Shown one piece after another: positions 1-64,000 of a stretch of 64,000 bases of DNA (the first letter of the stretch is position 1; every line of letters starts with the position of its first letter). The notes under the pieces were generated by a model. That model was given only the letters and a program-made list of their open reading frames with translations, did not search any database and was not told the origin of the DNA. The position numbers were made by a program, and so were the translations under genes. Origin of the DNA: Spirochaetales bacterium Spiro_05 (GTDB taxonomy: Bacteria; Spirochaetota; Spirochaetia; Sphaerochaetales; Sphaerochaetaceae); assembly GCA_001603115.1 (NCBI GenBank), contig LVBG01000013.1:40207-104206 (forward strand). The letters are read 5' to 3'.

Positions 1-56
1 TTTGCCGCACAGCCGCTGGTCTTCACCATCTGGGTAAGCCTTACTTCTTCCATCAT
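1..56 (-). CDS. selD: selenide, water dikinase (selenophosphate synthetase), N-terminal 18 codons only
   Basis: The minus strand at the window edge reads MMEEVRLTQMVKTSGCAAK, which matches the SelD N-terminus: a short strand followed by the conserved Ser/Ala-Gly-Cys-x-x-Lys motif. SelD makes selenophosphate from selenide and ATP for selenocysteine and selenouridine synthesis. The catalytic position is a normal TGT Cys codon, about residue 16, not a Sec TGA. The start ATG overlaps the TGA of the upstream DUF3343 gene by four bases, so it is translationally coupled to the yedE-tusA-DUF3343 set. The rest of the gene lies outside the window. It is too short for the ORF track. Confidence rests on the motif plus the selenium-gene context. 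Confidence 0.8.
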   Translation of the reverse strand, partial: MMEEVRLTQMVKTSGCAA

Positions 57-298
57 CAATCCTCATTTCTGAAGAGAAGTGCATACGCACCTTCTTGTTG
101 TTCATACACTGCTTCGACCTGGGCCGTGTCGTACCCAGTCGCCCATTCTGAGGCCTCATAGACGGCACAGGTGCCGCATGAGGAAGAGAGGGAGCGGGGA
201 ACCGGCTGGAGGACACAGTTCAGGTCCTGCTGTCTGCACCAGGTCCTGAATTGCACCGCCCCATAGTGGTCGAAAAACGTGGCTACAAAGCTTTTCAT
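56..298 (-). CDS. DUF3343 family protein, putative Se/S carrier
   Basis: Small 80-residue protein of the DUF3343 type, found next to YedE/YedF/SelD genes and thought to carry reduced selenium or sulfur; its chemistry is not established to my knowledge. It has a Cys pair in the motif SCGTC at about residues 40-44 and further Cys at 21 and 28, consistent with a thiol or perselenide carrier. The ORF track starts at a GTG (322), but I prefer the ATG at 298 (MKSFVATF). That ATG overlaps the TusA stop by four bases, and the stop in turn overlaps the selD start, giving a fully coupled operon. There is no signal peptide, so it is cytosolic. Confidence 0.75.
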   Translation of the reverse strand: MKSFVATFFDHYGAVQFRTWCRQQDLNCVLQPVPRSLSSSCGTCAVYEASEWATGYDTAQVEAVYEQQEGAYALLFRNED

Positions 299-504
299 GC
301 CTTGCTCAACTCCAGGGCCCACCCGTATTCGGTTCCCTCAATGGTCACCTGATAGCCTGCAGCCTTTGCATAGCGAGTTACGTTCTCCTTTGCCGAGATG
401 TTGTCCACCTGGACCGTCACTGCATCCGGTTTCTTGTCAAGCACTTTCTTTGTCTCAATGACCGGCTGGGGGCAGGAAAGTCCCCGTGCGTCGATAGTCT
501 GCAT
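295..504 (-). CDS. TusA/SirA-family sulfur (selenium) carrier, YedF-like
   Basis: A 69-residue TusA-fold protein. The N-terminal ARGLSCPQP contains the family CPxP motif with Cys11 as the persulfide or perselenide carrier. It is followed by the alternating beta-alpha pattern and the AAGYQVTIEG strand typical of TusA/YedF. Classical TusA relays sulfur for tRNA 2-thiolation. Next to YedE and SelD the more likely role is handing selenium from the transporter to SelD, which is an inference from context. It starts 12 bases after yedE ends and overlaps the next gene by four bases. It lacks the second domain of the longer fused YedF proteins, that function being supplied by the separate DUF3343 gene. 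Confidence 0.85.
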   Translation of the reverse strand: MQTIDARGLSCPQPVIETKKVLDKKPDAVTVQVDNISAKENVTRYAKAAGYQVTIEGTEYGWALELSKA

Positions 505-516
505 CGTCTGTTCCTC

Positions 517-1581
517 CTACTTGTTGTTCTTGCGAATGATGAGCAAGGCGATAAGGGTGAGCAGGGCAAAGCCCAGTACCACTGCCACCTTGCCGCCAAG
601 GGTTGCTCCGGCACCTGATGAAGCAAGGCCGAAATTGTGGGCAAATGCCGCTCCCGCAACCATGCCAAGCACGCTCATGGCACTGTCGGTATTCCCTTCA
701 GCGGCGAGGATGGTCTGCCTGAGCGGGCAGCCTCCGAGCAAGGACGATCCGTAACCTACCAGCCCCATGCCCAAAAAGTTCCAGAGCCAATCGGTATGGG
801 CAACCGGTTGTCCGGAAAAGCCGAGCTTGAAGGTCCCGGTGGCAATAGTAAGCATAAGGGCAACCACGATTACCGCTACCGAACCAAGCAAGAGCGTGGT
901 GTCACGGAAGAGGAAGAGGTCGCGGATGCCTCCTGCCATGCAAAAACGGGTGCGCTGTGCAAGCAATCCGACAACAGCACCGGCTGCCAAGCTGATGAGG
1001 ATGGGGGCGTGCATGCTGCCAGGCCCTGCGGTGCTGAATTTCAGCAGAGCAGGAAGGAACAGCAACACGACAAGCAAGGCAAGGGCGATGATTGACGGAA
1101 GCGAGCCTTCCACCTTGCCCTGCGTATAACTGCGTCCAAGGCTGAAGCCCTTGTTGAGCAGGAGAGAGCCGGCGATTACGCCTGCAGCGAATCCAAGGAG
1201 TGCCACTACGGCATTGAGGTCTCCCCCACCAATCCTGAGGAGCATCCTGAAAGGACAACCCAAAAACACCAGGGCACCTATCATGACAAAGAAGGAGATG
1301 ACAAAGCGCGTCAGAGGAGAGGAACCTCCACGGCTCTTGTGCTCCTTGCGAAACAGCGCCATGGCTGTAGCTCCCAGGAAAAGGCCGATGATCTCAGGCC
1401 TTGCGTACTGCACCACAGCTGCACTGTGCAGTCCCAAGGAACCAGCGATATCACGATAAAAGCAGGCGATGCAAAATCCCATGTTCAAGGGGTTGCCCAA
1501 CATAACCAAGATAGCGGCCAATACAGCAAAGAGGCTTCCTGCCCCCATAATGGTGTACTGTTCTTTTCCTAATCGTTTCAT
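517..1581 (-). CDS. yedE: YedE/YeeE-family membrane transporter, putative selenium importer
   Basis: Polytopic membrane protein of about 354 residues with roughly nine to ten hydrophobic segments and an internal duplication. Each half carries a Cys motif in a helix start (GCPFR near residue 110 and GCPLR near 285), plus GFCIACFYRD and TRFCMAGGIRD. These are the hallmarks of the YeeE/YedE (TsuA-like) family, which moves thiosulfate or, in selenium clusters, a selenium species through a Cys relay. The start at 1581 (MKRLGKEQ) has GGAGAG four bases upstream; the track's start at 1593 would lie inside a leader inverted repeat. It is the first gene of the yedE-tusA-DUF3343-selD operon. Selenium specificity is inferred from the neighbours. 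Confidence 0.85.
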   Translation of the reverse strand: MKRLGKEQYTIMGAGSLFAVLAAILVMLGNPLNMGFCIACFYRDIAGSLGLHSAAVVQYARPEIIGLFLGATAMALFRKEHKSRGGSSPLTRFVISFFVMIGALVFLGCPFRMLLRIGGGDLNAVVALLGFAAGVIAGSLLLNKGFSLGRSYTQGKVEGSLPSIIALALLVVLLFLPALLKFSTAGPGSMHAPILISLAAGAVVGLLAQRTRFCMAGGIRDLFLFRDTTLLLGSVAVIVVALMLTIATGTFKLGFSGQPVAHTDWLWNFLGMGLVGYGSSLLGGCPLRQTILAAEGNTDSAMSVLGMVAGAAFAHNFGLASSGAGATLGGKVAVVLGFALLTLIALLIIRKNNK

Positions 1582-1587
1582 ATTTCT

Positions 1588-1643
1588 CTCCATTGCAAAA
1601 CTATCTCATAGTAAACCATTATTCATCGTTTAACGCAATGGAG
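1588..1643 (-). promoter_or_regulatory. yedE leader inverted repeat covering the ribosome-binding site
   Basis: CTCCATTGC at 1588-1596 is matched by GCAATGGAG at 1635-1643, a perfect 9-bp inverted repeat with a 38-base spacer that itself contains a small ACTAT/ATAGT hairpin. On the minus-strand transcript the proximal arm includes the GGAG of the Shine-Dalgarno sequence preceding yedE. Folding would therefore hide the ribosome-binding site of the operon's first gene. Control of this kind is an inference from the sequence only. Confidence 0.4.
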
Positions 1644-1648
1644 AATTT

Positions 1649-2464
1649 TCAGTTTTTGCTTTGTTCGTCTCGTTCAACCAACGTGGGGATGAAACGTTCG
1701 ATGAAAGCAGCTTTCTTGGTGCGATAGCGTAGGTAGAAATAGCCTGCGAGGCAGAAGGCAACCGCGCCGATGAAGTTGACGAACAAATCCTTCATGGTGT
1801 CGATAAGGCCGATGTCCAGGTACCCACCCACTCCGAGCTCCTGGCCATTGACCACCACCTCGCTGATATCCTTGATGACCACAATCTTTTGTTTGCCTGT
1901 GGGATCGAGGGCAACCGAACGGAGCGTATGGATTACCGTGTCCTTCTGCATGTCCATGCCAAAGAAGATGTCCATGGCAAACTCAAAGAACTCCCAGATG
2001 ACCCCGATGGTCATGGAGAAGCAAAAGGCCACGATGGCGACAAAGAGGGGGGAAAGACGGAAACTGAAGCGTTCACTCTGGTTGAGGATGTCCACCAGCG
2101 AGAAGCCGATGGCAGCTGCAAGAAACCCGTTGAGGGTGTGCAGGGCGGTATCCCAGAAGGGGTAGGTGACATAGTAGGAACGCATCTCCCCCAGTATTGC
2201 AGCGGCAAAGATGAAAAAGAGTATGATGTTCTCCAAGGTATCGGGTATGTCGATGCGGGTGTTTGTCTCGATGAGGGAGGGGATGGAGAAGAGCGCAAGG
2301 GTAAGGATGCAGAGAAAGACGTTCTCATAGCTACGGTTGAATATCTGGACGATCATGATCAAGAGGACAACCAGACGAAGCAAGTAGTGTACAATCCGGG
2401 CACTGTCGCGCTCACGCACCATCTGGATGAAACTCTTTTTGTTTGGTTTTCTCAGCTTTTTCAT
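1649..2464 (-). CDS. integral membrane protein of unknown function
   Basis: About 271 residues starting at MKKLRKPNKK; the track's longer start adds an unlikely hydrophobic stretch. There are around six to seven transmembrane segments, a basic N-terminus, and a conserved-looking central stretch WDTALHTLNGFLAAAIGF followed by WEFFEFAMD. His, Asp and Glu inside predicted helices resemble the DUF2238/YjdF-like membrane family. A soluble loop near residues 175-215 (VVVNGQELGVGG) separates the last two helices. I do not know its function. It is transcribed toward the selenium operon but is separated from it by about 70 bases with an inverted repeat, so it is probably a separate unit. Confidence 0.6.
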   Translation of the reverse strand: MKKLRKPNKKSFIQMVRERDSARIVHYLLRLVVLLIMIVQIFNRSYENVFLCILTLALFSIPSLIETNTRIDIPDTLENIILFFIFAAAILGEMRSYYVTYPFWDTALHTLNGFLAAAIGFSLVDILNQSERFSFRLSPLFVAIVAFCFSMTIGVIWEFFEFAMDIFFGMDMQKDTVIHTLRSVALDPTGKQKIVVIKDISEVVVNGQELGVGGYLDIGLIDTMKDLFVNFIGAVAFCLAGYFYLRYRTKKAAFIERFIPTLVERDEQSKN

Positions 2465-2558
2465 GACCAATAGTGTGGACGGTGGAAAGGGAAAAATCAA
2501 GGGAGACCGCTTATGAGAATGTCTAGGACAAAATTTTTATTTTTTCAAGAAAAATCGC

Positions 2559-2587
2559 TTGCATATCCATGAATACTCGCTTATAGT
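2559..2587 (+). promoter_or_regulatory. sigma70-type promoter of the ncRNA unit
   Basis: TTGCAT at 2559-2564, a 17-base spacer, then TATAGT at 2582-2587. This is a near-consensus promoter pointing right, with transcription expected from about 2594. No start codon with a ribosome-binding site follows. It lies just upstream of the hairpin-rich, terminator-ended region. Confidence 0.6.
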
Positions 2588-2593
2588 AAGACC

Positions 2594-2830
2594 CAGAAAG
2601 AGAAACTACTGCTGAAAGCAAATACATTTCTTCTTTTGACGATGTTTGAAATCACTGTATGTGTTTGGACTGCAAATCCGGATACCATATACAGACAAGG
2701 TAGCACTCCTTTGGCATCCAGGACTCTAAATCCTGCCAAGGAAGGAGTAACTGGTATCCAACTTGGACTGAAAATCCAATACGTGCCACTGCCACAAAGG
2801 GGGGAGAGACTGAAAATCTCTCCCTTTTCC
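2594..2830 (+). ncRNA. candidate structured non-coding RNA with four anticodon-arm-like hairpins
   Basis: About 235 bases between a promoter and an intrinsic terminator. Four hairpins occur in a row: 2655-2694, 2706-2747, 2754-2782 and the terminator 2802-2824. Their seven-base loops are CTGCAAA, CTCTAAA, CTGAAAA and CTGAAAA, each closed by GA on the left and TC on the right. The shared pattern is CTNNAAA, the geometry of a tRNA anticodon loop with U33 and A36-A37-A38. Hairpins 1 and 2 also share a 6-bp outer stem and a three-base bulge on the 3' side. No D-arm, T-arm or TTCGA box is visible, so these are not whole tRNAs. The overlapping 67-codon ORF (2636-2839) lacks a ribosome-binding site and runs through the terminator. 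Identity unknown. Confidence 0.6.
2802..2830 (+). terminator. rho-independent terminator of the ncRNA
   Basis: GGGAGAGA, loop CTGAAAA, TCTCTCCC, then TTTTCC. This is an 8-bp stem with a T-tract ending just before the stop codon of the convergent inositol-monophosphatase-family gene. Read from the other strand it may also end that operon. Its loop is identical to hairpin 3 of the same RNA. Confidence 0.75.
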
Positions 2831-2835
2831 TTTGC

Positions 2836-3630
2836 CTAGGCCAGTCCTCCCAGAATATCCACGCACGTCTGATGAAGCGCTTTGTTCGAGACAATGCCAA
2901 TGCGGTCGGAAATGAAGGGCGTGACCGCTTCTCCCTTGAAGGATGTCACCCTTCCTCCTGCTTCCTCAACCAACAGCATGCCAGCTGCCACATCCCAGGG
3001 CTTCACCCCAAAAGGAATATAAGCATCCTGCTGTCCGTCTGCCACCTGACAAAAACCCATAACCGAGCATCCGTAAGAACGCACCTGCCCTACGACATCC
3101 AACATGGCTTGGGCGTGGTGGCGGAAATTTTTGCGATAAGAGAGCGCCCCAAAATCGATATCCACCCGCGCTTGTTCCATCCTGCCTATGTTGGACACCT
3201 GCATGCGCTTTCCGTTGCGATAGGAGCCAGAGCCGCGTTCTGAGAGAAAGAGATCACCGGAGATTGGGAAGAGCACTCCCCCGGCTTGTGTCCTTCCCTC
3301 GGAAAGGAAGCCGATGCTGATACCAAACTCAGGGAAGAGACCTCGAAGAAAGTTCTGGGTCCCATCAATAGGATCAACCATCCAGCATCGCGAAGGTGGA
3401 GACCCTTTGAAGGTGTCCAGGCCCGACTCCTCTGCGATGAAGAGGTCGGAAGGGAAGACTTGGCCAAGATGTGTTATGATTTTTTGCTGGACAGCAATGT
3501 CCACCTCGGTCAGAAAATCGGTGGGGCTTGCCTTGGTGGAAACCGTTAGGTTTGCCCTGTCTGCAAACCGATCGGTCACATAGGCGGCCAGTTCTTTCAA
3601 TACTGCTTCGATGACAGAAATCTCATCCAT
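2836..3630 (-). CDS. inositol-monophosphatase-family phosphatase
   Basis: A 264-residue Mg2+-dependent phosphatase of the IMPase/FIG superfamily. The metal-binding motifs are in order: EES at about 67-69, DPIDGT at about 86-91, and WDVAAG at about 212-217. Family members dephosphorylate inositol phosphates, sugar phosphates or PAP; the sequence alone does not fix the substrate. It is the last gene of an operon with an AfuABC/FbpABC-type importer and starts 17 bases after the ATPase gene. I infer that it may strip phosphate from a substrate brought in phosphorylated. The length is normal and all key acidic residues are present. Confidence 0.85.
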   Translation of the reverse strand: MDEISVIEAVLKELAAYVTDRFADRANLTVSTKASPTDFLTEVDIAVQQKIITHLGQVFPSDLFIAEESGLDTFKGSPPSRCWMVDPIDGTQNFLRGLFPEFGISIGFLSEGRTQAGGVLFPISGDLFLSERGSGSYRNGKRMQVSNIGRMEQARVDIDFGALSYRKNFRHHAQAMLDVVGQVRSYGCSVMGFCQVADGQQDAYIPFGVKPWDVAAGMLLVEEAGGRVTSFKGEAVTPFISDRIGIVSNKALHQTCVDILGGLA

Positions 3631-3647
3631 CGGATACGCTCCCCTTT

Positions 3648-4754
3648 TCAGACTCTCAAGCCCTTCTGGTCAAAGATATGGACCGTATCCAAATTGATGT
3701 GCATACGGATCATCTGCCCGTTCTCAAATGCAAGGGTTGGTTGCGTTACGACATAGAATTGCTCTTCATCGACCATGACACTGACCACCTGCTCAGCTCC
3801 GGTTGGCAAGACTGCCTTCACCACACCCTTGATGCAGGTCTGGTTCTGTTTCATCTCAGTCTCATCGTCCATAGCGTGGAGTGTCACGGTTTCACTTCTG
3901 AATCCTACTTTACAGATACGCTCACTGTTTGTATCCAGCTTGCGGAAGAGTGCAACGGAGGTGCGAAGATCTTCTTTCCATTTCGGCATCGCAGTTTTCG
4001 TCAGGCTGACCATATTCATGGGAGGGCTGCCGACAAAGGTGGCAACAAACTCGGTGGCAGGTTTGAGATAGATGGTCATGGGGTCGGCATACTGCTCGAG
4101 CTTTCCTTCGTTCATGACTGCCACGTGGGTTGCCAGGCTCATGGCTTCCAACTGGTCGTGGGTAACAAAGACAATGGTGCTTCCCAACCGCTCGTGCAGG
4201 GATTTGAGCTCCGAGCGCATCTCAAGGCGCAGGGCAGCATCGAGGTTTGAGAGAGGTTCGTCCAGTAACAGTATGTCAGGTTGTACTGCCAACATTCTTG
4301 CCAGGGCAACACGTTGTTGCTGCCCGCCACTGAGTTCGGCAGGATACCTCCTGCGGTAGGCTCCCATGCGAAGAAGGTCGAGCGACTCGGTGATGATCCT
4401 CCCTCGCTCTTCCTTGTTCACCTTCTTCATCTTCAGGCCGAACTCCACATTCTCCTGCACCGTCATATGAGGCCACAGTGCATAGCTTTGGAACACCAAG
4501 CCCAGCTTGCGATGTTCAGGCCGGACAAAAATGTTCTGCTTGGGGGCGTCAAAGATCTCCCCACCGATGGTGATAACCCCATCATTGGCCCGTTCCAAGC
4601 CGCTGATCATCCTCAGGGTAGTGGTCTTGCCACACCCTGAAGGACCAAGAAGGCAGACAAAGCTCCCCGGTTCGAAATTCAGAGACAGATCATCCACGGC
4701 AACCACATCACTGCCGTACTTCTTTACAATGTGCTCAAGCTTGATATCGATCAT
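3648..4754 (-). CDS. ABC transporter ATP-binding protein (PotA/FbpC/UgpC type)
   Basis: A 368-residue importer ATPase: Walker A GPSGCGKTT at about 37-45, signature LSGGQQQR at about 141-148, Walker B ILLLDEP immediately after, and H-loop VTHDQ. A C-terminal TOBE-like regulatory region of about 130 residues includes the FVGSPPMNM stretch typical of the PotA/FbpC/MalK class. It energises the fused permease encoded upstream (4784-6613). The gap to that gene is about 30 bases. The substrate is discussed under the binding protein. Confidence 0.9.
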   Translation of the reverse strand: MIDIKLEHIVKKYGSDVVAVDDLSLNFEPGSFVCLLGPSGCGKTTTLRMISGLERANDGVITIGGEIFDAPKQNIFVRPEHRKLGLVFQSYALWPHMTVQENVEFGLKMKKVNKEERGRIITESLDLLRMGAYRRRYPAELSGGQQQRVALARMLAVQPDILLLDEPLSNLDAALRLEMRSELKSLHERLGSTIVFVTHDQLEAMSLATHVAVMNEGKLEQYADPMTIYLKPATEFVATFVGSPPMNMVSLTKTAMPKWKEDLRTSVALFRKLDTNSERICKVGFRSETVTLHAMDDETEMKQNQTCIKGVVKAVLPTGAEQVVSVMVDEEQFYVVTQPTLAFENGQMIRMHINLDTVHIFDQKGLRV

Positions 4755-4783
4755 GATGGTTCCTCTTCAGTAGGGTTTGGTAT

Positions 4784-6613
4784 TCAGCCGCCAATGCCTT
4801 GGGCGAGGTTGGTCTTGGTCAGACGCTGGGAGAGTGCGGTGAGCAGGAAGGTGATGAAGGCTATGATGAGAATCACGCCATTGGACATCTGCATCAGGGC
4901 ATTGTCGGTGTAGCGGATGGACAGGGTGGTCAATACTTCCAGGCCGGGAACAGCGAGCATGATGACCAAGCTAAGCTCCTTCATGCCCTGGATGAAAGCC
5001 AGAAGCATCCCGCTGAACAGCGAGCGTTTCTGGATGGGAATGACAATCCTGAACATCCTCGTGAGCCAACCAGCTCCCAGAATCATGGCAGCCTCCTCAG
5101 GCTCGGCTCCCATCTGCGCCATCGAGCTGATGCTCGAGCGGGTGGTGAGCGGCAGATACATGACGCTCATCGCCAGGATCATCAGCAGCAGGGTTCCATA
5201 GAGGGCGGGAATGGGTCCCCTTCCTGTGGCAAAAAGCACCAGATAGGCAGCCCCAAAACCGATGCCTGGTACCAAATACGGCAAGAAGGAGAGATGGCGG
5301 AGATACTTGCTCAGCCGGTACTGCTGCAACCGTACTACTGCATACCCTACCAAGGTTCCCAAAGTCCCGCAGATAAGCGCGCCGATACCGGCCACCTTGA
5401 TGCTGGTCCAGGTCACCGACAGGAGCTGTGGATCGCGTAGGAGCCCCGGTACCGCTTCGCGGACCCTCGTCTCCTCTGCAAACCAGAACTGCAAGGTGAA
5501 GTTGTCTTTTACAAACCACCCCGGGGTGACCATGAAGGTAGAGAGGGCGAGAACGCCCAATGGCAGGACTATGACCACAAAGAGGAAGAGGCCTACCAAA
5601 AGGTTCATCGGAACCTGCAAAGGGCCCAAGGTAAAGGGGCGTGACATCTGGCCCTTCCCTCCCATCGTCACATACCGTTTGTACTCCCGAAGCACGTATA
5701 CATCAAGAGCAACAAGAAGTGCTCCGATGATGAGCATGGCCAAAGCAATGACGGCCATGACACCAGGCTCTCCCGACTGGTAGGTAAAGTAGAGTGAGGT
5801 GGAGAGCGTGTTGAAGCGTACCGGACGACCCAGGGTATAGGGAGTACCGAAGGTACCGACTGTCCGTGCGAAGGTCAGCAGGATGGTGGACATGATGGCC
5901 GGCTTCATGACCGGCAAGAGAATATGGATGGCTGTCTGGAGTTTGTTGGCCCCAAGAATCTGGGCCGACTCCTCCATCTGGCTGTCAATTCGTTGGAATG
6001 CATTGCCGAACATGAGGAATGCAAGGGGGAAATAGTGCATGGTCAGACAGATGATGATGGGCAGCGGCCCATAGGCGAGAAAATCAGGGATAGTGAAACC
6101 CATTACTTCAAGAATGCCAGGAGCACCTGCTTGTTTTCGGTTCTTGAAAAGCGTAATCCACGCTGCAGCATAGCTCCATGAGGGGAGCATGAAGGGGACG
6201 ACGGCCAAGGTGGCAAAGATCTTCTTGGCACGGATGTCCGTCCTGGTGATGATCCAAGCCAGCACATAGCCCACGATGGTGGTGCAAAAAGTGATGCAGG
6301 TGGCTATGAGCAGGGTGTTTGCCAGCGGGTCAAGAAAGAGGACGCTGGAAACTCTGGAGGTAAGTGCGCGCTTGAAATAGCTGAAGGTCAGCGACCCGGT
6401 CTCTTTCTGCAAATAGCCTGCGTCGATGGAGTGAACCTGCACCGATTCAATAACAAGCATGAATACCGGAATCGCTATCAGGTAGGTAAGGACAAATGCC
6501 AACACGATGCCAAGGACCATGGTGGGGTTGAAAGCACCCCGTCCTCGCAGTGGCAAGAGTCTAGGTGTTTTGCCGCCATCCTTGGCAGCAAAGAGTTCTT
6601 TGATGTGCCTCAT
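4784..6613 (-). CDS. ABC transporter permease, fused two-domain FbpB/AfuB type
   Basis: A protein of about 609 residues with two tandem BPD_transp_1 units and about twelve membrane helices. Each half carries an EAA loop that contacts the ATPase: EESAQILGANKLQTAIHILL in the first and EEAAMILGAGWLTRMFRIVI in the second. Both halves in one chain is the rule for iron(III)- and hexose-phosphate-type (AfuB/FbpB) systems. The start at 6613 (MRHIKELFAAK) has GGGAG upstream; the track's start would place 20 codons inside the post-binding-protein hairpin. It is encoded between the binding-protein and ATPase genes. Confidence 0.9.
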   Translation of the reverse strand: MRHIKELFAAKDGGKTPRLLPLRGRGAFNPTMVLGIVLAFVLTYLIAIPVFMLVIESVQVHSIDAGYLQKETGSLTFSYFKRALTSRVSSVLFLDPLANTLLIATCITFCTTIVGYVLAWIITRTDIRAKKIFATLAVVPFMLPSWSYAAAWITLFKNRKQAGAPGILEVMGFTIPDFLAYGPLPIIICLTMHYFPLAFLMFGNAFQRIDSQMEESAQILGANKLQTAIHILLPVMKPAIMSTILLTFARTVGTFGTPYTLGRPVRFNTLSTSLYFTYQSGEPGVMAVIALAMLIIGALLVALDVYVLREYKRYVTMGGKGQMSRPFTLGPLQVPMNLLVGLFLFVVIVLPLGVLALSTFMVTPGWFVKDNFTLQFWFAEETRVREAVPGLLRDPQLLSVTWTSIKVAGIGALICGTLGTLVGYAVVRLQQYRLSKYLRHLSFLPYLVPGIGFGAAYLVLFATGRGPIPALYGTLLLMILAMSVMYLPLTTRSSISSMAQMGAEPEEAAMILGAGWLTRMFRIVIPIQKRSLFSGMLLAFIQGMKELSLVIMLAVPGLEVLTTLSIRYTDNALMQMSNGVILIIAFITFLLTALSQRLTKTNLAQGIGG

Positions 6614-6648
6614 CGCCGATGTCTCCCTCTGTCTATCCAAGCCCAAGC

Positions 6649-6681
6649 CAGGGTGCATGCACACGGTGTGCATACGCCCTG
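6649..6681 (-). terminator. hairpin between binding-protein and permease genes
   Basis: CAGGGTGCATGCACA, loop CGG, TGTGCATACGCCCTG: a 15-bp stem with two G-U-type changes in the 33 bases just after the binding-protein stop codon. There is no long T-tract. It probably acts as a partial terminator or an mRNA-stabilising end that favours binding-protein expression. Confidence 0.6.
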
Positions 6682-6707
6682 CCCGGAGAAATACCGAACT
6701 ATCTTTG

Positions 6708-7883
6708 CTACTTTTTCTGTGACATCAGCCACATGTCGATGAGATCACGGCGAACCTCTGCAGACTGCATCGGATCGAACATAAGCAGGACATCGAGCCA
6801 TTCGCCCCACGAAGAGGTGAAGGGATTCGACTTGCTTGCAGCGATGGTCTGGTTCGGGGAGAAGCCACCAACCACGTTGGTCCAAGGGAAGCTGCCTTCT
6901 GAGGTCAAAAGGAAGCGAGCCCAAAGACGAGCGGCGTTCGGATGCGGGGCATCAACGGGAATGACCATATAGGTAGGCATGGCAAAACCGACTGCCGGTT
7001 TTACGTTGGGGTCGAAACCAAGATGCAGGTTCTGCTCTTTGGCGTCCCGGTGACGGGTGAGGGTGTGAATGCCGATCGGGGGATTGGTCTGCCCGGGAGA
7101 ACCGATGGCTTTTGCAACTTCGGTGTCATGCTCGACGGCGATCGGGTTGTTTGCAAAGAGCCGTGCAACCCATTCCCAGCCTGCATTCTCGTACTTGGTC
7201 ACGAGTTTCTTGCCATACAGATCCTGATAGGCCTGTGCAAACTCATCACCATGATCGATGACAGCAGCAAAGAAGTGCCACATGTAGGGTTGGATCTGTG
7301 GGTCACAGGTTACGAACTTGCCTCTCCACTTCTCCTCAGTCAGTTCCCAAAGGTTCTTGATCGGGGATTCTGAGTAGATTGCTGAGTTGTATCCGATGAC
7401 GCAGGGCTGCCAGTAGACAACCTGGGGATACTCCTCTGCATCAGCAATGTCCTTTGCCAAGTCGGGTGGTGTCCAGGAGACGACCATTCCCTTGGGAATG
7501 AACTCGGAGAGAATGATGGCTCCGTCATCCATACCCAGGATGTCAACCTGAACGTTCTTGGCCTGTACTTCTCTTCTGAGTCGCTCGATGTTCTCAGAGT
7601 CATCAAAGCGGGGGCTTGCCACCGTCTTGATACCGTACTTTGCCTCAAAAGCCTGGGCAGCTTGGGGGGCACGTCCTGACTGCCACCGTGCTACCAGCGA
7701 TCCTTCGGCTTGTGCTGCGGCTACGAGCTTGTCGTAGTCGTACCCGTCTACAGTCCAAAAGGCCTCTCCTTCGAACTGTGGTTCTTTCGCTTGTTCCTTT
7801 GTTCCTGCTGCGGTCACAGGAGAGAGAAGGACCAAGGCGATGATGAGCATGGCAAGACTGGAATATACAACCTTACTTTTCAT
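6708..7883 (-). CDS. extracellular solute-binding protein, AfuA/FbpA-like
   Basis: A 391-residue periplasmic binding protein with a typical signal peptide (basic start, hydrophobic core, VTAAGTKE cleavage region). The mature part has the type 2 periplasmic-binding fold of the iron/spermidine/AfuA group, with LVARWQSGRAP near the N-terminus and the VEHDTEVAKAIGSPGQ region later. No Cys follows the signal, so it is not a lipoprotein. It heads the operon with the fused permease, ATPase and IMPase-family gene. AfuA relatives bind Fe3+ or hexose phosphates; the adjacent phosphatase favours a phosphorylated sugar or polyol (inference). Expression is probably controlled by the divergent GntR regulator. 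Confidence 0.85.
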   Translation of the reverse strand: MKSKVVYSSLAMLIIALVLLSPVTAAGTKEQAKEPQFEGEAFWTVDGYDYDKLVAAAQAEGSLVARWQSGRAPQAAQAFEAKYGIKTVASPRFDDSENIERLRREVQAKNVQVDILGMDDGAIILSEFIPKGMVVSWTPPDLAKDIADAEEYPQVVYWQPCVIGYNSAIYSESPIKNLWELTEEKWRGKFVTCDPQIQPYMWHFFAAVIDHGDEFAQAYQDLYGKKLVTKYENAGWEWVARLFANNPIAVEHDTEVAKAIGSPGQTNPPIGIHTLTRHRDAKEQNLHLGFDPNVKPAVGFAMPTYMVIPVDAPHPNAARLWARFLLTSEGSFPWTNVVGGFSPNQTIAASKSNPFTSSWGEWLDVLLMFDPMQSAEVRRDLIDMWLMSQKK

Positions 7884-7934
7884 ACTGCCTCCCTTTGTTT
7901 TGTGCAGTATCTCACCTATTTGTTATGGCGTCAA

Positions 7935-7947
7935 ATACATTTTGTAT
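7935..7947. promoter_or_regulatory. candidate operator in the divergent SBP-gntR intergenic region
   Basis: ATACATTTTGTAT is a perfect 5-bp inverted repeat with a three-base centre, midway between the divergent binding-protein and GntR genes. A short AT-rich palindrome is what a GntR/HutC-type dimer binds. Assignment to this regulator is an inference. Confidence 0.4.
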
Positions 7948-8026
7948 GTTCGGTATTGAACTATCCTCTTTCTCCTCGTATACTACGCCTGATAGCATGG
8001 ATACTTCGGGGAGAGGAAGCCGCCTG

Positions 8027-8800
8027 ATGAATAGGGAACTCGGACAAAATGTACTGGAGAAACGCAAGGATATCCCACTGTACAAGCAGCTGAAAGCTGC
8101 GTTGATGGTATGGATCCAAGAGAGTGAGAACGGGACGTCCTTGCCTACCGAAGAGGAGCTCTGCCGCCAGTTCGGGGTAAGCAGGCAGACGGTTCGCCAG
8201 GCTGTCCTTGAGCTGGTGGATGATGGTCTTGTAACCCGTCGCCCAGGGCAGGGCTCATTTGTCAGGAAGAAGAAGATCAGCCGTGATACCCGCTGGGCTT
8301 TGGAGGATTTCAACCGTGAGATGCGGTTCCATGGTCTTGCACCAGAGACTATCGTGCTCTCCCTTACCTTGGAGAAGAGTCTGGATTTTGTCTCCCGCCA
8401 GCTGAACATCGCCAAACAGGAAGAGGTGGTTGTCATCAGGAGGCAGAGGTTTGTTGATGGGTGGCCGGTGGTTATTCAGCAATCATACCTACCCTCCCGG
8501 TTGTTCCCCGACTTTGCTTCCAAGCAGAAGGATCTGGAAACCCGTTCGCTGCATGCGATCATCGAACAGGACTACCACTATCTGCTTCAAAGTGCCGAAC
8601 GCACAGTAGAGGCAATCCCAGCCCCCACACGGGAGGCAGAGCTTCTGAAGATTGCCCCGGGAAGCCCTGTCCTTTACAGCACCAGTGTATGGAAGATTGA
8701 GGACGAGGTGTGTGTTGAGTTTGTGCTGGAGTGGTACCGCGGGGACCGCAGCCAGTTCAACATCCAGCTGGGAAGAAAGCGGGAATCTGAAGCTCGGTAG
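8027..8800 (+). CDS. GntR-family regulator with UTRA ligand-binding domain (HutC subfamily)
   Basis: About 258 residues. The N-terminal winged helix (IPLYKQLKAALMVWI..., EELCRQFGVSRQTVRQAV, RPGQGSFV) is followed by a UTRA effector domain of chorismate-lyase fold to the end. The track starts at 7895, but GGGGAGAGGAAG lies directly upstream of the ATG at 8027, which gives the normal HutC length. It is divergent from the AfuABC-type importer and is most likely its local regulator. UTRA domains commonly sense sugar phosphates, phosphonates or histidine derivatives, which fits a phosphorylated import substrate. Its end lies 10 bases from the convergent DUF4143 ATPase gene. Confidence 0.88.
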   Translation: MNRELGQNVLEKRKDIPLYKQLKAALMVWIQESENGTSLPTEEELCRQFGVSRQTVRQAVLELVDDGLVTRRPGQGSFVRKKKISRDTRWALEDFNREMRFHGLAPETIVLSLTLEKSLDFVSRQLNIAKQEEVVVIRRQRFVDGWPVVIQQSYLPSRLFPDFASKQKDLETRSLHAIIEQDYHYLLQSAERTVEAIPAPTREAELLKIAPGSPVLYSTSVWKIEDEVCVEFVLEWYRGDRSQFNIQLGRKRESEAR

Positions 8801-8809
8801 CCCCCACTG

Positions 8810-9991
8810 TTACCCAAACAAATCCCCAGCAAGCTCGAATGGAGTGACTCGGTAGCCAGAGAAGGTGCAAGAATCGTGCCCTGCATACATCAGACCGCCT
8901 TGCTCTGTTTCATGCAGGTGTGAAGGATATGCTTTTCTGAATTTCTCCAGTGATGCGAACTGGTCCTTGTGGAACTGCTCACTGCTCTTGATCTCATAGG
9001 GGATCAGCATTCGTTGTTTCTGGTACAAGAGATCGACTTCGAGCCCACTGCTGTTCCGAAAGAAATACAGATTGGGGGGTCGATGCATATTCACCCTTTG
9101 TTTCAAAGCTTCCATCACTATCAAATTTTCAAACAGACTCCCTCGTAAAGGATCACGCATCATCTGATCCTTGGACTCAATACCCAGCAGCATTGAGGCC
9201 ACCCCAGTATCATGGAAATAGACTTTGGGTGTCTTCACGATACTGCTGGTGCGGCTGGGAAACCAGGGAGGCAAGAGATGAATAATATGAGACGATGTCA
9301 AAAGTGATGTCCAACGCTCAACTGTTTGACGAGAAACACCAAGATCATTTGCAAGCGAGGTATAATTCAGGAGACTCCCCACCCTACCAGAGAGCAACAC
9401 AAGGAACTTCTGAAAAACCAATTCATCCTGAATTGCAGTAACCATCTTGATATCACGTTGTACATAGGTTGCCACATATCCAGCGTAGTAATCGAATACA
9501 CGGCTTGTCTGTGTCTGATACACTCTGGGCATGAAACCACGTAAAAGTTGACTATCACGATCAAGAATTGGCTCACCTGCTTCCCGAAGTTCAGCAAGCG
9601 ATAGGGGAAGCACGGTAAAAATGGCAGTTCTTCCTGCAAGGCTTTGTGCTACGATTCCGCCACTTTGCATCTCCTGACTGCCAGTCAGAATGAACTGCCC
9701 ACTCTCTTGGGCGTGTTCATCCACAAGTACCTGGATTTTGCTCAATACCTCGGGAACGTGTTGTACTTCATCAATAATGAGATGAGTACCATACTGATGG
9801 AAAAACCCATTGAGATCTTCAGATGCAAATAATCGGGTTTGGGGATCCTCAAGATTTACATACGTATACGAAGGAAACAAATGCTTTGCCATGGTGGTTT
9901 TACCCGATTGTCTTGGCCCTACCAACGTAATGACAGGATACTCCTGCACCAATTCCACGATATGAGGTTCCAAGGCCCTATGTATGTACAT
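8810..9991 (-). CDS. AAA_14/DUF4143 family ATPase (copy 1)
   Basis: About 393 residues. The P-loop is GPRQSGKTT at about 25-33, Walker B LIIDEVQHVP at about 71-80, and a sensor-like stretch FILTGSQEM follows. The C-terminal DUF4143 part includes a winged-helix-like segment (LANDLGVSRQTVERW) and a nuclease-like end (SSGLEVDLLYQK... IPYEIKSS). The cellular role of this widespread, sporadic family is unknown. The start at 9991 (MYIHRALE) follows AAGGAAG. It is lower in GC than the flanking operons and is the first of three related genes in the window; the others are at 27013 and 43287. A hairpin lies 39 bases upstream of the start. Confidence 0.85.
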   Translation of the reverse strand: MYIHRALEPHIVELVQEYPVITLVGPRQSGKTTMAKHLFPSYTYVNLEDPQTRLFASEDLNGFFHQYGTHLIIDEVQHVPEVLSKIQVLVDEHAQESGQFILTGSQEMQSGGIVAQSLAGRTAIFTVLPLSLAELREAGEPILDRDSQLLRGFMPRVYQTQTSRVFDYYAGYVATYVQRDIKMVTAIQDELVFQKFLVLLSGRVGSLLNYTSLANDLGVSRQTVERWTSLLTSSHIIHLLPPWFPSRTSSIVKTPKVYFHDTGVASMLLGIESKDQMMRDPLRGSLFENLIVMEALKQRVNMHRPPNLYFFRNSSGLEVDLLYQKQRMLIPYEIKSSEQFHKDQFASLEKFRKAYPSHLHETEQGGLMYAGHDSCTFSGYRVTPFELAGDLFG

Positions 9992-10029
9992 GACGTTACT
10001 TCCTTGTACATGAAAGTATACACCAGATA

Positions 10030-10063
10030 CCGGAGATTGCAATACGCGTCATACAATCTCCGG
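10030..10063. repeat. hairpin repeat, left copy (CCGGAGATTG...CAATCTCCGG)
   Basis: A perfect 10-bp inverted repeat with a 14-base loop, followed rightward by CATTTCCTTTTT. The same arms recur at 11581-11606, so the AAA gene 10240-11580 lies between two copies. This copy sits in the divergent intergenic space, where a terminator is not expected, and falls in the 5' leader of the DUF4143 gene. Confidence 0.65.
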
Positions 10064-10239
10064 CATTTCCTTTTTATAAAGCACAGCCTCCTTCCATTCA
10101 CACTCATGGTCCATAGTGAAAACCATATGCTCCTATAGACACTTTGTGCAGATTTTTGGTTGCATACTTACCGATAATGCATGATAATTAGTAATATAAA
10201 GGCATTTTTAAACACTTTATTGTTCAAAAGGCGGTTTTT

Positions 10240-11580
10240 ATGCTTCTAGATTTTTCAGTTACCAACTACAAGGTATTCAAAGAAACAGCGCAATTAAACC
10301 TAAGTGCTTCAAACTACGACAAAGCGACACATGAGCAAAGCAATGTGTACGTTGATCAGGACAAAAGTCTGAGAATCCTCAGGTCAGCGGTTGTCTACGG
10401 AGCCAATGCATCGGGGAAAACCAAACTGTTTGAATCCTTGGCATTTCTCAAACGTTTTGTTCTCGAGTCTTCCAAGGAGAGCCAGCAAGGAACAACTATC
10501 GATATCCAACCATTTCTGCTCTCCGAAACTACTAAAGAGGCACCAACAGAATTGGAAATTGTATTTCTCCATGCAGGAAGTGTGTATAGGTATGGTTTTG
10601 AGGTTACCAGAACAGCAGTTCTTGCTGAATGGCTCTTCATGAAACCAAAGTCTCACGAAATCCAGATTTTCTATCGTGATACGGTAGAGAACACATTGGA
10701 AACCCACGCAAAGCTTTTCAGAAAAGGAAGCTTGCTTCAAGAGGAAAACTTGGTGCGGAGTAATGCCCTTATGCTTTCAGTTGCAGCCCAATTCAACGAT
10801 GAACTGTGCAGCAAGGTAGTGACCTGGTTCGCAGAACAGCTTACCGTGGTCTCCAGTATTGCTGAGGACAGGTACAAGGGATACACCATGATGAAAAATG
10901 ATCAGGAGCATTTTCATCAGAAGCTTATGCATCTTATGAATGTCGCTGATTTTTCCATCCAGGATATTCGTTCAAAGGTTCTCGAGCCGGAGTCGCTCTC
11001 TGAGGATATGCCTGCTGAGATAAAGGAGCGTATCCTCCATATGCTTGTACATGAACATGCAAAAATCTACGATACGTGCGAAACCATTCATCATGTGTAC
11101 GACCAGCATAATCACATCGCAGGTTCAACCAACTTCTCCTTGGATAAAGATGAGTCCCATGGAACCCAGCGATTCTTCTATCTTGCAGGCCCGATCCTTG
11201 ATACGCTTGAGTATGGAAAAACCCTTTTCATTGATGAATTCGATGCCCGACTACATCCCATTCTAGTCCTTCAATTATTCTCGCTATTTAATAACCCTGC
11301 CATCAACACGAAGGGAGCCCAGCTGGTCATTACCACACAAAATTCCATTCTCTTGCAGTCAGGCGTATTACGCAAAGATCAGATTTGGTTTGTGGAGAAA
11401 GACAGATTTGAAGCTGCTCACCTCTACAGCCTTGCTGATTTCAAATCTACGCTGGCACGAAAGCGTGACAACTATGAGGATAACTACCTGCGTGGCAAAT
11501 ATGGGGCAATTCCCTCGGTGAACTTGGCACAATCCTTTGGGGAAGAAGCAGGCAAGCACACTTCTTCAGAGAGTTCCTAA
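10240..11580 (+). CDS. AAA family ATP-binding protein (COG1106/AbiLii-like)
   Basis: A 446-residue SMC/ABC-like ATPase with an N-terminal LDFSVTNYKVFKETAQLNLS strand pattern, Walker A GANASGKT at about 54-61, and late Walker B and signature elements (TLFIDEFDARLHP, LVITTQNSILLQ). This is the COG1106 type seen in abortive-infection (AbiL) and RloB-linked pairs. The usual RloB-like partner is absent here: the next gene is convergent and unrelated. Upstream AT-rich DNA has TTGCAT and TAATAT promoter-like boxes. It is lower in GC than its surroundings and bracketed by two matching hairpins, suggesting it arrived as a cassette. A defence role is an inference from the family. Confidence 0.75.
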   Translation: MLLDFSVTNYKVFKETAQLNLSASNYDKATHEQSNVYVDQDKSLRILRSAVVYGANASGKTKLFESLAFLKRFVLESSKESQQGTTIDIQPFLLSETTKEAPTELEIVFLHAGSVYRYGFEVTRTAVLAEWLFMKPKSHEIQIFYRDTVENTLETHAKLFRKGSLLQEENLVRSNALMLSVAAQFNDELCSKVVTWFAEQLTVVSSIAEDRYKGYTMMKNDQEHFHQKLMHLMNVADFSIQDIRSKVLEPESLSEDMPAEIKERILHMLVHEHAKIYDTCETIHHVYDQHNHIAGSTNFSLDKDESHGTQRFFYLAGPILDTLEYGKTLFIDEFDARLHPILVLQLFSLFNNPAINTKGAQLVITTQNSILLQSGVLRKDQIWFVEKDRFEAAHLYSLADFKSTLARKRDNYEDNYLRGKYGAIPSVNLAQSFGEEAGKHTSSESS

Positions 11581-11606
11581 CCGGAGATTGCACTACCAAT
11601 CTCCGG
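11581..11606. terminator. bidirectional terminator hairpin, right copy of the 10-bp repeat
   Basis: CCGGAGATTG, loop CACTAC, CAATCTCCGG. It begins at the base after the AAA gene's stop and ends 11 bases before the stop of the convergent FG-GAP-like gene. The arms are identical to those at 10030-10063; only the loop differs. Confidence 0.7.
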
Positions 11607-11617
11607 AATACTATTCT

Positions 11618-13627
11618 TTACACAAACCTTGGGAAGCAGAACTCACCCCGGTAATTGGAAGCATTGTAGAGCGGGTACTTGATCGGAAGGTAGGTCTGCT
11701 CACGCTTGGGTTGCTCACAGTCCTGGGTGTAGACCCACAGCTCGTGCCGGTCCCAGACAACCACCTCATCACGCTCATCACCACAGACATCCAAAACCTC
11801 ACAGCAGAGGGTGGGATGACCGTCCTCAGGGAACGGGACCACAATGTCCCCCTCGCCGTCCATCAGCCCGCCTTCGCGCGGATCGGTACTGAGCAGGACC
11901 AGATCCCGTCCTGTTCCCTCCCAGTTCACCGGAGCAATGACCGCCCCGTTTGAGCGAAGCTCGCGAAGCCACAGCTGCTCACCCTTGCAATCGTGCATAT
12001 AGACAATTCCCTGGCTACCCCAGTAGGTGGTGGTACAGATCTGAAGCCCCCTTTGGTCGGGAAGGTAGTTGCCCACACTGATACGCTGGCCATGCCCGTT
12101 GATCGTGCGCCTCAGGATGGTGCCGTCGCTGCGCAGCAGCATGAACCCCTCCCAGCCCGAGACGATGGCCAGCAGCTCATCCTCATCCGGATCGATCGGG
12201 CCGATGACAATCTCATCGGTATGGTCGATGGAGATGGGAAGTTCCCAGACCAGATTTCCCTCGCTGTCGATCATATTGTAACAGCTGAAGATCTCATCCT
12301 TGCCATCCTTGTTGAAGTCCCAGGCATAGGGAAAGTGGCCGGTATTGTTGTGGGTGAACTGCCACAGGAGGTTGAACTGGTTGTCATAGATCCACAGTCG
12401 TGCATACCGGTCCTTGATCAGCAGATCGCTCGGCCTCTCCTTGCCGCTGACATTCACGATCCTGATCGCATCCACATTCAACCGCTCGAAGGCATGATGG
12501 CCGAACTCCACCCCGCACAGATCATCTGCTTTCTCCAGGTTCAGCGGAGTATCCATCTGCTGCTTGATTTTCCCGGTCTCCCCATCAAGGATGAAGATCT
12601 TGAAATCCCAGCTGGCGATGACCTCGTCAAACCCATCCCCGTCGATGTCGTAAATCTGGAAGGGAAGATCGGTAGTGAGCTGCTCAACCTCCTCGTCATC
12701 GCGAGGCTCTCCCAGCTGCCAGAGCACCTTCCCCGTCTCAAGGCTGACGGCAGTCAGGCAGCTGATCACCGGATAGCGGTCCTTGTACACCCGTCTCTGG
12801 TTCTGGGCCATGACGAAGAACAGCTCTTCCGTTCCCCCGAGGTGGCCGAAGCGGATCTGCCTTCCCGCTCCAAAGTCCTTGAGGTCGATGGTGCGCGCAA
12901 GGCGCATCTTCGGCACTGCTTCCTGTTTCTTTGCAATGCGCTGTTGCTGCTGCTGTTTCAGATCGGCCAACCGCTGTACCTCATAGCTGGTGGCACGCAC
13001 CACGAGCGAAGCATATTGGGTGGGCATGCAGCCGCAGAGGGCGATGCACCCATTTCCATAGCGCTTGTCCAACAAGGAGAGCACCTCTTTTCCTTTGTAC
13101 TCCACCCGTATCGCAGTTCCTTGCACGGAGACAGTCACCTGCTGCACCTCATCGGTCGACCACGGGAGGGCAACCTGCTTGAGGGTGATGCGCTCCAACT
13201 GTTCGATTCGCTGCACCTCCAGCCCCTCTCTGGTGAAGAAGAGCCCATAGTGGTGCAGGCTGGACTGGTAGCGGAACAGGATGCCGCTGAACAGGTCCTT
13301 GGAAAGCGGACGAAAAGAGGCTTCCAAGCAATAATCCTGCCAATCAACATCCCCACTGACCAAGGTGGGCAGCGTCCCCTTCTCAACCGGCTCCTGGATG
13401 CGGGAGAGTTCCATCCGATGGCTGCCGTCCAGAAGCGGGTTGGTCACCAGCCAGGTAGGACCCTTGTAGGCGTAGTTTACGACGGGGTCGTACCAGATGC
13501 CAGTGTACCCGGGATTAGGATAACAGTGGTACTCTCCCATGGCAGAGTGCTCCCGGTCGTACGGGAATGGGCCGAGGGGAAAGGAGGAAAAATCCTCTTG
13601 AAACAAGATATGTTCGTACACAAGCAA
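11618..13627 (-). CDS. cytosolic two-domain protein: LamG/DUF1080-like N-terminus plus FG-GAP/VCBS-like beta-propeller
   Basis: 669 residues without a signal peptide or membrane segment. The first 220 residues look like a concanavalin-type beta-sandwich (DFSSFPLGPFP, WQDYCLEASFRPLSKDLFSGILFRYQ). A Gln/Lys-rich linker follows (LADLKQQQQQRIAKKQEA). The rest has repeated blade-like units with Asp-rich, Ca-binding-like loops DIDGDGFDE and DFNKDGKDE. The closing PLYNASNYRGEFCFP recalls rhamnogalacturonan-lyase (PL11) ends, but I cannot assign an enzyme. It follows the Gfo/Idh gene by 15 bases, downstream of the AraC regulator. Its place suggests glycan handling; the cytosolic location is odd for this architecture. 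Confidence 0.6.
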   Translation of the reverse strand: MLVYEHILFQEDFSSFPLGPFPYDREHSAMGEYHCYPNPGYTGIWYDPVVNYAYKGPTWLVTNPLLDGSHRMELSRIQEPVEKGTLPTLVSGDVDWQDYCLEASFRPLSKDLFSGILFRYQSSLHHYGLFFTREGLEVQRIEQLERITLKQVALPWSTDEVQQVTVSVQGTAIRVEYKGKEVLSLLDKRYGNGCIALCGCMPTQYASLVVRATSYEVQRLADLKQQQQQRIAKKQEAVPKMRLARTIDLKDFGAGRQIRFGHLGGTEELFFVMAQNQRRVYKDRYPVISCLTAVSLETGKVLWQLGEPRDDEEVEQLTTDLPFQIYDIDGDGFDEVIASWDFKIFILDGETGKIKQQMDTPLNLEKADDLCGVEFGHHAFERLNVDAIRIVNVSGKERPSDLLIKDRYARLWIYDNQFNLLWQFTHNNTGHFPYAWDFNKDGKDEIFSCYNMIDSEGNLVWELPISIDHTDEIVIGPIDPDEDELLAIVSGWEGFMLLRSDGTILRRTINGHGQRISVGNYLPDQRGLQICTTTYWGSQGIVYMHDCKGEQLWLRELRSNGAVIAPVNWEGTGRDLVLLSTDPREGGLMDGEGDIVVPFPEDGHPTLCCEVLDVCGDERDEVVVWDRHELWVYTQDCEQPKREQTYLPIKYPLYNASNYRGEFCFPRFV

Positions 13628-13642
13628 CTCCTTGGGGCGGTA

Positions 13643-14932
13643 CTACCAGGTGAGCAGGGAATCGACATCGACAGGAAGCGAGCTGGCGATCGACTTGTTC
13701 GCCGCAATTCCGGTCAGGATGGAACGCAGCCCATCGGTATGGTCAGCTTTCCGCTTCAGCGGATCGAAGGGAGGATCGGAGAGGAAGATGTCATCGAGCA
13801 TGGCCGGGTCTCCCCCGCCATGTCCTCCGCTCTTCGTCTCTATCTCCACCTCGTAAGGGGTGTCGAGCAACGGGCAGACGCGGATCTTGTGATACACCGT
13901 CGCCCCTTCATCGCACATCTTTCCCCCGGCATTGATGTAGGGTTTCTCCAGAGCTGAGTACTCGATGCGGCCCTTGCTGCCGTTGATCGCCACATTGAAG
14001 CCTTCCCACGGAAGGTAGGTATTGAGACTGTAGCTCATCATCGCCCCGCTCTTGTACTTGACCAGGACAGACATCGTATCCTCGATGCTGATATCATCGC
14101 TGAAGACCGAGCGGTCGCGGATGTAGCCGCTCTCCTCTTCTGCATCAAGATAGAGCCCTTTGAGGGTGGGATTGCTCTCCAGGTCGATGGCAAAGGGATC
14201 GCCCTTGGCTTTCTCGCTGCCATGGCAGCGGTAGTAGAAATCGGATACCCCGCGCTTCTCTGCAGCAGCCTGCCCGTAGAAGTTCAGCGCCCCGAAGGCG
14301 AATACCGTTTTGGGCTGGGTATCGAGCCAGAAATTGACCAGGTCGAAGTGGTGGGTCGACTTATGGACCAGAAGGCCACCGCTGTTGAGCTTGTTGCGGT
14401 GCCAGCGACGATAGTAGTCAGCACCATGCTGGGTGTTGAGCAACCACTCGAAGTGCACCGAGAAGACCGACCCGATGACCCCATCGGCAATGAGGGCGCG
14501 GATCTTGGTGTGATGCGGGGCATAGCGGTAGTTGAACGCCACCCTGATGCTCCTGCCTGTGCGCTTCTGTGCATCAAGGATGGCCTGGGCCTTCTCGCTG
14601 TCGATGGTGATGGGCTTCTCGCAGATGACATCACAGCCCATCTCCATCGCCTTGATGATGTACTGGTCATGGGTTCGGTCGACGGTGGTGACAATGACGA
14701 CCTCAGGCTTGGTTTCCTCGATCATCTGGGCAAATTCGCTGCTGTGGTAGGTGGGAACAGGCGGATGAGCGCACTGCGTGGCAAGGATGGTGTTGGCATA
14801 CTCCATCCGCTTGCGGCTCATGTCGCAGAAGGCCACCAGGCTGCTGCTCTCTTGATATCGTGTGGCGATCGCCTCGTAGAACATCCGGGCCCGACCACCG
14901 GTCCCGACCTGGGCATACCGCTTCTTTTCCAT
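13643..14932 (-). CDS. Gfo/Idh/MocA-family oxidoreductase
   Basis: A 429-residue NAD(P)-dependent dehydrogenase. It has an N-terminal Rossmann fold with GTGGRA at about 10-15, the family Glu-Lys-Pro motif in CEKPITID near residue 105, and a C-terminal alpha/beta domain with HKSTHHFDLVNFWL near 205. Members oxidise sugars, inositols or sugar acids at a hydroxyl group. It lies between the AraC gene (about 100 bases upstream) and the FG-GAP-like gene (15 bases downstream) on the same strand, probably one operon divergent from the LplABC/GH3 operon. A role in processing the imported oligosaccharide or its sugar is likely but unproven. Confidence 0.9.
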   Translation of the reverse strand: MEKKRYAQVGTGGRARMFYEAIATRYQESSSLVAFCDMSRKRMEYANTILATQCAHPPVPTYHSSEFAQMIEETKPEVVIVTTVDRTHDQYIIKAMEMGCDVICEKPITIDSEKAQAILDAQKRTGRSIRVAFNYRYAPHHTKIRALIADGVIGSVFSVHFEWLLNTQHGADYYRRWHRNKLNSGGLLVHKSTHHFDLVNFWLDTQPKTVFAFGALNFYGQAAAEKRGVSDFYYRCHGSEKAKGDPFAIDLESNPTLKGLYLDAEEESGYIRDRSVFSDDISIEDTMSVLVKYKSGAMMSYSLNTYLPWEGFNVAINGSKGRIEYSALEKPYINAGGKMCDEGATVYHKIRVCPLLDTPYEVEIETKSGGHGGGDPAMLDDIFLSDPPFDPLKRKADHTDGLRSILTGIAANKSIASSLPVDVDSLLTW

Positions 14933-15033
14933 GGTTCATACTCCCATTCATTCGCTGTTTGCACAGAAGTATACGCCCAAACCAAGCAGTTGTCGTTGGC
15001 AGAAATCCAAAGGAGTTTATCCTTTTTCGTAGG

Positions 15034-15870
15034 TTAATAGTCGGTACGAGTAGTATGCCGAACCTTGGCGATATACTCCGAAGGGGAGATGCCCCCATGC
15101 ATCTTGAAGAACCGGGAGAAGTACTGCAGGTTCTCAAAGCCGAGGCGCCAGCCTACCTCGCTGAGGGAGAGCTCGGTGTTCTGGATCAGGGAGAGGGAGT
15201 GCTCGAACTTCACCAAGTTGATGTACTTGATCGCAGACAAGCCGGTCTGCTTCTTGATCACCCGGTAGAGGTAGTCCTGGTTGTAGCCGCACTCCTGGGC
15301 CATCTGCTGGAGGCTGAAGGAAGACCCCAGGTGGGTGTTGATGTAGGAGTCGACCATCTCCAAGACCTCGCTCTTGGTCCCCAGAGAACTTCCGCGCAGC
15401 TGGTGGATGGGGTTCGACTCATACAAGGGGAGGGAGTGCTCAAGGCAGAGACGGTTCATGGAAAGCAGGCACTCGGCCAAGAGCGCGGATGACATCGCCT
15501 TGTAGTGCAGGGCTTTGCGCTGGCCTTCCAGTACAATCCTGCTCAAGAGGCTGTAGATCAGGTTCTCCCGGTCGCTGAACTTGGTCTCGATGTCCAGGAG
15601 GACCTCCTGCAGGTAGGGATCGCCGGCGGTGAACTTCACCTCCAGCATCTTCACCCCCTCCTTGCTCGTGGCCTTGAAGGCATGATAGCGACCTCTGCGG
15701 CAGAAGACGATGTCCCCGCTCTGCAGCTCGTAGGGAACCCCATCGAAGTAGTTGCAGGCATTTCCGGCGATCACGAGCTGGACCTGGTAGTCATCCTGGT
15801 GGTAGTGCTCCTCCTTGCCTGTCCCCAGCTTGTAGAAGAACCGTCCTGATGAGGTGATGCGTACGTCCAT
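15034..15870 (-). CDS. AraC-family transcriptional regulator
   Basis: 278 residues. The N-terminal cupin-type sensing domain includes HHQDDYQVQLVIAGNACNYFDG and SGDIVFCRRGRYHAF. The C-terminal double helix-turn-helix carries the AraC signature (LGFENLQYFSRFFKMHGGISPSEY). Members of this layout sense a sugar and activate a nearby transport operon. It is divergent from the binding-protein/GH3/permease operon starting at 16063, its probable target. It is followed on the same strand by the Gfo/Idh and FG-GAP-like genes, which it may also control. Confidence 0.9.
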   Translation of the reverse strand: MDVRITSSGRFFYKLGTGKEEHYHQDDYQVQLVIAGNACNYFDGVPYELQSGDIVFCRRGRYHAFKATSKEGVKMLEVKFTAGDPYLQEVLLDIETKFSDRENLIYSLLSRIVLEGQRKALHYKAMSSALLAECLLSMNRLCLEHSLPLYESNPIHQLRGSSLGTKSEVLEMVDSYINTHLGSSFSLQQMAQECGYNQDYLYRVIKKQTGLSAIKYINLVKFEHSLSLIQNTELSLSEVGWRLGFENLQYFSRFFKMHGGISPSEYIAKVRHTTRTDY

Positions 15871-16062
15871 GGCCTGCTGTGCTCCCTTGTACAGGATGAG
15901 TGATTCCTATATCCTGCCTCCTATCATCCTATAAAAGAAGGGGAGAAGAGAACAAGTCCGTATCTACGAAAAAGTATAACTATTTTTCCCTTTCTGCTAA
16001 CGACGGGAGAAATATGCCCTCCTATACTACCAACAACCAACATCCACATGAGGAGGATTATC
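15871..16062. promoter_or_regulatory. divergent control region between araC-type gene and LplABC/GH3 operon
   Basis: 192 bases without a gene. A TATACT box at 16024-16029 lies about 35 bases before the binding-protein start, but no good -35 box sits 17 bases upstream of it, as expected for an activator-dependent promoter. A strong AGGAGG precedes the start codon. I found no clear operator palindrome. The small ORFs on both strands here are spurious. Confidence 0.4.
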
Positions 16063-17541
16063 ATGCTGAACACCAAGCGCCTGTTGCTTGCTTTTGCCAC
16101 CCTGTTGTTCTGCCTTGCAGCAGTGACTGCCGCCGGACAGAAAGACAGTAGTGCTGCAGCGACACCGACATTGAAACTTGCCACCGCCGACAATACCTAC
16201 GGCCTGAGCACCGACCCCGAACTGCAGGGAGCCATCACAGCCCTGATCGAAGCGAAGACCCAGACCAAGATCGAGGCGATCATCCCCCCGCTCGCTTCCT
16301 ACACCGACAAGCTCGCCACCCTGGTCAACAGCGGTGATGTGCCCGACCTGTTTGTCGTCGCCCAGGCCATGACCAGGATTCCGACCATGGTCGCCCGTGA
16401 GCAGATTCTTGACCTGACCGACTACATCAAGAACAGCCCTTCTCTTTCCAAGCTCGACCCCAGCCTCTTCAAGGACCTGCAGATCGACGGAAAGACCTAC
16501 TTCGTTCCCTACAACTACCCCAAGAGCAAGGCACTCTTCTTGCGCAAGGACCTGATGGAGCAGTATGGGGTGAACCTCAGCTCCACTCCCACCGCAGAGG
16601 AGTTCCGGACCGAGATGGCAAAGTTTGTCGGCAAGGGCATCATCCCCTTCAACTTCCCCAAGTGGGTCGACAACTTCCAGTTCTTCTACAACTCCTTCGG
16701 CGCCTGGGGTGGTGTCTACCAGAAGGATGGAGTCTTCATCGACGGGTTCCAGACCGAGGAGATGAAGCAAGCTCTCACCTATTTGCGCCAGCTCTACACC
16801 GATGGTATCCTCAACCAGGAGTTCATCACCACCGAGAACAGCGGCATGCGTGAGAAGACCTATACCGGCCAGGCTGCTTCTTCCATTGACTATGTCACCA
16901 ACTACATCAACTATGTGCAGAACACCACTGCCGCCAACAAGTACACCGACATGCACCTCATCTACAAGATCGTGGGACCCAACGGGTACGGCGGAAGCCT
17001 GAATGAGGCAACCCAGACTGCATTCGTTGTCTCCTCCAAGACGAAGAACCCCGAGGCTGCTGTTCGCGTGCTGGAGACCATCGTAACCGATCCTGAAGTA
17101 TACCCTGCATTCTTCGGCATCGGCTTGGAAGGCAAGCACTACACCCTGGATGCCGATCGCAAGATCGTACCCACCGCCAAGGCTTCCAACAGCGGATACA
17201 AGTACACGCTCAACTACCTCAGCGACTCGTTTTTAGACATCGATATCAACAATCTGAGCTTTGCACTCTCCTCTGCACTGCAGCAGGGCCTGCCCAAGCA
17301 GATTGAGCACATCAAGGCGATGCAGGGCAATCTTGGCCCCAACCATGCCGCCGATGTTCCGGTGGGTGTCTCGGTCACCTACGACCGCGTAGCCCCCTCG
17401 ATCAAGAGCACCCGCGAATCGATCGCAACGAAGATCATCGTCGGCACCGTCTCTGTTGACCAGGGAATGGCCGAGTACCAGAACTTCTGGAGATCGATCA
17501 ACGGACCGAGGATCCTCGAGGAACTGAACGCTGCACGCTAA
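16063..17541 (+). CDS. extracellular solute-binding protein family 1 (LplA-like)
   Basis: About 492 residues. The signal peptide runs MLNTKRLLLAFATLLFCLAAVTAAGQKD; the mature protein has a large family 1 fold with a DFVPYNYPKSKALFLRKDLM-like hinge region and WVDNFQFFYNSFGAWGGVY in the ligand area. The start is at 16063 because GAGGAGG lies six bases upstream; the track's 16048 is inside that sequence. It heads the operon SBP-GH3-permease-permease. There is no ATPase gene nearby, as is usual for LplABC-type importers that share an MsmX-like ATPase encoded elsewhere. The ligand is probably an oligosaccharide cleaved by the GH3 enzyme. Confidence 0.9.
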   Translation: MLNTKRLLLAFATLLFCLAAVTAAGQKDSSAAATPTLKLATADNTYGLSTDPELQGAITALIEAKTQTKIEAIIPPLASYTDKLATLVNSGDVPDLFVVAQAMTRIPTMVAREQILDLTDYIKNSPSLSKLDPSLFKDLQIDGKTYFVPYNYPKSKALFLRKDLMEQYGVNLSSTPTAEEFRTEMAKFVGKGIIPFNFPKWVDNFQFFYNSFGAWGGVYQKDGVFIDGFQTEEMKQALTYLRQLYTDGILNQEFITTENSGMREKTYTGQAASSIDYVTNYINYVQNTTAANKYTDMHLIYKIVGPNGYGGSLNEATQTAFVVSSKTKNPEAAVRVLETIVTDPEVYPAFFGIGLEGKHYTLDADRKIVPTAKASNSGYKYTLNYLSDSFLDIDINNLSFALSSALQQGLPKQIEHIKAMQGNLGPNHAADVPVGVSVTYDRVAPSIKSTRESIATKIIVGTVSVDQGMAEYQNFWRSINGPRILEELNAAR

Positions 17542-17564
17542 GGTGCATTCGAACCTAGTTGTCA

Positions 17565-17592
17565 TCGGTTTCCGGGCTATCCCGGAAACCGA
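17565..17592 (+). terminator. hairpin between binding-protein and GH3 genes
   Basis: TCGGTTTCCGGG, loop CTAT, CCCGGAAACCGA, then TTCTTTG. A perfect 12-bp stem placed 24 bases after the binding-protein stop. The weak T-tract suggests partial termination or 3'-end protection rather than a full stop, since the operon continues. Confidence 0.7.
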
Positions 17593-17619
17593 TTCTTTGA
17601 AGAGATGCTGAGAGGTTGC

Positions 17620-19722
17620 ATGAAAGAGGACGCCCAGAAACAAGCCCATGACCTGGTTGAGAAGCTGAAGCTCAAAGAGCTGATGGCCCAGCTTCGTCAC
17701 GATGCGCCGGCGATCGAGCGTCTGGGCATCCCTTCCTACAACTGGTGGAACGAGGGTCTGCATGGTGCTGCGCGCAGCGGAACGGCGACCGTCTTTCCCC
17801 AGGCAATCGGTCTTGCCTCCCTCTTCGACCCCGAGTTCCTCTTCACCATCGCCGAAACGATTTCCATCGAACAGCGGGCAAAGTACAATTTGTACAGCAA
17901 GGAAGGGGACCGGGATATCTACAAGGGTCTCACGGTCTGGTCCCCGAATGTGAACATCTTCCGCGATCCCCGCTGGGGTCGCGGACAGGAGACGTTCGGA
18001 GAGGACCCGCTGCTTACCTCGGTTCTGGCGGTTGCCTTCATCAAGGGCTTGCAGGGAGAGGGCAAGGTCCTCAGGACCGCCTCCTGCGTCAAGCACCTTG
18101 CCGCCCACAGCGGCCCGGAACCCATCAGGCACAGCTTCAATGCCCAAGTAAGTGCAAAGGACCTTGAGGAGACCTATCTTCCTGCGTTCAAGGCAGCGGT
18201 TACAGAGGCGGATGTGGATGCGGTGATGGGAGCGTACAGCGCTCTCAACGGAGAGCCCTGCTGCGGCAGCTTCACACTCATCGAGAAGGTGCTCAGACAG
18301 AAGTGGGGCTTTACAGGGATGTATATCTCCGACTGCTGGGCCATCCGGGACTTCCATCTCAACCATAAGGTGACCAGAACTGAGGAGGAGTCGGCAGCGC
18401 TTGCCTTGAAAGCCGGCTGCGACCTCAACTGCGGCTGCGAGTACCAGGCATTGGAGAAAGCCTACCAGAAGAAGCTCATCACCCGCGAGGATCTGAAGAG
18501 AGCGGCCCGCAGGGTCTTTGCCACCCGCTTCAGGCTGGGACTGCTGGACAAGCAAACCGAATACGACACGCTTGGGCTGGAGAGTCTGGATAGTGAGCAG
18601 CATGCCGAATATGCCTATGAGGCCGCCCGCCGCTCTCTGGTACTGCTCAAGAACGACCACCTGCTGCCGCTCGATAGTCGCAAGCTCTCCAAGATTGCGA
18701 TCATCGGGCCGAATGCCGACTCCACCCGTGCCCTCTGGGGGAACTACCATGGGACTTCCAGCCGCTATACGACCATCCTCAAAGGCTTGCGCGACCATCT
18801 CCAAGATAACGTGCAAGTTCTCTACGGGGAGGGAAGCTCACTGACCAAGGAGCGTGTGGAGCGCCTTGCAAAGGAAGACGACCGCCTCGCTGAGGCCGTC
18901 TTTCTGGCAAAGGCCAGCGATGTGGTGCTGCTCTGCCTTGGCCTTGATGAGTCGGTGGAGGGAGAGATGCACGACGATGGCAACGGCGGCTGGGCCGGGG
19001 ACAAGAAGGATCTCCGGCTTCCCCTGTGCCAGCAAAAGCTGCTCAAGGCGGTTGCCTCAACCGGCAAGCCTGTCATCGTGCTGCTGCTCAGCGGTGGCGC
19101 CCTCGATCCCCAGATAGAAGCCTATCCCAATGTGAAGGCACTCATCCAGGGTTGGTATCCAGGACAAGCGGGAGGAAGGGCGGTTGCAGATCTGCTCTTC
19201 GGCCGCTACAGCCCTTCGGCTGTTCTTCCCATCACGTTCTACAAGGCAAGCGCCGATTTGCCACCCTTCACCGACTACTCCATGAAGGGAAGGACGTACC
19301 GCTATGTACAGCAGGACCAGGTGCTCTTCCCCTTCGGCTTCGGCCTCTCCTATGCTTCGTTCAGCTATGCACTGGAGGAGGCAAAGACGCAAGAAGATGG
19401 CTCGGTTCTTGTCCAAGGGCGGGTACGCAACACCAGCTCGGTCGACAGCCGCCATGTGATCCAGCTCTACCTAGCGGGCGAATGCCCCGATCTTCCTCCC
19501 CACCCGGTATTGGCAGGATTTGCGAGTCTTTTCCTTCCTGCCGGGCAGGAACTCACCCATACCTTTCTCCTCAAGGAAGCACAGTTCACCGCTGTCAACC
19601 AAGAGGGTCAGCGATATGCCGTCAAGGGGAGGTTTCACCTCTCCTTCGGGGGCAGCCAAGGCGATGAGCTGAGCCAAAGGCTCGGCGCTGCGCCGGTCTC
19701 ACACACTACTTTCATTCGTTAG
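17620..19722 (+). CDS. glycoside hydrolase family 3 (beta-xylosidase or beta-glucosidase)
   Basis: About 700 residues with no signal peptide, so it acts in the cytosol on imported oligosaccharide. It has the GH3 N-terminal TIM barrel (NWWNEGLHGAARSG, SPNVNIFRDPRWGRGQE, KHLAAHSGPE), the nucleophile Asp in TGMYISDCWAI near residue 245, the alpha/beta-sandwich domain (SLVLLKNDHLLPL), and a fibronectin III-like end (LPFGFGLSYASFSY). AGCDLNCG and the WWNEGLHG pattern are commoner in xylosidase-type GH3s; glucosidase activity cannot be excluded. The start at 17620 follows GAGAGG. It sits between the binding-protein and permease genes, so uptake and hydrolysis are coupled. Confidence 0.9.
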   Translation: MKEDAQKQAHDLVEKLKLKELMAQLRHDAPAIERLGIPSYNWWNEGLHGAARSGTATVFPQAIGLASLFDPEFLFTIAETISIEQRAKYNLYSKEGDRDIYKGLTVWSPNVNIFRDPRWGRGQETFGEDPLLTSVLAVAFIKGLQGEGKVLRTASCVKHLAAHSGPEPIRHSFNAQVSAKDLEETYLPAFKAAVTEADVDAVMGAYSALNGEPCCGSFTLIEKVLRQKWGFTGMYISDCWAIRDFHLNHKVTRTEEESAALALKAGCDLNCGCEYQALEKAYQKKLITREDLKRAARRVFATRFRLGLLDKQTEYDTLGLESLDSEQHAEYAYEAARRSLVLLKNDHLLPLDSRKLSKIAIIGPNADSTRALWGNYHGTSSRYTTILKGLRDHLQDNVQVLYGEGSSLTKERVERLAKEDDRLAEAVFLAKASDVVLLCLGLDESVEGEMHDDGNGGWAGDKKDLRLPLCQQKLLKAVASTGKPVIVLLLSGGALDPQIEAYPNVKALIQGWYPGQAGGRAVADLLFGRYSPSAVLPITFYKASADLPPFTDYSMKGRTYRYVQQDQVLFPFGFGLSYASFSYALEEAKTQEDGSVLVQGRVRNTSSVDSRHVIQLYLAGECPDLPPHPVLAGFASLFLPAGQELTHTFLLKEAQFTAVNQEGQRYAVKGRFHLSFGGSQGDELSQRLGAAPVSHTTFIR

Positions 19723-19732
19723 GAGTCATGCG

Positions 19733-20656
19733 ATGGCAGACAAACGTACGGTAATCAGGACGAAACCACCGCTTTGGACACGGATCAAGACGCAGAAGTT
19801 CCTGCTTCTGATGCTCGTCCCCGGCCTTATCTGGTACCTTTTGTTCAAGTATCTTCCCCTGCTGGGGCTCTCGCTCGGGTTCACCGACTACGGCTTCCGT
19901 TCCAAGGTGTCGTTCGTAGGCTTGGAGAACTTCTCCCGCCTGCTCAGCTCGACCATCTTCTGGAATGCGTTTCGCAATACGCTGGTGATCAGCATGGCGA
20001 ACATCGTCTTCTACTTCCCGGCCCCTCTCATCGTGGCCTTGCTGATCAATGAGCTGAAGAGCCTGAAGGCAAAGCGTTTCATCCAGTTCCTCATCTACAT
20101 CCCCTACTTCTTCAGCTGGGTTGTGGTGGGAAGCATTTTTGTGAATCTGCTGTCTCCTTCCTCGGGCCTGGTGAACAATATCATCACCAAGCTTGGGGGT
20201 GAGAGTATCTACTTCATGGCCAGTGCAAAGTTTTTCCGCCCGGTGTTGGTCAGCTCCTACATCTGGAGGCAGATGGGCTATGGGGCGGTCATCTACGTAG
20301 CCAGTCTTACGACCGTCCAGCCTGAGCTCTACGAGGCTGCCACCATCGATGGTGCGGGCCACTGGGGCCAACTGTGGCATGTGACGTTGCCTGGCATCCG
20401 CAGCACCATCGTGACGATGCTGCTGCTCAATCTCAGCCATGTGCTGCTGATCTTCGAGCAGGTGTTGGTCATGTACAATGCGGCGGTTTACGATGTGGCG
20501 GATGTGCTGCAGACCTATGTGTTCCGCGAAGGGGTGCTTGCAGGCGATCTGGGATACTCCATTGCCGTGGGTATGTTCACCTCGATCGTCAGCCTGACGT
20601 TGGTGCTCTCCACCAACAAGATCAGCGCCCGGTTCCTCGATGAACCGATTCTCTAG
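19733..20656 (+). CDS. ABC sugar transporter permease (LplB-like)
   Basis: A 307-residue BPD_transp_1 permease with six membrane helices. The basic N-terminus leads into FLLLMLVPGLIWYLLFKYLP. The EAA loop PELYEAATIDGAGHWGQLWH contacts the shared ATPase. It starts 10 bases after the GH3 stop and ends nine bases before the second permease. It is the LplB/YtcP-pair type used for oligosaccharides. Confidence 0.9.
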   Translation: MADKRTVIRTKPPLWTRIKTQKFLLLMLVPGLIWYLLFKYLPLLGLSLGFTDYGFRSKVSFVGLENFSRLLSSTIFWNAFRNTLVISMANIVFYFPAPLIVALLINELKSLKAKRFIQFLIYIPYFFSWVVVGSIFVNLLSPSSGLVNNIITKLGGESIYFMASAKFFRPVLVSSYIWRQMGYGAVIYVASLTTVQPELYEAATIDGAGHWGQLWHVTLPGIRSTIVTMLLLNLSHVLLIFEQVLVMYNAAVYDVADVLQTYVFREGVLAGDLGYSIAVGMFTSIVSLTLVLSTNKISARFLDEPIL

Positions 20657-20665
20657 GAGGAAATC

Positions 20666-21526
20666 ATGACCACTACCATTCGCGAAAGCAGATCACGCAA
20701 GCTGTTTCATATCATCAATGCACTCCTGCTCGGTTTCATCTGCCTGATCTTCATCATCCCCATCTGGAACGTGCTCATCACCTCGGTGGCGAAGGATGTC
20801 GATGTGATGGGAACCGACTACCTGCTCATGCCTCGCTCGTTCACCCTGCAAAACTACTGGAGGGTGCTCAACAGCGGCTATATGGGTGCGTTCAAGAACT
20901 CACTCTTCGTCGCCTTCCTGGGAACGGCGTTCTCCATGCTCATCACCGTTCCCATGGGCTTTGCCCTGGCACAGAAGCATCTGGTGGGCAGGTCCGTCAT
21001 CATGAAGGCAATCGTCTTCACCATGGTCTTCGATGCCGGCATCATGCCCTTCTACATCGTGGTGCGCTCCCTGGGCCTGATCAACAGCATGGGGGCGATC
21101 ATCTTCCCGGTTGCCATTTCCACGTTCAACCTGATCATCATCAAGAACTATATGGCAAGCATCCCCGTCTCCCTCATCGAGAGTGCTACCCTTGATGGAT
21201 GCAACGATATGATGATCCTGCTCAGGATTGTGCTCCCACTCTCGGTTTCCATCATTGCCGCTGTCACGCTCTTCTATTTCGTCAGTTACTGGAACCGCTA
21301 CTTCGAGGTGATCATGTTCATCAACGACAGCCGCAAGTACACCTTGCAGGTGGTGTTGCGCTCGTTGATGTTCGAGTCCGATGAGTCGCTCGGGGGCGGA
21401 CAATATGTGTACAACAACCTCAAGATGGCGGTCATGGTGCTGGGCATGCTCCCGGTTCTGGTCATCTATCCATTCGTCCAAAGACATTTTGTCTCCGGGT
21501 TGATGCTTGGGGGTGTCAAAGGTTGA
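20666..21526 (+). CDS. ABC sugar transporter permease (LplC-like)
   Basis: A 286-residue second permease with six membrane helices. The opening stretch FHIINALLLGFICLIFIIPI is typical of LplC/YtcP proteins. The coupling loop PVSLIESATLDGCNDMMILL has the EAA pattern. The end SGLMLGGVKG is the family's usual C-terminus. GGAGG precedes the start. It is the last gene of the operon; a strong hairpin follows 45 bases later. Confidence 0.9.
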   Translation: MTTTIRESRSRKLFHIINALLLGFICLIFIIPIWNVLITSVAKDVDVMGTDYLLMPRSFTLQNYWRVLNSGYMGAFKNSLFVAFLGTAFSMLITVPMGFALAQKHLVGRSVIMKAIVFTMVFDAGIMPFYIVVRSLGLINSMGAIIFPVAISTFNLIIIKNYMASIPVSLIESATLDGCNDMMILLRIVLPLSVSIIAAVTLFYFVSYWNRYFEVIMFINDSRKYTLQVVLRSLMFESDESLGGGQYVYNNLKMAVMVLGMLPVLVIYPFVQRHFVSGLMLGGVKG

Positions 21527-21570
21527 GAGGGGGTGAAATCCTGCTTGCTTGTTCTACTCATTCACTTCCT

Positions 21571-21604
21571 GTGCATGCCGGTCTCTTCGGAAGGCCGGCT
21601 GCAC
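21571..21604 (+). terminator. terminator of the LplABC/GH3 operon
   Basis: GTGCA-T-GCCGG, then a loop containing TTCG, then CCGGC-TGCAC, followed by GTTTCTCC. A two-part 10-bp stem 45 bases after the last permease stop. The T-tract is short, so efficiency is uncertain. Confidence 0.6.
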
Positions 21605-21657
21605 GTTTCTCCAAGCATCATCGCATACATGTTCATTTCCAAAGTTCCAAAGTCCGG

Positions 21658-21745
21658 ACTTTGGGCTGAACTTTGGGCTGAACTTTGGGCTGAACTTTGG
21701 GCTGAACTTTGGGCTGAACTTTGGGCTGAACTTTGGGCTGAACTT
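21658..21745 (+). repeat. 12-bp tandem repeat, 7.3 copies
   Basis: Unit ACTTTGGGCTGA repeated seven times with no substitutions, plus a four-base partial copy. Because 12 is divisible by three, gain or loss of copies changes linker length but not frame. Three frames stay open through it (FGLN, LWAE, and SSAQ on the minus strand). Perfect identity implies recent expansion. Confidence 0.9.
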
Positions 21746-21990
21746 AAGAATCCCTTCTCTGTCTCATCTGCATAGAACAATAGGTGATGAACCTTTGGAA
21801 TGTACGATACTCTCAATGATATCAGATACCCCAACCATCACCCAAAGCGAACTATCCGACCAACTTGGTATTGCACTGCCAAAAATCAAGCGAACCATGG
21901 CAGCGATGGCAAAGAGACAGGTACTTGTACGCAAGGGCGGCAAGCGACATGGGTTCTGGGAAGTCAAGGACAGGAAGGAGCAGTAGTTGG

Positions 21991-23211
21991 TTACTCCTCC
22001 CCTTCAAACAACTCCTCGAAGGTCGGGGTGCTCTCCACCGCATCCTCCTCATACTGCTCCTGTTCAAGTTCCCTGACCGTACTGGTCTCCTCTGACTGGT
22101 AGAGATAGAGCTGGTCCAGGTACTCGATTGCCGTACGGATCTTCGAACGCAGCAGATAGCCGCTTCGGTCAACCTGCTGCAACAGTTTCTCGGTATCTAC
22201 AGAGGGAACCCAGTCATACGCCTGAGCGTGGAACTGTACCATCTTCAAGAGGATGCTGCGGATCTCCTCATGGGTGAGGGGCTTGAGCTGGGGTGCCTTG
22301 ACTATTGCATCAAGCACCGCCTTCATCGGCATCTGGTCCTCGGGATAAAGCTCCTCAAGGTTCTGGTACTCATGCTTCGCCTCGATGACATCCTCAGTAT
22401 AGGAAGCACTGAACGCAAACAGGCTGAATGTCGACTCCATCATCTTCGGAGGGAAGAGGAAGCGGGCAAGATTCTGGTATGCCTTGGCACGGGCCTTTTT
22501 GCTCAACCTGCCAACCAGTTCGGACTCATCAAAGAGAATGACCCAACCCTGGTAACCAAGCTGCACAAACAGATGGCTGAGAAAGGCAAGATAGTCCTGG
22601 GTATGGCGGGACTTGACGAAGTTCTGGTTGAAGGTTGCCTTCTCTGCAAAAATCCTGCGGTACATCTTCCTGATCTGGACATTGGAGACGAAGTCGCCTT
22701 CCAAGTCAGTCTGCAGCTGGAACTGCTCCTCCTGGTCATCGGTATGGAGGTAGGAACGAAGCAGATAGTAGAGCCGGTCGGTCTCCAACTGCGTGGCAGC
22801 ATACAACAGCAGGTCGGTGGCAAGGGGGGCATGGGGCGTAAGCTTATCCAGCTCCTGGGTAAACCCCGGTTGCAGGTGGCCGGGAAGGAAGGTGTTGCTG
22901 ATCAACTTGGGATAGACAAGATAGAGCTTGTCCAGCGGAGTCTCCTTGCTCAGGGACACCACCGAAACCACCATATTGCGGGCATGGGCAAGGGTATACA
23001 CGGTGTTCAGCAGGTGGGTCTTGCCCTCCCCGTACTTGCCGCTGATGATCATGCCGTCACTTTGCCCTTCACGGGAAACAGCATCGAGACGGGAGATCAG
23101 GTCAGAAAGGAGCTCCTTGCGGGCTTCGGAAAAATGGTGGCCGATCGCTTTGGAGGGCACCCCGGAGCGCAACGCCTCGATCATATGCCGCTGTTCATAC
23201 TCCCAACTCAT
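21991..23211 (-). CDS. BREX-type P-loop ATPase (DUF2791/BrxD-like), second of a pair
   Basis: About 406 residues. Walker A is GKYGEGKT at about 47-54 (IISGKYGEGKTHLLNTVYTLA), Walker B GWVILFDESELV near residue 232, with a sensor-like FSLFAFSASYTEDV. The N-terminal EALRSGVPSKAIGHHFSEARKELLSDL is typical of the DUF2791/BrxD-like class found in BREX and helicase-linked defence loci. The C-terminal 40 residues are acidic (EELFEGEE). The start at 23211 (MSWEYEQRH) follows GAGGAGGGG and overlaps the preceding ATPase gene by 17 bases. It is the last gene of the three-gene unit. Family assignment is from motif layout only. Confidence 0.7.
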   Translation of the reverse strand: MSWEYEQRHMIEALRSGVPSKAIGHHFSEARKELLSDLISRLDAVSREGQSDGMIISGKYGEGKTHLLNTVYTLAHARNMVVSVVSLSKETPLDKLYLVYPKLISNTFLPGHLQPGFTQELDKLTPHAPLATDLLLYAATQLETDRLYYLLRSYLHTDDQEEQFQLQTDLEGDFVSNVQIRKMYRRIFAEKATFNQNFVKSRHTQDYLAFLSHLFVQLGYQGWVILFDESELVGRLSKKARAKAYQNLARFLFPPKMMESTFSLFAFSASYTEDVIEAKHEYQNLEELYPEDQMPMKAVLDAIVKAPQLKPLTHEEIRSILLKMVQFHAQAYDWVPSVDTEKLLQQVDRSGYLLRSKIRTAIEYLDQLYLYQSEETSTVRELEQEQYEEDAVESTPTFEELFEGEE

Positions 23212-24457
23212 ACTGCCCCTCCTCATCCTGTGCGCCACCAAGCAAACCTAAGGTGGCTTGGTTCACCAAACGTGGGAGGGAGGCCCCTCCCAGCTTTGCC
23301 TGCAAGATCAGGCTCTTTGCTGTCTGCTCATCAAGCACGGTGGTCTCCACATTGATATGCTGAACGATCTGGGCAAGCTTGGTGCTCATCTGGATCAGCA
23401 TCTCTGGGGTGTACACCTGCTGGGCCACTGCATCGAGATCGATGATGTCGGAGAACTTGTTGATCCGCTGTGACACCACCTCGTTCTGGATACGCATCCA
23501 CAACGCCTGATACGACTTCAGCCCTGCATTCTCATTGTCCAACAGCTCCCGACCAAAGGCATACACAACCATGAAGTGACCGAAGGTATCGATGTCATCG
23601 ATGAGCTGACGGATGCTCTCATAAGTATCCTCGCGCTTCATCTTGGTGTAATGGAAGGGGTTCATCCCCGAACCATCGACCAGGACATCAAGATCGTCAA
23701 CCAACACCACCAAGCCGGAGAAGCCTGCAAGGTGGACCAATTCCGAAAGCGAGCGGAGCATGGTGCGTGCACTGTACTTGGTGATCTTGCTCGGGGCCAT
23801 GCCAAGGGGTCTGAGGCTGGTCATGCGGATCTTCTTGTCCCCATGCATCCAGGCAAGCACCAGATCCTTGTTCGCCTCTTCCAGCACAGGATGGCCAAGC
23901 AAGGAACCGCAGAGCAGACTGCAGGCAAGGCTGAAATTGTTGTCCATCCGACGGTTGTCCAGAAACATCTGCTTGAGCTGGTTTCGCATCTCCCGCCGGG
24001 TCAGCCCATCGGCCAAGCCTTGGATGGCGAGATGGTCGAGAAAGGTGGTCCCTTCCTCGATGTCCTTGCTGGAGAAGCCCATCGCCTCAACGATGCGCTC
24101 ACTGCAGCAGGAGAGCAGGTGCATGATATCCACCTGGCTGAAGATTTGCAGATAGAACTCGCGGAAATCATGGAGCCAGAGGTTCCGTGCCGAAAGGCTG
24201 ACGGTAATGTAGCGAGCATCCTTGGCCACCGACTGGAAGAGGTGCAGGCAGTGGGTCTTGCCACTGCCCTTTCCGCCGGTAAGGAACTTGATCTTGCTTC
24301 CGCCGGCGAGGATGAACTCATCAAGGTAGCGCTCTTTCCAGAAATCGGTCAGGAATTGGATCCCCACCGAGAGCTCGGAGAGCAACTGCTCGCTCTCGGG
24401 CACCTTGCCTTGCGAAAGCTGTGCTATCGTTGCATTGATTCTCGTCTCTGTCTCCAT
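23195..24457 (-). CDS. BREX-type P-loop ATPase, first of a pair
   Basis: 420 residues. Walker A is TGGKGSGKT near residue 62, Walker B LVVLVDDLDVLV near residue 245. The N-terminal segment resembles the second ATPase's (IQFLTDFWKERYLDEFILAGGSKIKFL). Length and domain order match the companion protein, so the two are probably ancient paralogues acting as a heteromeric ATPase. It lacks any nuclease or methylase motif. It follows the coiled-coil gene by 11 bases and overlaps the next gene by 17 bases, which argues for fixed stoichiometry. The start is an ATG preceded by GGTGAGG. Confidence 0.7.
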   Translation of the reverse strand: METETRINATIAQLSQGKVPESEQLLSELSVGIQFLTDFWKERYLDEFILAGGSKIKFLTGGKGSGKTHCLHLFQSVAKDARYITVSLSARNLWLHDFREFYLQIFSQVDIMHLLSCCSERIVEAMGFSSKDIEEGTTFLDHLAIQGLADGLTRREMRNQLKQMFLDNRRMDNNFSLACSLLCGSLLGHPVLEEANKDLVLAWMHGDKKIRMTSLRPLGMAPSKITKYSARTMLRSLSELVHLAGFSGLVVLVDDLDVLVDGSGMNPFHYTKMKREDTYESIRQLIDDIDTFGHFMVVYAFGRELLDNENAGLKSYQALWMRIQNEVVSQRINKFSDIIDLDAVAQQVYTPEMLIQMSTKLAQIVQHINVETTVLDEQTAKSLILQAKLGGASLPRLVNQATLGLLGGAQDEEGQYELGV

Positions 24458-24468
24458 GCCTCACCTCA

Positions 24469-25233
24469 TCAATAGAATCGGATGGTAGCCAAGAAGTGCT
24501 CGCGTCCGGACCGGTCAAGGATTCGCAGGCACTTGTTGCTGTTCCTGCTCGGCCCGAACTGATAGGAGCGCCCTCCCTTGATCTCAACTGCATCGGTATC
24601 GAAAAGCCGGGCTATGTCGAAGGCAAAGCTCTGCTGGTCGTACTCCTTGCGCGAGCGGCTCATCGGTACAAGGAACTTGTACAGGGTGGTCAGATAGATG
24701 TCATTGCTGGTTCCCTTGCCCTGCTTCATGCCGGCAAGGTCGTAGGCCACTGCCAGCTCATTGGCAAACTGGGTTGCATTGAACGATGCTTTGTAGAGCT
24801 TCTCCTGACCAGTCTTGATCAGGTCGACCAAGGCTTCGGGGCGAAGGCAGGAGACCTTTTTGCGGTCCAGATATACTTCAAGGTTCTCCACATCAATACG
24901 TACGGTGAAGGGGAACATTTCAAAGACAGGGAAGGTTCCGATGACATCCACGCCCTTGAGGGCACACTGCTCGAGCAACTGCTGGGCAAAGAGCCCGCTT
25001 TCGAGGTACTCGTGTGCATCAAAGCTTGCAAGCAGGGTATGTGCCTGATCGACCACAGCTTCGGTCTCCGCGCTCACCTGGTCAAGGGTAGCGGTATCAG
25101 AGAGGGCACGCAGCACATCACCACTTTCCATCTCCCGGGCTATGCTCTTCTGTAGTTTGTTCAGGGTTTTGAGCTTGTCCTTCAGGCTCTTCTCCAAGGC
25201 ACTATAATCTTTGTACAGCGTTTCGTAATCCAT
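24469..25233 (-). CDS. uncharacterised protein with N-terminal coiled coil, first gene of the ATPase operon
   Basis: About 254 residues from MDYETLYKDY. Residues 1-35 are strongly helical and heptad-like (YSALEKSLKDKLKTLNKLQKSIAREM). The remainder is a mixed alpha/beta domain with VFEMFPFTVRIDVENLEVYL and a basic C-terminal part (GRSYQFGPSRNSNKCLRIL). I do not recognise the family: no TerB, nuclease, methylase or PglZ motif is visible. The track's start at 25299 would add a hydrophobic stretch through the promoter region. It could be the recognition or scaffold component for the two ATPases encoded downstream. It is divergent from the helicase gene, 133 bases away. Confidence 0.6.
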   Translation of the reverse strand: MDYETLYKDYSALEKSLKDKLKTLNKLQKSIAREMESGDVLRALSDTATLDQVSAETEAVVDQAHTLLASFDAHEYLESGLFAQQLLEQCALKGVDVIGTFPVFEMFPFTVRIDVENLEVYLDRKKVSCLRPEALVDLIKTGQEKLYKASFNATQFANELAVAYDLAGMKQGKGTSNDIYLTTLYKFLVPMSRSRKEYDQQSFAFDIARLFDTDAVEIKGGRSYQFGPSRNSNKCLRILDRSGREHFLATIRFY

Positions 25234-25366
25234 GACTGCTCCTTTTCTGCATATCAGGAAAATCATACGGTATGAAAGAAGCCTGTGCAATCCCGACAAT
25301 GAGAATAATGCTGGATTGTCAGCACCAACGAGGTGTGCTAGGGTGACAGGAGGAGCGTACCTACCG
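25234..25366. promoter_or_regulatory. divergent promoter region of the helicase/ATPase island with inverted repeat
   Basis: 133 bases between the start codons. GACAAT at 25295-25300 and ATTGTC at 25315-25320 form an inverted repeat with a 14-base spacer, and AGCACC/GGTGTGCT forms a second short one at about 25321-25339. TTGTCA at 25316-25321 could be a rightward -35 element, but no good -10 box follows. A shared operator controlling both arms is plausible. Confidence 0.4.
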
Positions 25367-26902
25367 ATGGGTTTTTCCCTCTACTCATGGCAGCAGACAT
25401 GCATCAAGGAATGGCTTTCCATCGGAAGCCGGGGTGTGGTGCAGGTTGTCACCGGGGCGGGAAAGACCATCCTTGCCCTCTATGCTGCCAAAGCCTTGCA
25501 AGAGAAGCTGGGAAAGCCGGTGGAACTGGTGATTATTGTTCCCAAGACCTTTCTGGTCACCCAGTGGAAAGCCAGCATCCTCTCCCATCAGCAGGACCTG
25601 GGGATCAGGCGGGAAGATATCGGCTGGGTGCAGGGAAACCATCACCAGGTGCACAACAAGCGGGTCATGATCTATGTGGTGAACTCCGCCCGGTATACTC
25701 TCTCCTCCACCTTGCACTCCTTGCTTACGAAAGGCAAGACGGTATTGGTCATTGCCGATGAGTGTCACCACTATGCAAGTGCGGAGAACCGCAAGATCTT
25801 CTCCTTCCTCGATTCCCTCGATGCAAAGGCCACGAAACGCTTTCACTCCTTCGGCCTCTCCGCCACTCCCCAAGTCCACGGGTTTGCCACCCATCTGGTA
25901 CCTGCCCTCGGCCCGCTCTTCTACACCTACGGGTTTACCGAAGCGATTCGGGATGGGGTGATCAACCAGGTGGTCATCCACAACGTGGAGCTTGCAATGA
26001 CCGAAGAGCAGGTTGAACTGTATGGCGAGCTCTGCGCAAAGGTCACCACCACCCTCCACCGCCTGACCAATCTGGTGCCCTATCTGAAAAAGCTCAAAGG
26101 TGCAGAGTTCTTCCTGGAAATCCAGAATCTCTGCACCAGCAAGCATGAATCGATTGCCGAAACAGCAAGACTGCTCATAGCCCTCTTTCACCAGCGTCGT
26201 GCCCTGGTAAACCTTGCTCCCCAACGTATCACCTGCACCTTTGATCTGATCAAGCTTCTCGATTCGCGGAGCAAGATCATCATCTTTGGTGAGAGGATCA
26301 GCCAGAGCGAGGAGCTCTACGAGCTGCTCAAGCGTCGCTATCCCAAGGAGGTGGCTCACTACCACAGTGAGCTTGGGGAGATTGAACGTACCGTGGCCCT
26401 GAAGCGCTATCGCAGTGGGGAAGCCCGAATCCTTGTCTCCTGCAAGGCCCTTGATGAGGGGCTGGACATCCCCAGTGCCGATGTGGGGATCATCCTCTCC
26501 TCCACCAGCGAGCAACGCCAGCGCATCCAACGCCTGGGAAGGATCCTCAGGCGCCAGGAGGGCAAGCTCAAGGCCAGCCTGTTCTATCTCTGCTTGGGCA
26601 ACACCGTTGAGGACGCCAATCTGCTGGATGAGGGTCTTGAGCTGGTGGAGGAGTGGTATCTTTCGTATACCAACCACTTCATCCACCCCGTCTACGACGA
26701 GCTTGCCGATGATCTTGTGCATGCCCTGCACAAGAAAGGGGCAATCATCCCCGGCTTGGATGCCTTGCTTGACAGAGGAAGGGTACACAGCGACTGGTGT
26801 GAGGATCCCACTATCCTCAAGGATCTGGCACAGGGAAGGGACGAGCGCTACTACACCCTGATGCGTTCGCTTTCGCTGCTTCGCATGCGAAACGGAGTAT
26901 GA
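25367..26902 (+). CDS. SF2 DEAD/DEAH-type helicase of the island
   Basis: About 511 residues. The Q-like opening SLYSWQQTCIKEWL precedes motif I VTGAGKT, motif II ADECHH (a DECH box), motif III SATP, motif IV IIFGERISQSEEL, motif V VSCKALDEGLDIPSAD and motif VI QRIQRLGRILRRQ. The order and spacing match XPB/Rad25-like and restriction-type SF2 translocases. The C-terminal 100 residues add no recognisable nuclease. The start at 25367 (MGFSLYSW) is chosen because the helicase begins there; AGGAGG lies 13 bases upstream, rather far. It is divergent from the coiled-coil/ATPase operon. Confidence 0.85.
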   Translation: MGFSLYSWQQTCIKEWLSIGSRGVVQVVTGAGKTILALYAAKALQEKLGKPVELVIIVPKTFLVTQWKASILSHQQDLGIRREDIGWVQGNHHQVHNKRVMIYVVNSARYTLSSTLHSLLTKGKTVLVIADECHHYASAENRKIFSFLDSLDAKATKRFHSFGLSATPQVHGFATHLVPALGPLFYTYGFTEAIRDGVINQVVIHNVELAMTEEQVELYGELCAKVTTTLHRLTNLVPYLKKLKGAEFFLEIQNLCTSKHESIAETARLLIALFHQRRALVNLAPQRITCTFDLIKLLDSRSKIIIFGERISQSEELYELLKRRYPKEVAHYHSELGEIERTVALKRYRSGEARILVSCKALDEGLDIPSADVGIILSSTSEQRQRIQRLGRILRRQEGKLKASLFYLCLGNTVEDANLLDEGLELVEEWYLSYTNHFIHPVYDELADDLVHALHKKGAIIPGLDALLDRGRVHSDWCEDPTILKDLAQGRDERYYTLMRSLSLLRMRNGV

Positions 26903-26909
26903 AGTCAAA

Positions 26910-26961
26910 AGTTTTTTCTCTGGGGAGAAAATAGTTTCAATTTTAAGATAGTTTTTTCTCT
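26910..26961 (+). terminator. weak hairpin and 12-bp direct repeat after the helicase gene
   Basis: TTTTCTC, loop TGGG, GAGAAAA at 26914-26931 gives a 7-bp AT-rich stem just after the helicase stop. AGTTTTTTCTCT occurs twice, at 26910-26921 and 26950-26961. It may be a terminator or the edge of an insertion carrying the next ATPase gene. Confidence 0.35.
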
Positions 26962-26980
26962 CTAGTGAAACAATTCAGTT

Positions 26981-27005
26981 GTATACCACGCTTTCCATGG
27001 TATAC
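26981..27005. promoter_or_regulatory. perfect inverted repeat in front of DUF4143 copy 2
   Basis: GTATACCA, nine-base spacer, TGGTATAC, ending seven bases before the start codon at 27013. No Shine-Dalgarno sequence is visible, so the repeat occupies the place of the ribosome-binding region. It could be an autoregulatory operator or an RNA hairpin. Confidence 0.5.
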
Positions 27006-27012
27006 TGGATGT

Positions 27013-28233
27013 ATGGGACCACAAGAAACAAAGTTATTGCAACGTAAGGAATACCTCTCACAATTGATAGTATGGCGTGAAAAACACTTGATCAAGGTAC
27101 TTACCGGAGTCAGGAGATGTGGGAAATCGACGATGTTGCAGCTCTACAGAGAGTATCTGAAAAAGCAGGGTGTACAAGAGAGGCAGATCATCTCGATCAA
27201 TCTTGAGGATCTTGCCAATGAACATCTTCTGGACTACCGAGCACTGCATCAGCATGTCAAAGGTCTGCTGCAAGACGATTGCTTTACCTATGTCTTCATC
27301 GATGAGGTCCAGCAATGCAAAGGCTTTGAAAAGGCCGTGGACAGTCTCTTCATCAATGAACAGGTCGACTTGTACATCACAGGATCAAATGCATATCTGC
27401 TTTCAAGCGAACTGGCAACCCTGCTTTCAGGAAGATATGTTGAGATTCAGATGCTACCGCTCTCCTTCGCCGAGTATCTTGATTTCACCAGCACAGAACA
27501 AGTATCCCGTATGACAGCTTTCACCCGATACCTGAACCATGGTTCCTTCCCTTCTGTACCGATGCTAGGCCAGGATGACTCGGTCGTCAGGACGTACGTC
27601 GAGGGAATCTATGCCTCCATCCTGATCAAGGATGTTGCACAACGCAAAGCCATCACAGATGTAGCACTGCTCGAGAGAATCGTCAGGTTTTTAGGAAGTA
27701 GCATAGGAAGTCCCATTTCTGCAAAAAAAATCTGTGACACCCTCACTTCCAGCGGCAGGAAAGTATCCATCAATACGGTAGATGCATATCTCGAGGCTTT
27801 GCAGGAGAGTTATTGTTTCTACAAGGTCGATCGCTATGATATCAAGGGACGGAATTTTCTGAAAACCTTGGGAAAATACTATATTGTCGATCTGGGACTG
27901 CGTAATCATCTTCTATGCAATCGTGAGTCAGATATCGGCCACCAGCTTGAAAACATCGTCTACCTTGAACTCAGAAGACGCGGATACAAGGTCTCCATCG
28001 GAAAGCTTGCTGACAAGGAAGTCAATTTTGTTGCCCAGAATGCAGAGGGAATCACCTACCTGCAGGTATCAGCCTCATTGCTTGATCAAACTACCCTGAA
28101 ACGAGAGTTGGCACCTCTTCAAGCAATAGGGGACAACTACCCAAAGCTACTGCTGAGTTTGGATGAGATTGGAGCAGGAAGCAATCATGAGGGAATTCAG
28201 CAAAAGAATCTGTTGGATTGGCTTGTTCAGTAA
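27013..28233 (+). CDS. AAA_14/DUF4143 family ATPase (copy 2)
   Basis: About 406 residues from MGPQETKLLQRKEY. P-loop TGVRRCGKSTML near residue 32, Walker B YVFIDEVQQCKGF near 97, ITGSNAYLLSSELATLLSGRYV as the family sensor block, and the DUF4143 half with a winged-helix segment and a nuclease-like end (GKLADKEVNFVAQ). The biological role is unknown. It is only distantly similar to copy 1 (8810), so not a recent duplicate. It is AT-richer than the helicase island beside it, and a perfect palindrome sits in front of it. It is convergent with the GntR gene, 15 bases away. Confidence 0.85.
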   Translation: MGPQETKLLQRKEYLSQLIVWREKHLIKVLTGVRRCGKSTMLQLYREYLKKQGVQERQIISINLEDLANEHLLDYRALHQHVKGLLQDDCFTYVFIDEVQQCKGFEKAVDSLFINEQVDLYITGSNAYLLSSELATLLSGRYVEIQMLPLSFAEYLDFTSTEQVSRMTAFTRYLNHGSFPSVPMLGQDDSVVRTYVEGIYASILIKDVAQRKAITDVALLERIVRFLGSSIGSPISAKKICDTLTSSGRKVSINTVDAYLEALQESYCFYKVDRYDIKGRNFLKTLGKYYIVDLGLRNHLLCNRESDIGHQLENIVYLELRRRGYKVSIGKLADKEVNFVAQNAEGITYLQVSASLLDQTTLKRELAPLQAIGDNYPKLLLSLDEIGAGSNHEGIQQKNLLDWLVQ

Positions 28234-28248
28234 CAAACACAAGAGCAA

Positions 28249-28965
28249 TCAGCCCTGCTCCGGCTCTTCCTTCTGCTGGTTTCTCAGACCATCCATCTCA
28301 ATCCTATTGGTATAGTTCAGATGCTTCTTAAGACGTGAGACACTCAGGTCTACATCACCATCCTGGATGGCTTCAAGAATTTGGCGGTGCTCATCAGCGA
28401 GACGAATGATGGTCTCGGTGTTCCAGTACTTCCTGCGGTAGTCGACCTGGTGGAAGAGTTGGGCGATTATCTGACTGAATGAATTCAACAGTTGGTTTCC
28501 GCTACAGCGGAGCATTGCGGCATGGAACTCAAGGTCAGCCTCATCGGCAACCTGGGGAAGAGAGCTGTTGTTGCGCATTTTCTCTACAATCATCTCCAGC
28601 TCGTAGATTTGGTTCGGTGTGATCCGTTTCACCACCAAGGGGATGCTGGCAAGCTCGATGACAATACGGGCTTCGATGGATTCATACAGATTGAAATTGG
28701 AAACCTGATAATTGAATTTGATCGCATCGGAAATGACATCACTATCAAAGTGGTTGATGAACGTCCCACGTCGCGGAGTTTTGGTGATGACACCCTGTTG
28801 CACCAATACATTCAGCACATTCCTCACCTGGTATCTGCTCACCTGGAAGCGCTCAGCCAATTGTTCTTCGGTTTCCACGCGACTGCCCGGGCCATTGGTA
28901 CTCTTCAGGATATAGGTTCGTATCTGTTCTTCCAATTGCATTTTCTTCTGCTTGTTATCCATCAT
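28249..28965 (-). CDS. GntR-family regulator with FCD domain (FadR subfamily)
   Basis: About 238 residues. The N-terminal winged helix (EEQLAERFQVSRYQVRNVLNVL, TPRRGTFI) is followed by an all-helical FCD domain with metal/ligand residues (ADLEFHAAMLRCSGNQLL, DEHRQILEAIQDGD, KKHLNYT). FCD regulators sense small organic or sugar acids. It is the last gene of the TRAP/kinase/aldolase operon, so it probably represses its own operon through the palindrome at 34178-34189. The start at 28965 follows GGTGGAG; the track begins at a GTG two codons earlier. Confidence 0.88.
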   Translation of the reverse strand: MMDNKQKKMQLEEQIRTYILKSTNGPGSRVETEEQLAERFQVSRYQVRNVLNVLVQQGVITKTPRRGTFINHFDSDVISDAIKFNYQVSNFNLYESIEARIVIELASIPLVVKRITPNQIYELEMIVEKMRNNSSLPQVADEADLEFHAAMLRCSGNQLLNSFSQIIAQLFHQVDYRRKYWNTETIIRLADEHRQILEAIQDGDVDLSVSRLKKHLNYTNRIEMDGLRNQQKEEPEQG

Positions 28966-28976
28966 CTCCACCCTAC

Positions 28977-30443
28977 TTATGAATACATGCGTACCAGTGT
29001 ATCACTACGCTTGGCATACTGCACAAAGGCATGTGCATAGACTTCCACCCACTCCTTGCATGGAACCACGGAGGATGACTGTACGGTATCCAGCATAGCC
29101 AATGATGTGGGGTCATTCAATGACAACTGCCCAATTCTTGCACAACCGTACGCAGAATCAATGCCGGGAGCCAAAAGAAGCGTAGTGTTCAGTACTGAAC
29201 TCAATATCTCCATGAGCAAACGGTCTTTGGCCCCTCCTCCCACCACCATGATGTGTGGGGGAATCTCATCTTCCTTCATCAATGCAAGCAAGGCATCCTT
29301 GAGCGAGAAGCAAACGCCCTCCAGCACAGATCGAGCCATATGCGAACGCTTGTGTAGAAACGAGAGCCCTGAGTAGGTACCACGCAACGAGGCATTCCAG
29401 TAGGGAGTCCGCTCCCCATTGAGATAAGGATGGAAGAGAAGGCCTTCACAACCCGCAGGAGCCCTAGCTGCAAGCTCATCAAACTGCGCAAAGCCAGTTT
29501 CATCCAGGGAAAAACCTTGTTGCTCAGTCGCCCACCCTATGGCCGACCCTGCCGCATTGGTCCCCGCCTGTGAGTACCAGAGAGCATCAAGAGGAAAGGG
29601 GTAGGTCAGAAGGGAACGAATCTGCATCGGCTTTTCAGAGAGCTTATGTATGCCTCCCGCAGTTCCAATACGAATCACTACATCTCCAGCTTTCCGGGCC
29701 CCAGATCCATAGGTTTCCGTAGCACTATCCAGTGATCCGTTCACCACGGCAACCCCGTTTGGCAGTCCTAGGAGTGTTGCCATCTCAGGCAGGAGTGTTC
29801 CAACCACAGCACAAGAATCCATGATTCGGGGAAGTTGATTGGGGGTCATATCAAGATAGGAAAGCAATCGGGATGACCAGGCATGCCCTTTGCAGTCATA
29901 CAGCATGGATGACACTGCAGTCGCCGGGTCGGTTACCCACAATCCGGTCAGCCAGTGAAGCAGATAGTCCTTGGAAAAGCACACTCGCCTAACCTGTGCA
30001 TAGAGCTCAGGCTCTCGCTCCTTAACCCAAAGGAAGTGAGGAAGTGTCCATGAGGGGGAAGGCCTGTTTGCCGAGATTGCATAGATTTCTTCCTCGGCTT
30101 GCAGCAACTCCTTCACCTGGTCAGTAGAGCGCTGATCACTCCAAAGCAAGGCTCTCCGAAGAGGTCTGTCCTCTGCATCCAGCAGAACTCCGATATGAGC
30201 AGCACTGGTGAGACAGATGCTCCCCAGTGATGCCAATGATTTTGCATGCAAACCAGCAAGTTCGGCCATTGCCTTGGTGAACGCAGTCAACCAATCCTGG
30301 GGATCCTGCTCCATCCACCGTTCGTGTGGGGAGTGGGTCGGATACCGCTGGGTGGCAACCCCGATGGTCAGGCCTTGCTCATCAAGAAGACAGATCTTGA
30401 TCGAGCTGGTGCCAAGATCAATGCCCAATGCTGGTTTGCTCAT
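28977..30443 (-). CDS. FGGY-family carbohydrate kinase
   Basis: A 488-residue sugar kinase with two actin-like domains. The N-terminal phosphate-1 motif is GIDLGTSSIKICLLDEQG; the hinge region is WSDQRSTDQ. The C-terminal half includes GLLFHPYLNGERTPYWN and the adenosine motif HIMVVGGGAKDRLLMEIL. It belongs to the xylulokinase/gluconokinase branch; the substrate cannot be told by eye. The start ATG overlaps the aldolase stop by four bases. Together with the aldolase it suggests phosphorylation and then cleavage of an imported sugar acid or polyol. Confidence 0.88.
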   Translation of the reverse strand: MSKPALGIDLGTSSIKICLLDEQGLTIGVATQRYPTHSPHERWMEQDPQDWLTAFTKAMAELAGLHAKSLASLGSICLTSAAHIGVLLDAEDRPLRRALLWSDQRSTDQVKELLQAEEEIYAISANRPSPSWTLPHFLWVKEREPELYAQVRRVCFSKDYLLHWLTGLWVTDPATAVSSMLYDCKGHAWSSRLLSYLDMTPNQLPRIMDSCAVVGTLLPEMATLLGLPNGVAVVNGSLDSATETYGSGARKAGDVVIRIGTAGGIHKLSEKPMQIRSLLTYPFPLDALWYSQAGTNAAGSAIGWATEQQGFSLDETGFAQFDELAARAPAGCEGLLFHPYLNGERTPYWNASLRGTYSGLSFLHKRSHMARSVLEGVCFSLKDALLALMKEDEIPPHIMVVGGGAKDRLLMEILSSVLNTTLLLAPGIDSAYGCARIGQLSLNDPTSLAMLDTVQSSSVVPCKEWVEVYAHAFVQYAKRSDTLVRMYS

Positions 30444-31207
30444 ACGCGCTTTGCTACCTCAATCCCTGTAAACTTCTTCTCATGATTCTTCAATGCCGTG
30501 GACAAGACTCCCATGTCATGGGAGACAAGGAAGAAGTCGATACCCTCATTCCACCAACTCTTCAGCTCATCCGGGGAACTGACTGCCAGACCAATGGGCA
30601 CATTCGCTTCCTTGCCTGCTGAAAGAACCCTATGGATAAGATCATGCAACTCATGGCTCCTGTTCGATTCCTTCAGGATATAGGATAAGTCACCCGAACC
30701 GATCAAACAACCGGTAATTCCAGGAACTGAGAGAATGCTCGTTGCGTTCATCGCAGCTTCTGGAGTCTCAATCATGACGATGAGCGAAACAAGTGCATTG
30801 AATTTTGAGAAGTACTCACTCCCGTAGAAGAAGGATCCAAGACTCCCTTTTGAACGTGTCCCGATTGGGGGGTAATAGGTGGAAAGCACTGCCTGCCTCG
30901 CCTCCTCGGCCGACTGGACCATTGGTACGACAATTCCCATCGCCCCGGCATCAAGATAACTGTTGATCGTACCGGGGGTGTTGTCGGAAACACGTGCAAA
31001 CGGAACCGGCCCATCACTGGAAGCAAGTGTGCGGATGGCTCCGGTTGCCGCAGTCTTATCAAAATGACTATGAAGCAAATCGACCATGATGAAATCGAAT
31101 GCTGTACCACTTACCATCTCAGCAACCCGTTCACTTCCCAAACAGATATCAAAGCCTACTACCGGCCTATCGGATGCCAGGGACAATCCTTTCATGTTTT
31201 GACTCAT
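30440..31207 (-). CDS. HpcH/HpaI-family class II aldolase
   Basis: 255 residues with an HpaI-like TIM barrel: DFIMVDLLHSHFD near residue 38, MGIVVPMVQSAEEARQAV near 90, IVMIETPEAAMNA near 143 (metal-ligand Glu) and GSGDLSYIL near 172. The usual Arg in the SxGxRG region appears as PIGTRSKGS. Family members do retro-aldol cleavage of 2-keto-3-deoxy acids to pyruvate plus an aldehyde. It is encoded between the TRAP permease and the FGGY kinase, overlapping the latter by four bases. The substrate is unresolved; a kinase plus HpaI aldolase without a dehydratase is an unusual pairing. Confidence 0.85.
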   Translation of the reverse strand: MSQNMKGLSLASDRPVVGFDICLGSERVAEMVSGTAFDFIMVDLLHSHFDKTAATGAIRTLASSDGPVPFARVSDNTPGTINSYLDAGAMGIVVPMVQSAEEARQAVLSTYYPPIGTRSKGSLGSFFYGSEYFSKFNALVSLIVMIETPEAAMNATSILSVPGITGCLIGSGDLSYILKESNRSHELHDLIHRVLSAGKEANVPIGLAVSSPDELKSWWNEGIDFFLVSHDMGVLSTALKNHEKKFTGIEVAKRV

Positions 31208-31229
31208 CTATATATCTCCTAAAACTTAA

Positions 31230-32522
31230 TCAACGAAACAGTGCATTTGGAATGGCAAGAACAGTCTGCGGAACCATAATGATGATGGCCAAGGCGACCA
31301 GCAACAGGATGATCATGGGCCAGAGTTCCCGTAGTATTTTCTCAAAACTCAGCTTCTCAATTCCGCAGACAGCAAGCAGCACCTGGCCAACGGGTGGTGT
31401 CGTATTGCCTATCATGGCATTGATGACAATAATCACCCCGAAATGGATGGGATCGAAACCAGATGCTGCAATGAGGGGCATCACCATCGGGACGAAGAGC
31501 ATGATGTTCACCGTGGGATCGGAGAGCATGCCCAAAATCAGGAACAGGATGTTGACGCTGAGCATGATCAGCCAACGGTTGTTCCCGGAAAAGGCCATCA
31601 TTCCCTGATAGATGATGTCTTGGAGGTTCTCAGCCGTCATGACGAAACTGAAGACTTTTGCAGCAGGCAGAAGTAGCAGGATTGAACCACAGGTTGCAAA
31701 CACCTGCTTCAAGCATTCGACGAAATCTTTCAATTTCATGGTTCTATAGAGAAAGAACCCGAGGATGAACGAGTAAAGAACGGCAAGTACCGAGGCTTCC
31801 GTTGTGGTAACCACACCAAGATAGATGCCACCAAGAAGAATCAGCGGGGTAAGCAAGGGGAAGAAGCCCTTGAGGAAGGCGAAGAACAGATCCCTGAGGA
31901 ACACCCTGACACTGGTCATGGAATTCTTGGGATAGTGTCGCTTGAGGCTGATGACATACACGTACACCATGAGTACAAGACCTATGATCAGGCCGGGCAA
32001 GACACCACCGAAGAAGAGCTTGCCTACCGACACATTGGTGACCATGGCATACACCACCATCGGGATGCTCGGCGGAATGATCGGTCCAATAGTTGATGAA
32101 GCTATGGTTACCGATGCGCTGAATTCCTTGTCGAAGCCTTCGTCAACCATTGCTTGGTAACTCAAGCGGCCAATTCCACCCACATCAGCGACGGCCGAGC
32201 CTGACATACCGGCAAAGATGATACTGGTAACGACGTTCACATGCCCCAGCCCTCCTGGGATGTAGCCCACCAGGGAATTGCAGAAGCGGAAAATCTTGTC
32301 AGCAACCGAGGTCTTGTTCATTACTTCGGCTGTCAGAATGAACATCGGGATGGCAATCAGGACAAAGTTGTCCAAGCCGGAAAACATCTGCATTGCCATG
32401 AACCCAAGGTCCATTCCCCTCATGCTGATGTACAACAGTGAGGAGGAGATCATTGCAACACTGATGGGCATGCCAAACATAAAAAGCAGAGAGAATGAGA
32501 GGAGGAATACAGCCAGCAACAT
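31230..32522 (-). CDS. TRAP transporter large permease (DctM type)
   Basis: A 430-residue membrane protein with about twelve helices. Conserved DctM features are present: MFILTAEVMN, GGLGHVNVVTSIIFAGMSGSAVADVGGIG, GPIIPPSIPMVVYA and NTTPPVGQVLLAVCG. It catalyses Na+-driven uptake together with the small subunit and the DctP binding protein. It overlaps the end of the small-subunit gene by one base (TAATG), as is typical for dctQM pairs. Confidence 0.95.
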   Translation of the reverse strand: MLLAVFLLSFSLLFMFGMPISVAMISSSLLYISMRGMDLGFMAMQMFSGLDNFVLIAIPMFILTAEVMNKTSVADKIFRFCNSLVGYIPGGLGHVNVVTSIIFAGMSGSAVADVGGIGRLSYQAMVDEGFDKEFSASVTIASSTIGPIIPPSIPMVVYAMVTNVSVGKLFFGGVLPGLIIGLVLMVYVYVISLKRHYPKNSMTSVRVFLRDLFFAFLKGFFPLLTPLILLGGIYLGVVTTTEASVLAVLYSFILGFFLYRTMKLKDFVECLKQVFATCGSILLLLPAAKVFSFVMTAENLQDIIYQGMMAFSGNNRWLIMLSVNILFLILGMLSDPTVNIMLFVPMVMPLIAASGFDPIHFGVIIVINAMIGNTTPPVGQVLLAVCGIEKLSFEKILRELWPMIILLLVALAIIIMVPQTVLAIPNALFR

Positions 32523-33049
32523 TATGCACCCCCGTTTGCTTGGGCAGCTTCTTGTTTGAGCAGGGCCAAGCGTGTGAATTCCTCAATGACATTCACCAAG
32601 ATGTGAATGCACATGAGCAGAAAGACGATTGGCATGATGACATAGACGTACTTCAAGGGGATACGCATCATGTTTGAGAGTTTCAGACGACCAAGCATTC
32701 GCAGTGATGGAGCGATGTACTGGAAAAAGACGACGACCATGATAAGGTCCATCACTACCTTGACCCAGAGTTGACTCCTTTTTGACAACAGGGATACAAA
32801 GGCCGTAACCCGGACATGCCCATCATTTCCCATTACATATGCGGCAGAGAGGAAACTCATCCAGATAAAGAGATAATTGTTCAGTTCATCCGAGTAATAA
32901 ATGGGTTTGGAGAGTATGTAACGGAAAAAGATGTTCAGGAGCATCATGACAAGCATCACAGCCAAGCAGGTGGAGCCTATCAGCATCTCCCCTTTCTGCA
33001 GGACACTCCGTACACGAACACACCCTTTCTGCAAGGCTGAATACTTCAT
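32522..33049 (-). CDS. TRAP transporter small permease (DctQ type)
   Basis: A 175-residue membrane protein with four helices. The FRYILSKPIYYSDELNNYLFIW motif near residue 46 and the GNDGHVRV motif near 78 are hallmarks of DctQ. It pairs with the large subunit encoded immediately downstream. A hairpin separates it from the DctP gene. Confidence 0.93.
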   Translation of the reverse strand: MKYSALQKGCVRVRSVLQKGEMLIGSTCLAVMLVMMLLNIFFRYILSKPIYYSDELNNYLFIWMSFLSAAYVMGNDGHVRVTAFVSLLSKRSQLWVKVVMDLIMVVVFFQYIAPSLRMLGRLKLSNMMRIPLKYVYVIMPIVFLLMCIHILVNVIEEFTRLALLKQEAAQANGGA

Positions 33050-33078
33050 GGTTCAAGTTCCTTTTTTTAAAAGAATGG

Positions 33079-33114
33079 GCAGGCAGCCGCCAATTATCAG
33101 GTCAAGCTGCCTGC
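33079..33114 (-). terminator. hairpin between dctP and dctQ
   Basis: GCAGGCAGC and GCTGCCTGC, a perfect 9-bp stem with an 18-base loop, 11 bases after the dctP stop. In the minus-strand transcript the run of Ts comes some distance after the stem. Placement matches the hairpins after the other five binding-protein genes. Confidence 0.55.
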
Positions 33115-33124
33115 GACAGATTTG

Positions 33125-34126
33125 TCAGTCTGAAATTCTCTGGATCTGATTGTACAGTTCAACCCACGAAGGATTGCGTTCGAGAACCAAGCCAACACGA
33201 TCCCTGAAGGGCTTGGTATCAATCTTGTCAACAACCGTCATACCGGCTTTCTTCACTTCATCAATGAGAGCGTTCTCATTGTCGCGTACGATCTGGTCGA
33301 TGCGATCGGCTTCGAACCGGAACACTTCCTCGACAATCTTCTGATCTTCGGAAGAGAGCGAATTCCAGGTCTGTTCACTCATGATGGTACCGGCCACAGC
33401 AAGCATGTGCTGGGTAAGCATCAGGTACTTCTGCACTTCGTAGAACTTCATCGTTACAATCTGTGTCAACGGATTTTCCTGTGCATCCACAACACCTGCC
33501 TGCAATCCCATATACACATCTCCGATAGGCAAGGATGTCCCGATTGCGTTGAAGACGGTGGCGATCTCGCTATAAGGCGGGAAGTTGACGACGCGAAGCT
33601 TCAGTTTCTGGAAATCCTCAAGCTTGGTAAGCGGCCTGTTTCCCGTCATGTTCCTGAATCCGAAATTGTACAGGTCAAGCTGCTTCACCCCGACGGCCTT
33701 ACTGATATCATCTTTCAGGTTCTCGTACAGATCGCTGTTCTTGAAGTTGGTCCAGTGGCCATAGCTTCTGAATACATAGGGTCCCAGAAGCACCCCAGAC
33801 TTAGGAAGGTACTCCGAAGCGCTGTCCAGCGGAGCCATGTCCAACTGCCCCATGATTACCGCTTGCACTGCATCGTTGTAGTTTGCATAGGTCCCATTGG
33901 GATAGATGTTCAGCTCGAGACGCCCATTGCTCTTCTCTTTCAGCATGGCATTTGCCTCAAGCAGGGCAACATGTACAGGGTGGTTTGTTGCAAAGACATG
34001 AGCAATGGAAAGCTTGCGCGTGGGCTTTGCTGCAGCTTCAGCACTTCCTGCGGCAAAGATGATACCAGAAGTGAAGACGAGCACGAGCATAATTACTACT
34101 GCTCCTTTGAATCCTTTCTTCTTCAT
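33125..34126 (-). CDS. TRAP transporter solute-binding protein (DctP type)
   Basis: 333 residues with a signal peptide (MKKKGFKGAVVIMLVLVFTSGIIFAAGSAEA). The DctP fold shows LSIAHVFATNHPVHVAL at the mature start, the conserved FGFRNMTGNRPLTKLEDFQKLKLRV region near residue 155 with the carboxylate-binding Arg, and VYMGLQAGVVDAQENP near 205. The conserved Arg predicts a carboxylate ligand, which fits a sugar acid. It is the first gene of the operon, 50-60 bases downstream of a near-perfect promoter. Confidence 0.93.
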   Translation of the reverse strand: MKKKGFKGAVVIMLVLVFTSGIIFAAGSAEAAAKPTRKLSIAHVFATNHPVHVALLEANAMLKEKSNGRLELNIYPNGTYANYNDAVQAVIMGQLDMAPLDSASEYLPKSGVLLGPYVFRSYGHWTNFKNSDLYENLKDDISKAVGVKQLDLYNFGFRNMTGNRPLTKLEDFQKLKLRVVNFPPYSEIATVFNAIGTSLPIGDVYMGLQAGVVDAQENPLTQIVTMKFYEVQKYLMLTQHMLAVAGTIMSEQTWNSLSSEDQKIVEEVFRFEADRIDQIVRDNENALIDEVKKAGMTVVDKIDTKPFRDRVGLVLERNPSWVELYNQIQRISD

Positions 34127-34177
34127 GTGACACTCCTTTTGTGTAGTTCTGAACTAATTGTTCACCATTCATTCGGA

Positions 34178-34206
34178 ATTGTAAACAATATATTTTCAGT
34201 TGTCAA
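34178..34206 (-). promoter_or_regulatory. promoter and overlapping operator of the TRAP operon
   Basis: On the minus strand, TTGACA (34201-34206), a 17-base spacer, and TACAAT (34178-34183). The palindrome ATTGTAAACAAT at 34178-34189 covers the -10 box, so a bound dimer would block transcription. The operon's own FCD-type GntR is the natural candidate. A further GAACTAATTGTTC palindrome lies downstream at about 34151-34163. Confidence 0.7.
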
Positions 34207-34426
34207 ACTTTTTATTTCATTATTTATAGTGATTTATTTTGTGCATATATTAATATTATCTGTACCATGGGAAAGATTTAAGTAATATTTTGATAGTACT
34301 TCTTTCTATTTGTCGACAATTAAAATCCCAAGGCGCACCGTACTATACGCTTCTCTCGCAAGGACTTCACACCTGTCTTGGAATGTAAAAACCCAATACG
34401 TGCGAAACAATAGACTGCTCCATAGA

Positions 34427-34451
34427 ACGAGGCCTGGAAACCAGGCCTCGT
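34427..34451. terminator. strong hairpin at the end of a minus-strand gene stump
   Basis: ACGAGGCCTGG, loop AAA, CCAGGCCTCGT: a perfect 11-bp stem. It lies 31 bases after the stop of the truncated minus-strand reading frame, as a terminator that survived the loss of its gene's front part. Confidence 0.65.
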
Positions 34452-34481
34452 CTCATACCGCAGTTAGGTTGGAATCTACAA

Positions 34482-34690
34482 TTAGGTGTCCAGCAACTGG
34501 TCAATGAGAGCCTTTCGCTTCTCCTTTGCTGCTTGTTGCTGTGCCATGATGCCACCAAACCACGCAACAGACTCTTCCAAATGCTGATGAGCCATATCCA
34601 GCATTGTTTGCATGGCGCGAGCACTCGTACCTCCATCAACATCCCGCTTTACCACAAATGCAAGCGGATCGAGACTCTCTTTGATCGGGG
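34482..34690 (-). pseudogene. C-terminal stump of an unidentified protein
   Basis: The last 70 or so codons of a minus-strand frame, ending ...MAQQQAAKEKRKALIDQLLDT. They look helical and protein-like (TMLDMAHQHLEESVAWFGGIM) and are followed by a strong terminator. Upstream the frame continues only as antisense of a GntR remnant, so the gene's N-terminal part is lost. I cannot identify the family. The right boundary near 34690 is approximate. Confidence 0.4.
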
Positions 34691-34956
34691 CAAAGTTCAT
34701 CAGAGCTTTGCGAGAGTACTGTGAGAACCCCATGTTGGCAAAATACTCGAGCTCTATCACCACCTTGGTGGAGAATTTCAGCAAAGTAACCCATAGCATC
34801 CCACTCTTCCCTGATGAATCAGCACCGGAGAGAATGGAAATCCTGGATGCCATCATCGCCAAGGATGCAAAAAAGGCCGAGGAAAAAGCCCGTGCCCATG
34901 CCCAGCTCTGCTTTGTGAGAATCATGAGTTCGGCAACACAGAGAAACGGCTACTAA
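34691..34956 (+). pseudogene. GntR-FCD regulator remnant (C-terminal part)
   Basis: The plus-strand frame reads KFIRALREYCENPMLAKY...MEILDAIIAKDAKKAEEKARAHAQLCFVRI, clearly the last helices of an FCD domain. The usual FHRAL, HMEIL and H-helix histidines appear as Ile, Arg and Ala, so metal binding is lost. No winged-helix domain precedes it; stops interrupt the frame upstream. It is a dead regulator fragment facing the unrelated stump on the other strand. Confidence 0.6.
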
Positions 34957-35075
34957 GCACCCTCTTTCTCATCACCAACATCCCGGCCATCACGATGACG
35001 CTCCCGGCCATCATGATGTAAAGGAAGTACACAATCACTCACATGCAACCGCTGCAGGATGATCCTGCAGCGGTT
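34928..35075 (+). other. His-rich frame with a 14-bp direct repeat, ending in a terminator hairpin
   Basis: After the GntR remnant, an adjacent frame encodes a His-rich stretch (KHPLSHHQHPGHHDDAPGHH) arising from a repeated CCCGGCCATCAyGATGA sequence. It has no start codon and may be the frameshifted tail of the same dead gene. AACCGCTGCAGGA, loop TGA, TCCTGCAGCGGTT at 35047-35075 is a perfect 13-bp hairpin followed by CTTCATT, a terminator. Confidence 0.4.
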
Positions 35076-35235
35076 CTTCATTAAGGCAAGGATGAAACCC
35101 TGAGACTCATGCATTGCGATGCAACTATCATACATACCCAACAGTCCAATTCAGATTAATACATTCAACTATCTCCGATATTATACTATTGATAAAATAA
35201 TTTTATATAAGTATAATTTATTCAGAGGTGACGCA

Positions 35236-36345
35236 ATGAACACTGAAATTCTATCGGCTAACATCAAACGATACAGAAGCCAGAAAAAACTCACCCAGCA
35301 AGAACTATCAGAGCGCTCAGGAGTCTCTCTTCCAACCATCAAGAATTTGGAAAGGAGTATTGGCGTTCCACGAACCAATACGCTGCTTGCACTCACTCGT
35401 GTGTTGGACTGCACATTGCAAGAGCTTGTAAAGCCTATTGGAGAACTCTCATCTGTGCGGTTTCGTGCGGAAAACAAATTGAATCGCAGAGAACAGATTT
35501 TGGCTGAAGTCTTCACTTGGCTCAAGAATTATGCATTTTTAGAGACTCTATTGGCAGATAAGAAAGCATGGCCACTCAGTGAACTCGGCTTGACCAAGAA
35601 CTCGCTTACGCCGATCCAGTATGCACAAGAAGCAAGAAAATCCCTTGGTTTGCATAATAACGAGCCTATTCACGATATCTGTGGTCTTCTGGAAACGTGT
35701 GGGATCAAGATTCTTGGGCTTTCTTATGCATCGGATGCATTCAATGGGCTATCCGTAGGTCCGAGCGATTCGGGTCCAGCAATTGTAATCAACACTTGGC
35801 CACGGATAAGCATAGAAAGACAAATTTTCAGCACTGCACACGAGCTGGGTCATTTGTTGATGCATCAAGGTGATTATAATCGCGACACTCATACAGAAGA
35901 ACCCTCCTGCGAAAAAGAGGCTGATGAATTTGCCAGCTACTTCCTCCTCCCTGAACAAGGATTCATAAGAGAGTGGGATGAAACTGCAGGCCTGTCATTT
36001 GTCGATAGGGTCATGAAAGTCAAGCGTATCTACCATGTCAGCTACAAGACTGTCCTATACCGGCTCGACCAGAAAGGGGTTGCTGATGATTCAATTTGGA
36101 TTCATTTCCAACAGCGCTATGAAGCACTATACAATAGGAACCTCTCTTTCAAAGAAGAGCTGGTTGAGGAGCGAACCGAACCCTTTGGTTTGAAGTCTTT
36201 CGACTTCCAAGCTGATAGGTTGAGCCGTCTTGTGCGTCAGGCTGTAGAGGAAGAGAAGATATCATTGTCACGGGCAGCAGAAATCCTGCATATCTCAACA
36301 CAGCACATGATGGAACGCGTTGTCGAGTGGGAGGAATTTTCCTAA
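35236..36345 (+). CDS. XRE helix-turn-helix and ImmA/IrrE metallopeptidase fusion
   Basis: About 370 residues. An N-terminal XRE helix-turn-helix (TQQELSERSGVSLPTIKNLE) occupies residues 1-65. A middle ImmA/IrrE-type domain carries the zinc site HELGH at about 202-206 with a downstream CEKEADEFASYFLLP. A C-terminal helical region of about 100 residues ends in ISLSRAAEILHISTQ. This is the layout of antitoxin or stress regulators that cleave a repressor or sit beside a toxin. The start at 36-38 (MNTEIL) follows GAGG. The next frame begins like a PIN toxin but is broken, so this may be an orphan antitoxin. Confidence 0.85.
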   Translation: MNTEILSANIKRYRSQKKLTQQELSERSGVSLPTIKNLERSIGVPRTNTLLALTRVLDCTLQELVKPIGELSSVRFRAENKLNRREQILAEVFTWLKNYAFLETLLADKKAWPLSELGLTKNSLTPIQYAQEARKSLGLHNNEPIHDICGLLETCGIKILGLSYASDAFNGLSVGPSDSGPAIVINTWPRISIERQIFSTAHELGHLLMHQGDYNRDTHTEEPSCEKEADEFASYFLLPEQGFIREWDETAGLSFVDRVMKVKRIYHVSYKTVLYRLDQKGVADDSIWIHFQQRYEALYNRNLSFKEELVEERTEPFGLKSFDFQADRLSRLVRQAVEEEKISLSRAAEILHISTQHMMERVVEWEEFS

Positions 36346-36358
36346 TGGTCACCATTCA

Positions 36359-36535
36359 ATGATCATCGATTCCTGCTTCTTGATTGACTACACAACAGGG
36401 ACCATTCACCAAGGAATTGTTTCATGTAATGAGCCGGAGCATTATTCATCAAGCTCCGCAAATAAAGATGAGTATCGGCTGGGTGCCTGCAACCAGCACC
36501 CCAAGCCGATATCTTGTTCGTTGATGCTCTTCTGA
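36359..36535 (+). pseudogene. PIN-domain-like toxin stump
   Basis: Thirteen bases after the XRE-ImmA stop, an ATG opens MIIDSCFLIDYTTG, the first beta-strand and acidic residue of a PIN nuclease (MIxDxxFLIDY). After that the sequence loses any likeness and runs into two hairpins: CGGAGC/GCTCCG at 36435-36458 and the terminator at 36474. The rest of the toxin has been deleted. The call rests on 11-13 residues plus its usual position after such an antitoxin. Confidence 0.4.
36474..36510. terminator. terminator between converging units
   Basis: ATCGGCT-GGGTGC, nine-base loop, GCACCC-CA-AGCCGAT, followed rightward by ATCTTGTTC. A 13-bp stem with a small bulge, 36 bases beyond the MlrC-family stop, probably ending the minus-strand CutC-ROK-MlrC transcript. 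Confidence 0.65.
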
Positions 36536-36545
36536 AATCAGGCAA

Positions 36546-38006
36546 TCACTCCCACTCGGCACGTACATCCGTATCAAGCGGATAGACCGGACGGGGAAGA
36601 TATTTGTAGGGCAAGGAAGCGAGCACCTCGTTGGTGGAGCCGTCGGTCAGGGCCATCACCGAGTAGCGGCTGATCGCCCGGATCTCCGGCTCAAGATAGC
36701 CCAACTTCACCACGATCAGGAGCCGTTCTTCGGGAATCACCGACAGGGCTCTCATCATCTCAGGGTCATACGCTCCCACATGCTTGCTGGTGACCACCAC
36801 ATCAATGCCACCGGTATGGATGAGGGCAAGGTCAACCTTGTTCCCATCCCAGTCACGCTTCAGCGCCTTGACGGTCATGGTCCCCACCACCGGTGTGCTC
36901 TTCTGCGTATCGAAGGCTGCACCAAGCGAGCCGGTGAATGAAGCATCAATCCCTTCTGCAAATGCACGCTCAACCAAGGCAGGGTCGTAGAAACACTGGT
37001 AGAGCGCAGGAGGAGTAAGCGAGGAAGCATTGGGGTCTGCGAGCATGAGCTTGAGAAAGTTGGTGACATCGCCGCTGGAACCTGCGGTGGGGTTGTCACC
37101 ACTGTCGCTGATCACCACCGGAGCGCTGTCCTCGGTACGCTCGAGGCACACCCTCAGCGCCTCCTTCGGCTCATGGGTCTCATTGTAGAAACAGAACTTC
37201 TGCCGCTTGTTCCAAAAGCGCTTGGCAAGGTCCAAGGCAAGGCCCTTGGCAAGGTCTCTTCTCCCATCCGCCACCACAAGGGCAACGATGCTGTTCGGAG
37301 CGGTATCGGCCCAAGGGAAGCCCAAAAGGTAGGAAGCGGCCATGATGTGCTCACCCTTTTCCAACTCCCTCAGATCGCTCATGAGGCCGAGCATCGGCTC
37401 GACGCTGGTCTCGCTCTGCTCCCCCGCCACGATCATGGGGATGCGTACCATCTCCATCACGGGTTTCGCACCCCTTTCCAGGGTCTGGATGATCATGCTT
37501 GCTGCATGCTTTCCGGTGGCAAAGGTATCGGTATGGGGAGCGCACTTGTATCCTACAAATCCATCAGCAGAAGCAAGCATGGCATCGGTGATGGTTGCAT
37601 GCATATCCAGGGAGGTGATCAGGGGAACACTCGGCTGGATTTTCCTGATGGCAGAGAGCAGATCGCCCTCAGCTTCGCCCAACCCATGCACACGCATCGA
37701 GCCGTGGAGGGAGAGACAGATCGCATCAATCTCCCCTGCACTCTGAAGGGTGGTGAGCAGCTCCTCTTTCAGCGTCTCATAGACCTCACGCTCCCACTCC
37801 CCGTTGGGAACTGCACGGGCGATGAGGGTCGGGATGACCTCATAGCCAGCCTCAAGCAGGGTGGATACCACCCCGCCGATACTGTCGTCCTGGATGGGGC
37901 TGAGCATCTCGGCTCCCCGTCTGATGCGGATATCCTGCCAACCGGCAAGAATGGGATTGAACGTATTGGACTCGTGGTGCATACCACCGACTACGACGCG
38001 TTTCAT
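36546..38006 (-). CDS. MlrC/M81-family metallopeptidase-like protein
   Basis: About 486 residues from MKRVVVGGMHHESNTFNP, with AAGGAG nine bases upstream. Zinc-site motifs of the microcystinase C (MlrC, DUF1485/M81) family are seen: MHHESNTF, CLSLHGSM, SLDMHATIT and CAPHTDTFATG. The C-terminal half has SDSGDNPTAGSSGDVT. MlrC cleaves a linear microcystin peptide, but most relatives lie in sugar or amide catabolic operons with unknown substrates. It is encoded 14 bases after the ROK regulator in the CutC-ROK-MlrC tail of a sugar ABC operon. Its substrate here is unknown. Confidence 0.85.
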   Translation of the reverse strand: MKRVVVGGMHHESNTFNPILAGWQDIRIRRGAEMLSPIQDDSIGGVVSTLLEAGYEVIPTLIARAVPNGEWEREVYETLKEELLTTLQSAGEIDAICLSLHGSMRVHGLGEAEGDLLSAIRKIQPSVPLITSLDMHATITDAMLASADGFVGYKCAPHTDTFATGKHAASMIIQTLERGAKPVMEMVRIPMIVAGEQSETSVEPMLGLMSDLRELEKGEHIMAASYLLGFPWADTAPNSIVALVVADGRRDLAKGLALDLAKRFWNKRQKFCFYNETHEPKEALRVCLERTEDSAPVVISDSGDNPTAGSSGDVTNFLKLMLADPNASSLTPPALYQCFYDPALVERAFAEGIDASFTGSLGAAFDTQKSTPVVGTMTVKALKRDWDGNKVDLALIHTGGIDVVVTSKHVGAYDPEMMRALSVIPEERLLIVVKLGYLEPEIRAISRYSVMALTDGSTNEVLASLPYKYLPRPVYPLDTDVRAEWE

Positions 38007-38020
38007 CTGGTTGGATCTCC

Positions 38021-39169
38021 TTATTCGATTGCGCTCTGCAAAAGCGAGCTCCACCGCCAGGCACCCGAAGAGGTGTCACCCACCTGGGGAATGCGGTAAA
38101 AGAGGGAGAGCACGTTGACCGCCGCCCCCTCGGAAGCATCATTATGCGCATTGGCATAGACCACCTTGTCACGCACATCGTCGGACAGAAGCGTCTGCAC
38201 CTCGGCAAAGTAGTCGGTGAGAAAACCCCCAAGGTAGATGGTCTGGGGATCGAGCACCGAGGCGATGCTGCGGATGTTGGCAGCCAACTCGGAAAGCAAG
38301 GCATGACGCATCGCCCCATCCGTTTCCAAGTCATCCATGGCGGTGGCAAGCTGCCTCCCTTGCACCGAAGGGTTCATCATCGCACTGACAAACTCCCCTG
38401 CCCGGCTTTCCGAGCCGCGATAGAGCGTACCTCCGAAGACCAGACCAAGCCCGATGCCGAAGGGAGAGACGCCCTCCGGCACATGGGTGCGGGGATAGCG
38501 GCGTGCAAGCAGGTACAAGAAGTTGTCCCGCCGCTCCTCCGCTCCCTCAAAGAGGTAACGCTGGACACAGCAGTTGGCATCGTTCTCCATGATGATGGGG
38601 AAGGAAAACGTCTTTTGGAAGAAAGAAGAGAAGTCCTGGCCCTTCAGGGCATGGGTCCAGCAATCCCTGACAGCCTGTGCGTTGCTCTCCACGATACCGG
38701 GGAGGGCGATGCCCACCCCCAGGATGGGAAAGCCGTCACAGAAGGAAAAGACCCTGTCCACCACATCCTTGACCAAGTGCTCAAAGCGTTCACGGGGTTC
38801 AAATCCCTCAAGTGTGGGATACTCCACCTTCTGGGAGTAGAGGACGGACCCCTTGGCGTCGAGAACCGAGGCCCAGCCGCAATCGGCAAGCAGCTCCAGC
38901 CCGATGACACGAAAGATGTCAGAGTTGAGCTCAAGCATGACAGCCCTGCGGCCGAGGGTGGTGGTCTTGCCTGTCTCAGGCTCCTGGAGGCTCTCGCGTA
39001 CCAAGCCTGCCTCTAGGAGACGGTTGATGTTGTAGGTGACCGTAGAGGGCTGCAAGCCCAGTTCACGGGCGATGGCGACACGCGTCGTCGATCCCTTGCG
39101 CAGGAGGCGCAGGACCAAGAGTGCGTTTGCCAGCTTCTGGTACTGGCTGTTGCCCACCACCTTTCTCAT
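38021..39169 (-). CDS. ROK-family transcriptional regulator
   Basis: 382 residues. The N-terminal winged helix of NagC/Mlc type (ARELGLQPSTVTYNINRLLEAGLV) covers residues 10-70. The ROK domain follows (VIGLELLADCGWASVLD, ILGVGIALPGIV, IIMENDANCCVQRYLFE). The Cys-rich ROK zinc motif (CxCGxxGC) is absent, and the kinase DxGxT motif is degenerate, so it is a sensor, not a kinase. Its ATG overlaps the CutC stop by four bases. It probably represses the adjacent sugar ABC operon. Confidence 0.9.
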   Translation of the reverse strand: MRKVVGNSQYQKLANALLVLRLLRKGSTTRVAIARELGLQPSTVTYNINRLLEAGLVRESLQEPETGKTTTLGRRAVMLELNSDIFRVIGLELLADCGWASVLDAKGSVLYSQKVEYPTLEGFEPRERFEHLVKDVVDRVFSFCDGFPILGVGIALPGIVESNAQAVRDCWTHALKGQDFSSFFQKTFSFPIIMENDANCCVQRYLFEGAEERRDNFLYLLARRYPRTHVPEGVSPFGIGLGLVFGGTLYRGSESRAGEFVSAMMNPSVQGRQLATAMDDLETDGAMRHALLSELAANIRSIASVLDPQTIYLGGFLTDYFAEVQTLLSDDVRDKVVYANAHNDASEGAAVNVLSLFYRIPQVGDTSSGAWRWSSLLQSAIE

Positions 39170-39921
39170 CAGGACCTCACCTTGCCCAACATATGCGAGA
39201 CCCGGTTGGGGTCGGTGTGCTGAATCATGAACTCAGGCTGGCGCAACAGGCCTCCCATGTAGATATGGTCGGGTCGGTACTCCATCCGGCTCTGGTACTC
39301 ACGATGGAGGTACATGTGATACTCCTTGGCCTGGAGGGTCTGGTGGATGCGCTCGATATTGCGCTCGTTGATACCGGCTCCCGGCATGATCACAATCTTG
39401 TCTCCATAGCGTTTGATGAGGTCGGCAAGCAGGTCCAGTCCTTCGGGGACGGACGCTTCCAGACCGCTGGTCAGGATGCGGTCGACCCCGAGCTCGATGA
39501 GATCCTCTATTGCCTTGTACGGATCGCGTGTCATATCGAAGGCGCGATGGAAGGTAACCGGCAAGGGACGGGCAACCTCAAGGAAGGCACGGCTTCGTTC
39601 CTTGTCGATCTCTCCTTCTGGGGTGAGGATGCCGAAAACCAGGGCATTGGCCCCTGCCTCGCGAAAGAGGCGGGCATCGGAGAGCATGGTCTCAAACTCG
39701 AGCTCGGAGTAGCAGAAGTCGCCTCCTCGCGGCCTGATCATGACATTGATGGGGATGGAAGTCTTCTCTTTTGCCACCAGGAATGAACCCAGGGTGGGAG
39801 TGAGCCCCCCTTCGAAGAGGTCGGAACAAAACTCAACCCTACTCGCTCCACCTTCTTCGGCAGCGATGATGGATTGGACGGAATCGAGGCATATTTCGAT
39901 GGTCACATCGTTTACAAGCAC
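39169..39921 (-). CDS. cutC: CutC-family protein
   Basis: About 250 residues with a CutC TIM barrel: TIEICLDSVQSIIAAEEGGASRVEFCSDL at the start, VMIRPRGGDFCYSE near 65, FGILTPEGEID near 95, PVTFHRAFDM near 125, LTSGLEASVPEG near 155, IMPGAGINERNI near 185. CutC is named for copper homeostasis, but its real activity is unsettled. The start is probably the GTG at 39921, eight bases after GAAGGAG, rather than the track's ATG at 39942. A TATAAT box just upstream implies its own promoter. It is coupled by a four-base overlap to the ROK gene. Repeated pairing with sugar operons suggests a carbohydrate role. Confidence 0.9.
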   Translation of the reverse strand: MLVNDVTIEICLDSVQSIIAAEEGGASRVEFCSDLFEGGLTPTLGSFLVAKEKTSIPINVMIRPRGGDFCYSELEFETMLSDARLFREAGANALVFGILTPEGEIDKERSRAFLEVARPLPVTFHRAFDMTRDPYKAIEDLIELGVDRILTSGLEASVPEGLDLLADLIKRYGDKIVIMPGAGINERNIERIHQTLQAKEYHMYLHREYQSRMEYRPDHIYMGGLLRQPEFMIQHTDPNRVSHMLGKVRS

Positions 39922-39948
39922 AGCGTATACTCCTTCTGACATGGTAGC

Positions 39949-39954
39949 ATTATA
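39949..39954 (-). promoter_or_regulatory. -10 box of an internal promoter for cutC-ROK-mlrC
   Basis: A perfect TATAAT on the minus strand 27 bases before the GTG start of cutC, in the gap after the second permease gene. A TTTTTC-like -35 region lies about 17 bases upstream. It would allow these three genes to be made without the ABC transporter. Confidence 0.45.
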
Positions 39955-39986
39955 TCAAGGCTCAAGGTGAGAAAAAATTTCTTGCA

Positions 39987-40829
39987 TTACTCCTTCAAAG
40001 CCCCTTCTCCGAATCCCTTGATCACCGACTCATGGGCAACCAAGTAAAGTATGAACATCGGAATCGTTCCCACCACCAGGGCGGCGAACTGCAATCCGTA
40101 GTCCTCGTTGAGGCGACCGGCAAAGGAGTTGATCGAAACCGGAAGGCTTCGCATGTTCTCCCCGCTGGTCAGGGTAAAGACCATCAGAAACTCGTTCCAG
40201 TTCCCCAGAAAGTTCAGGATGGCCATGGTGGCAAGAACCGGGGTGGAAACGATGAGAATGATCTTCCAGAAGATCTGAATGTAGGAAGCTCCGTCAATGA
40301 CGGCAGCCTCAATGAGGGCATCGGGGACACCCCGGATGTAGCTGGTGGAGAGCAGGACCGCCATCGGCAGGCCGAAGGCGATGTACGGCAGGATGACTCC
40401 CAGGCGGGTGTTGTAGAGGCCCACACTGGTTTCCATGATGAACAAGGGGGTTATGACCGAGTTCACCGTGATCAGGAGGCCGAGGGTGAAGAGACTGAAG
40501 TAGACACTGCTGCTTTTAAAGCCGAACTTGGTCAGGGCGAACCCCGCAGCCAAGGCAAGCAGGACGGTGCTGACGGTACTCAGGCCTGAGTAGAAAATGC
40601 TGTTGAGAAACGAGACAACCAGGTTCCCGTACTTGAATGCCTTCTGATAGTTCTCCCAGGTGGGAGCAGTGGGAAGGCGCAGCGGGTGCAGCATGATCTC
40701 ACCCATCGGCTTGAACGAGGAGTAGAGCATCCAGACCACCGGAAGGATGGTGACCAGGGTGAACAGGATGAGCAAGATATAGGAGACGATGGTCCAGCTG
40801 CGGGATATGGTTTGGGTTCTTCCTGACAT
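39987..40829 (-). CDS. ABC sugar transporter permease (MalG/UgpE type)
   Basis: 280 residues with six membrane helices. ISRSWTIVSYILLILFTLVTILPVVWMLYSSFKP is the classic MalG-type opening. The EAA loop PDALIEAAVIDGASYIQIFWKIIL lies near residue 190. It forms a heterodimer with the MalF-type permease encoded 9 bases upstream. No ATPase gene is in this operon. Confidence 0.92.
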   Translation of the reverse strand: MSGRTQTISRSWTIVSYILLILFTLVTILPVVWMLYSSFKPMGEIMLHPLRLPTAPTWENYQKAFKYGNLVVSFLNSIFYSGLSTVSTVLLALAAGFALTKFGFKSSSVYFSLFTLGLLITVNSVITPLFIMETSVGLYNTRLGVILPYIAFGLPMAVLLSTSYIRGVPDALIEAAVIDGASYIQIFWKIILIVSTPVLATMAILNFLGNWNEFLMVFTLTSGENMRSLPVSINSFAGRLNEDYGLQFAALVVGTIPMFILYLVAHESVIKGFGEGALKE

Positions 40830-40838
40830 CGCTTCCTC

Positions 40839-41723
40839 CTACTCAAACTTCTTCTGGGCTTTGGCGTAGATTCCCCGTACCAGGGAGATCAGGCCGACGC
40901 TCAGGATGACGATGATGATCGATACCGCACTGCCCTTTCCGTAGTTGTGGAAGGTGAAGGTGTGCTGGTAGAGATAGAGGGCCATGACGTAGGTGTAGTT
41001 GACCGGCCCTCCTGCGGTCATGGCATAGACCAGGTCGAAGCTCTTCAGGCTTCCGCTGATGGCCAGCACCGAACAGGTGAAGATGACCGGGCTGAGGGCC
41101 GGAAGCACAATCTTGGTGATGATTGTCGTCTCCTTCGCCCCATCGATGACCGCTGCCTCGAAGACCGAGCTGGGGATTCTCTGCAGGTTGGCCAGAAAGA
41201 TGACCATGTACAGGCTGGTGTGTTGCCACAGCAGCACCACCAGCACCGGCAGCATGGCAAACTTCTCGCTTTCGAAAATCCTGACGACGTAGTCAGGATT
41301 GGAGGTGATCATGCGGACAAAGGTGGTGTAGATGCCCACCGGGCTGAAGACGCGGTTCCACAAAAGGGCGATGACCACCGAGCTGATGGTGATGGGAAGG
41401 AAGATCATGAACTCGAAGAACTTGGTACCCTTCACCCACTTGCGGTGCAAGAGGTACGCGAGCAGGATGCCCAGGGGAATCTGCCCCAGGACGCTGATGA
41501 GCATGATCTGGATGTTGTTCCAGAGGGAGCGATGAAACACGGGGTCGCTGAGGATGTCCATATAGTTCCCAAGTCCGATGAAGCCGGTCATGCGGAAGCG
41601 TCTCCACTCCGTAAAGGATAATCCCAGGCTCATGAAGATCGGGAAGATGATAATCGCCAGATAGATGAGCAACGCGGGCAGCAGCAGTACGTAGTAGCTC
41701 GAGCGTTTGTTCAGTCTTGGCAT
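40839..41723 (-). CDS. ABC sugar transporter permease (MalF/UgpA type)
   Basis: 294 residues with six membrane helices, opening with YYVLLLPALLIYLAIIIFPIFMSLGLSFTEW. The EAA loop IPSSVFEAAVIDGAKETTII lies near residue 205. It is the partner of the MalG-type permease. GGAGG lies upstream of the start. A hairpin separates it from the binding-protein gene. Confidence 0.92.
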   Translation of the reverse strand: MPRLNKRSSYYVLLLPALLIYLAIIIFPIFMSLGLSFTEWRRFRMTGFIGLGNYMDILSDPVFHRSLWNNIQIMLISVLGQIPLGILLAYLLHRKWVKGTKFFEFMIFLPITISSVVIALLWNRVFSPVGIYTTFVRMITSNPDYVVRIFESEKFAMLPVLVVLLWQHTSLYMVIFLANLQRIPSSVFEAAVIDGAKETTIITKIVLPALSPVIFTCSVLAISGSLKSFDLVYAMTAGGPVNYTYVMALYLYQHTFTFHNYGKGSAVSIIIVILSVGLISLVRGIYAKAQKKFE

Positions 41724-41749
41724 GCTGGACTCCTCCTAGGTCAGAATGA

Positions 41750-41784
41750 TCGTGCCGGTAGGCCGAATTTGCTTACCGGCACGA
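41750..41784 (-). terminator. hairpin between binding-protein and permease genes
   Basis: TCGTGCCGGTA, 13-base loop, TACCGGCACGA: a perfect 11-bp stem within the 79-base gap after the binding-protein stop. Probably a partial terminator or RNase barrier. Confidence 0.65.
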
Positions 41785-41802
41785 GACAGGAAACAAAAGT
41801 AG

Positions 41803-43104
41803 TTAGTCGCGGTTTGAATCGTTCTTGGCGACCCAGGCTTCGTACTTGGCTGCGATATCCTTGGGATTGCCGTTGCCCATCATCATGGCCTGCAGGTCGG
41901 TGTTGAGCAGATTCACACCCTCTCCGTCCATAATGGAGTCGAAGACGTAGCCCATGGGATAGGTGGCGCTGAACTCGACGAACTTGCCCTGCATGACATC
42001 GACGGCAAACTTGTTGAGGTCGAGGTTGTAGGAGGGCACTTCACCAAACTGTGCACGGATGGAAGCACCTTCCTCCCCTGCATAGAACTTCACGAAGGCA
42101 AGGGCTGCGTCAAGCTTGGCCTGGTCCTTCTCCACTGCCTTGGCGATGCCGAAGCCTTCGGAGGCAACTGCACTGCTGGTGTTGTGGTACTTCTCGCCGG
42201 GAAGTGCGGGGAAGACACGCATGTCGATGGCTTTGCGCTGTGCTTCTGGAAGCTGGCTGTCCATGGCACTGGTTCTCCATGCTGCGTCGATGAGGTAAAC
42301 GGACTTCTGCTGGTAGAACTCCTGGTCAGCCTCGGTGTTGGACATCTGGTTCACACCGGGGGAGAAAAGTCCTTCCTTGCTCATGGCCTGGATGACTTCC
42401 AAGGCTTTGACGAAGGGCGCATCGGTGAAGGAAGCTTCACCCTTGGCAGCCTTGAGGATCCATTCACGTCCTCCAAAGCGCTCGATGAAGGTGCCCAGCA
42501 GCCAAGAGTTGACTACCCAGGGGTCCTTGTTGCCCATGCTCATGGGATAGTAGCCTGCTGCACGGATGGTCGGGATCTGGGCAACGAGCTGCTCGAAGGT
42601 CTCGGGGTAGCTCAGGCCAAGCTTGTCCAGGATGGCGGTGTTGGCGTAGATGCTGTGGCAGACGGCGAAGGAGGGGGGAACCATGTAGAGAGCGCCGGCC
42701 GAGCCCTGGGGAAGCCAGGTTGCAGAGGCGAACTGGCCTTTGAAGGCATCATCAAGATAGGGAGTGAGGTCCAAGGTCAGTCCGGTCTCGGTCACATAGG
42801 CGGTTCTTGCGCCACCGTAACAGGTGAAGAGATCGGGGATCTTCTTGGATGCTGCCATGGACTGGAACTTCTGGTGGAAGGCTTCCCCACTTGCATACTC
42901 GATGTCGAGCTGGATGTTGGGGTACTTCTCGGCGAATGCAGCCATGACGGCGTTGTGTCCGGCGTACTGGTCGTTTGCGGGATCGATCTGCATGTAGGCG
43001 GTAAGCACTACCTTGCCGTCTTTTGCAGCTTCTTTGGTTCCTGCTGCAGTGACAAAGGACATGCTGAGTACAAGCACAAGGGCGAACAATGCAACTTTCT
43101 TCAT
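41803..43104 (-). CDS. extracellular solute-binding protein family 1 (sugar)
   Basis: About 433 residues from MKKVALFALVLVLSMSFVTAAGTKE, a standard signal peptide. The mature part is a family 1 sugar-binding fold: VVLTAYMQIDPANDQYAGHN, NIQLDIEYASGEAFHQKFQSM, then WLPQGSAGALYMVPPSFAVC and later YLIDAAWRTSAM. The start at 43104 follows AAGGAG with a six-base spacer. It heads the operon with two permeases, then CutC, ROK and MlrC. The ligand is unknown. Confidence 0.9.
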   Translation of the reverse strand: MKKVALFALVLVLSMSFVTAAGTKEAAKDGKVVLTAYMQIDPANDQYAGHNAVMAAFAEKYPNIQLDIEYASGEAFHQKFQSMAASKKIPDLFTCYGGARTAYVTETGLTLDLTPYLDDAFKGQFASATWLPQGSAGALYMVPPSFAVCHSIYANTAILDKLGLSYPETFEQLVAQIPTIRAAGYYPMSMGNKDPWVVNSWLLGTFIERFGGREWILKAAKGEASFTDAPFVKALEVIQAMSKEGLFSPGVNQMSNTEADQEFYQQKSVYLIDAAWRTSAMDSQLPEAQRKAIDMRVFPALPGEKYHNTSSAVASEGFGIAKAVEKDQAKLDAALAFVKFYAGEEGASIRAQFGEVPSYNLDLNKFAVDVMQGKFVEFSATYPMGYVFDSIMDGEGVNLLNTDLQAMMMGNGNPKDIAAKYEAWVAKNDSNRD

Positions 43105-43119
43105 GTACAACTCCTTTTT

Positions 43120-43165
43120 TTCATTCAATGAATTAATTATCTACCCGAAATCCCCTTTTTGTCAA
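43120..43165 (-). promoter_or_regulatory. promoter and palindrome of the sugar ABC operon
   Basis: On the minus strand, TTGACA (43160-43165), an 18-base spacer, and GATAAT (43136-43141). Immediately downstream is the palindrome TTCATTCAATGAA (43120-43132), a likely repressor site; the operon's ROK protein is the obvious candidate. Confidence 0.6.
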
Positions 43166-43229
43166 GATTTTTTGGAAAGTTCTGGAAAAGGTGCGAAATT
43201 GAAGACGAAGAAGGAAGCTGAGTGTAGAG

Positions 43230-43307
43230 AGAAACTCGGTATTTTGTCATCGTAATGACGTTTTATCCGGATAATTTGTCATTACGTTGGCATTTTACCG
43301 AGTTTTT
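43230..43307. repeat. 78-bp imperfect palindrome without a loop
   Basis: Centred on ATCCGGAT (43265-43272). Outward, the arms match as CGTAATGAC/GTCATTACG and ACTCGGTA/TACCGAGT with only short mismatched patches; about 30 of 35 core positions pair. It lies directly before, and slightly overlaps, the truncated DUF4143 frame. It could be a small mobile inverted-repeat element, a recombination site or a large cruciform operator. Confidence 0.75.
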
Positions 43308-43904
43308 GGTTCTTTGCCGCATACATATCCTCTGGAATACCTGCACAGGAATATGCACGACAACATGTTCAAAGCCTTGGCATATAAGGTAGGCAATGAA
43401 GTTTCGCCCTCTGAATTGGCTTCCTTGCTCGGGGTTGCCAGAGGAACGATAGAAAGCTACCTCAGCTTGCTTGAACAAGCTCAGATAGTATTCTGCCTCC
43501 AGGCATTCAGCACAAACCAACGAAATGAGATCAAGAAAGGACGAAAGTACTACTTCTGGGATACGGGTATCCGCAATGCAGTGATTCGTGGCTTCGACCC
43601 GATTGCAACCCGCACTGATGTGGGTGCTTTGTGGGAGAATTACCTCATTGCGGAAAGAAGAAAGCTCTTGATGTATCGTGGATCTGGTGAGCAGTTCTTC
43701 TGGAGAACGACAGATCAGATGGAAGTTGATTATGTTGAAAAAACATTCTCCAAGCTCTCTGCATACGAATGCAAATGGAACGATATAAAGCAAAGCAGGG
43801 TCACCAAAGCTTTCAGCAACCGTTATCCGGAGGCAGAACCAGCAACCATAACTCCTGCAAACTACGCACAGTTTCTGGGTGAGGAGAGCCTCTTTACCAC
43901 GTAG
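43287..43904 (+). pseudogene. 5'-truncated DUF4143 ATPase (copy 3)
   Basis: 205 codons corresponding only to the C-terminal DUF4143 half: a winged-helix-like stretch (SPSELASLLGVARGTIESYLSLLEQAQI), YYFWDTGIRNAVI, LWENYLIAERRKL and the nuclease-like end (EQFFWRTTDQMEVDYVEK... AYECKWN). The AAA part with the P-loop is missing, and the upstream sequence is a palindrome. No ribosome-binding site is evident at the first ATG. It is therefore a gene remnant, though the frame is intact to its stop, so loss was recent or the piece is still used. Confidence 0.75.
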
Positions 43905-43949
43905 AGACACTCTTCCCGCTTACTCTTGGAGGGAGTATCTGAGAACACT

Positions 43950-43982
43950 CTCGACCCGTACAGCATTGCCATACGGGCCGAG
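43950..43982 (-). terminator. terminator of the second AfuABC-type operon
   Basis: CTCGACCCGTA, 11-base loop, TACGGGCCGAG: a 10-bp stem with one mismatch, seven bases after the ATPase stop. Confidence 0.6.
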
Positions 43983-43989
43983 TAGTTGC

Positions 43990-45105
43990 TTACGCAGGCA
44001 GGAAAGCAGAGTTTTGCTCATCGAAGGTGAGCGAGACAGAAGCTTCCTCACCATAGATTTCCATACCAGTAGAGAACGGAACTGATGCATGGATCGTAGC
44101 ATTGTTCTTGAGCAACAGCTCGTACTCGATATGGCTTCCGACAAAGATTGAGGAAACAACCGTCGCTGGGAAGATTCCCTCACCCTCTTGCGCTGCACCA
44201 ACCTGGATGCTCTCAGGCCTGACAATCAGAGCAGCACTCTTTCCGACATGGTAGAGTACTTCGGTGGCACTGTAGACATCGGGCTTCAATGCTTTTGCGG
44301 TGAAGCTGGTACCGCCAGGGATCTTGGCTGTGATGGACTCCTGGGAAAGAGAAGCAATCTCAAGCTTCACGATATTGGCATGCCCGATGAAGTCAGCCAC
44401 GAAAAGGGACTGTGGATTGCTGTAGATCTCAAAGGGAGTGCCGATCTGTTCCACCTTTCCCTTGTTCATCACCACAATACGGTCAGCCATGGTCAGAGCC
44501 TCGCTCTGGTCATGGGTGACATACAGGCAGGTGATACCCAGCTTTTTCTGGATCTTGCGGATCTCAGTACGCATATGCAGACGCAGCTTCGCATCGAGGT
44601 TGGAGAGCGGCTCATCCATGAGCAGCAGATTGGGTTCCATCACAATGACACGGGCAAGGGCAACACGCTGTTGCTCACCACCGGAGAGCTGGCTTGGATA
44701 GCGGTTCTCGGTATTCTGCAGCCCTACCAGCTTCAGTGCTTCAATTACCTTTGGACGAATTTCTGCATCTTTCTCACCACGCGATTTCAAACCGTAGGCC
44801 ACATTGTTGAAGACGCTCATATGAGGAAACAACGCATAGTTCTGGAAGACAAACCCAATCTCCCGCTTGTTCACCGGAGTATTGGTCATGTCTTTGCCCT
44901 GGATGGTAATCGACCCACCGGTGGGCAGTTCAAAGCCTGCAACCATACGCAAGGTGGTGGTCTTCCCACAACCTGAGGGGCCGAGGAAAGTTACCAGTTC
45001 ACCCTGCTCCACCGTGAGGTTCACGGTATCGACAGCACGGACAACTTCCCGTCCTTTCTGGAAAATCTTGGTTACTTCACGAAGCTCAAGCGCCGACTTT
45101 TTCAT
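43990..45105 (-). CDS. ABC transporter ATP-binding protein (FbpC/PotA type)
   Basis: 371 residues. Walker A GPSGCGKTT at about 41-49, signature LSGGEQQR, Walker B LLLMDEP, H-loop VTHDQ, then a C-terminal TOBE-like domain (LYHVGKSAALIVRPESIQVG). It pairs with the fused permease whose gene overlaps this one by 20 bases. It is the last gene of the minus-strand operon SBP-permease-ATPase. A second, separate ATPase gene (49804) lies in the same cluster. Confidence 0.92.
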   Translation of the reverse strand: MKKSALELREVTKIFQKGREVVRAVDTVNLTVEQGELVTFLGPSGCGKTTTLRMVAGFELPTGGSITIQGKDMTNTPVNKREIGFVFQNYALFPHMSVFNNVAYGLKSRGEKDAEIRPKVIEALKLVGLQNTENRYPSQLSGGEQQRVALARVIVMEPNLLLMDEPLSNLDAKLRLHMRTEIRKIQKKLGITCLYVTHDQSEALTMADRIVVMNKGKVEQIGTPFEIYSNPQSLFVADFIGHANIVKLEIASLSQESITAKIPGGTSFTAKALKPDVYSATEVLYHVGKSAALIVRPESIQVGAAQEGEGIFPATVVSSIFVGSHIEYELLLKNNATIHASVPFSTGMEIYGEEASVSLTFDEQNSAFLPA

Positions 45106-46798
45106 AGGAAATCTCCTGGGGTTTATGGAATTTGGAAGTGGTCACCTTAAGCAAATACAGCATGAGTGCATCTGCAAGGAAGACGATGACGATCAGGACC
45201 ATGGAGAATGCTGAAGCTTGAGAGAACTGCAGTTCTGTCATACTCTCCAGGATTCTGGTGGTCAGAAGCGTCCATCGGACCGACACAAGGAAGATGGTTG
45301 CACTGATGGCGGTCATGCAGTGGATGAACAAGTAACGCATCCCTGCAAGGACTGCCGGAATGATGAGAGGAATCGTTACATGGGTGAACGTCCTTACCGA
45401 ACTGGCACCCAGACTCATCGAAGCCTCCTCAAGGGCCGGATCGATCTGTTCAAGCGAGGCAATCACGGAGCGGATTCCCGTAGCATAGTAACGGAACACA
45501 TAGGCTGCTACCAGGATGGAAAGCGTACCGGTAAGCAGGATGGGCTTTTGGTTAAATGCGATGATGTAGGCAATACCGACAACCGTACCGGGAAGCGCAT
45601 AGTTGAGCATGCTGGTGAATTCGAAGAAGCGCTTGCCGAAGAACTGCTTGCGCTGGGCTACATAGCCGATGACAACCGCCAGCACCGACCCGATTACCGT
45701 GGAAAGGAAGGCGATCAGGAGGGTATCGGAAATAGCCTTCTGCCCATGCTTGAAGACATAGGCGTAGTGTTCGAGGGTAAAGGTATTGTTGACACTCCAC
45801 ACCTTGACGAACGAACCCCACAGGATGATCGCATAGAGATAGAGAATAAAGACCACGATGAAGAGGCAGACTGCACAAATGAAGACACTCAAGGCAGTAG
45901 GGAGTTTGGCAAACTCAGTCCGCGCCCCATTCTTTCCGGTCACAGAAACGAAGCTCTTCTTACCCAGCAGCATGCGCTGGAGGAAGAAGACCAACAAGGC
46001 CGGTACGAGCAGCAGGAACGAGAGGGTTGCTCCCCCCCTGAGGTCGAACATGCCGGTAATCATAAGATACGCCTCAGTCGGAAGGACGGGGAAGGTATGA
46101 CCGCCGAGGATAAGCGGGGTGGCAAAGTCCGCAAGGCTTGCCCCGAAGAGCAAGAGAATGGAGTTCCCGATGCCCGGCAGCGAAAGGGGTATGGTGATGG
46201 TAGTGAACATCCTCCAGCGGGAAGCACCCAAGGAGAGGGCTGCATCGTCGAGGGTTGCACTCATCGTGTTCAGGATTGCACTGATGACCATGAAGGCCAC
46301 CGGGAAATACGTGAGCGTCTCAGAGATCCAGGTTCCGAGAAACCCATAGATGGAGAAATCCCCGATGCCCAAGGCCTTGAGCAGCATGCCGTTCGGCCCC
46401 AGAGCCAGCGTCAGGGAGATGCTGCTGGTGAACGGTGGGGAGATGAGCGGCAGGATGGTTACGGCACCCAACAGCACCTTCAGCGGTCTGGGGAGTGCTG
46501 TTCGGGTAACAGCAAGGGCAAAGATATACCCCAAGAATGTTCCGGCGATACTCACTGACGTAGCAAGTATCAGGCTTCCGTAGAGAGCCTTGATATTGTA
46601 GCTCGTTCCCAGCACCTTCCGCATATTGGCAAGGGAGAATGTCCCATCCACATAGAAGGTGGTGATCAGAAGACGGATCACGGGAAGAAAGATGAAGATG
46701 GCAAACGATAACCACACCGCAACCAACGCTGAGAAGAGCGCCGGGTCGGTTTTCATCAATGACTTTCGTGTTGGTCGGAAAGCATTTGTTTCATGCAT
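45086..46798 (-). CDS. ABC transporter permease, fused two-domain FbpB/AfuB type
   Basis: 570 residues, two BPD_transp_1 units and about twelve helices. EAA loops are TLDDAALSLGASRWRMFTTI in the first half and PALEEASMSLGASSVRTFTH in the second. It has the same single-chain layout as the permease at 4784, but the two are diverged. It overlaps the ATPase gene by 20 bases, so translation is coupled. It serves the binding protein at 46899. Confidence 0.92.
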   Translation of the reverse strand: MHETNAFRPTRKSLMKTDPALFSALVAVWLSFAIFIFLPVIRLLITTFYVDGTFSLANMRKVLGTSYNIKALYGSLILATSVSIAGTFLGYIFALAVTRTALPRPLKVLLGAVTILPLISPPFTSSISLTLALGPNGMLLKALGIGDFSIYGFLGTWISETLTYFPVAFMVISAILNTMSATLDDAALSLGASRWRMFTTITIPLSLPGIGNSILLLFGASLADFATPLILGGHTFPVLPTEAYLMITGMFDLRGGATLSFLLLVPALLVFFLQRMLLGKKSFVSVTGKNGARTEFAKLPTALSVFICAVCLFIVVFILYLYAIILWGSFVKVWSVNNTFTLEHYAYVFKHGQKAISDTLLIAFLSTVIGSVLAVVIGYVAQRKQFFGKRFFEFTSMLNYALPGTVVGIAYIIAFNQKPILLTGTLSILVAAYVFRYYATGIRSVIASLEQIDPALEEASMSLGASSVRTFTHVTIPLIIPAVLAGMRYLFIHCMTAISATIFLVSVRWTLLTTRILESMTELQFSQASAFSMVLIVIVFLADALMLYLLKVTTSKFHKPQEISYEKVGA

Positions 46799-46837
46799 GA
46801 CAAGTTCCTTTGGAAATCAATGTGAACCAGGTTTGGA

Positions 46838-46876
46838 AAGGGATCGCCAGAAGCTGCAAGCCGATGACGATCCCTT
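46838..46876 (-). terminator. hairpin between binding-protein and permease genes
   Basis: AAGGGATCG and CGATCCCTT, a perfect 9-bp stem with a 21-base loop, about 20 bases after the binding-protein stop. The same placement is seen for the other importers in this window. Confidence 0.55.
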
Positions 46877-46898
46877 CATGATACTACCAGACCCTCAA

Positions 46899-47927
46899 TT
46901 ACTGCTGAATGACCTCAGCAATCCAACGCTCAACAAAACGGGTGCGGTTCTCGCCCTTCCATGTTGAATCAGCCTCGAGCAATTTCACCTGGGACATATC
47001 CAGTGACGGGTTGGTCACGGTTACGTCGGGACGGGTAGGGATGTAATTGATCAGGTTTGCAACCATGACCTCGCCCAACCTCTTGGAAGAAGCCCAGTCC
47101 ATCAAAGCTTGGGCTGCAGCTTTGTTCTTTGCACCCTTGATGATGCCACTGGCTTCTACACCGTAGGTTACGCCTTCTTTCGGATAGGAGATGACCAGGT
47201 CATAGCCCTGCTGCTGGATATCAAGCGCATCGACGATGTAGAACACACCCGAAGCAGCCTGACCGGTGGCAATCGGCATGGCTCCACCGGCTCCGCCCTT
47301 GGTGTAAAGCTGAACGTTCTGGTGCAGTTTCTTCTGGTACGCATACGCCTCATCCTCACCATAGACCTTCACCAGCGAGTAGATGCGCTCGGTAGCGGTT
47401 CCACTGGTGCGGGCATCAGCCATCTGCAGGCTGTTACGGTAGGCGGGATCAAGCAGGTCGGTCCAGCTGGCTGGGGGATTCAGGCCCTTGTCCTTGAGAT
47501 ACTTAGCATTGCTCAGGAACGTAAGGGGGATGATACCGATACCCGTCCAATAACCGTCTTTGGAACGGAACTGCGCAGGAACCTTTTCAGCCTCAGAGGG
47601 GCTGTATACATCGAAGACACCCTCAAGCACACCTGCTTCATAGGTATCGGCAGGACCGCCCCACAGGGCATCGACCTGGGGATTTGCCTTCTCTGCAATA
47701 AGTCTTGCCAGAGCCTCACCAGAGGAGAGACGGACAAAGTTTACCTTGATCCCGGTATCCTTGGTGAACTCCTCAAATATCTTGGTTGCATACTTCTCAG
47801 GCATAATGGAATAGACATTCAACGTTCCACCAGCCTTGGGTTTCTCTTGGACGCCTTGGGCAAACAAGACAGTCGAACAGAGAGCGATCAGAATTAGCAG
47901 AACCAACACTTTTTGCACATTTTTCAT
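46899..47927 (-). CDS. extracellular solute-binding protein, AfuA/FbpA-like
   Basis: About 342 residues from MKNVQKVLVLLILIALCSTVLFAQG, a signal peptide without a lipobox. The mature domain has LNVYSIMPEKYATKIFEEFTKDTGIKVNFVRLSSGEALARL, the typical start of iron(III)/AfuA-like binding proteins, and the VDALWGGPADTYEAGV block. The tyrosine-rich Fe3+ site of FbpA is not obvious, so a phosphorylated organic ligand is as likely. The start at 47927 follows GGGAGGAA. It lies downstream of a two-component system, which probably regulates it. Confidence 0.88.
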   Translation of the reverse strand: MKNVQKVLVLLILIALCSTVLFAQGVQEKPKAGGTLNVYSIMPEKYATKIFEEFTKDTGIKVNFVRLSSGEALARLIAEKANPQVDALWGGPADTYEAGVLEGVFDVYSPSEAEKVPAQFRSKDGYWTGIGIIPLTFLSNAKYLKDKGLNPPASWTDLLDPAYRNSLQMADARTSGTATERIYSLVKVYGEDEAYAYQKKLHQNVQLYTKGGAGGAMPIATGQAASGVFYIVDALDIQQQGYDLVISYPKEGVTYGVEASGIIKGAKNKAAAQALMDWASSKRLGEVMVANLINYIPTRPDVTVTNPSLDMSQVKLLEADSTWKGENRTRFVERWIAEVIQQ

Positions 47928-48020
47928 AATGTTCCTCCCTTTACAGAACAATGCATTCAGGCGGGCACACGTTTGTCCGGCCTCAGTATCCAGTCTCAGC
48001 TCTGTTGTTGTTATTTGCAA

Positions 48021-48038
48021 GTTACAAAACCGTTACAA
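48021..48038 (-). promoter_or_regulatory. candidate OmpR-type response-regulator site
   Basis: Minus strand TTGTAAC repeated twice with 11-base periodicity (48021-48027 and 48032-48038), about 95 bases before the binding-protein start. Tandem 7-mers one DNA turn apart are the usual binding pattern for OmpR/PhoB-type dimers. The regulator gene ends immediately upstream. Confidence 0.5.
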
Positions 48039-48040
48039 TG

Positions 48041-48739
48041 CTAGGCGCCAGTTATCTTCGTGTCGGTAAGCAGGTACCCATACCCCCAACGGTTGAGCAG
48101 GAAGCGGGGATTGGCTGGATCCTTTTCCAGCTTCTTGCGAAGCCGGCTGATATTCACCTTCACCATCTCCGTACCTTGTATCCACTCCTCTGCTTTCCAG
48201 ACCTGCTTGAGCAGGTCTTCGCTGGAGACGGGGGTGTGGGCATGCTTGCCCAACAGTTCGACTATCTTGTATTCGGTAGGAGTGAGGTTGATGACATCAC
48301 CCTCTATGGAGACACTGCTCTTGCGCAGGTCGATGGTCAGCGCCCCGATGGCCAATCGGTGACCACTGGTATCGCTGGACTTTGTCCTGCGGATGATTTT
48401 CTTCACTCTCAGCAGAAGTTCCTTCAGATTGAAGGGTTTTGATACATAGTCTTCGGCACCTACTTCCAAACCCTCAACAATCTGGTCATCGCGGTCGTGC
48501 GAGCTGAGAACCAACACAGGGATATCGAGGGCAACCAAGCGCGGACAGACCTCAAGCCCACTAAGCTGGGGAAGGCCGATGTCAAGAATGACCAGGTCAG
48601 GATTCCATTGTTCACTGAGGGAAATCGCCTCATCGCCACGACCGGTGGTACGGGTCTCATACCCTGCGTCCTCAAGTACAAAGGAGAGGACATCCTGAAT
48701 ATCACGTTCATCATCAACAACCAGAATCTTTCCTTTCAC
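48041..48739 (-). CDS. OmpR/PhoB-family response regulator
   Basis: 232 residues. The receiver domain carries acidic pocket DD at 9-10 and the phospho-acceptor Asp53 in ILDIGLP, and Lys in VSKPFNLKELL. The C-terminal winged helix shows TPTEYKIVELLGKHA, MVKVNISRLRKKLEKDP and RWGYGYLL. Its ATG overlaps the kinase stop by four bases. It most likely activates the AfuABC-type operon that follows, through the TTGTAAC direct repeats. Confidence 0.93.
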   Translation of the reverse strand: MKGKILVVDDERDIQDVLSFVLEDAGYETRTTGRGDEAISLSEQWNPDLVILDIGLPQLSGLEVCPRLVALDIPVLVLSSHDRDDQIVEGLEVGAEDYVSKPFNLKELLLRVKKIIRRTKSSDTSGHRLAIGALTIDLRKSSVSIEGDVINLTPTEYKIVELLGKHAHTPVSSEDLLKQVWKAEEWIQGTEMVKVNISRLRKKLEKDPANPRFLLNRWGYGYLLTDTKITGA

Positions 48740-49800
48740 TGCAAGGCCTCCGCGGGTAAGGTGAATGATACCATGGTCCCCATCTGCTTTGAGCTGGTTA
48801 TGTAGACATGGCCATGATGCCGCTCGATGATGGTCCGCACGATGGAGAGCCCCAGGCCAAAGCCATCCTTATAGGCTTGGAAGTCACCGTCTTCCTGATA
48901 GAACTCCCGGAACAGCGTTTCGCGTTCTTCTCCCAACAACCCTCTTCCGTTGTCCGTCACGGTCACCACAACCTGCTCATCGTCCTGGGTGACGGAAATG
49001 AGAATACTGCCCTCCTCGTCCGTATGCTTGCTTGCATTGTGGATCAGGTTGATCAGGACCTGACGGATCCAAGCTTCGTCTGCCTTGGGACGGGAAACCA
49101 GTGAGGGAAAAGAATATTTGATCTGCTGATTCCTGCTGCGTATCATCATCTCCATTGCATCAGCCACCTGATGGATGAGCAGGCGAAGATCAATCGCCTT
49201 GCTTGTATCGGGTTTCCAGTCCCGTTCCAGCTTGAGCAGCGTCAGCATGTTCTCGCTGAAGGTGATCAGGCGCTGGGTGTTGATGTAGATGGACTCCAGA
49301 AACTTCTTTTGCCGTGCATTCAACGGCCCCGGTATCTGCTCCATCAAGACATTTTCGGTAGTCTGCATGATGGTCAGAGGGGTACGTATCTCATGGGCAA
49401 GGGTGGCAAGCATCCTGTCGTATGCTTCGCGGGTAAGGGAGGTAGGCCGCGAAGGAAGCAGGTGCAGTTTTTGGGCCAGGAAGTGCCAGTATTTGACCAA
49501 GAGGACAACCAACGAGGCAAACCAGAGCACCAAAAGCGGCATGAGCATGCCCATGCTGGTTGTCCTGAACCTGAAAAGCACGAGGAGAAGGGGTCCCAGT
49601 AACCCAACTGCCAGATCGGTGGGGAGATGCTTGCCTGCCAGTACGTAGCGCAGGCAGAGATAGACCAAGAAGACAGAAAGGACGATTATTTGTTCATTGA
49701 TGAGATAGGACAGACCGACAAGAACCAGATGCTCAGTGAACAGCAATACCAGGTGAAGAGTGCGGAGGCTTATCGGATGGTTCTGCTTGGAAGTGCCCAC
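48736..49800 (-). CDS. sensor histidine kinase without extracellular domain
   Basis: 354 residues. Residues 15-105 form four or so closely spaced membrane helices with no sizeable periplasmic loop, so signal detection is in the membrane or through a partner. HisKA box LATLAHEIRTPL places the phospho-acceptor at His136. The HATPase domain shows NLIHNASKHT, VTDNGRGL and DGFGLGLSIV. It starts at a GTG six bases after CAGGAG. With no periplasmic sensor, it may read the transporter itself or its binding protein. Confidence 0.9.
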   Translation of the reverse strand: MGTSKQNHPISLRTLHLVLLFTEHLVLVGLSYLINEQIIVLSVFLVYLCLRYVLAGKHLPTDLAVGLLGPLLLVLFRFRTTSMGMLMPLLVLWFASLVVLLVKYWHFLAQKLHLLPSRPTSLTREAYDRMLATLAHEIRTPLTIMQTTENVLMEQIPGPLNARQKKFLESIYINTQRLITFSENMLTLLKLERDWKPDTSKAIDLRLLIHQVADAMEMMIRSRNQQIKYSFPSLVSRPKADEAWIRQVLINLIHNASKHTDEEGSILISVTQDDEQVVVTVTDNGRGLLGEERETLFREFYQEDGDFQAYKDGFGLGLSIVRTIIERHHGHVYITSSKQMGTMVSFTLPAEALQ

Positions 49801-49803
49801 TGC

Positions 49804-50928
49804 CTACTCCTGTATCCTGAAGAGGTGGAATGCTTGGGCATGGAAGGTCAATTTGACCTCAGCACCTGGCACAAATTGGGTGACAGCTCCTTGGATGTTC
49901 GGCTGGAGCACCCTGATGCTGGTATCGCGGAAGGCGAGGGTATAGGAAAAGGCATGGCCGGTAAACAGACACTGTTCAACCATGCAGACACACTGGTTCT
50001 TCCCCAGTACCCCATCAGGCTCCTCGATGGTGATGGTGATGGGATTGATCGAGAGCAACGCCATCTCATCCTTGGTGGGATGATGGTCACAATGGTCCAA
50101 GGAAACATCAAACTCCAAATCCTGAAGCGCTATCTGCACGTTGGCACTCCCTACAGAGATGACGCATACATCGTAGAAGTTTGCGTTCCCGATGAAATCG
50201 GCAACAAAAGGTGTCGAGGGAAAGTCATAAATCTCACGGGGTTTTCCTTGCTGGACGATTTTCCCCTTGTTCATTACCAATAGACGGTCAGGGATGCTCA
50301 AGGCCTCACTTTGGTCGTGGGTAACATAGAGCACGGTAATCTTGAGCAGTGTCTGCATCCGCTTGATCTCTGCGCGCGTCTGGATGCGCAGCCTGGCATC
50401 AAGGTTGGAGAGAGGCTCATCAAAGAGGAGAATCTTGGGTTTGAGCACCAGTGCACGGGCAAGGGCAACCCGTTGCTGTTGTCCATCCGAAAGGGCATCA
50501 GGAAAGCGATTTTCGGTACCCACAAGATTCAGCATCTGGCAAATCATGGCCACATCGTGGGCGATGATGTCATCACTGAGCTTTCGTGCCCTGAGACCGT
50601 AGGCGATGTTCTCGAAGACATTCAGGTGGGGAAACAAGGCATAGTTCTGAAACACCATGGGGATGTTCCGCTGTTCAGGTCCAAGGGCTGTGATGGACTT
50701 GCCTTCCAAGAGGATGTCTCCTCCGGTAGGTTTCAGAAAGCCAGCAATCATGCGAAGGGTGGTACTTTTTCCACATCCAGAAGGGCCGATGAGCGTGACG
50801 AACTCCCCTTCGGCAATGGAGAAAGAGACTGAATCCACAGCCTTGATTGCATGTGTTTTGGTGAGCTGGTATGTTTTGCTGACGCTCCTGAGTTCCAAAA
50901 AAGGGGTACCAGCAGCTGGTTCTGACAT
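49804..50928 (-). CDS. ABC transporter ATP-binding protein with altered signature motif
   Basis: About 374 residues. Walker A GPSGCGKST near residue 48; signature reads ALSDGQQQRVAL, so the first invariant Gly of LSGGQ is Asp; Walker B ILLFDEPLSNLD and VTHDQ are normal. A C-terminal TOBE-like region follows. Start moved to the ATG at 50928, 11 bases after AAGGAG; the track's GTG overlaps that sequence. It is first in the unit ATPase-kinase-regulator. The cluster already has an ATPase (43990), so this one may serve another importer or be regulatory. Asp in the signature may lower ATP turnover. Confidence 0.85.
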   Translation of the reverse strand: MSEPAAGTPFLELRSVSKTYQLTKTHAIKAVDSVSFSIAEGEFVTLIGPSGCGKSTTLRMIAGFLKPTGGDILLEGKSITALGPEQRNIPMVFQNYALFPHLNVFENIAYGLRARKLSDDIIAHDVAMICQMLNLVGTENRFPDALSDGQQQRVALARALVLKPKILLFDEPLSNLDARLRIQTRAEIKRMQTLLKITVLYVTHDQSEALSIPDRLLVMNKGKIVQQGKPREIYDFPSTPFVADFIGNANFYDVCVISVGSANVQIALQDLEFDVSLDHCDHHPTKDEMALLSINPITITIEEPDGVLGKNQCVCMVEQCLFTGHAFSYTLAFRDTSIRVLQPNIQGAVTQFVPGAEVKLTFHAQAFHLFRIQE

Positions 50929-51311
50929 CCGAATGTGCACTCCTTAGGTCTGGATGATACAGCATTCATACTCAGAAAGGGAGAGCCATATGCAAGAGAG
51001 CGGGAAATTCTTCCCGCTTCTTGGGAAGGGACTCTGGATCTTTGCCGCCGGCCTAAGGATGCAGGACAAGGGATTGCTCTCCTTGGTATCTCCCTGCTCC
51101 GCCTCTGCAAAGGCAGTCTCAGAATCGCTTCTTCCCATTCCAGGGATCTCGTGGACTTTGTCCAGCTCCCTTGGTTTGTTGGCCTCATTACACCACGGCG
51201 GTATGAGGAAAGTGTGAGGAGATTGCGAATAAACTGAAAAGTTCACCAAGCACATCCGAGTATTTGTAAAGTTAGAGTCCGAGTATTTGTAAAATCAGAT
51301 ACTTCTGGATG
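50929..51311. other. intergenic region with a 16-bp direct repeat, no supported gene
   Basis: About 380 bases. TCCGAGTATTTGTAAA occurs at 51255-51270 and 51278-51293, 23 bases apart. Overlapping ORFs on both strands (50935-51255) have no family likeness or ribosome-binding site. The region probably contains the promoter of the 50928 ATPase unit and the end of the GntR transcript, but I see no clear promoter or terminator. Confidence 0.4.
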
Positions 51312-51968
51312 CTACTTTTCAAACTTCTCGCTGATGACATGGCTCGCAGTACGGCGGATATGGCGGATGATGGCCTGCTCAGCTGCATCAGCATCACGCG
51401 CTTGCATCTGTTTGAGAATCTCGTAGTGCTCTTTCATGCCTTGCAGACGTTCATCGGCTGTTTTAAGCGCTGACTTTCGGAAGGAATACTCCACCGATAC
51501 AACCTGATTGATGAGAGCAATAAGATAGTGGTTGCGCGAAGCGTGTCGCAAACCCTTGTGGAACTCCGTATTGCAGGACGCCATCGTCTCGATGTCCCCG
51601 GCTTCTGCGGCGGCAGTACTTTTCTGCAACAACTGTTCCAACGCTTCCAGTTGCTCATCGGTGATGATCTTCGTGGCAAGATAGACCGCCACACCCTCCA
51701 AGGAGGCACGGATATACTCGATGTTCTGCAGGTTGTCGCGGGCAAGACTGCTGATGATCGTTCCCGACCGGGGAACAACCACCAGAAGGCCCTCGGCCTG
51801 CAAAATCTTGAACGCTTCCTTTACCGGGGTTGCACTGACCCCAAGAACCTTGCACAGGGAGTTGACGGAAATCTTCTGACCAGCACGAAACTCACCGCTA
51901 AGAATCCCCTTGCGAATCTCATCGGCAACCTGGGCTGACATCGGCACGGACATTTCAATCTTCTTCAT
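51312..51968 (-). CDS. GntR-family regulator with FCD domain
   Basis: About 218 residues from MKKIEMSVPMSAQV, preceded by GGGGAG. Winged helix: ISVNSLCKVLGVSATPVKEAFKIL and PRSGTII. FCD domain: CNTEFHKGLRHASRNHYLIAL, KEHYEILKQMQARDADAAEQAI and RHIRRT, with metal-ligand histidines present. It is the last gene of the hydroxy-acid operon, about 150 bases after the D-2-hydroxyacid dehydrogenase gene; the palindrome GGTGCCTATCTTCATAGACACC-like at 52010-52031 lies before it. It probably represses the operon by binding the 20-bp palindrome at 62846. Confidence 0.88.
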   Translation of the reverse strand: MKKIEMSVPMSAQVADEIRKGILSGEFRAGQKISVNSLCKVLGVSATPVKEAFKILQAEGLLVVVPRSGTIISSLARDNLQNIEYIRASLEGVAVYLATKIITDEQLEALEQLLQKSTAAAEAGDIETMASCNTEFHKGLRHASRNHYLIALINQVVSVEYSFRKSALKTADERLQGMKEHYEILKQMQARDADAAEQAIIRHIRRTASHVISEKFEK

Positions 51969-52009
51969 TCCAACTCCCCATTTTCCTAGACAAAACGCCT
52001 TTGGTGCAT

Positions 52010-52031
52010 GGTGCCTATCTTCATAGACACC
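52010..52031. promoter_or_regulatory. imperfect palindrome upstream of the GntR gene
   Basis: GGTGCCTAT, four-base centre, ATAGACACC: 8 of 9 positions pair. It lies 42 bases before the GntR start and may be an autoregulatory site or leader hairpin. Its sequence differs from the operator at 62846. Confidence 0.35.
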
Positions 52032-52122
52032 AAACACATACAGACTGCTGTACCAAAGTACGGCATTTCAGTGCCACGGGCAAGACCCAAAACCCCCGGA
52101 AGGGTAATGGTTTTCCCGTTTC

Positions 52123-53082
52123 CTAGCGAAAATTCACCGGCCAAGAAGGCTTCTTGCCACTGAGCACCTCGTCGATGCCAATAGCAGCATGCAGGCTCAT
52201 CCGTTCGATCGAATCCTTTGTCTGACCTGCACTGTGCGGTCCGACAATGACATTCTCAAGGGTCAGGAGAGGATTTGCAAGGTCAATCGGTTCCTGTTCA
52301 AAACAATTAAGGCCTGCTCCGGCAAGCTTGCCCGCCTCCAGCGCATCATAAAGGTCCTGTTCCTCGATGATGCCACCACGGGCACAGTTGATGATGAAAC
52401 TGGTTTCTTTCATCAGCGAAAGCAGGCGCTTGTCCACCCAATGACGCGTCTCACTGGTCAAGGGAACGTGCAGGCTGACAACGTCTGCCTGACTGAACAC
52501 CTCTTCCACCGTATCCATCATCTTGATGAACGCATGCTGCGACCCCGGCTTGGCATAGGCATCGTAGGCAATGACTTCCATGCCGAATGCATGGGCATAC
52601 TCGGCAACCCGACTGCCGATATTCCCGATACCCACCAAACCCAGCACCCGCTGGTTGATCTCCATCGCCTTGGTGGTGTCACGCACCTTGGTCCAGTTTC
52701 CCTTGCGCGTCTCGCTGTCGAGGCGTGCAAGATCGGTGGCAAGGGCCAGTATCAGGGTCATGGTATACTCAGCAACCGAAATCATGTTGGAGAGCGGGCC
52801 ATTGGTGACCTGGATACCCAGCTCGGTGGCCTTCTTCACATCCAGCTTGTCCACACCCACCCCGTAGTTTCCGATAACCTTCAGGTTCTTGGCAGCCTCC
52901 AGTACGAAGGCAGGACAGCCGACACTACTGCGGGTCATCATGGCACTCGCATCAGCGATGTTCTTCGCCCAGTCCTCGAAGTTCTTGGAGGGAGCATACA
53001 CCACTTCGTAGCCCTTCTCCTTGAGGTAGTTGATGCCCGAGTCTGACACTTCCTGTCCAATGAATACTTTCAAACGTTCCAT
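52123..53082 (-). CDS. D-isomer-specific 2-hydroxyacid dehydrogenase
   Basis: 319 residues of the SerA/GyaR-like family. The NAD-binding GLVGIGNIGSRVAEYA lies near residue 148, NCARGGIIEE near 230, the catalytic Arg is in that block, Glu in CFEQEP, and the catalytic His in GPHSAGQT near 285. It interconverts a 2-hydroxy and a 2-keto acid. It lies 10 bases after the iron-type alcohol dehydrogenase gene. In sulfolactate pathways an enzyme of this family (SlcC) oxidises (S)-sulfolactate; that role is possible here but not shown by sequence. Confidence 0.9.
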   Translation of the reverse strand: MERLKVFIGQEVSDSGINYLKEKGYEVVYAPSKNFEDWAKNIADASAMMTRSSVGCPAFVLEAAKNLKVIGNYGVGVDKLDVKKATELGIQVTNGPLSNMISVAEYTMTLILALATDLARLDSETRKGNWTKVRDTTKAMEINQRVLGLVGIGNIGSRVAEYAHAFGMEVIAYDAYAKPGSQHAFIKMMDTVEEVFSQADVVSLHVPLTSETRHWVDKRLLSLMKETSFIINCARGGIIEEQDLYDALEAGKLAGAGLNCFEQEPIDLANPLLTLENVIVGPHSAGQTKDSIERMSLHAAIGIDEVLSGKKPSWPVNFR

Positions 53083-53092
53083 AGTTGTTTCC

Positions 53093-54373
53093 TTACATCT
53101 CTTTGATCAGGGAGAGATCCCCAGTCTGTGCACTGCGCAGGATCTTCTCCATGTACACATCAACATCCTTGCTCTCCATCGGGACAGGCATGTTCTTCAA
53201 CTTCATCGAAAGCTGAGGATCCTTTGCTGCAGACAAAGCACGCTGGATGTGAGCCTCCCCAAAGCCTTTCAACTCAGAAAGGGTGGTAGGGGCGTTTATG
53301 CTCTTGCCGTAGGCGATCATCGCCTTGGCAACAGCCTCTCCAAGCGCCCTACCCTCAAGCTTCTCTATCTGCTCTTCAGTGTAGCCATAGGTCCTGAACA
53401 CCTTGCCCACCACCTTCAGCTGGGCCTCGATGGCCTTGGAGAAGAAGACCGCATAGTACGGGTTCATGATACCACAGGCAGTCCCATGACCGGTGACATC
53501 TACAAGAGAGAAGCTGGTCAGGTGGGCACCGCTGGTGCCCCCGATCATGATGGCATAGCCGCCAAGGTCGGTGGCAAGACCGATGGCCTCGCGTGCCTTG
53601 CTGTTCGTCGGGTCGGAGACAAGCACCTTGGCATACTCAGCACACAGGCTGATCGCACACTCGGCAAGCTCCTGAGCCTTTGCATAGGTCTCCCCCTTCG
53701 CACCGCAGAACACCTCAAAGGTATGGGCGATGGCATCGAGAGCACCATCAATGGTCACCGAGAGGGGCATTGAGGCAGTCACCGAGTAATCGAACAAGCT
53801 TGAAGTGGGAACAACAGCCATATCGACGATGAGCTTCTTCTGCCCGATCACCGGATCGGTGATGTTGCTGTACTTGGTCAGATGGGCACCGCTTGAAGCG
53901 GAGGTCTGCACCGCTACCAAGGGAATCATGGAGAGGCCGGTCTGCTTGAGCGCCTCGCTTACGGCACCGGTGCCGAAGTAGTGATCCACCTCAGGGGTTA
54001 CCTGCTCACCCAACACAGCAAGGGCAATGGCACACTTGCAGGCGTCGATGGTGGAACCACCACCGACTGCAACCACGCAATCGGGCTTGGTGTGCAGGAT
54101 GTACGTCTCAAGACGGTAGACATCCTCCCTGGGAGCATTGGGTTTGGCGTCGGGGCCAATCACTGAACCGGCAAGCGTACAGCCAGCTTTCCCAAGGGAA
54201 GCGACTACCGCTTCGGTCACCGGCTTGAGATAGGTGGTGTTGCCCACCACCAAGACACGTTTGCCATACTGTGCAGCCAAGGCCCCAACCTGGTCCAGGA
54301 CACCCAGGCCATGTACATACGAACTTCCCTTCCAATCCTGTAGCAGTGCATAGGCACGCTGAATCTGATCCAT
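53093..54373 (-). CDS. iron-type (group III) alcohol dehydrogenase
   Basis: 426 residues. The NAD site is VAVGGGSTIDACKCAIAL near residue 100. Metal ligands appear in TIDGALDAIAHTFEVF and GAHLTSFSLVDVTGHGTACG. No aldehyde-dehydrogenase fusion is present. Members reduce small aldehydes such as glycolaldehyde, lactaldehyde or sulfoacetaldehyde. It is encoded between a DapA-family aldolase and a D-2-hydroxyacid dehydrogenase, so it could handle the aldehyde from an aldol cleavage. Gap to the DapA gene is 15 bases. Confidence 0.9.
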   Translation of the reverse strand: MDQIQRAYALLQDWKGSSYVHGLGVLDQVGALAAQYGKRVLVVGNTTYLKPVTEAVVASLGKAGCTLAGSVIGPDAKPNAPREDVYRLETYILHTKPDCVVAVGGGSTIDACKCAIALAVLGEQVTPEVDHYFGTGAVSEALKQTGLSMIPLVAVQTSASSGAHLTKYSNITDPVIGQKKLIVDMAVVPTSSLFDYSVTASMPLSVTIDGALDAIAHTFEVFCGAKGETYAKAQELAECAISLCAEYAKVLVSDPTNSKAREAIGLATDLGGYAIMIGGTSGAHLTSFSLVDVTGHGTACGIMNPYYAVFFSKAIEAQLKVVGKVFRTYGYTEEQIEKLEGRALGEAVAKAMIAYGKSINAPTTLSELKGFGEAHIQRALSAAKDPQLSMKLKNMPVPMESKDVDVYMEKILRSAQTGDLSLIKEM

Positions 54374-54388
54374 GCTTATTCTCCTCTC

Positions 54389-55306
54389 TCAGAGCCGCAC
54401 CCGCAGGGAGGGCTCAATCTGCTCCATAAGGAAATCAAGGTCCTTATGAGCCATATCATCCATCATCGGCCAATTGAGCGGCCTGCAGCGGGTATTGGTG
54501 AATACCCCTCTTCGCTTGAGAATCTCCTTATAGGAGGGAATCTTGTTGTTGCCGAAGAACAGCAGAAGCGGAAGCACCTTGGTAAAGAGGTCAAAGGCTT
54601 CTTGCTGCTTGTCTTCCGCCGCCAAGTTCCAGATGTCGACCATGACATCTGCAAGCTGCGAGGGAGGCATCGTCCCAACCGAACCGCGGCGGATTTCCTC
54701 AAAGAGAAAGCGGCAGCCTTGGCCTCCGAAGACCCCAAGCAACTTCTCAGGACAGCTCTTCTGATACGCTGTCATCTGGGCCATCACCTTCAGGAAATCA
54801 GCACCCTCTTCCTTCACATAGCACTGGTTCTTGCTCTGCTCGATGATCCTGATCATCACCTCAGCTGTCATGGACTTCCCACCGAAGGCAGGACCGAGGT
54901 TCTGGATGAACAAGGGGACGTCGATGACCTCATCTATGCGCTTGAAGTAGGAAACCACCTCACCCATGGAAAGGGCGGTGGGGTTCGCCGTGTTGATGGC
55001 ATCCGCCCCGTGGGCGCAGGCAAACTCGGCAAGGGAGAGTGCACTCTGGATCCGTTCGGAAGAGACTCCGACCACCACCGGTACGCGCTTGTCCACCAAC
55101 TCCAGGCTCAGGCGAACCAACTCGTTGCGCTCAATTTCTGTAAGGGTTCCTGCCTCGCTGGCATATACCGGCACCACAATCCCGTGAACGTTGCAGTCCA
55201 GCAAGAACTGCACACAGCGCAGTGTTTGCTCATAATCGAGTGCATCGTTCTCCTTGAACGCAACCTGGGGGATAGCAAATACACCCCGAAACAATTTCGT
55301 ATCCAT
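54389..55306 (-). CDS. DapA/NAL-family aldolase or lyase, variant lacking the catalytic Tyr
   Basis: 305 residues. The TIM barrel begins RGVFAIPQVAFKENDALDYE, the Schiff-base Lys is in CYVKEEGADF near residue 165, and the usual YNxPxRT strand reads FIQNLGPAFGG, with Gln in place of the catalytic Tyr. The TT motif of DHDPS is also changed (SEAGTLTEIE). This subgroup is therefore not a dihydrodipicolinate synthase; some members act on substituted pyruvates. It lies after a strong hairpin following the other DapA gene, which it resembles only distantly. Confidence 0.85.
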   Translation of the reverse strand: MDTKLFRGVFAIPQVAFKENDALDYEQTLRCVQFLLDCNVHGIVVPVYASEAGTLTEIERNELVRLSLELVDKRVPVVVGVSSERIQSALSLAEFACAHGADAINTANPTALSMGEVVSYFKRIDEVIDVPLFIQNLGPAFGGKSMTAEVMIRIIEQSKNQCYVKEEGADFLKVMAQMTAYQKSCPEKLLGVFGGQGCRFLFEEIRRGSVGTMPPSQLADVMVDIWNLAAEDKQQEAFDLFTKVLPLLLFFGNNKIPSYKEILKRRGVFTNTRCRPLNWPMMDDMAHKDLDFLMEQIEPSLRVRL

Positions 55307-55335
55307 GCAAGCCTCACCATAGTTCTCATACGATA

Positions 55336-55357
55336 GGGCCGGCAGTTCTGCCGGCCC
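55336..55357 (-). terminator. hairpin between the two dapA-like genes
   Basis: GGGCCGGCA, loop GTTC, TGCCGGCCC: a perfect 9-bp GC-rich stem in the 61-base gap. It could reduce expression of the four genes downstream relative to those upstream. Confidence 0.65.
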
Positions 55358-55367
55358 CCTTCTCTGC

Positions 55368-56270
55368 TCAGTCGTAGGGATTAGCCGTAAGCTGCGCCTT
55401 CATACCTGCAAGCAATTCGGGCTTGGAGGTGGAGAAGTTTGGCAGGTACGGATCACCTGCGTTTCTGCCGGCCAGGTTTGCCATATCCTTGGTTCCCACC
55501 GGGAAACTTGCCTTGTCCATACCGAGCCTGATCGGATTGAGCAGGAACTGGTCTTGGAGTGCACCAGCAAGGTCGCCCTTCATTGCCTTCTCATAGATGT
55601 TGGTCACCAATTTGGGAACAAAGTTTGCAGTGGTACAGACAGCACCGACCGCCCCATGCAGCAGTGCCCCATATACCAGGGTATCCTTGCCGCCAAGCAC
55701 CTTGAAGTTGACATCACGGTTGCGTCTGATGAACTCAGCGGTCTGGGTCATATCACCGCTGGAGTCCTTCATACCGACAATGTTCTCCACTTCATGGCAG
55801 AGCTTGTAGATCAGGTCCTGGCTCAACCCGTAGTGGGTGCGCCCGGGGTTGTTGTAGAGCAGTACCGGAAGGTCGGAAACGGACTTGGCTACCGATACCA
55901 GGTGGGTAGTGAGCTCCGTCTCATTGGGACTGATGAACATCGGAGGCAACAGACTGATAGCCTGAGCGCCAGCTTCAAGACCCATCTGAGCTAGGCGGAT
56001 GCACTTCTTGGTGCTGATGGCACCGATGCCCAGATAGACAGGAACACGACCCTTTGCCTGGTCGAGAATGATCTTCAGACCACGTTCGTACTCATCGTCC
56101 TCAACCATATAGAACTCACCATTGCTCCCAAAGGCCAGGATGCCATGCACGCCGCCTTCAATGACGAAGTCGACCTGTGCGCGGAGTTTTGCCTCGTCGA
56201 TCAGCTCGTTCTTGTCGATCGGGGTCAAAATGGGTGGGACAATGCCCTTGATAAAAGAAAGATCATTCAT
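55368..56270 (-). CDS. DapA-family aldolase (pyruvate-type)
   Basis: About 300 residues from MNDLSFIKGIVPPILTP, with GGAGG seven bases upstream. Catalytic residues are conventional: Tyr in LLYNNPGRTHYGL near 135, Lys in VGMKDSSGD near 163, and GSNGEFYMV near the N-terminus. The GxGxxS motif is GSNGE, as in N-acetylneuraminate lyase and 2-keto-3-deoxy-acid aldolases rather than biosynthetic DHDPS. In this operon it most likely splits a 2-keto-3-deoxy acid into pyruvate and an aldehyde (inference). Confidence 0.88.
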   Translation of the reverse strand: MNDLSFIKGIVPPILTPIDKNELIDEAKLRAQVDFVIEGGVHGILAFGSNGEFYMVEDDEYERGLKIILDQAKGRVPVYLGIGAISTKKCIRLAQMGLEAGAQAISLLPPMFISPNETELTTHLVSVAKSVSDLPVLLYNNPGRTHYGLSQDLIYKLCHEVENIVGMKDSSGDMTQTAEFIRRNRDVNFKVLGGKDTLVYGALLHGAVGAVCTTANFVPKLVTNIYEKAMKGDLAGALQDQFLLNPIRLGMDKASFPVGTKDMANLAGRNAGDPYLPNFSTSKPELLAGMKAQLTANPYD

Positions 56271-56341
56271 GCATACACCTCCGTTGAATGAAACACGTAT
56301 CATGCAATGCCTTGTGGCAACGTTTGCACTTGCTCAATGTT

Positions 56342-57172
56342 CTACAGGAGCACGGTGTCCCCTGTACCAACTCTATGAAACCGGCATTGGGAGGAAGAAC
56401 CTCCCAGCTCAGTTATCCTGCTTCCACTGCAGTGGCAAAGGTACAATTCCTTTACCCCCAACCGTTCCAACTCAATGATGCTCACCTCAAGGCGCATCTG
56501 CTCAGCCTTGGAAAGATGGGTACCACCACATACTCTGGTCACCGGTTTCCCATATCGCTCACCTACGGTCCTGACCATGGAGAGGATGCCCGGGTGGGAA
56601 CAGCCAACCAGCAAGCTCACCTCATCCTCATGTTCCACCACTAGGGCAATCTCATCAGAAAAATCATCGGCCTGTACTGAGCCCACCCCGCCTTTGACGA
56701 ATCGGGCAGGTGGAGTTTCAAACGGGTAACGAGTCGGAAAATCCGAAGCCAAAGAAAGAGACGGCGAAAGGGAGACCTTTTGGCCCACCACATTTGCTTT
56801 CACCCGCTTCTGATGCAAAAGCTTTTCATCGAATGAACTGCCAAGGAAGGAGTAGACCCCATCCTCAAACGAGTAACGCTCGACAAAGAACTCCTTACCT
56901 AGATACACAGCCTGCACCTGATGCTCATCCAAGAGAGAAGGGAAACCGTTGGCATGGTCGAAATGCCCATGGCTGAGCACCACCGCATCGAGAGAGGAGA
57001 GATCCTTTCTCAGAAGGCGTGCATTGGCCAGAAACGTGCCATCGGGACCACAGTCGAACAACACCGAATGTTTTTCGTCCTCGATGAGGGCGGAAAAACC
57101 GAAGGTACTCTTCAGTGAAGCGTTGTAGGACTGGGTGTTTTCCACCAACAGGGTGCAGGTTGCCATCATCAC
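56342..57172 (-). CDS. MBL-fold metallohydrolase (COG1237 type)
   Basis: 276 residues. The metal motif SHGHFDHANG lies near residue 70; further ligands are in VGCSHPGILSM near 190 and CGGTHL near 212; the end has LCHCSG. This is the COG1237 group, related to the dihydropterin-phosphate synthase-like enzyme of methanogens, often found in anaerobes and of unknown substrate. It lies three bases after the UxaA-like gene. It may hydrolyse a lactone or thioester in the pathway, but nothing shows this. Confidence 0.85.
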   Translation of the reverse strand: MMMATCTLLVENTQSYNASLKSTFGFSALIEDEKHSVLFDCGPDGTFLANARLLRKDLSSLDAVVLSHGHFDHANGFPSLLDEHQVQAVYLGKEFFVERYSFEDGVYSFLGSSFDEKLLHQKRVKANVVGQKVSLSPSLSLASDFPTRYPFETPPARFVKGGVGSVQADDFSDEIALVVEHEDEVSLLVGCSHPGILSMVRTVGERYGKPVTRVCGGTHLSKAEQMRLEVSIIELERLGVKELYLCHCSGSRITELGGSSSQCRFHRVGTGDTVLL

Positions 57173-57175
57173 TTC

Positions 57176-58336
57176 CTATACATAGTTGCAGAGTCTGGGA
57201 ATACCGATTTCGTTGTTCCCAAAGAGCTCTGCCTTGGTTTTCTTGCCATTCACCACGTCACACATCAGGTCAAACAAGATTTGTCCCTGCTCTGCGATTG
57301 TCTGAAGACCGGTCACCCCACCGCTTGCCTCGTAGTCGATGTTCACGCCCATCTTGGCAAAGGTAGTCGGGTTACCGGTAATTTTGATCACCGGAGCAAT
57401 CGGATTGCCGATAGGAGTCCCGCGCCCTGAGGAGAAAATGACCACCTGGGCCCCTCCTGCAACCATGCCGCATACCGACGCGGCATCGGCTCCGGGGGTG
57501 TCCATGATGACCAGGCCTTTCTTGTCGACCGGATGACCATAGGCATACACCTCCTGGATAGGGGTGCTTCCACCTTTGTGGATGCAACCTAGGGACTTCT
57601 CGGCCAAGGTGGTGATACCACCCTCCTTGTTACCAGGGGCTGGGTTTGCCCCGCGGACATTGGTGTTGGCGTTGATGAGGTGCTGCTCATAGGCAGATAC
57701 GATGTTCAGCACCTTGCGAGCAACCTCTTCATCCTTTGCCCGGGAAGCAAGGATGTGCTCGGCTCCCATGAACTCAGTGGTTTCGCTGAGGATGGAAGTG
57801 CCTCCCTCGGCAACCACACGGTCACTTACCTTGCCGATGATGGGGTTTGCCGAGATGCCTGAGGTGGCATCACTGCCGCCGCACTCGGTCCCCATGATCA
57901 GGTGGGAGAAGTCATACTCTTCAGAACGCAGCATGCTTGCCTCTTCTGCAAGAGCTTGGGCGCATTTCATGCCTTCCTGGATGGTTCCCGGTGTTCCCCC
58001 AGTATCCTGGATGTTCATCATGAACAGGGGCTTGTTGGTGCGTTCTTTGATGAGCGCAGCAATTTTGGCAATGCCACACACCTCACAACCATTGCCTATC
58101 AACACGGTTCCATACACATTTGGATTGGCTGCAAATCCAACCAGGACATCGACGGTGTACTGTACATCGTCAAGAGCCTGGGAACAGCCTAGCTGGTTAT
58201 GGAAGGAGACAGCTCCCTCTACGCACGAGGCAATCTTTTCTGCAGTGACGGTGGCGCAGTAACAGGTCGGCATGACCAGGACGTGATTTCTCACCCCCAC
58301 CTTTCCATCCGGCCTCTTGTAGCCCAAAAACTTCAT
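57176..58336 (-). CDS. UxaA/SuyB-type lyase, large subunit
   Basis: 386 residues matching the C-terminal (GD_AH) domain of altronate and galactarate dehydratases: FLGYKRPDGKVGVRNHVLVMP at the start, GNGCEVCGIAKI, MGTECGGSDATSGISANP, GGASCGM-type block as GADAASVCGMVAGGAQVVIF, and GRGTPIGNP. Conserved Cys residues could hold a metal. The same split architecture (about 90 + 390 residues) is used by (R)-sulfolactate sulfo-lyase SuyAB and by sugar-acid dehydratases. Its small partner is encoded 9 bases upstream. Confidence 0.85.
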   Translation of the reverse strand: MKFLGYKRPDGKVGVRNHVLVMPTCYCATVTAEKIASCVEGAVSFHNQLGCSQALDDVQYTVDVLVGFAANPNVYGTVLIGNGCEVCGIAKIAALIKERTNKPLFMMNIQDTGGTPGTIQEGMKCAQALAEEASMLRSEEYDFSHLIMGTECGGSDATSGISANPIIGKVSDRVVAEGGTSILSETTEFMGAEHILASRAKDEEVARKVLNIVSAYEQHLINANTNVRGANPAPGNKEGGITTLAEKSLGCIHKGGSTPIQEVYAYGHPVDKKGLVIMDTPGADAASVCGMVAGGAQVVIFSSGRGTPIGNPIAPVIKITGNPTTFAKMGVNIDYEASGGVTGLQTIAEQGQILFDLMCDVVNGKKTKAELFGNNEIGIPRLCNYV

Positions 58337-58345
58337 CTGCTCCCC

Positions 58346-58612
58346 CTAGTCTAGATTGTGCTCATGCACATGGCATCCGATGGCAATGTCAGCTTGCGCT
58401 GTCCCTATGGGTTGTCCGTACTTGATAACCTGCGCTCCTCTTGCGACTGCTTTTCTTGCAATCTTGTGGAAGGGAGGAATAACCTCGGAAGCAACAACAG
58501 AACCCTGCACGCCCTCACTGCTCACATACGCCACCACCTCAGAGGCAGCAACTGCCTCCAGGACAACCACCACCGAATCATTGTCATCAATCAGCAAGCC
58601 TCGTCTTTCCAC
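58346..58612 (-). CDS. UxaA/SuyA-type lyase, small SAF-domain subunit
   Basis: 88 residues, a lone SAF domain corresponding to the N-terminal part of altronate dehydratase: LIDDNDSVVVVLEAVAASEVV, PPFHKIARKAVARGAQVIKYGQPIG, then IAIGCHVHEHNLD with the family HxHxHN ending. It is too short to be active alone and pairs with the large subunit next door. The length equals that of SuyA-like subunits. Confidence 0.85.
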   Translation of the reverse strand: MERRGLLIDDNDSVVVVLEAVAASEVVAYVSSEGVQGSVVASEVIPPFHKIARKAVARGAQVIKYGQPIGTAQADIAIGCHVHEHNLD

Positions 58613-58615
58613 ACC

Positions 58616-59680
58616 TCACTCCTTGAAAAAGGGGCTTTCAATACCCAACTGTGCTGCTAGCTCATGGAACTCCTTGGCGATGACCGGAGGAATCTCAATG
58701 CCTTCTTCCAAACACTTCTGTGCTTGCTTTGCCTCAATCTCACCGGGAAGCATAACCTCCTCGGTTCCTTCAGCGGGCGGGCACTGCTTGAACTCACCGT
58801 AGAAGGCATCGATGCCGTTCACAAACTGTGCAAAGGGGATGAAGCGGGTGATGTCGATCACTCCCATGCAGAAGCCGACGTTCTGGTAGGCAGTATTGCT
58901 GTCCTCGAGGCCAGAGGAGTGGAACGAGCCCAACTGGCGGCTGTTCTTGCCCTGGGCAAGCACTCCGCACAGCATATCGATGATGATGCTCAATCCCGAA
59001 CCCTTGTAGAGGCCGAAGGGAACCAAGGCACCGTCAAAGACATCCTTGGGATTGTTGGAAGCCTTGCCTTCCTTGTCGACAATCCAGCCGTCAGGAAGCG
59101 GTTTGCTGACCTTCTCGTAGTAGAGCACCTTGCCACGGCTGACCACACTGGTAGCCATATCCAGCATGACATGCGGATACTGCTTGGTGGGAAGGCCTAT
59201 GGTGATGGGATTGGTTCCCAGCATCGGCTTCACCCCACCAAAGGGCACCACGCATGCGTCGGTATTGCAGATGGAGAAACCGATCATCCCCTTCTCGGAG
59301 GCCCTGAACACGTGGTAGCTGCCCGTTCCGAAGTGGGAGCTGTTGTGAATGGTGGCAAAGCAGATGCCACTCTGTTTCGCTTTTTCGACACACAGATCCA
59401 TCACCTTGTTTCCCACTACCATTCCAGGAGCATTGTTCCCATCGATGGCAAGGGTCGCCGGACCCTCACTCTCGATGGTGAGCTCAGTCTTGGTGTTGAG
59501 CTGTCCCCGAAGGAGCCGCTCATAGTACATTCTTGCCCGTGCAAGACCATGGGAGGAGACTCCCCTGCTCTCTGCATGAACGATGGCTCCTGCCATGGTT
59601 GCGGCATCGGCATCCGAGAGGCCGCTTTTTGCATAGAACTGGGTGAAGAATGTCAGCAGTTCATCAACAGAACATTTCAT
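58616..59680 (-). CDS. Ldh_2-family malate/L-lactate/(R)-sulfolactate-type dehydrogenase
   Basis: 354 residues of the NAD(P)-dependent Ldh_2/ComC family, not the Rossmann type. Typical motifs: ESRGVSSHGLARARMYYERL near residue 38, SSHFGTGSYHVFRASEKGMIGFSICNTDA near 118, MLGTNPITIGLP near 150, and GLYKGSGLSIIIDMLCGVL near 220. Relatives oxidise L-malate, ureidoglycolate, 2,3-diketogulonate or (R)-sulfolactate. It lies three bases from the small lyase subunit. Together with the D-2-hydroxyacid dehydrogenase it could racemise a hydroxy-acid through its keto form. Confidence 0.88.
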   Translation of the reverse strand: MKCSVDELLTFFTQFYAKSGLSDADAATMAGAIVHAESRGVSSHGLARARMYYERLLRGQLNTKTELTIESEGPATLAIDGNNAPGMVVGNKVMDLCVEKAKQSGICFATIHNSSHFGTGSYHVFRASEKGMIGFSICNTDACVVPFGGVKPMLGTNPITIGLPTKQYPHVMLDMATSVVSRGKVLYYEKVSKPLPDGWIVDKEGKASNNPKDVFDGALVPFGLYKGSGLSIIIDMLCGVLAQGKNSRQLGSFHSSGLEDSNTAYQNVGFCMGVIDITRFIPFAQFVNGIDAFYGEFKQCPPAEGTEEVMLPGEIEAKQAQKCLEEGIEIPPVIAKEFHELAAQLGIESPFFKE

Positions 59681-59690
59681 GAAATTACTC

Positions 59691-61184
59691 CTAAGCCTGT
59701 GCTTTCTTGTTCATCGTAGTCCTTCGGACATCGTGGATGATCGAACCGAAGAAGGAGATCATGGCGATACCGAGGAACACCATGCTGATGGGTCTGGTCA
59801 AGAACGGGATGAAGTCACCACCGCTGAGCTGCATGCCGCGCCTGAGGTTGGTCTCCAACGTCGGGCTGAGAATGAAGCCGAGGATAAGCGGGGGAAGGGG
59901 GAACTTCATCTTGGTGAGCCAGTAGCCAAGCAGGCCGAAGGCGATCATGGCATAGGCGTCGAACAGGCGGTTGTTGCTCGCAATCGCGCCGACAACACAG
60001 AGGCAGAGCACCACCGAGAGCAGAATGTTCTTGGGAATCTTGAGCAATCTGACAAACATCCTGATTCCGCCGAACTCGACGAGGAGCATCATGACGCTGG
60101 CGACAAAGAGTGCACCAAAGATTGAGTAGACCAGCGGGCCGTTGTTCTTAAAGAGCATGGGCCCTGGGATGACACCTTGCATCATCAAGCCGCCGAGCAA
60201 CATTGCGGTGACGGTATCTCCGGGGATACCAAGGGTAAGCAAGGGGATGAGGGCGCCACCAATGCTTGCATTATTGGAGGTCTCCGAGGCCACAATGCCA
60301 TCTATGATACCGGTACCGAACTTCTCGGGAGTTTTTGAAGCTTTCTTCGCAGAAGCATAGGCGATGAGATTCGAAGTACCGCCGCCGATGCCAGGTAAGA
60401 GTCCGATACCCAGACCGATGAGTGCGGAACGCAGCGCATTGGGAATCTGGCCGACAAACTCTTTCACCGAAAGGCCAAAGCCTTTCATCTGGAAGTCAAT
60501 CGGCTTCTCCTCAATCGCAGCTGCATCGCGTGCAGCAATAAGAATCTCGGGGATGGCATAAAAGCCGATGAGTACCGAGAGCAGCTGGAAGCCCAGCGTC
60601 AGGTTGAAGTGGCCGTAGGAGAAGCGCTGGAATGAGTCCAGAGGAGCTGCTCCGACCATTGCGATGGCAATACCGACACAGCCGCTGAGCAGACCCTTGA
60701 GCATACTTCCCTCCGAAAGAGAGGCAATGAGTGTCAGGGAGAAGACGGTGACGGCAAAGTATTCATAGGGAGAGAACTTCAGGGCAAACTTGGCGATGGG
60801 GGGAGAGAGGAACATCAGCAGAACAACACTGAAAACAGTTCCCAAAAAGCTGAACAGGATACCGGTGCCCAATGCCTTGCCAGCCAAGCCACGCTCGGCC
60901 ATGGGAGCGCCATCAAAGAGTGTTGCCACCGAGGAAGGGGTTCCGGGAATCTTGATCAGGATTGCCGAGATCAAGCCGCCTGAGATACCTCCGATATAGA
61001 GGCCCAGAAGCAGGGCGACACCTTGGACGGTGGGCATACCGAAGGAGATGGGGAGACAGAGGGCAACCGCCATGGTTGCGCTCAGGCCGGGGATGGAACC
61101 AAAGATGATTCCCAAAACCACGCCGCCAAGAATGGTAAGCAGGACGACGGGGGAGAGTACGGAGAGTAAGCCGGTAAGCAGCAT
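59691..61184 (-). CDS. tctA: tripartite tricarboxylate transporter permease (TctA type)
   Basis: A 497-residue membrane protein with about twelve helices. Signature parts: GIIFGSIPGLSATMAVALCLPISFGM near residue 25, GGISGGLISAILIKIPGTPSSVATLFDG near 65, GLLPGIGGGTSNLIAYASAKKAS near 265, and TLGIPGDTVTAMLLGGLMMQGVIPGPML near 325. It moves carboxylates into the cell with the small subunit and TctC. Ten bases separate it from the Ldh_2 gene. Confidence 0.95.
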   Translation of the reverse strand: MLLTGLLSVLSPVVLLTILGGVVLGIIFGSIPGLSATMAVALCLPISFGMPTVQGVALLLGLYIGGISGGLISAILIKIPGTPSSVATLFDGAPMAERGLAGKALGTGILFSFLGTVFSVVLLMFLSPPIAKFALKFSPYEYFAVTVFSLTLIASLSEGSMLKGLLSGCVGIAIAMVGAAPLDSFQRFSYGHFNLTLGFQLLSVLIGFYAIPEILIAARDAAAIEEKPIDFQMKGFGLSVKEFVGQIPNALRSALIGLGIGLLPGIGGGTSNLIAYASAKKASKTPEKFGTGIIDGIVASETSNNASIGGALIPLLTLGIPGDTVTAMLLGGLMMQGVIPGPMLFKNNGPLVYSIFGALFVASVMMLLVEFGGIRMFVRLLKIPKNILLSVVLCLCVVGAIASNNRLFDAYAMIAFGLLGYWLTKMKFPLPPLILGFILSPTLETNLRRGMQLSGGDFIPFLTRPISMVFLGIAMISFFGSIIHDVRRTTMNKKAQA

Positions 61185-61197
61185 AGTGTGTTTCCTC

Positions 61198-61701
61198 CTA
61201 GCCCAGGATGCCCGCAGGGAGCATCAGTGAGAAGACATGTACGAAGACAAGATAAATGAGGACCGGGGAGACGACCGAGATGCTGCCGAAGACCAGGCAT
61301 TTCTTCTTGGTCAGTGTTCCTTCAATGACCGCCATCTGGGCGAATAGGTAGGCGATGCTGGAGAGAATGAACCCGACAGGACTGAGCAGCAGCATGTACA
61401 GGAACATGAGGACAACGGTGAGGATGACCTTCACCGAGAAGGTTGCCTTCTGCCTGGGTTCGCTCACATACGTGCCGGCTTTTCTTTTCATCAGATAAGG
61501 GATCAGATTCGAAAGCAGCAATCCGAGGCTGAGCAGCATGATGAAGATCCCGATGAGCTTGGGCATGAAGGCAGGGCCGACATCACCATTCATCGGAGGG
61601 CGCATCCTGCCTTCAAAGCCAATGCCTGAGAAGTAAAGATAGACTCCGAACGCCAGGAAAATTGCGCCCGAAATCAGTGAGTTTCGCGTCTCTTTGTTCA
61701 T
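61198..61701 (-). CDS. tctB: tripartite tricarboxylate transporter small subunit (TctB type)
   Basis: About 167 residues from MNKETRNSLISG; the track's long start runs through the binding-protein hairpin. Four membrane helices: ISGAIFLAFGVYLYF at the start, AFMPKLIGIFIMLLSLGLLLS, then VILTVVLMFLYMLLLSPVGFILSSIAYLF and VSPVLIYLVFVHVFSLMLPAG. GGGAG precedes the start. It is poorly conserved, as usual for TctB, so the call rests on topology and position. Confidence 0.9.
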   Translation of the reverse strand: MNKETRNSLISGAIFLAFGVYLYFSGIGFEGRMRPPMNGDVGPAFMPKLIGIFIMLLSLGLLLSNLIPYLMKRKAGTYVSEPRQKATFSVKVILTVVLMFLYMLLLSPVGFILSSIAYLFAQMAVIEGTLTKKKCLVFGSISVVSPVLIYLVFVHVFSLMLPAGILG

Positions 61702-61814
61702 AAAAACTCCCTCGTTGATACACATTCCTTGGATGCACGACACCACAACGGTGCCTTGGAAACCACGCTTCATTCCCAAAGAGATCCCTTGGAACCATGA
61801 GATGGACAAGAAGA

Positions 61815-61849
61815 GTCCCATGGCCCTCCCGTTTGGAAAGCCATGGGAC
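61815..61849 (-). terminator. hairpin between tctC and tctB
   Basis: GTCCCATGGC, 15-base loop, GCCATGGGAC: a perfect 10-bp stem 10 bases after the tctC stop. Same position as the other post-binding-protein hairpins. Confidence 0.6.
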
Positions 61850-61858
61850 AGGGTCACC

Positions 61859-62824
61859 TTACAGAAGGTGCTTGATAGCCTGATGTTCCTCAACCTGCTC
61901 TTGCATGAGCTTGAGGGCGTCGGCGGTTTTGGCGAAGTACGGGTTCTGCTTGTAGGTCTTCATGATGCTTTCCTGGTAGGCAGCTTCACCATTGATGGTT
62001 TCCAGTGCGTCAGCAAACTTGTTGACGATGGCCTGGTCGGTTCCCTTGGGGAAGGCAAAGAAGTAGTAAATTGGGTTTGCAATGTCGTAGCCCTGCTCTA
62101 TAGCAGTGGGTACGTTGGGAAAAATCGGGTTTCTCTCTTCCTCGAGCAGAGCAAGAGCTCTCCATTCGCCGGATTCGAGGTAGGGAATGGACGGCCCGAG
62201 AGGGTTGGGAATGGCGGTGACGTGACCACCAAGAAGAGCTGCAATGCGCTCAGAAGATCCGCCGAAGTCGACGAGGTTCATCTTGGCTCCAACCTTGTTG
62301 AGCATAGTGCCCTGCACATAGGTGGTTGCACCCATGTTGGCAGCAAAGGTCAGCTGTGGGCTGGCAGTCTTGGAAGCTTCGATCAGGTCCTTAAGAGTCT
62401 TGTAGGGTGAGTTGGCACTGACTGCAATCACGTTACCGGGGTTCTTTGCAGCAACAGCAGCAAACTCAAAGGCTTCAATACCGAAGTTAGTTGTTCCACT
62501 GAGCTCGTTTACCAACAGTGCAGTGTGGTAGAAGAGAACCGTGTAGCCATCGGGTGCAGCGTTCTTTACCTGGGTTGCACCGGTTGCCCCACCGTTGCCA
62601 GCCATGTTGACGATGACGACATTCTGCCCAAGGATCTCGCCGAGGCGGGTTGCATAGGCACGTGCGTTGAAGTCGGTATCACCACCGGGGTTGAAGGGTA
62701 CGATGACCTGGATGGTCTTCTTCGGCCAAGCGTCTTTCGCAGCTCCTGTCTCGCTTGCACCGCTTGCAAAGACGGCTGCACAGAGACTTACCAGAAGTAC
62801 TGATACAAGAATAATTTTTTTCAC
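61859..62824 (-). CDS. tctC: tripartite tricarboxylate transporter solute-binding protein (TctC/Bug type)
   Basis: 321 residues. Signal peptide MKKIILVSVLLVSLCAAVFASGAS; the mature part shows the Bug-family pattern IQVIVPFNPGGDTDFNARAYA near residue 38, VNMAGNGGATGATQVKNAAPDGYTVLFYHTA near 80, LLGGHVTAIPNPLGPSIPYLESGEWRALAL near 200. PxNPGGxxD binds carboxylate substrates. The start is a GTG seven bases after GGAGG. It is the first gene of the operon and is made in excess if the following hairpin acts as expected. Confidence 0.93.
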   Translation of the reverse strand: MKKIILVSVLLVSLCAAVFASGASETGAAKDAWPKKTIQVIVPFNPGGDTDFNARAYATRLGEILGQNVVIVNMAGNGGATGATQVKNAAPDGYTVLFYHTALLVNELSGTTNFGIEAFEFAAVAAKNPGNVIAVSANSPYKTLKDLIEASKTASPQLTFAANMGATTYVQGTMLNKVGAKMNLVDFGGSSERIAALLGGHVTAIPNPLGPSIPYLESGEWRALALLEEERNPIFPNVPTAIEQGYDIANPIYYFFAFPKGTDQAIVNKFADALETINGEAAYQESIMKTYKQNPYFAKTADALKLMQEQVEEHQAIKHLL

Positions 62825-62845
62825 AATAGAACCTCCACGTTTTTT

Positions 62846-62865
62846 GTATCTGAAATCTCAGATAC
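62846..62865. promoter_or_regulatory. perfect 20-bp palindromic operator
   Basis: GTATCTGAAATCTCAGATAC: 8-bp arms around AATC, between the promoter and the tctC ribosome-binding site. A related half-site TCTCAGATGT overlaps the -35 region at about 62889-62898. The FCD-type GntR at the operon's end is the likely ligand. Confidence 0.7.
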
Positions 62866-62872
62866 TAAAATG

Positions 62873-62901
62873 AGTGTAAGGCCCGTATTCTCAGATGTCA
62901 A
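62873..62901 (-). promoter_or_regulatory. sigma70-type promoter of the hydroxy-acid operon
   Basis: On the minus strand, TTGACA (62896-62901), a 17-base spacer, and TACACT (62873-62878). The transcript would start near 62866, so the palindrome at 62846-62865 covers the first transcribed bases, a repressor position. Confidence 0.7.
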
Positions 62902-63019
62902 GAAAAAGTTCTGAAAATTGTGCTCCCGCTTTGTAAAACCTTACCCTATTTCTTTTCAGGATAAATATCTGCAAATAGTATACAATCTTGTACCCACAGA
63001 TATGGCTCCTTACTCGTGT

Positions 63020-63934
63020 CTAGAGTACCAAGCACCAGATAGGAATGGAGAGCATGGAAAGTATGGTACTGACGATCACCAGCTTTGAAGTGAATACGGT
63101 GTCAGAACCATACTTGGCTGCAAGAATCACAGTGGAGGAACCTGCGGGCATCGCCCCCAGAATGACAGACACTCCGATGATCAAGGGCTCGATCCCCAGC
63201 AAGCGGCCAGCAAAAAGCGAAGCAAGAGGGATGACCACCAACCGGAGGAAGGAAAAGGTCAGCAGATTGCGATCAATCTTGAGGTGCTTTCGTTCGGTCT
63301 CTGCCAACAGGGCTCCGATGAGCATCATGGAAAGGGCTGTAGTACAACCGCCAATGGAGGAGAGTGTCTTCTCGACGAACAAGGGCAGTGTGAGCTGGAA
63401 AGACATCAGGAATAGACCCAAGTAGACGGCAATCATGCTTGGATGCAGGATCACCTTCAAAGCTGCTTCTTTCTTGCTTGCCCCGGCCGGGCTGAAGATG
63501 GAAAGCCCTACCGTCCACATGAGCACACGCAAAGGGATGAGGTAGATGGAGGCATACATGAGCCCGGCCGAACCGAACAGCTCCCCTACAATGGGAAGAC
63601 CCATGAAGCCTGCGTTGGAGACCAAGAGACCATACCGAAGCACATTTTGCTGAGCCTTCTCTTCCTTTCGGAAGAAAAGACGGGAGAGGAGGAAGCAAAA
63701 GAAATGAACACCCACCGATACCAGAAAGGTAAACACCAAGCTCTGGATGAGCTGCTTGTCGATGGAGAACTGGAAAGAGAGCACTATCGAACAAGGAAGG
63801 GTGACAAACAGGACCAAATCGGTCAGTACACGCTTGGTGGCATCTTCAAAGAGACCAATTTTGCGTAGCAGCACTCCCACCGCAAGCAATGCGAACAGTT
63901 GCCCTTGCAGATTCCAAACACTCGCTACATCCAT
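63020..63934 (-). CDS. AEC-family (auxin efflux carrier-like) transporter
   Basis: A 304-residue membrane protein with about ten helices. Family features: LLRKIGLFEDATKRVLTDLVLFVTLPCSIVLSF near residue 22, RYGLLVSNAGFMGLPIVGELFG near 100, and MPAGSSTVILAAKYGSD near 265. Bacterial members export or import small carboxylates such as malate, malonate or lactate. It lies upstream of the TctABC operon on the same strand but is separated from it by about 120 bases containing that operon's promoter. It may export a product of the same pathway. Beyond 63935 to the window end I see no gene. Confidence 0.88.
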   Translation of the reverse strand: MDVASVWNLQGQLFALLAVGVLLRKIGLFEDATKRVLTDLVLFVTLPCSIVLSFQFSIDKQLIQSLVFTFLVSVGVHFFCFLLSRLFFRKEEKAQQNVLRYGLLVSNAGFMGLPIVGELFGSAGLMYASIYLIPLRVLMWTVGLSIFSPAGASKKEAALKVILHPSMIAVYLGLFLMSFQLTLPLFVEKTLSSIGGCTTALSMMLIGALLAETERKHLKIDRNLLTFSFLRLVVIPLASLFAGRLLGIEPLIIGVSVILGAMPAGSSTVILAAKYGSDTVFTSKLVIVSTILSMLSIPIWCLVL

Positions 63935-64000
63935 ATCTCTACCACCCCAACCTTATCCGACTACCCTACCAAAGCAATGAATGCGATGCAAGAGCCATTT

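Follow-up and report, generated by a model that had tools for sequence, protein, structure and literature searches.

Four adjacent genes in the genome of Spirochaetales bacterium Spiro_05 form one co-inherited unit, a conclusion that we hold with near certainty, and they probably encode an unnamed DNA-acting machine that combines a loader with a translocase and is akin to phage-defence systems. The genes lie in the window studied here (the whole analysed stretch of 64,000 nucleotides from contig LVBG01000013.1), and encode an SF2 helicase (HEL), an unfamiliar coiled-coil protein (CC), and two BrxD-type ATPases (ATP1 and ATP2). The original prediction had joined these genes into a single unit, and we found them together across two phyla.

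A conserved four-gene unit

All four predicted open reading frames were present and intact. The genes CC (24469–25233; 254 aa), ATP1 (23195–24457) and ATP2 (21991–23211) are on the minus strand, and the 11-bp gap between CC and ATP1 and the 17-bp overlap between ATP1 and ATP2 (ATP2 start at 23211) had both been predicted correctly. HEL is on the plus strand (25367–26902). Its longest open reading frame starts at 25232; the most likely start is 25367, because homologues beyond the closest relatives align from about residue 45, and because AGGAGG precedes that ATG. The most likely start of CC is 25233, because the alignments of most homologues begin only near that methionine and AGGAG occurs just upstream. 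With these corrected starts the divergent genes do not overlap; thus, they are separated by an intergenic region of 133 bp, read from the sequence (25234–25366), which presumably contains the promoters of both the CC side and the HEL side.

The layout of HEL divergent from CC-ATP1-ATP2 was identical in 73 of the 75 loci that hold all four genes, in Spirochaetota and Bacillota. The predicted linkage was therefore kept in other genomes, and it is far beyond chance. Distance-matrix correlations among the four proteins were 0.88–0.95. Across 100 relatives, CC, the ATPase pair and HEL co-occurred; the exceptions were contig ends (G008, G006, G039) and distant homologues (G067, G068). Spirochaetes and Clostridia of the gut carry the set in dozens of cases, and its cultured carriers include Sphaerochaeta halotolerans, Blautia schinkii, Schaedlerella arabinosiphila and Syntrophomonas wolfei.

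The encoded proteins

Profile scores place both ATPases in the BrxD/ORC-type P-loop family PF10923 (BrxC_BrxD), at 103 bits for ATP1 and 100 bits for ATP2 against a Pfam gathering cut-off of 22.2. In the ATPase tree, ATP1, ATP2 and SngB (the ATPase of the Shango system) formed three separate clades on long branches, each with 100/99 support. The two ATPases of the set are paralogues of BrxD type that separated long ago. The active site of ATP2 is intact, with GxxxxGK in 84 homologues and the Walker B residues DE in 79 of 79. That of ATP1 is degenerate: the residue after the Walker B aspartate was D in 58, N in 27, E in one and S in one of 87 homologues. That is, the presumed catalytic glutamate was replaced by Asp or Asn in 85 of the 87. 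In addition, the P-loop lysine of ATP1 was changed to arginine in loci L102, L112 and L113, and the P-loop was lost in L039. ATP1 is probably a non-hydrolysing or weak subunit, and ATP2 the presumed motor subunit. The proposal of a hetero-ATPase was made likely by these results, because the two paralogues are co-inherited and one of the two active sites is degenerate.

HEL contains the Pfam domains ResIII and Helicase_C, and Pfam recognised no nuclease domain in it. Walker A, DECH and motif VI were conserved in 76–78 homologues, in agreement with the SF2 helicase with a full motif set that had been predicted. The best PADLOC model was PbeA (204 bits), and SngC scored only 21 bits. Matches to the NCBIfam models TIGR04095 (dnd_restrict_1; 162 bits, cut-off 600) and XPB (82 bits, cut-off 610) were below the respective thresholds. 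The nearest solved relative was archaeal XPBII (7e-23), and the XPBII/RAD25 repair helicases were the closest solved structures; HEL differs from these proteins, with which it shares the SF2 core, in being encoded with ATPases and not with the usual repair partners. Judged by domains and motifs, HEL is an intact, nuclease-less SF2 motor of the XPB/PbeA type.

CC represents a new protein family and is predicted to form a helical hairpin. The AlphaFold2 model (mean pLDDT 87) consisted of an N-terminal helical hairpin and a C-terminal beta/alpha domain, and there were no credible sequence relatives in Pfam, PADLOC, NCBIfam or the PDB. Foldseek searches with the whole protein and with residues 95–254 gave no match at E ≤ 0.001, and we thus rejected assignment of the C-terminal domain to a known fold. 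Winged-helix domains (forkhead, PhoP, KdpE, ORC, JetA) recurred among Foldseek matches at E of about 1–3, a non-significant hint. A kinship of CC with TerB or TerB-C proteins was rejected as well, since no CC member had a TerB match and the hhalign probability against SngA of locus L126 was 0.1%.

Genomic setting and proposed function

The original prediction had placed the four genes in a defence island, which the neighbourhood did not support. The open reading frames flanking the set on both sides encode sugar and TRAP transporters, regulators (GntR included), a kinase and an AAA_14 protein, and the flanks in other genomes were mostly ordinary. PADLOC defence-gene matches beside the cassette were few and scattered, in a tally made without a background control. 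The AAA_14/DUF4143 gene (26965–28233) was rejected as a fifth component, as tblastn at 1e-4 found a counterpart in 0 of 81 other loci; a second AAA_14/DUF4143 gene lies elsewhere in the window.

We found no copy of the cassette on viruses, phages, plasmids or viral contigs. In the concatenated tree a single branch split the Spirochaetota copies from those of Bacillota, on which we rejected frequent transfer between the phyla, and several Sphaerochaeta copies occupied one chromosomal site. This clade-wise inheritance and shared site amount to a slower tempo than that of most defence systems. Presence was patchy within one genus, even among complete genomes, and complete sister genomes showed deletion scars at the same site, left by two different deletions (one in G017 and G019, the other in G018). 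The set is therefore dispensable, and deletion has removed it on at least two occasions within its genus.

From the sequences, a mechanism in which a DNA loader acts with a helicase seems likely. ATP1 and ATP2 would together make up an ORC/BrxD-like hetero-oligomer, a ring or clamp within which ATP2 would hydrolyse ATP and ATP1 would have a structural or regulatory part. The C-terminal domain of CC would bridge this ring to DNA, and CC may be the sensor or scaffold that had been suggested. The ATPase-CC assembly would load or activate HEL on foreign or replicating DNA, and translocation by HEL would stop replication or strip proteins from the DNA, with no cutting. This would parallel type 2 BREX, for whose BrxD-BrxHI dyad a part in helicase loading has been proposed (PMC12839542). 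Counting against the model are the lack of any recognised nuclease or toxin effector and the distant relative L039, which has CC-ATP1-ATP2 without HEL and an ATP1 that lacks the P-loop.

The purpose of the machine may be anti-phage or anti-plasmid defence, to which we give an even chance and which we consider likelier than housekeeping. We favour defence because the best-matching families of HEL and the ATPases (PbeA, dnd restriction, BrxD, SngB) all come from described defence systems, and because of the patchy presence and the deletion scars at one locus. The ordinary neighbours, the absence of copies from phages, plasmids and viral contigs, and the separate clades of Spirochaete and Bacillota copies count against it. 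Several of these features would suit an accessory machine for genome maintenance, in which an XPB-like repair translocase is served by a dedicated ORC-like loader and acts in replication restart, the nucleoid or repair. Such a machine is consistent with the chromosomal, clade-wise inheritance at a shared site, with the mostly ordinary flanks and the lack of mobile copies, and with the XPBII/RAD25 repair helicases as nearest solved relatives of HEL. However, it fits poorly with a presence that is patchy even when complete genomes within a single genus are compared, with the fixation of at least two deletions, and with closest protein families that are defence helicases for HEL and BrxD/SngB for the ATPases; we regard it as unlikely. 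The defence reading in its full form is itself tentative, and we lean against it as a whole: an undescribed immune system shared by spirochaetes and gut Clostridia, whose hetero-ORC/BrxD-like ATPase (with one dead subunit) and new-fold DNA-binding adaptor would load a nuclease-less XPB-type translocase on invading DNA and halt its replication uncut.

Relation to Shango, BREX and Pbe

The set has no name in PADLOC-DB 2.0.0, in NCBIfam, in Pfam or in any paper that we found, and the predicted absence of PglZ, BrxC, methylase and TerB genes beside it was supported by the open reading frames scanned at the locus. Shango, which consists of the TerB protein SngA, the ATPase SngB and the helicase SngC, protects P. 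aeruginosa and E. coli against phages (PMC10250203). It resembles the present set in being a compact operon that pairs a BrxD-type ATPase with an SF2 helicase and adds a single partner protein. The four-gene set differs in that it has no TerB protein or SngA, that neither of its two ATPases falls in the SngB clade, and that its helicase is of XPB/PbeA type and not SngC. A divergent Shango or BREX subtype, in which the TerB or methylase core was lost and the ATPase duplicated, could draw on this likeness and on the weak ATPase matches to BrxD and SngB, the best named PADLOC families at 77 and 65 bits at best. However, the ATPases scored 63–65 bits against the SngB model, for which a true SngB scores 592, and 76 and 51 bits against the NCBIfam BREX_BrxD equivalog with its cut-off of 350. 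The separate long-branched ATPase clades, the preference of HEL for PbeA over SngC, and the negligible hhalign probability between CC and SngA also oppose it. Moreover, SngB-type loci sit elsewhere in genomes G004 and G057, both of which carry the four-gene set as well. No TerB_C match was obtained in the window genome (69% complete). We consider this subtype reading mostly refuted already and very improbable, and on these comparisons the set is not Shango.

Neither is it BREX or Pbe, as far as gene content and protein similarity tell. The BrxD-BrxHI dyad likewise links a stand-alone ORC/Cdc6-like ATPase with an SF2 helicase; in contrast to type 2 BREX, the set has no PglX, PglZ, BrxC or PglW, and it has two ATPases, a helicase of another family and the extra CC. 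Scanning the open reading frames and reading their translations at the locus showed no BREX PglZ, full BrxC or methylase, and a search for BrxD loci in the phylum found none. PbeABCD, in which PbeA carries an HKD (PLD) nuclease, the CxC ABC ATPase is PbeC and PbeD is DndE-like (PMC6459918, PMC10853773), shares with the set the helicase part of PbeA, to which HEL is most similar; the HKD nuclease, PbeC, PbeD and adjacent phosphorothioation genes are all missing from the set. Lastly, a functional unit of the three minus-strand genes with the helicase as an independent neighbour, as L039 and locus L120 (no HEL within about 8 kb upstream) might suggest, is scarcely credible against the adjacency of HEL in 75 loci, its retention in two rearranged loci, and correlations of 0.90–0.94 between HEL distances and those of the other three proteins.

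In both BREX and Shango, a BrxD-type ATPase is found next to an SF2 helicase. With no methylase, phosphatase or recognised nuclease, and with a natural pair of an active and a degenerate ATPase, the compact four-gene unit would be a simple system in which to test the helicase loading that has been proposed. CC, in turn, adds a protein family that matches no library searched.

Layout and conservation of the four-gene unit

The four open reading frames of the original prediction were all intact in the window, whose Sphaerochaeta-like genome was closest to G002 and G024 of the 'same genus' (~95% identity) and, among named records, to a Spirochaetia MAG. Two BrxD-type P-loop ATPases, ATP1 (23195–24457) and ATP2 (21991–23211), were read as minus-strand ORFs downstream of the coiled-coil protein gene CC; the predicted 11-bp gap (CC/ATP1) and 17-bp overlap (ATP1/ATP2) were right. 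Homologue alignments and Shine-Dalgarno-like sequences placed the starts of CC at 25233 (minus strand) and of the SF2 helicase gene HEL at 25367 (plus strand), so that 133 bp separate these divergent genes without overlap.

The CC alignment, used as a query over 84,980 species genomes, returned 89 relatives (80 kept) from Sphaerochaetaceae, Lachnospiraceae, Syntrophomonadaceae, Peptococcaceae and Christensenella. Counting the window and its close relatives, all four genes were together in 75 loci. HEL was divergent from CC-ATP1-ATP2 in 73 of them, and in the other two the genes were still adjacent with HEL's orientation changed. Pairwise distance matrices of the four proteins correlated at 0.88–0.95. 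Among 100 relatives examined, the CC, ATP and HEL protein types occurred together; of the apparent exceptions, some were contig ends (e.g., G008). The helicase of G068 was distant and PbeA-like; in G067, CC was 21% identical, ATP1 had no P-loop, ATP2 was present and HEL was absent nearby. We concluded that the four genes are a genuine unit, staying together across genomes as predicted.

A distant CC-ATP1-ATP2 trio (L039, 5711–8718) adjoined cytochrome bc genes, had lost the ATP1 P-loop and had no helicase nearby; it could be a repurposed form of the module.

The component proteins

HEL is an SF2 enzyme (Pfam ResIII and Helicase_C) with motifs kept in essentially every copy. Its top models were PbeA in PADLOC (204 bits) and, in NCBIfam, the phosphorothioation-system restriction protein TIGR04095 (162 bits against a cut-off of 600), and its closest relatives of solved structure were archaeal XPBII/RAD25. 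PbeA carries an HKD/PLD nuclease (PMC6459918, PMC10853773), whereas a Pfam scan found none in HEL.

Both ATPases matched PF10923 BrxC_BrxD (ATP1 103 bits, ATP2 100 bits; cut-off 22) and scored far under the 350-bit cut-off of the BREX_BrxD equivalog (76 and 51 bits); likeness to SngB, the Shango ATPase, was weak. ATP2 had an invariant P-loop GK and an invariant Walker B DE (the latter in 79/79 copies), whereas 85 of 87 ATP1 copies had Asp (58) or Asn (27) at the catalytic-Glu position, and three Syntrophomonadaceae loci had Arg for the P-loop Lys. ATP1, ATP2 and SngB formed three clades (100/99 support apiece) of ambiguous branching order (AU p = 0.29 for ATP1+ATP2 as a single clade). Because the ATP2 site is intact, the ATP1 site degenerate and the clades separate, these sequences may reasonably be read as a hetero-ATPase that pairs a motor with a degenerate subunit.

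CC had no credible match in Pfam (38 members searched), PADLOC, NCBIfam or PDB sequences; scattered weak Pfam matches look like coiled-coil artefacts. An AlphaFold2 model (pLDDT 87) predicted a helical hairpin (residues 3–69) and, at the C-terminus, a domain of beta/alpha type. No Foldseek match reached E ≤ 0.001 for the model (PDB, BFVD) or for the C-terminal domain alone (PDB), winged-helix domains recurring among the latter's insignificant matches.

Known systems, surroundings and losses

No already named subtype matched in the sources searched. Shango was rejected, as SngA (its TerB protein) is missing, the ATPase clade and helicase are other, and SngB-type loci lie elsewhere in G004 and G057, apart from the cassette; BREX (judged from the neighbouring ORFs scanned and translated) and Pbe were also rejected. 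The libraries and papers searched (mostly non-subscription literature; PADLOC-DB from 2023) held no name for the set, and a later description is possible. We class the cassette with the systems of BrxD-type ATPases and SF2 helicases.

The Sphaerochaeta-like G004 carried both the module and genuine Shango genes (L126, 185–3333; SngA 235 bits, SngB 592 bits by PADLOC). A second operon in G067 (L179, contig C164, 5270–13252) combined two neighbouring ATPases of BrxD type, 501 and 431 aa long, with one BrxHI/SngC-like and one UvrD-like helicase and a 295-aa unknown protein that did not align with CC; this 'two BrxD ATPases + helicase' layout is distinct from the four-gene module.

The predicted defence island was not confirmed, nor was high mobility: flanks were mostly ordinary, no viral or plasmid copy was found, and phyla were separate. 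The window neighbours were sugar ABC transport, GntR, sugar kinase and TRAP genes. Across 45 loci, most flanking genes were unremarkable, among them MatE, transporter, AraC and glycosidase genes; PADLOC matches (PtuB, JetD, RT, Cas1, mad2/3, GajB-like) were isolated, and ~6 loci had DUF4143/AAA_14 neighbours of differing subfamilies. Sharing of flanks was rare, at 33/736 locus pairs with 60–75% CC identity and 5/1026 under 60%. IMG/VR, INPHARED and PLSDB held no copy, and one tree branch parted Spirochaetota from Bacillota copies.

The window itself had two AAA_14/DUF4143 ATPases (26965–28233, matching PADLOC candidate PDC-S01, and 8810–10042). An AAA_21 (AbiEii/OLD-like) ATPase gene at 10240–11580, ~11 kb from the cassette and starting in a low-GC stretch (42–45%), is possibly a separate defence gene. 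An exact array of 7.3 tandem copies of the 12-bp unit ACTTTGGGCTGA (21658–21745) sat within a small ORF (21549–21986) ending in a winged-HTH, probably the relic of a transcription-regulator gene and prone to slippage; the corresponding G002 stretch had the same repeat type, broken by a stop.

The same ABC permease gene preceded the cassette in the window, G002, G008, G001, G011 and G005. G017 and G019, both complete genomes, retained only the last ~70 bp of HEL, at an identical junction beside a RelB/ParE-like pair; G018 kept the final 131 codons of ATP2. These remnants mark losses, not never-filled sites. The cassette was thus removed by at least two different deletions within one genus, and is dispensable.

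Proposed function

The best-supported picture is a loader-plus-translocase machine, in which ATP2 (motor) and ATP1 (structural or regulatory) would form an ORC/BrxD-like hetero-oligomer, CC would be the adaptor to DNA or a partner, and HEL would act as an XPB-like dsDNA translocase. A like division of labour has been proposed for BrxD-BrxHI (PMC12839542). Replication block or protein stripping is more plausible than cleavage, since no nuclease was recognised. A role in genome maintenance is the serious rival; we favour defence as the cassette's putative function, because of the families involved and the patchy, repeatedly deleted distribution.
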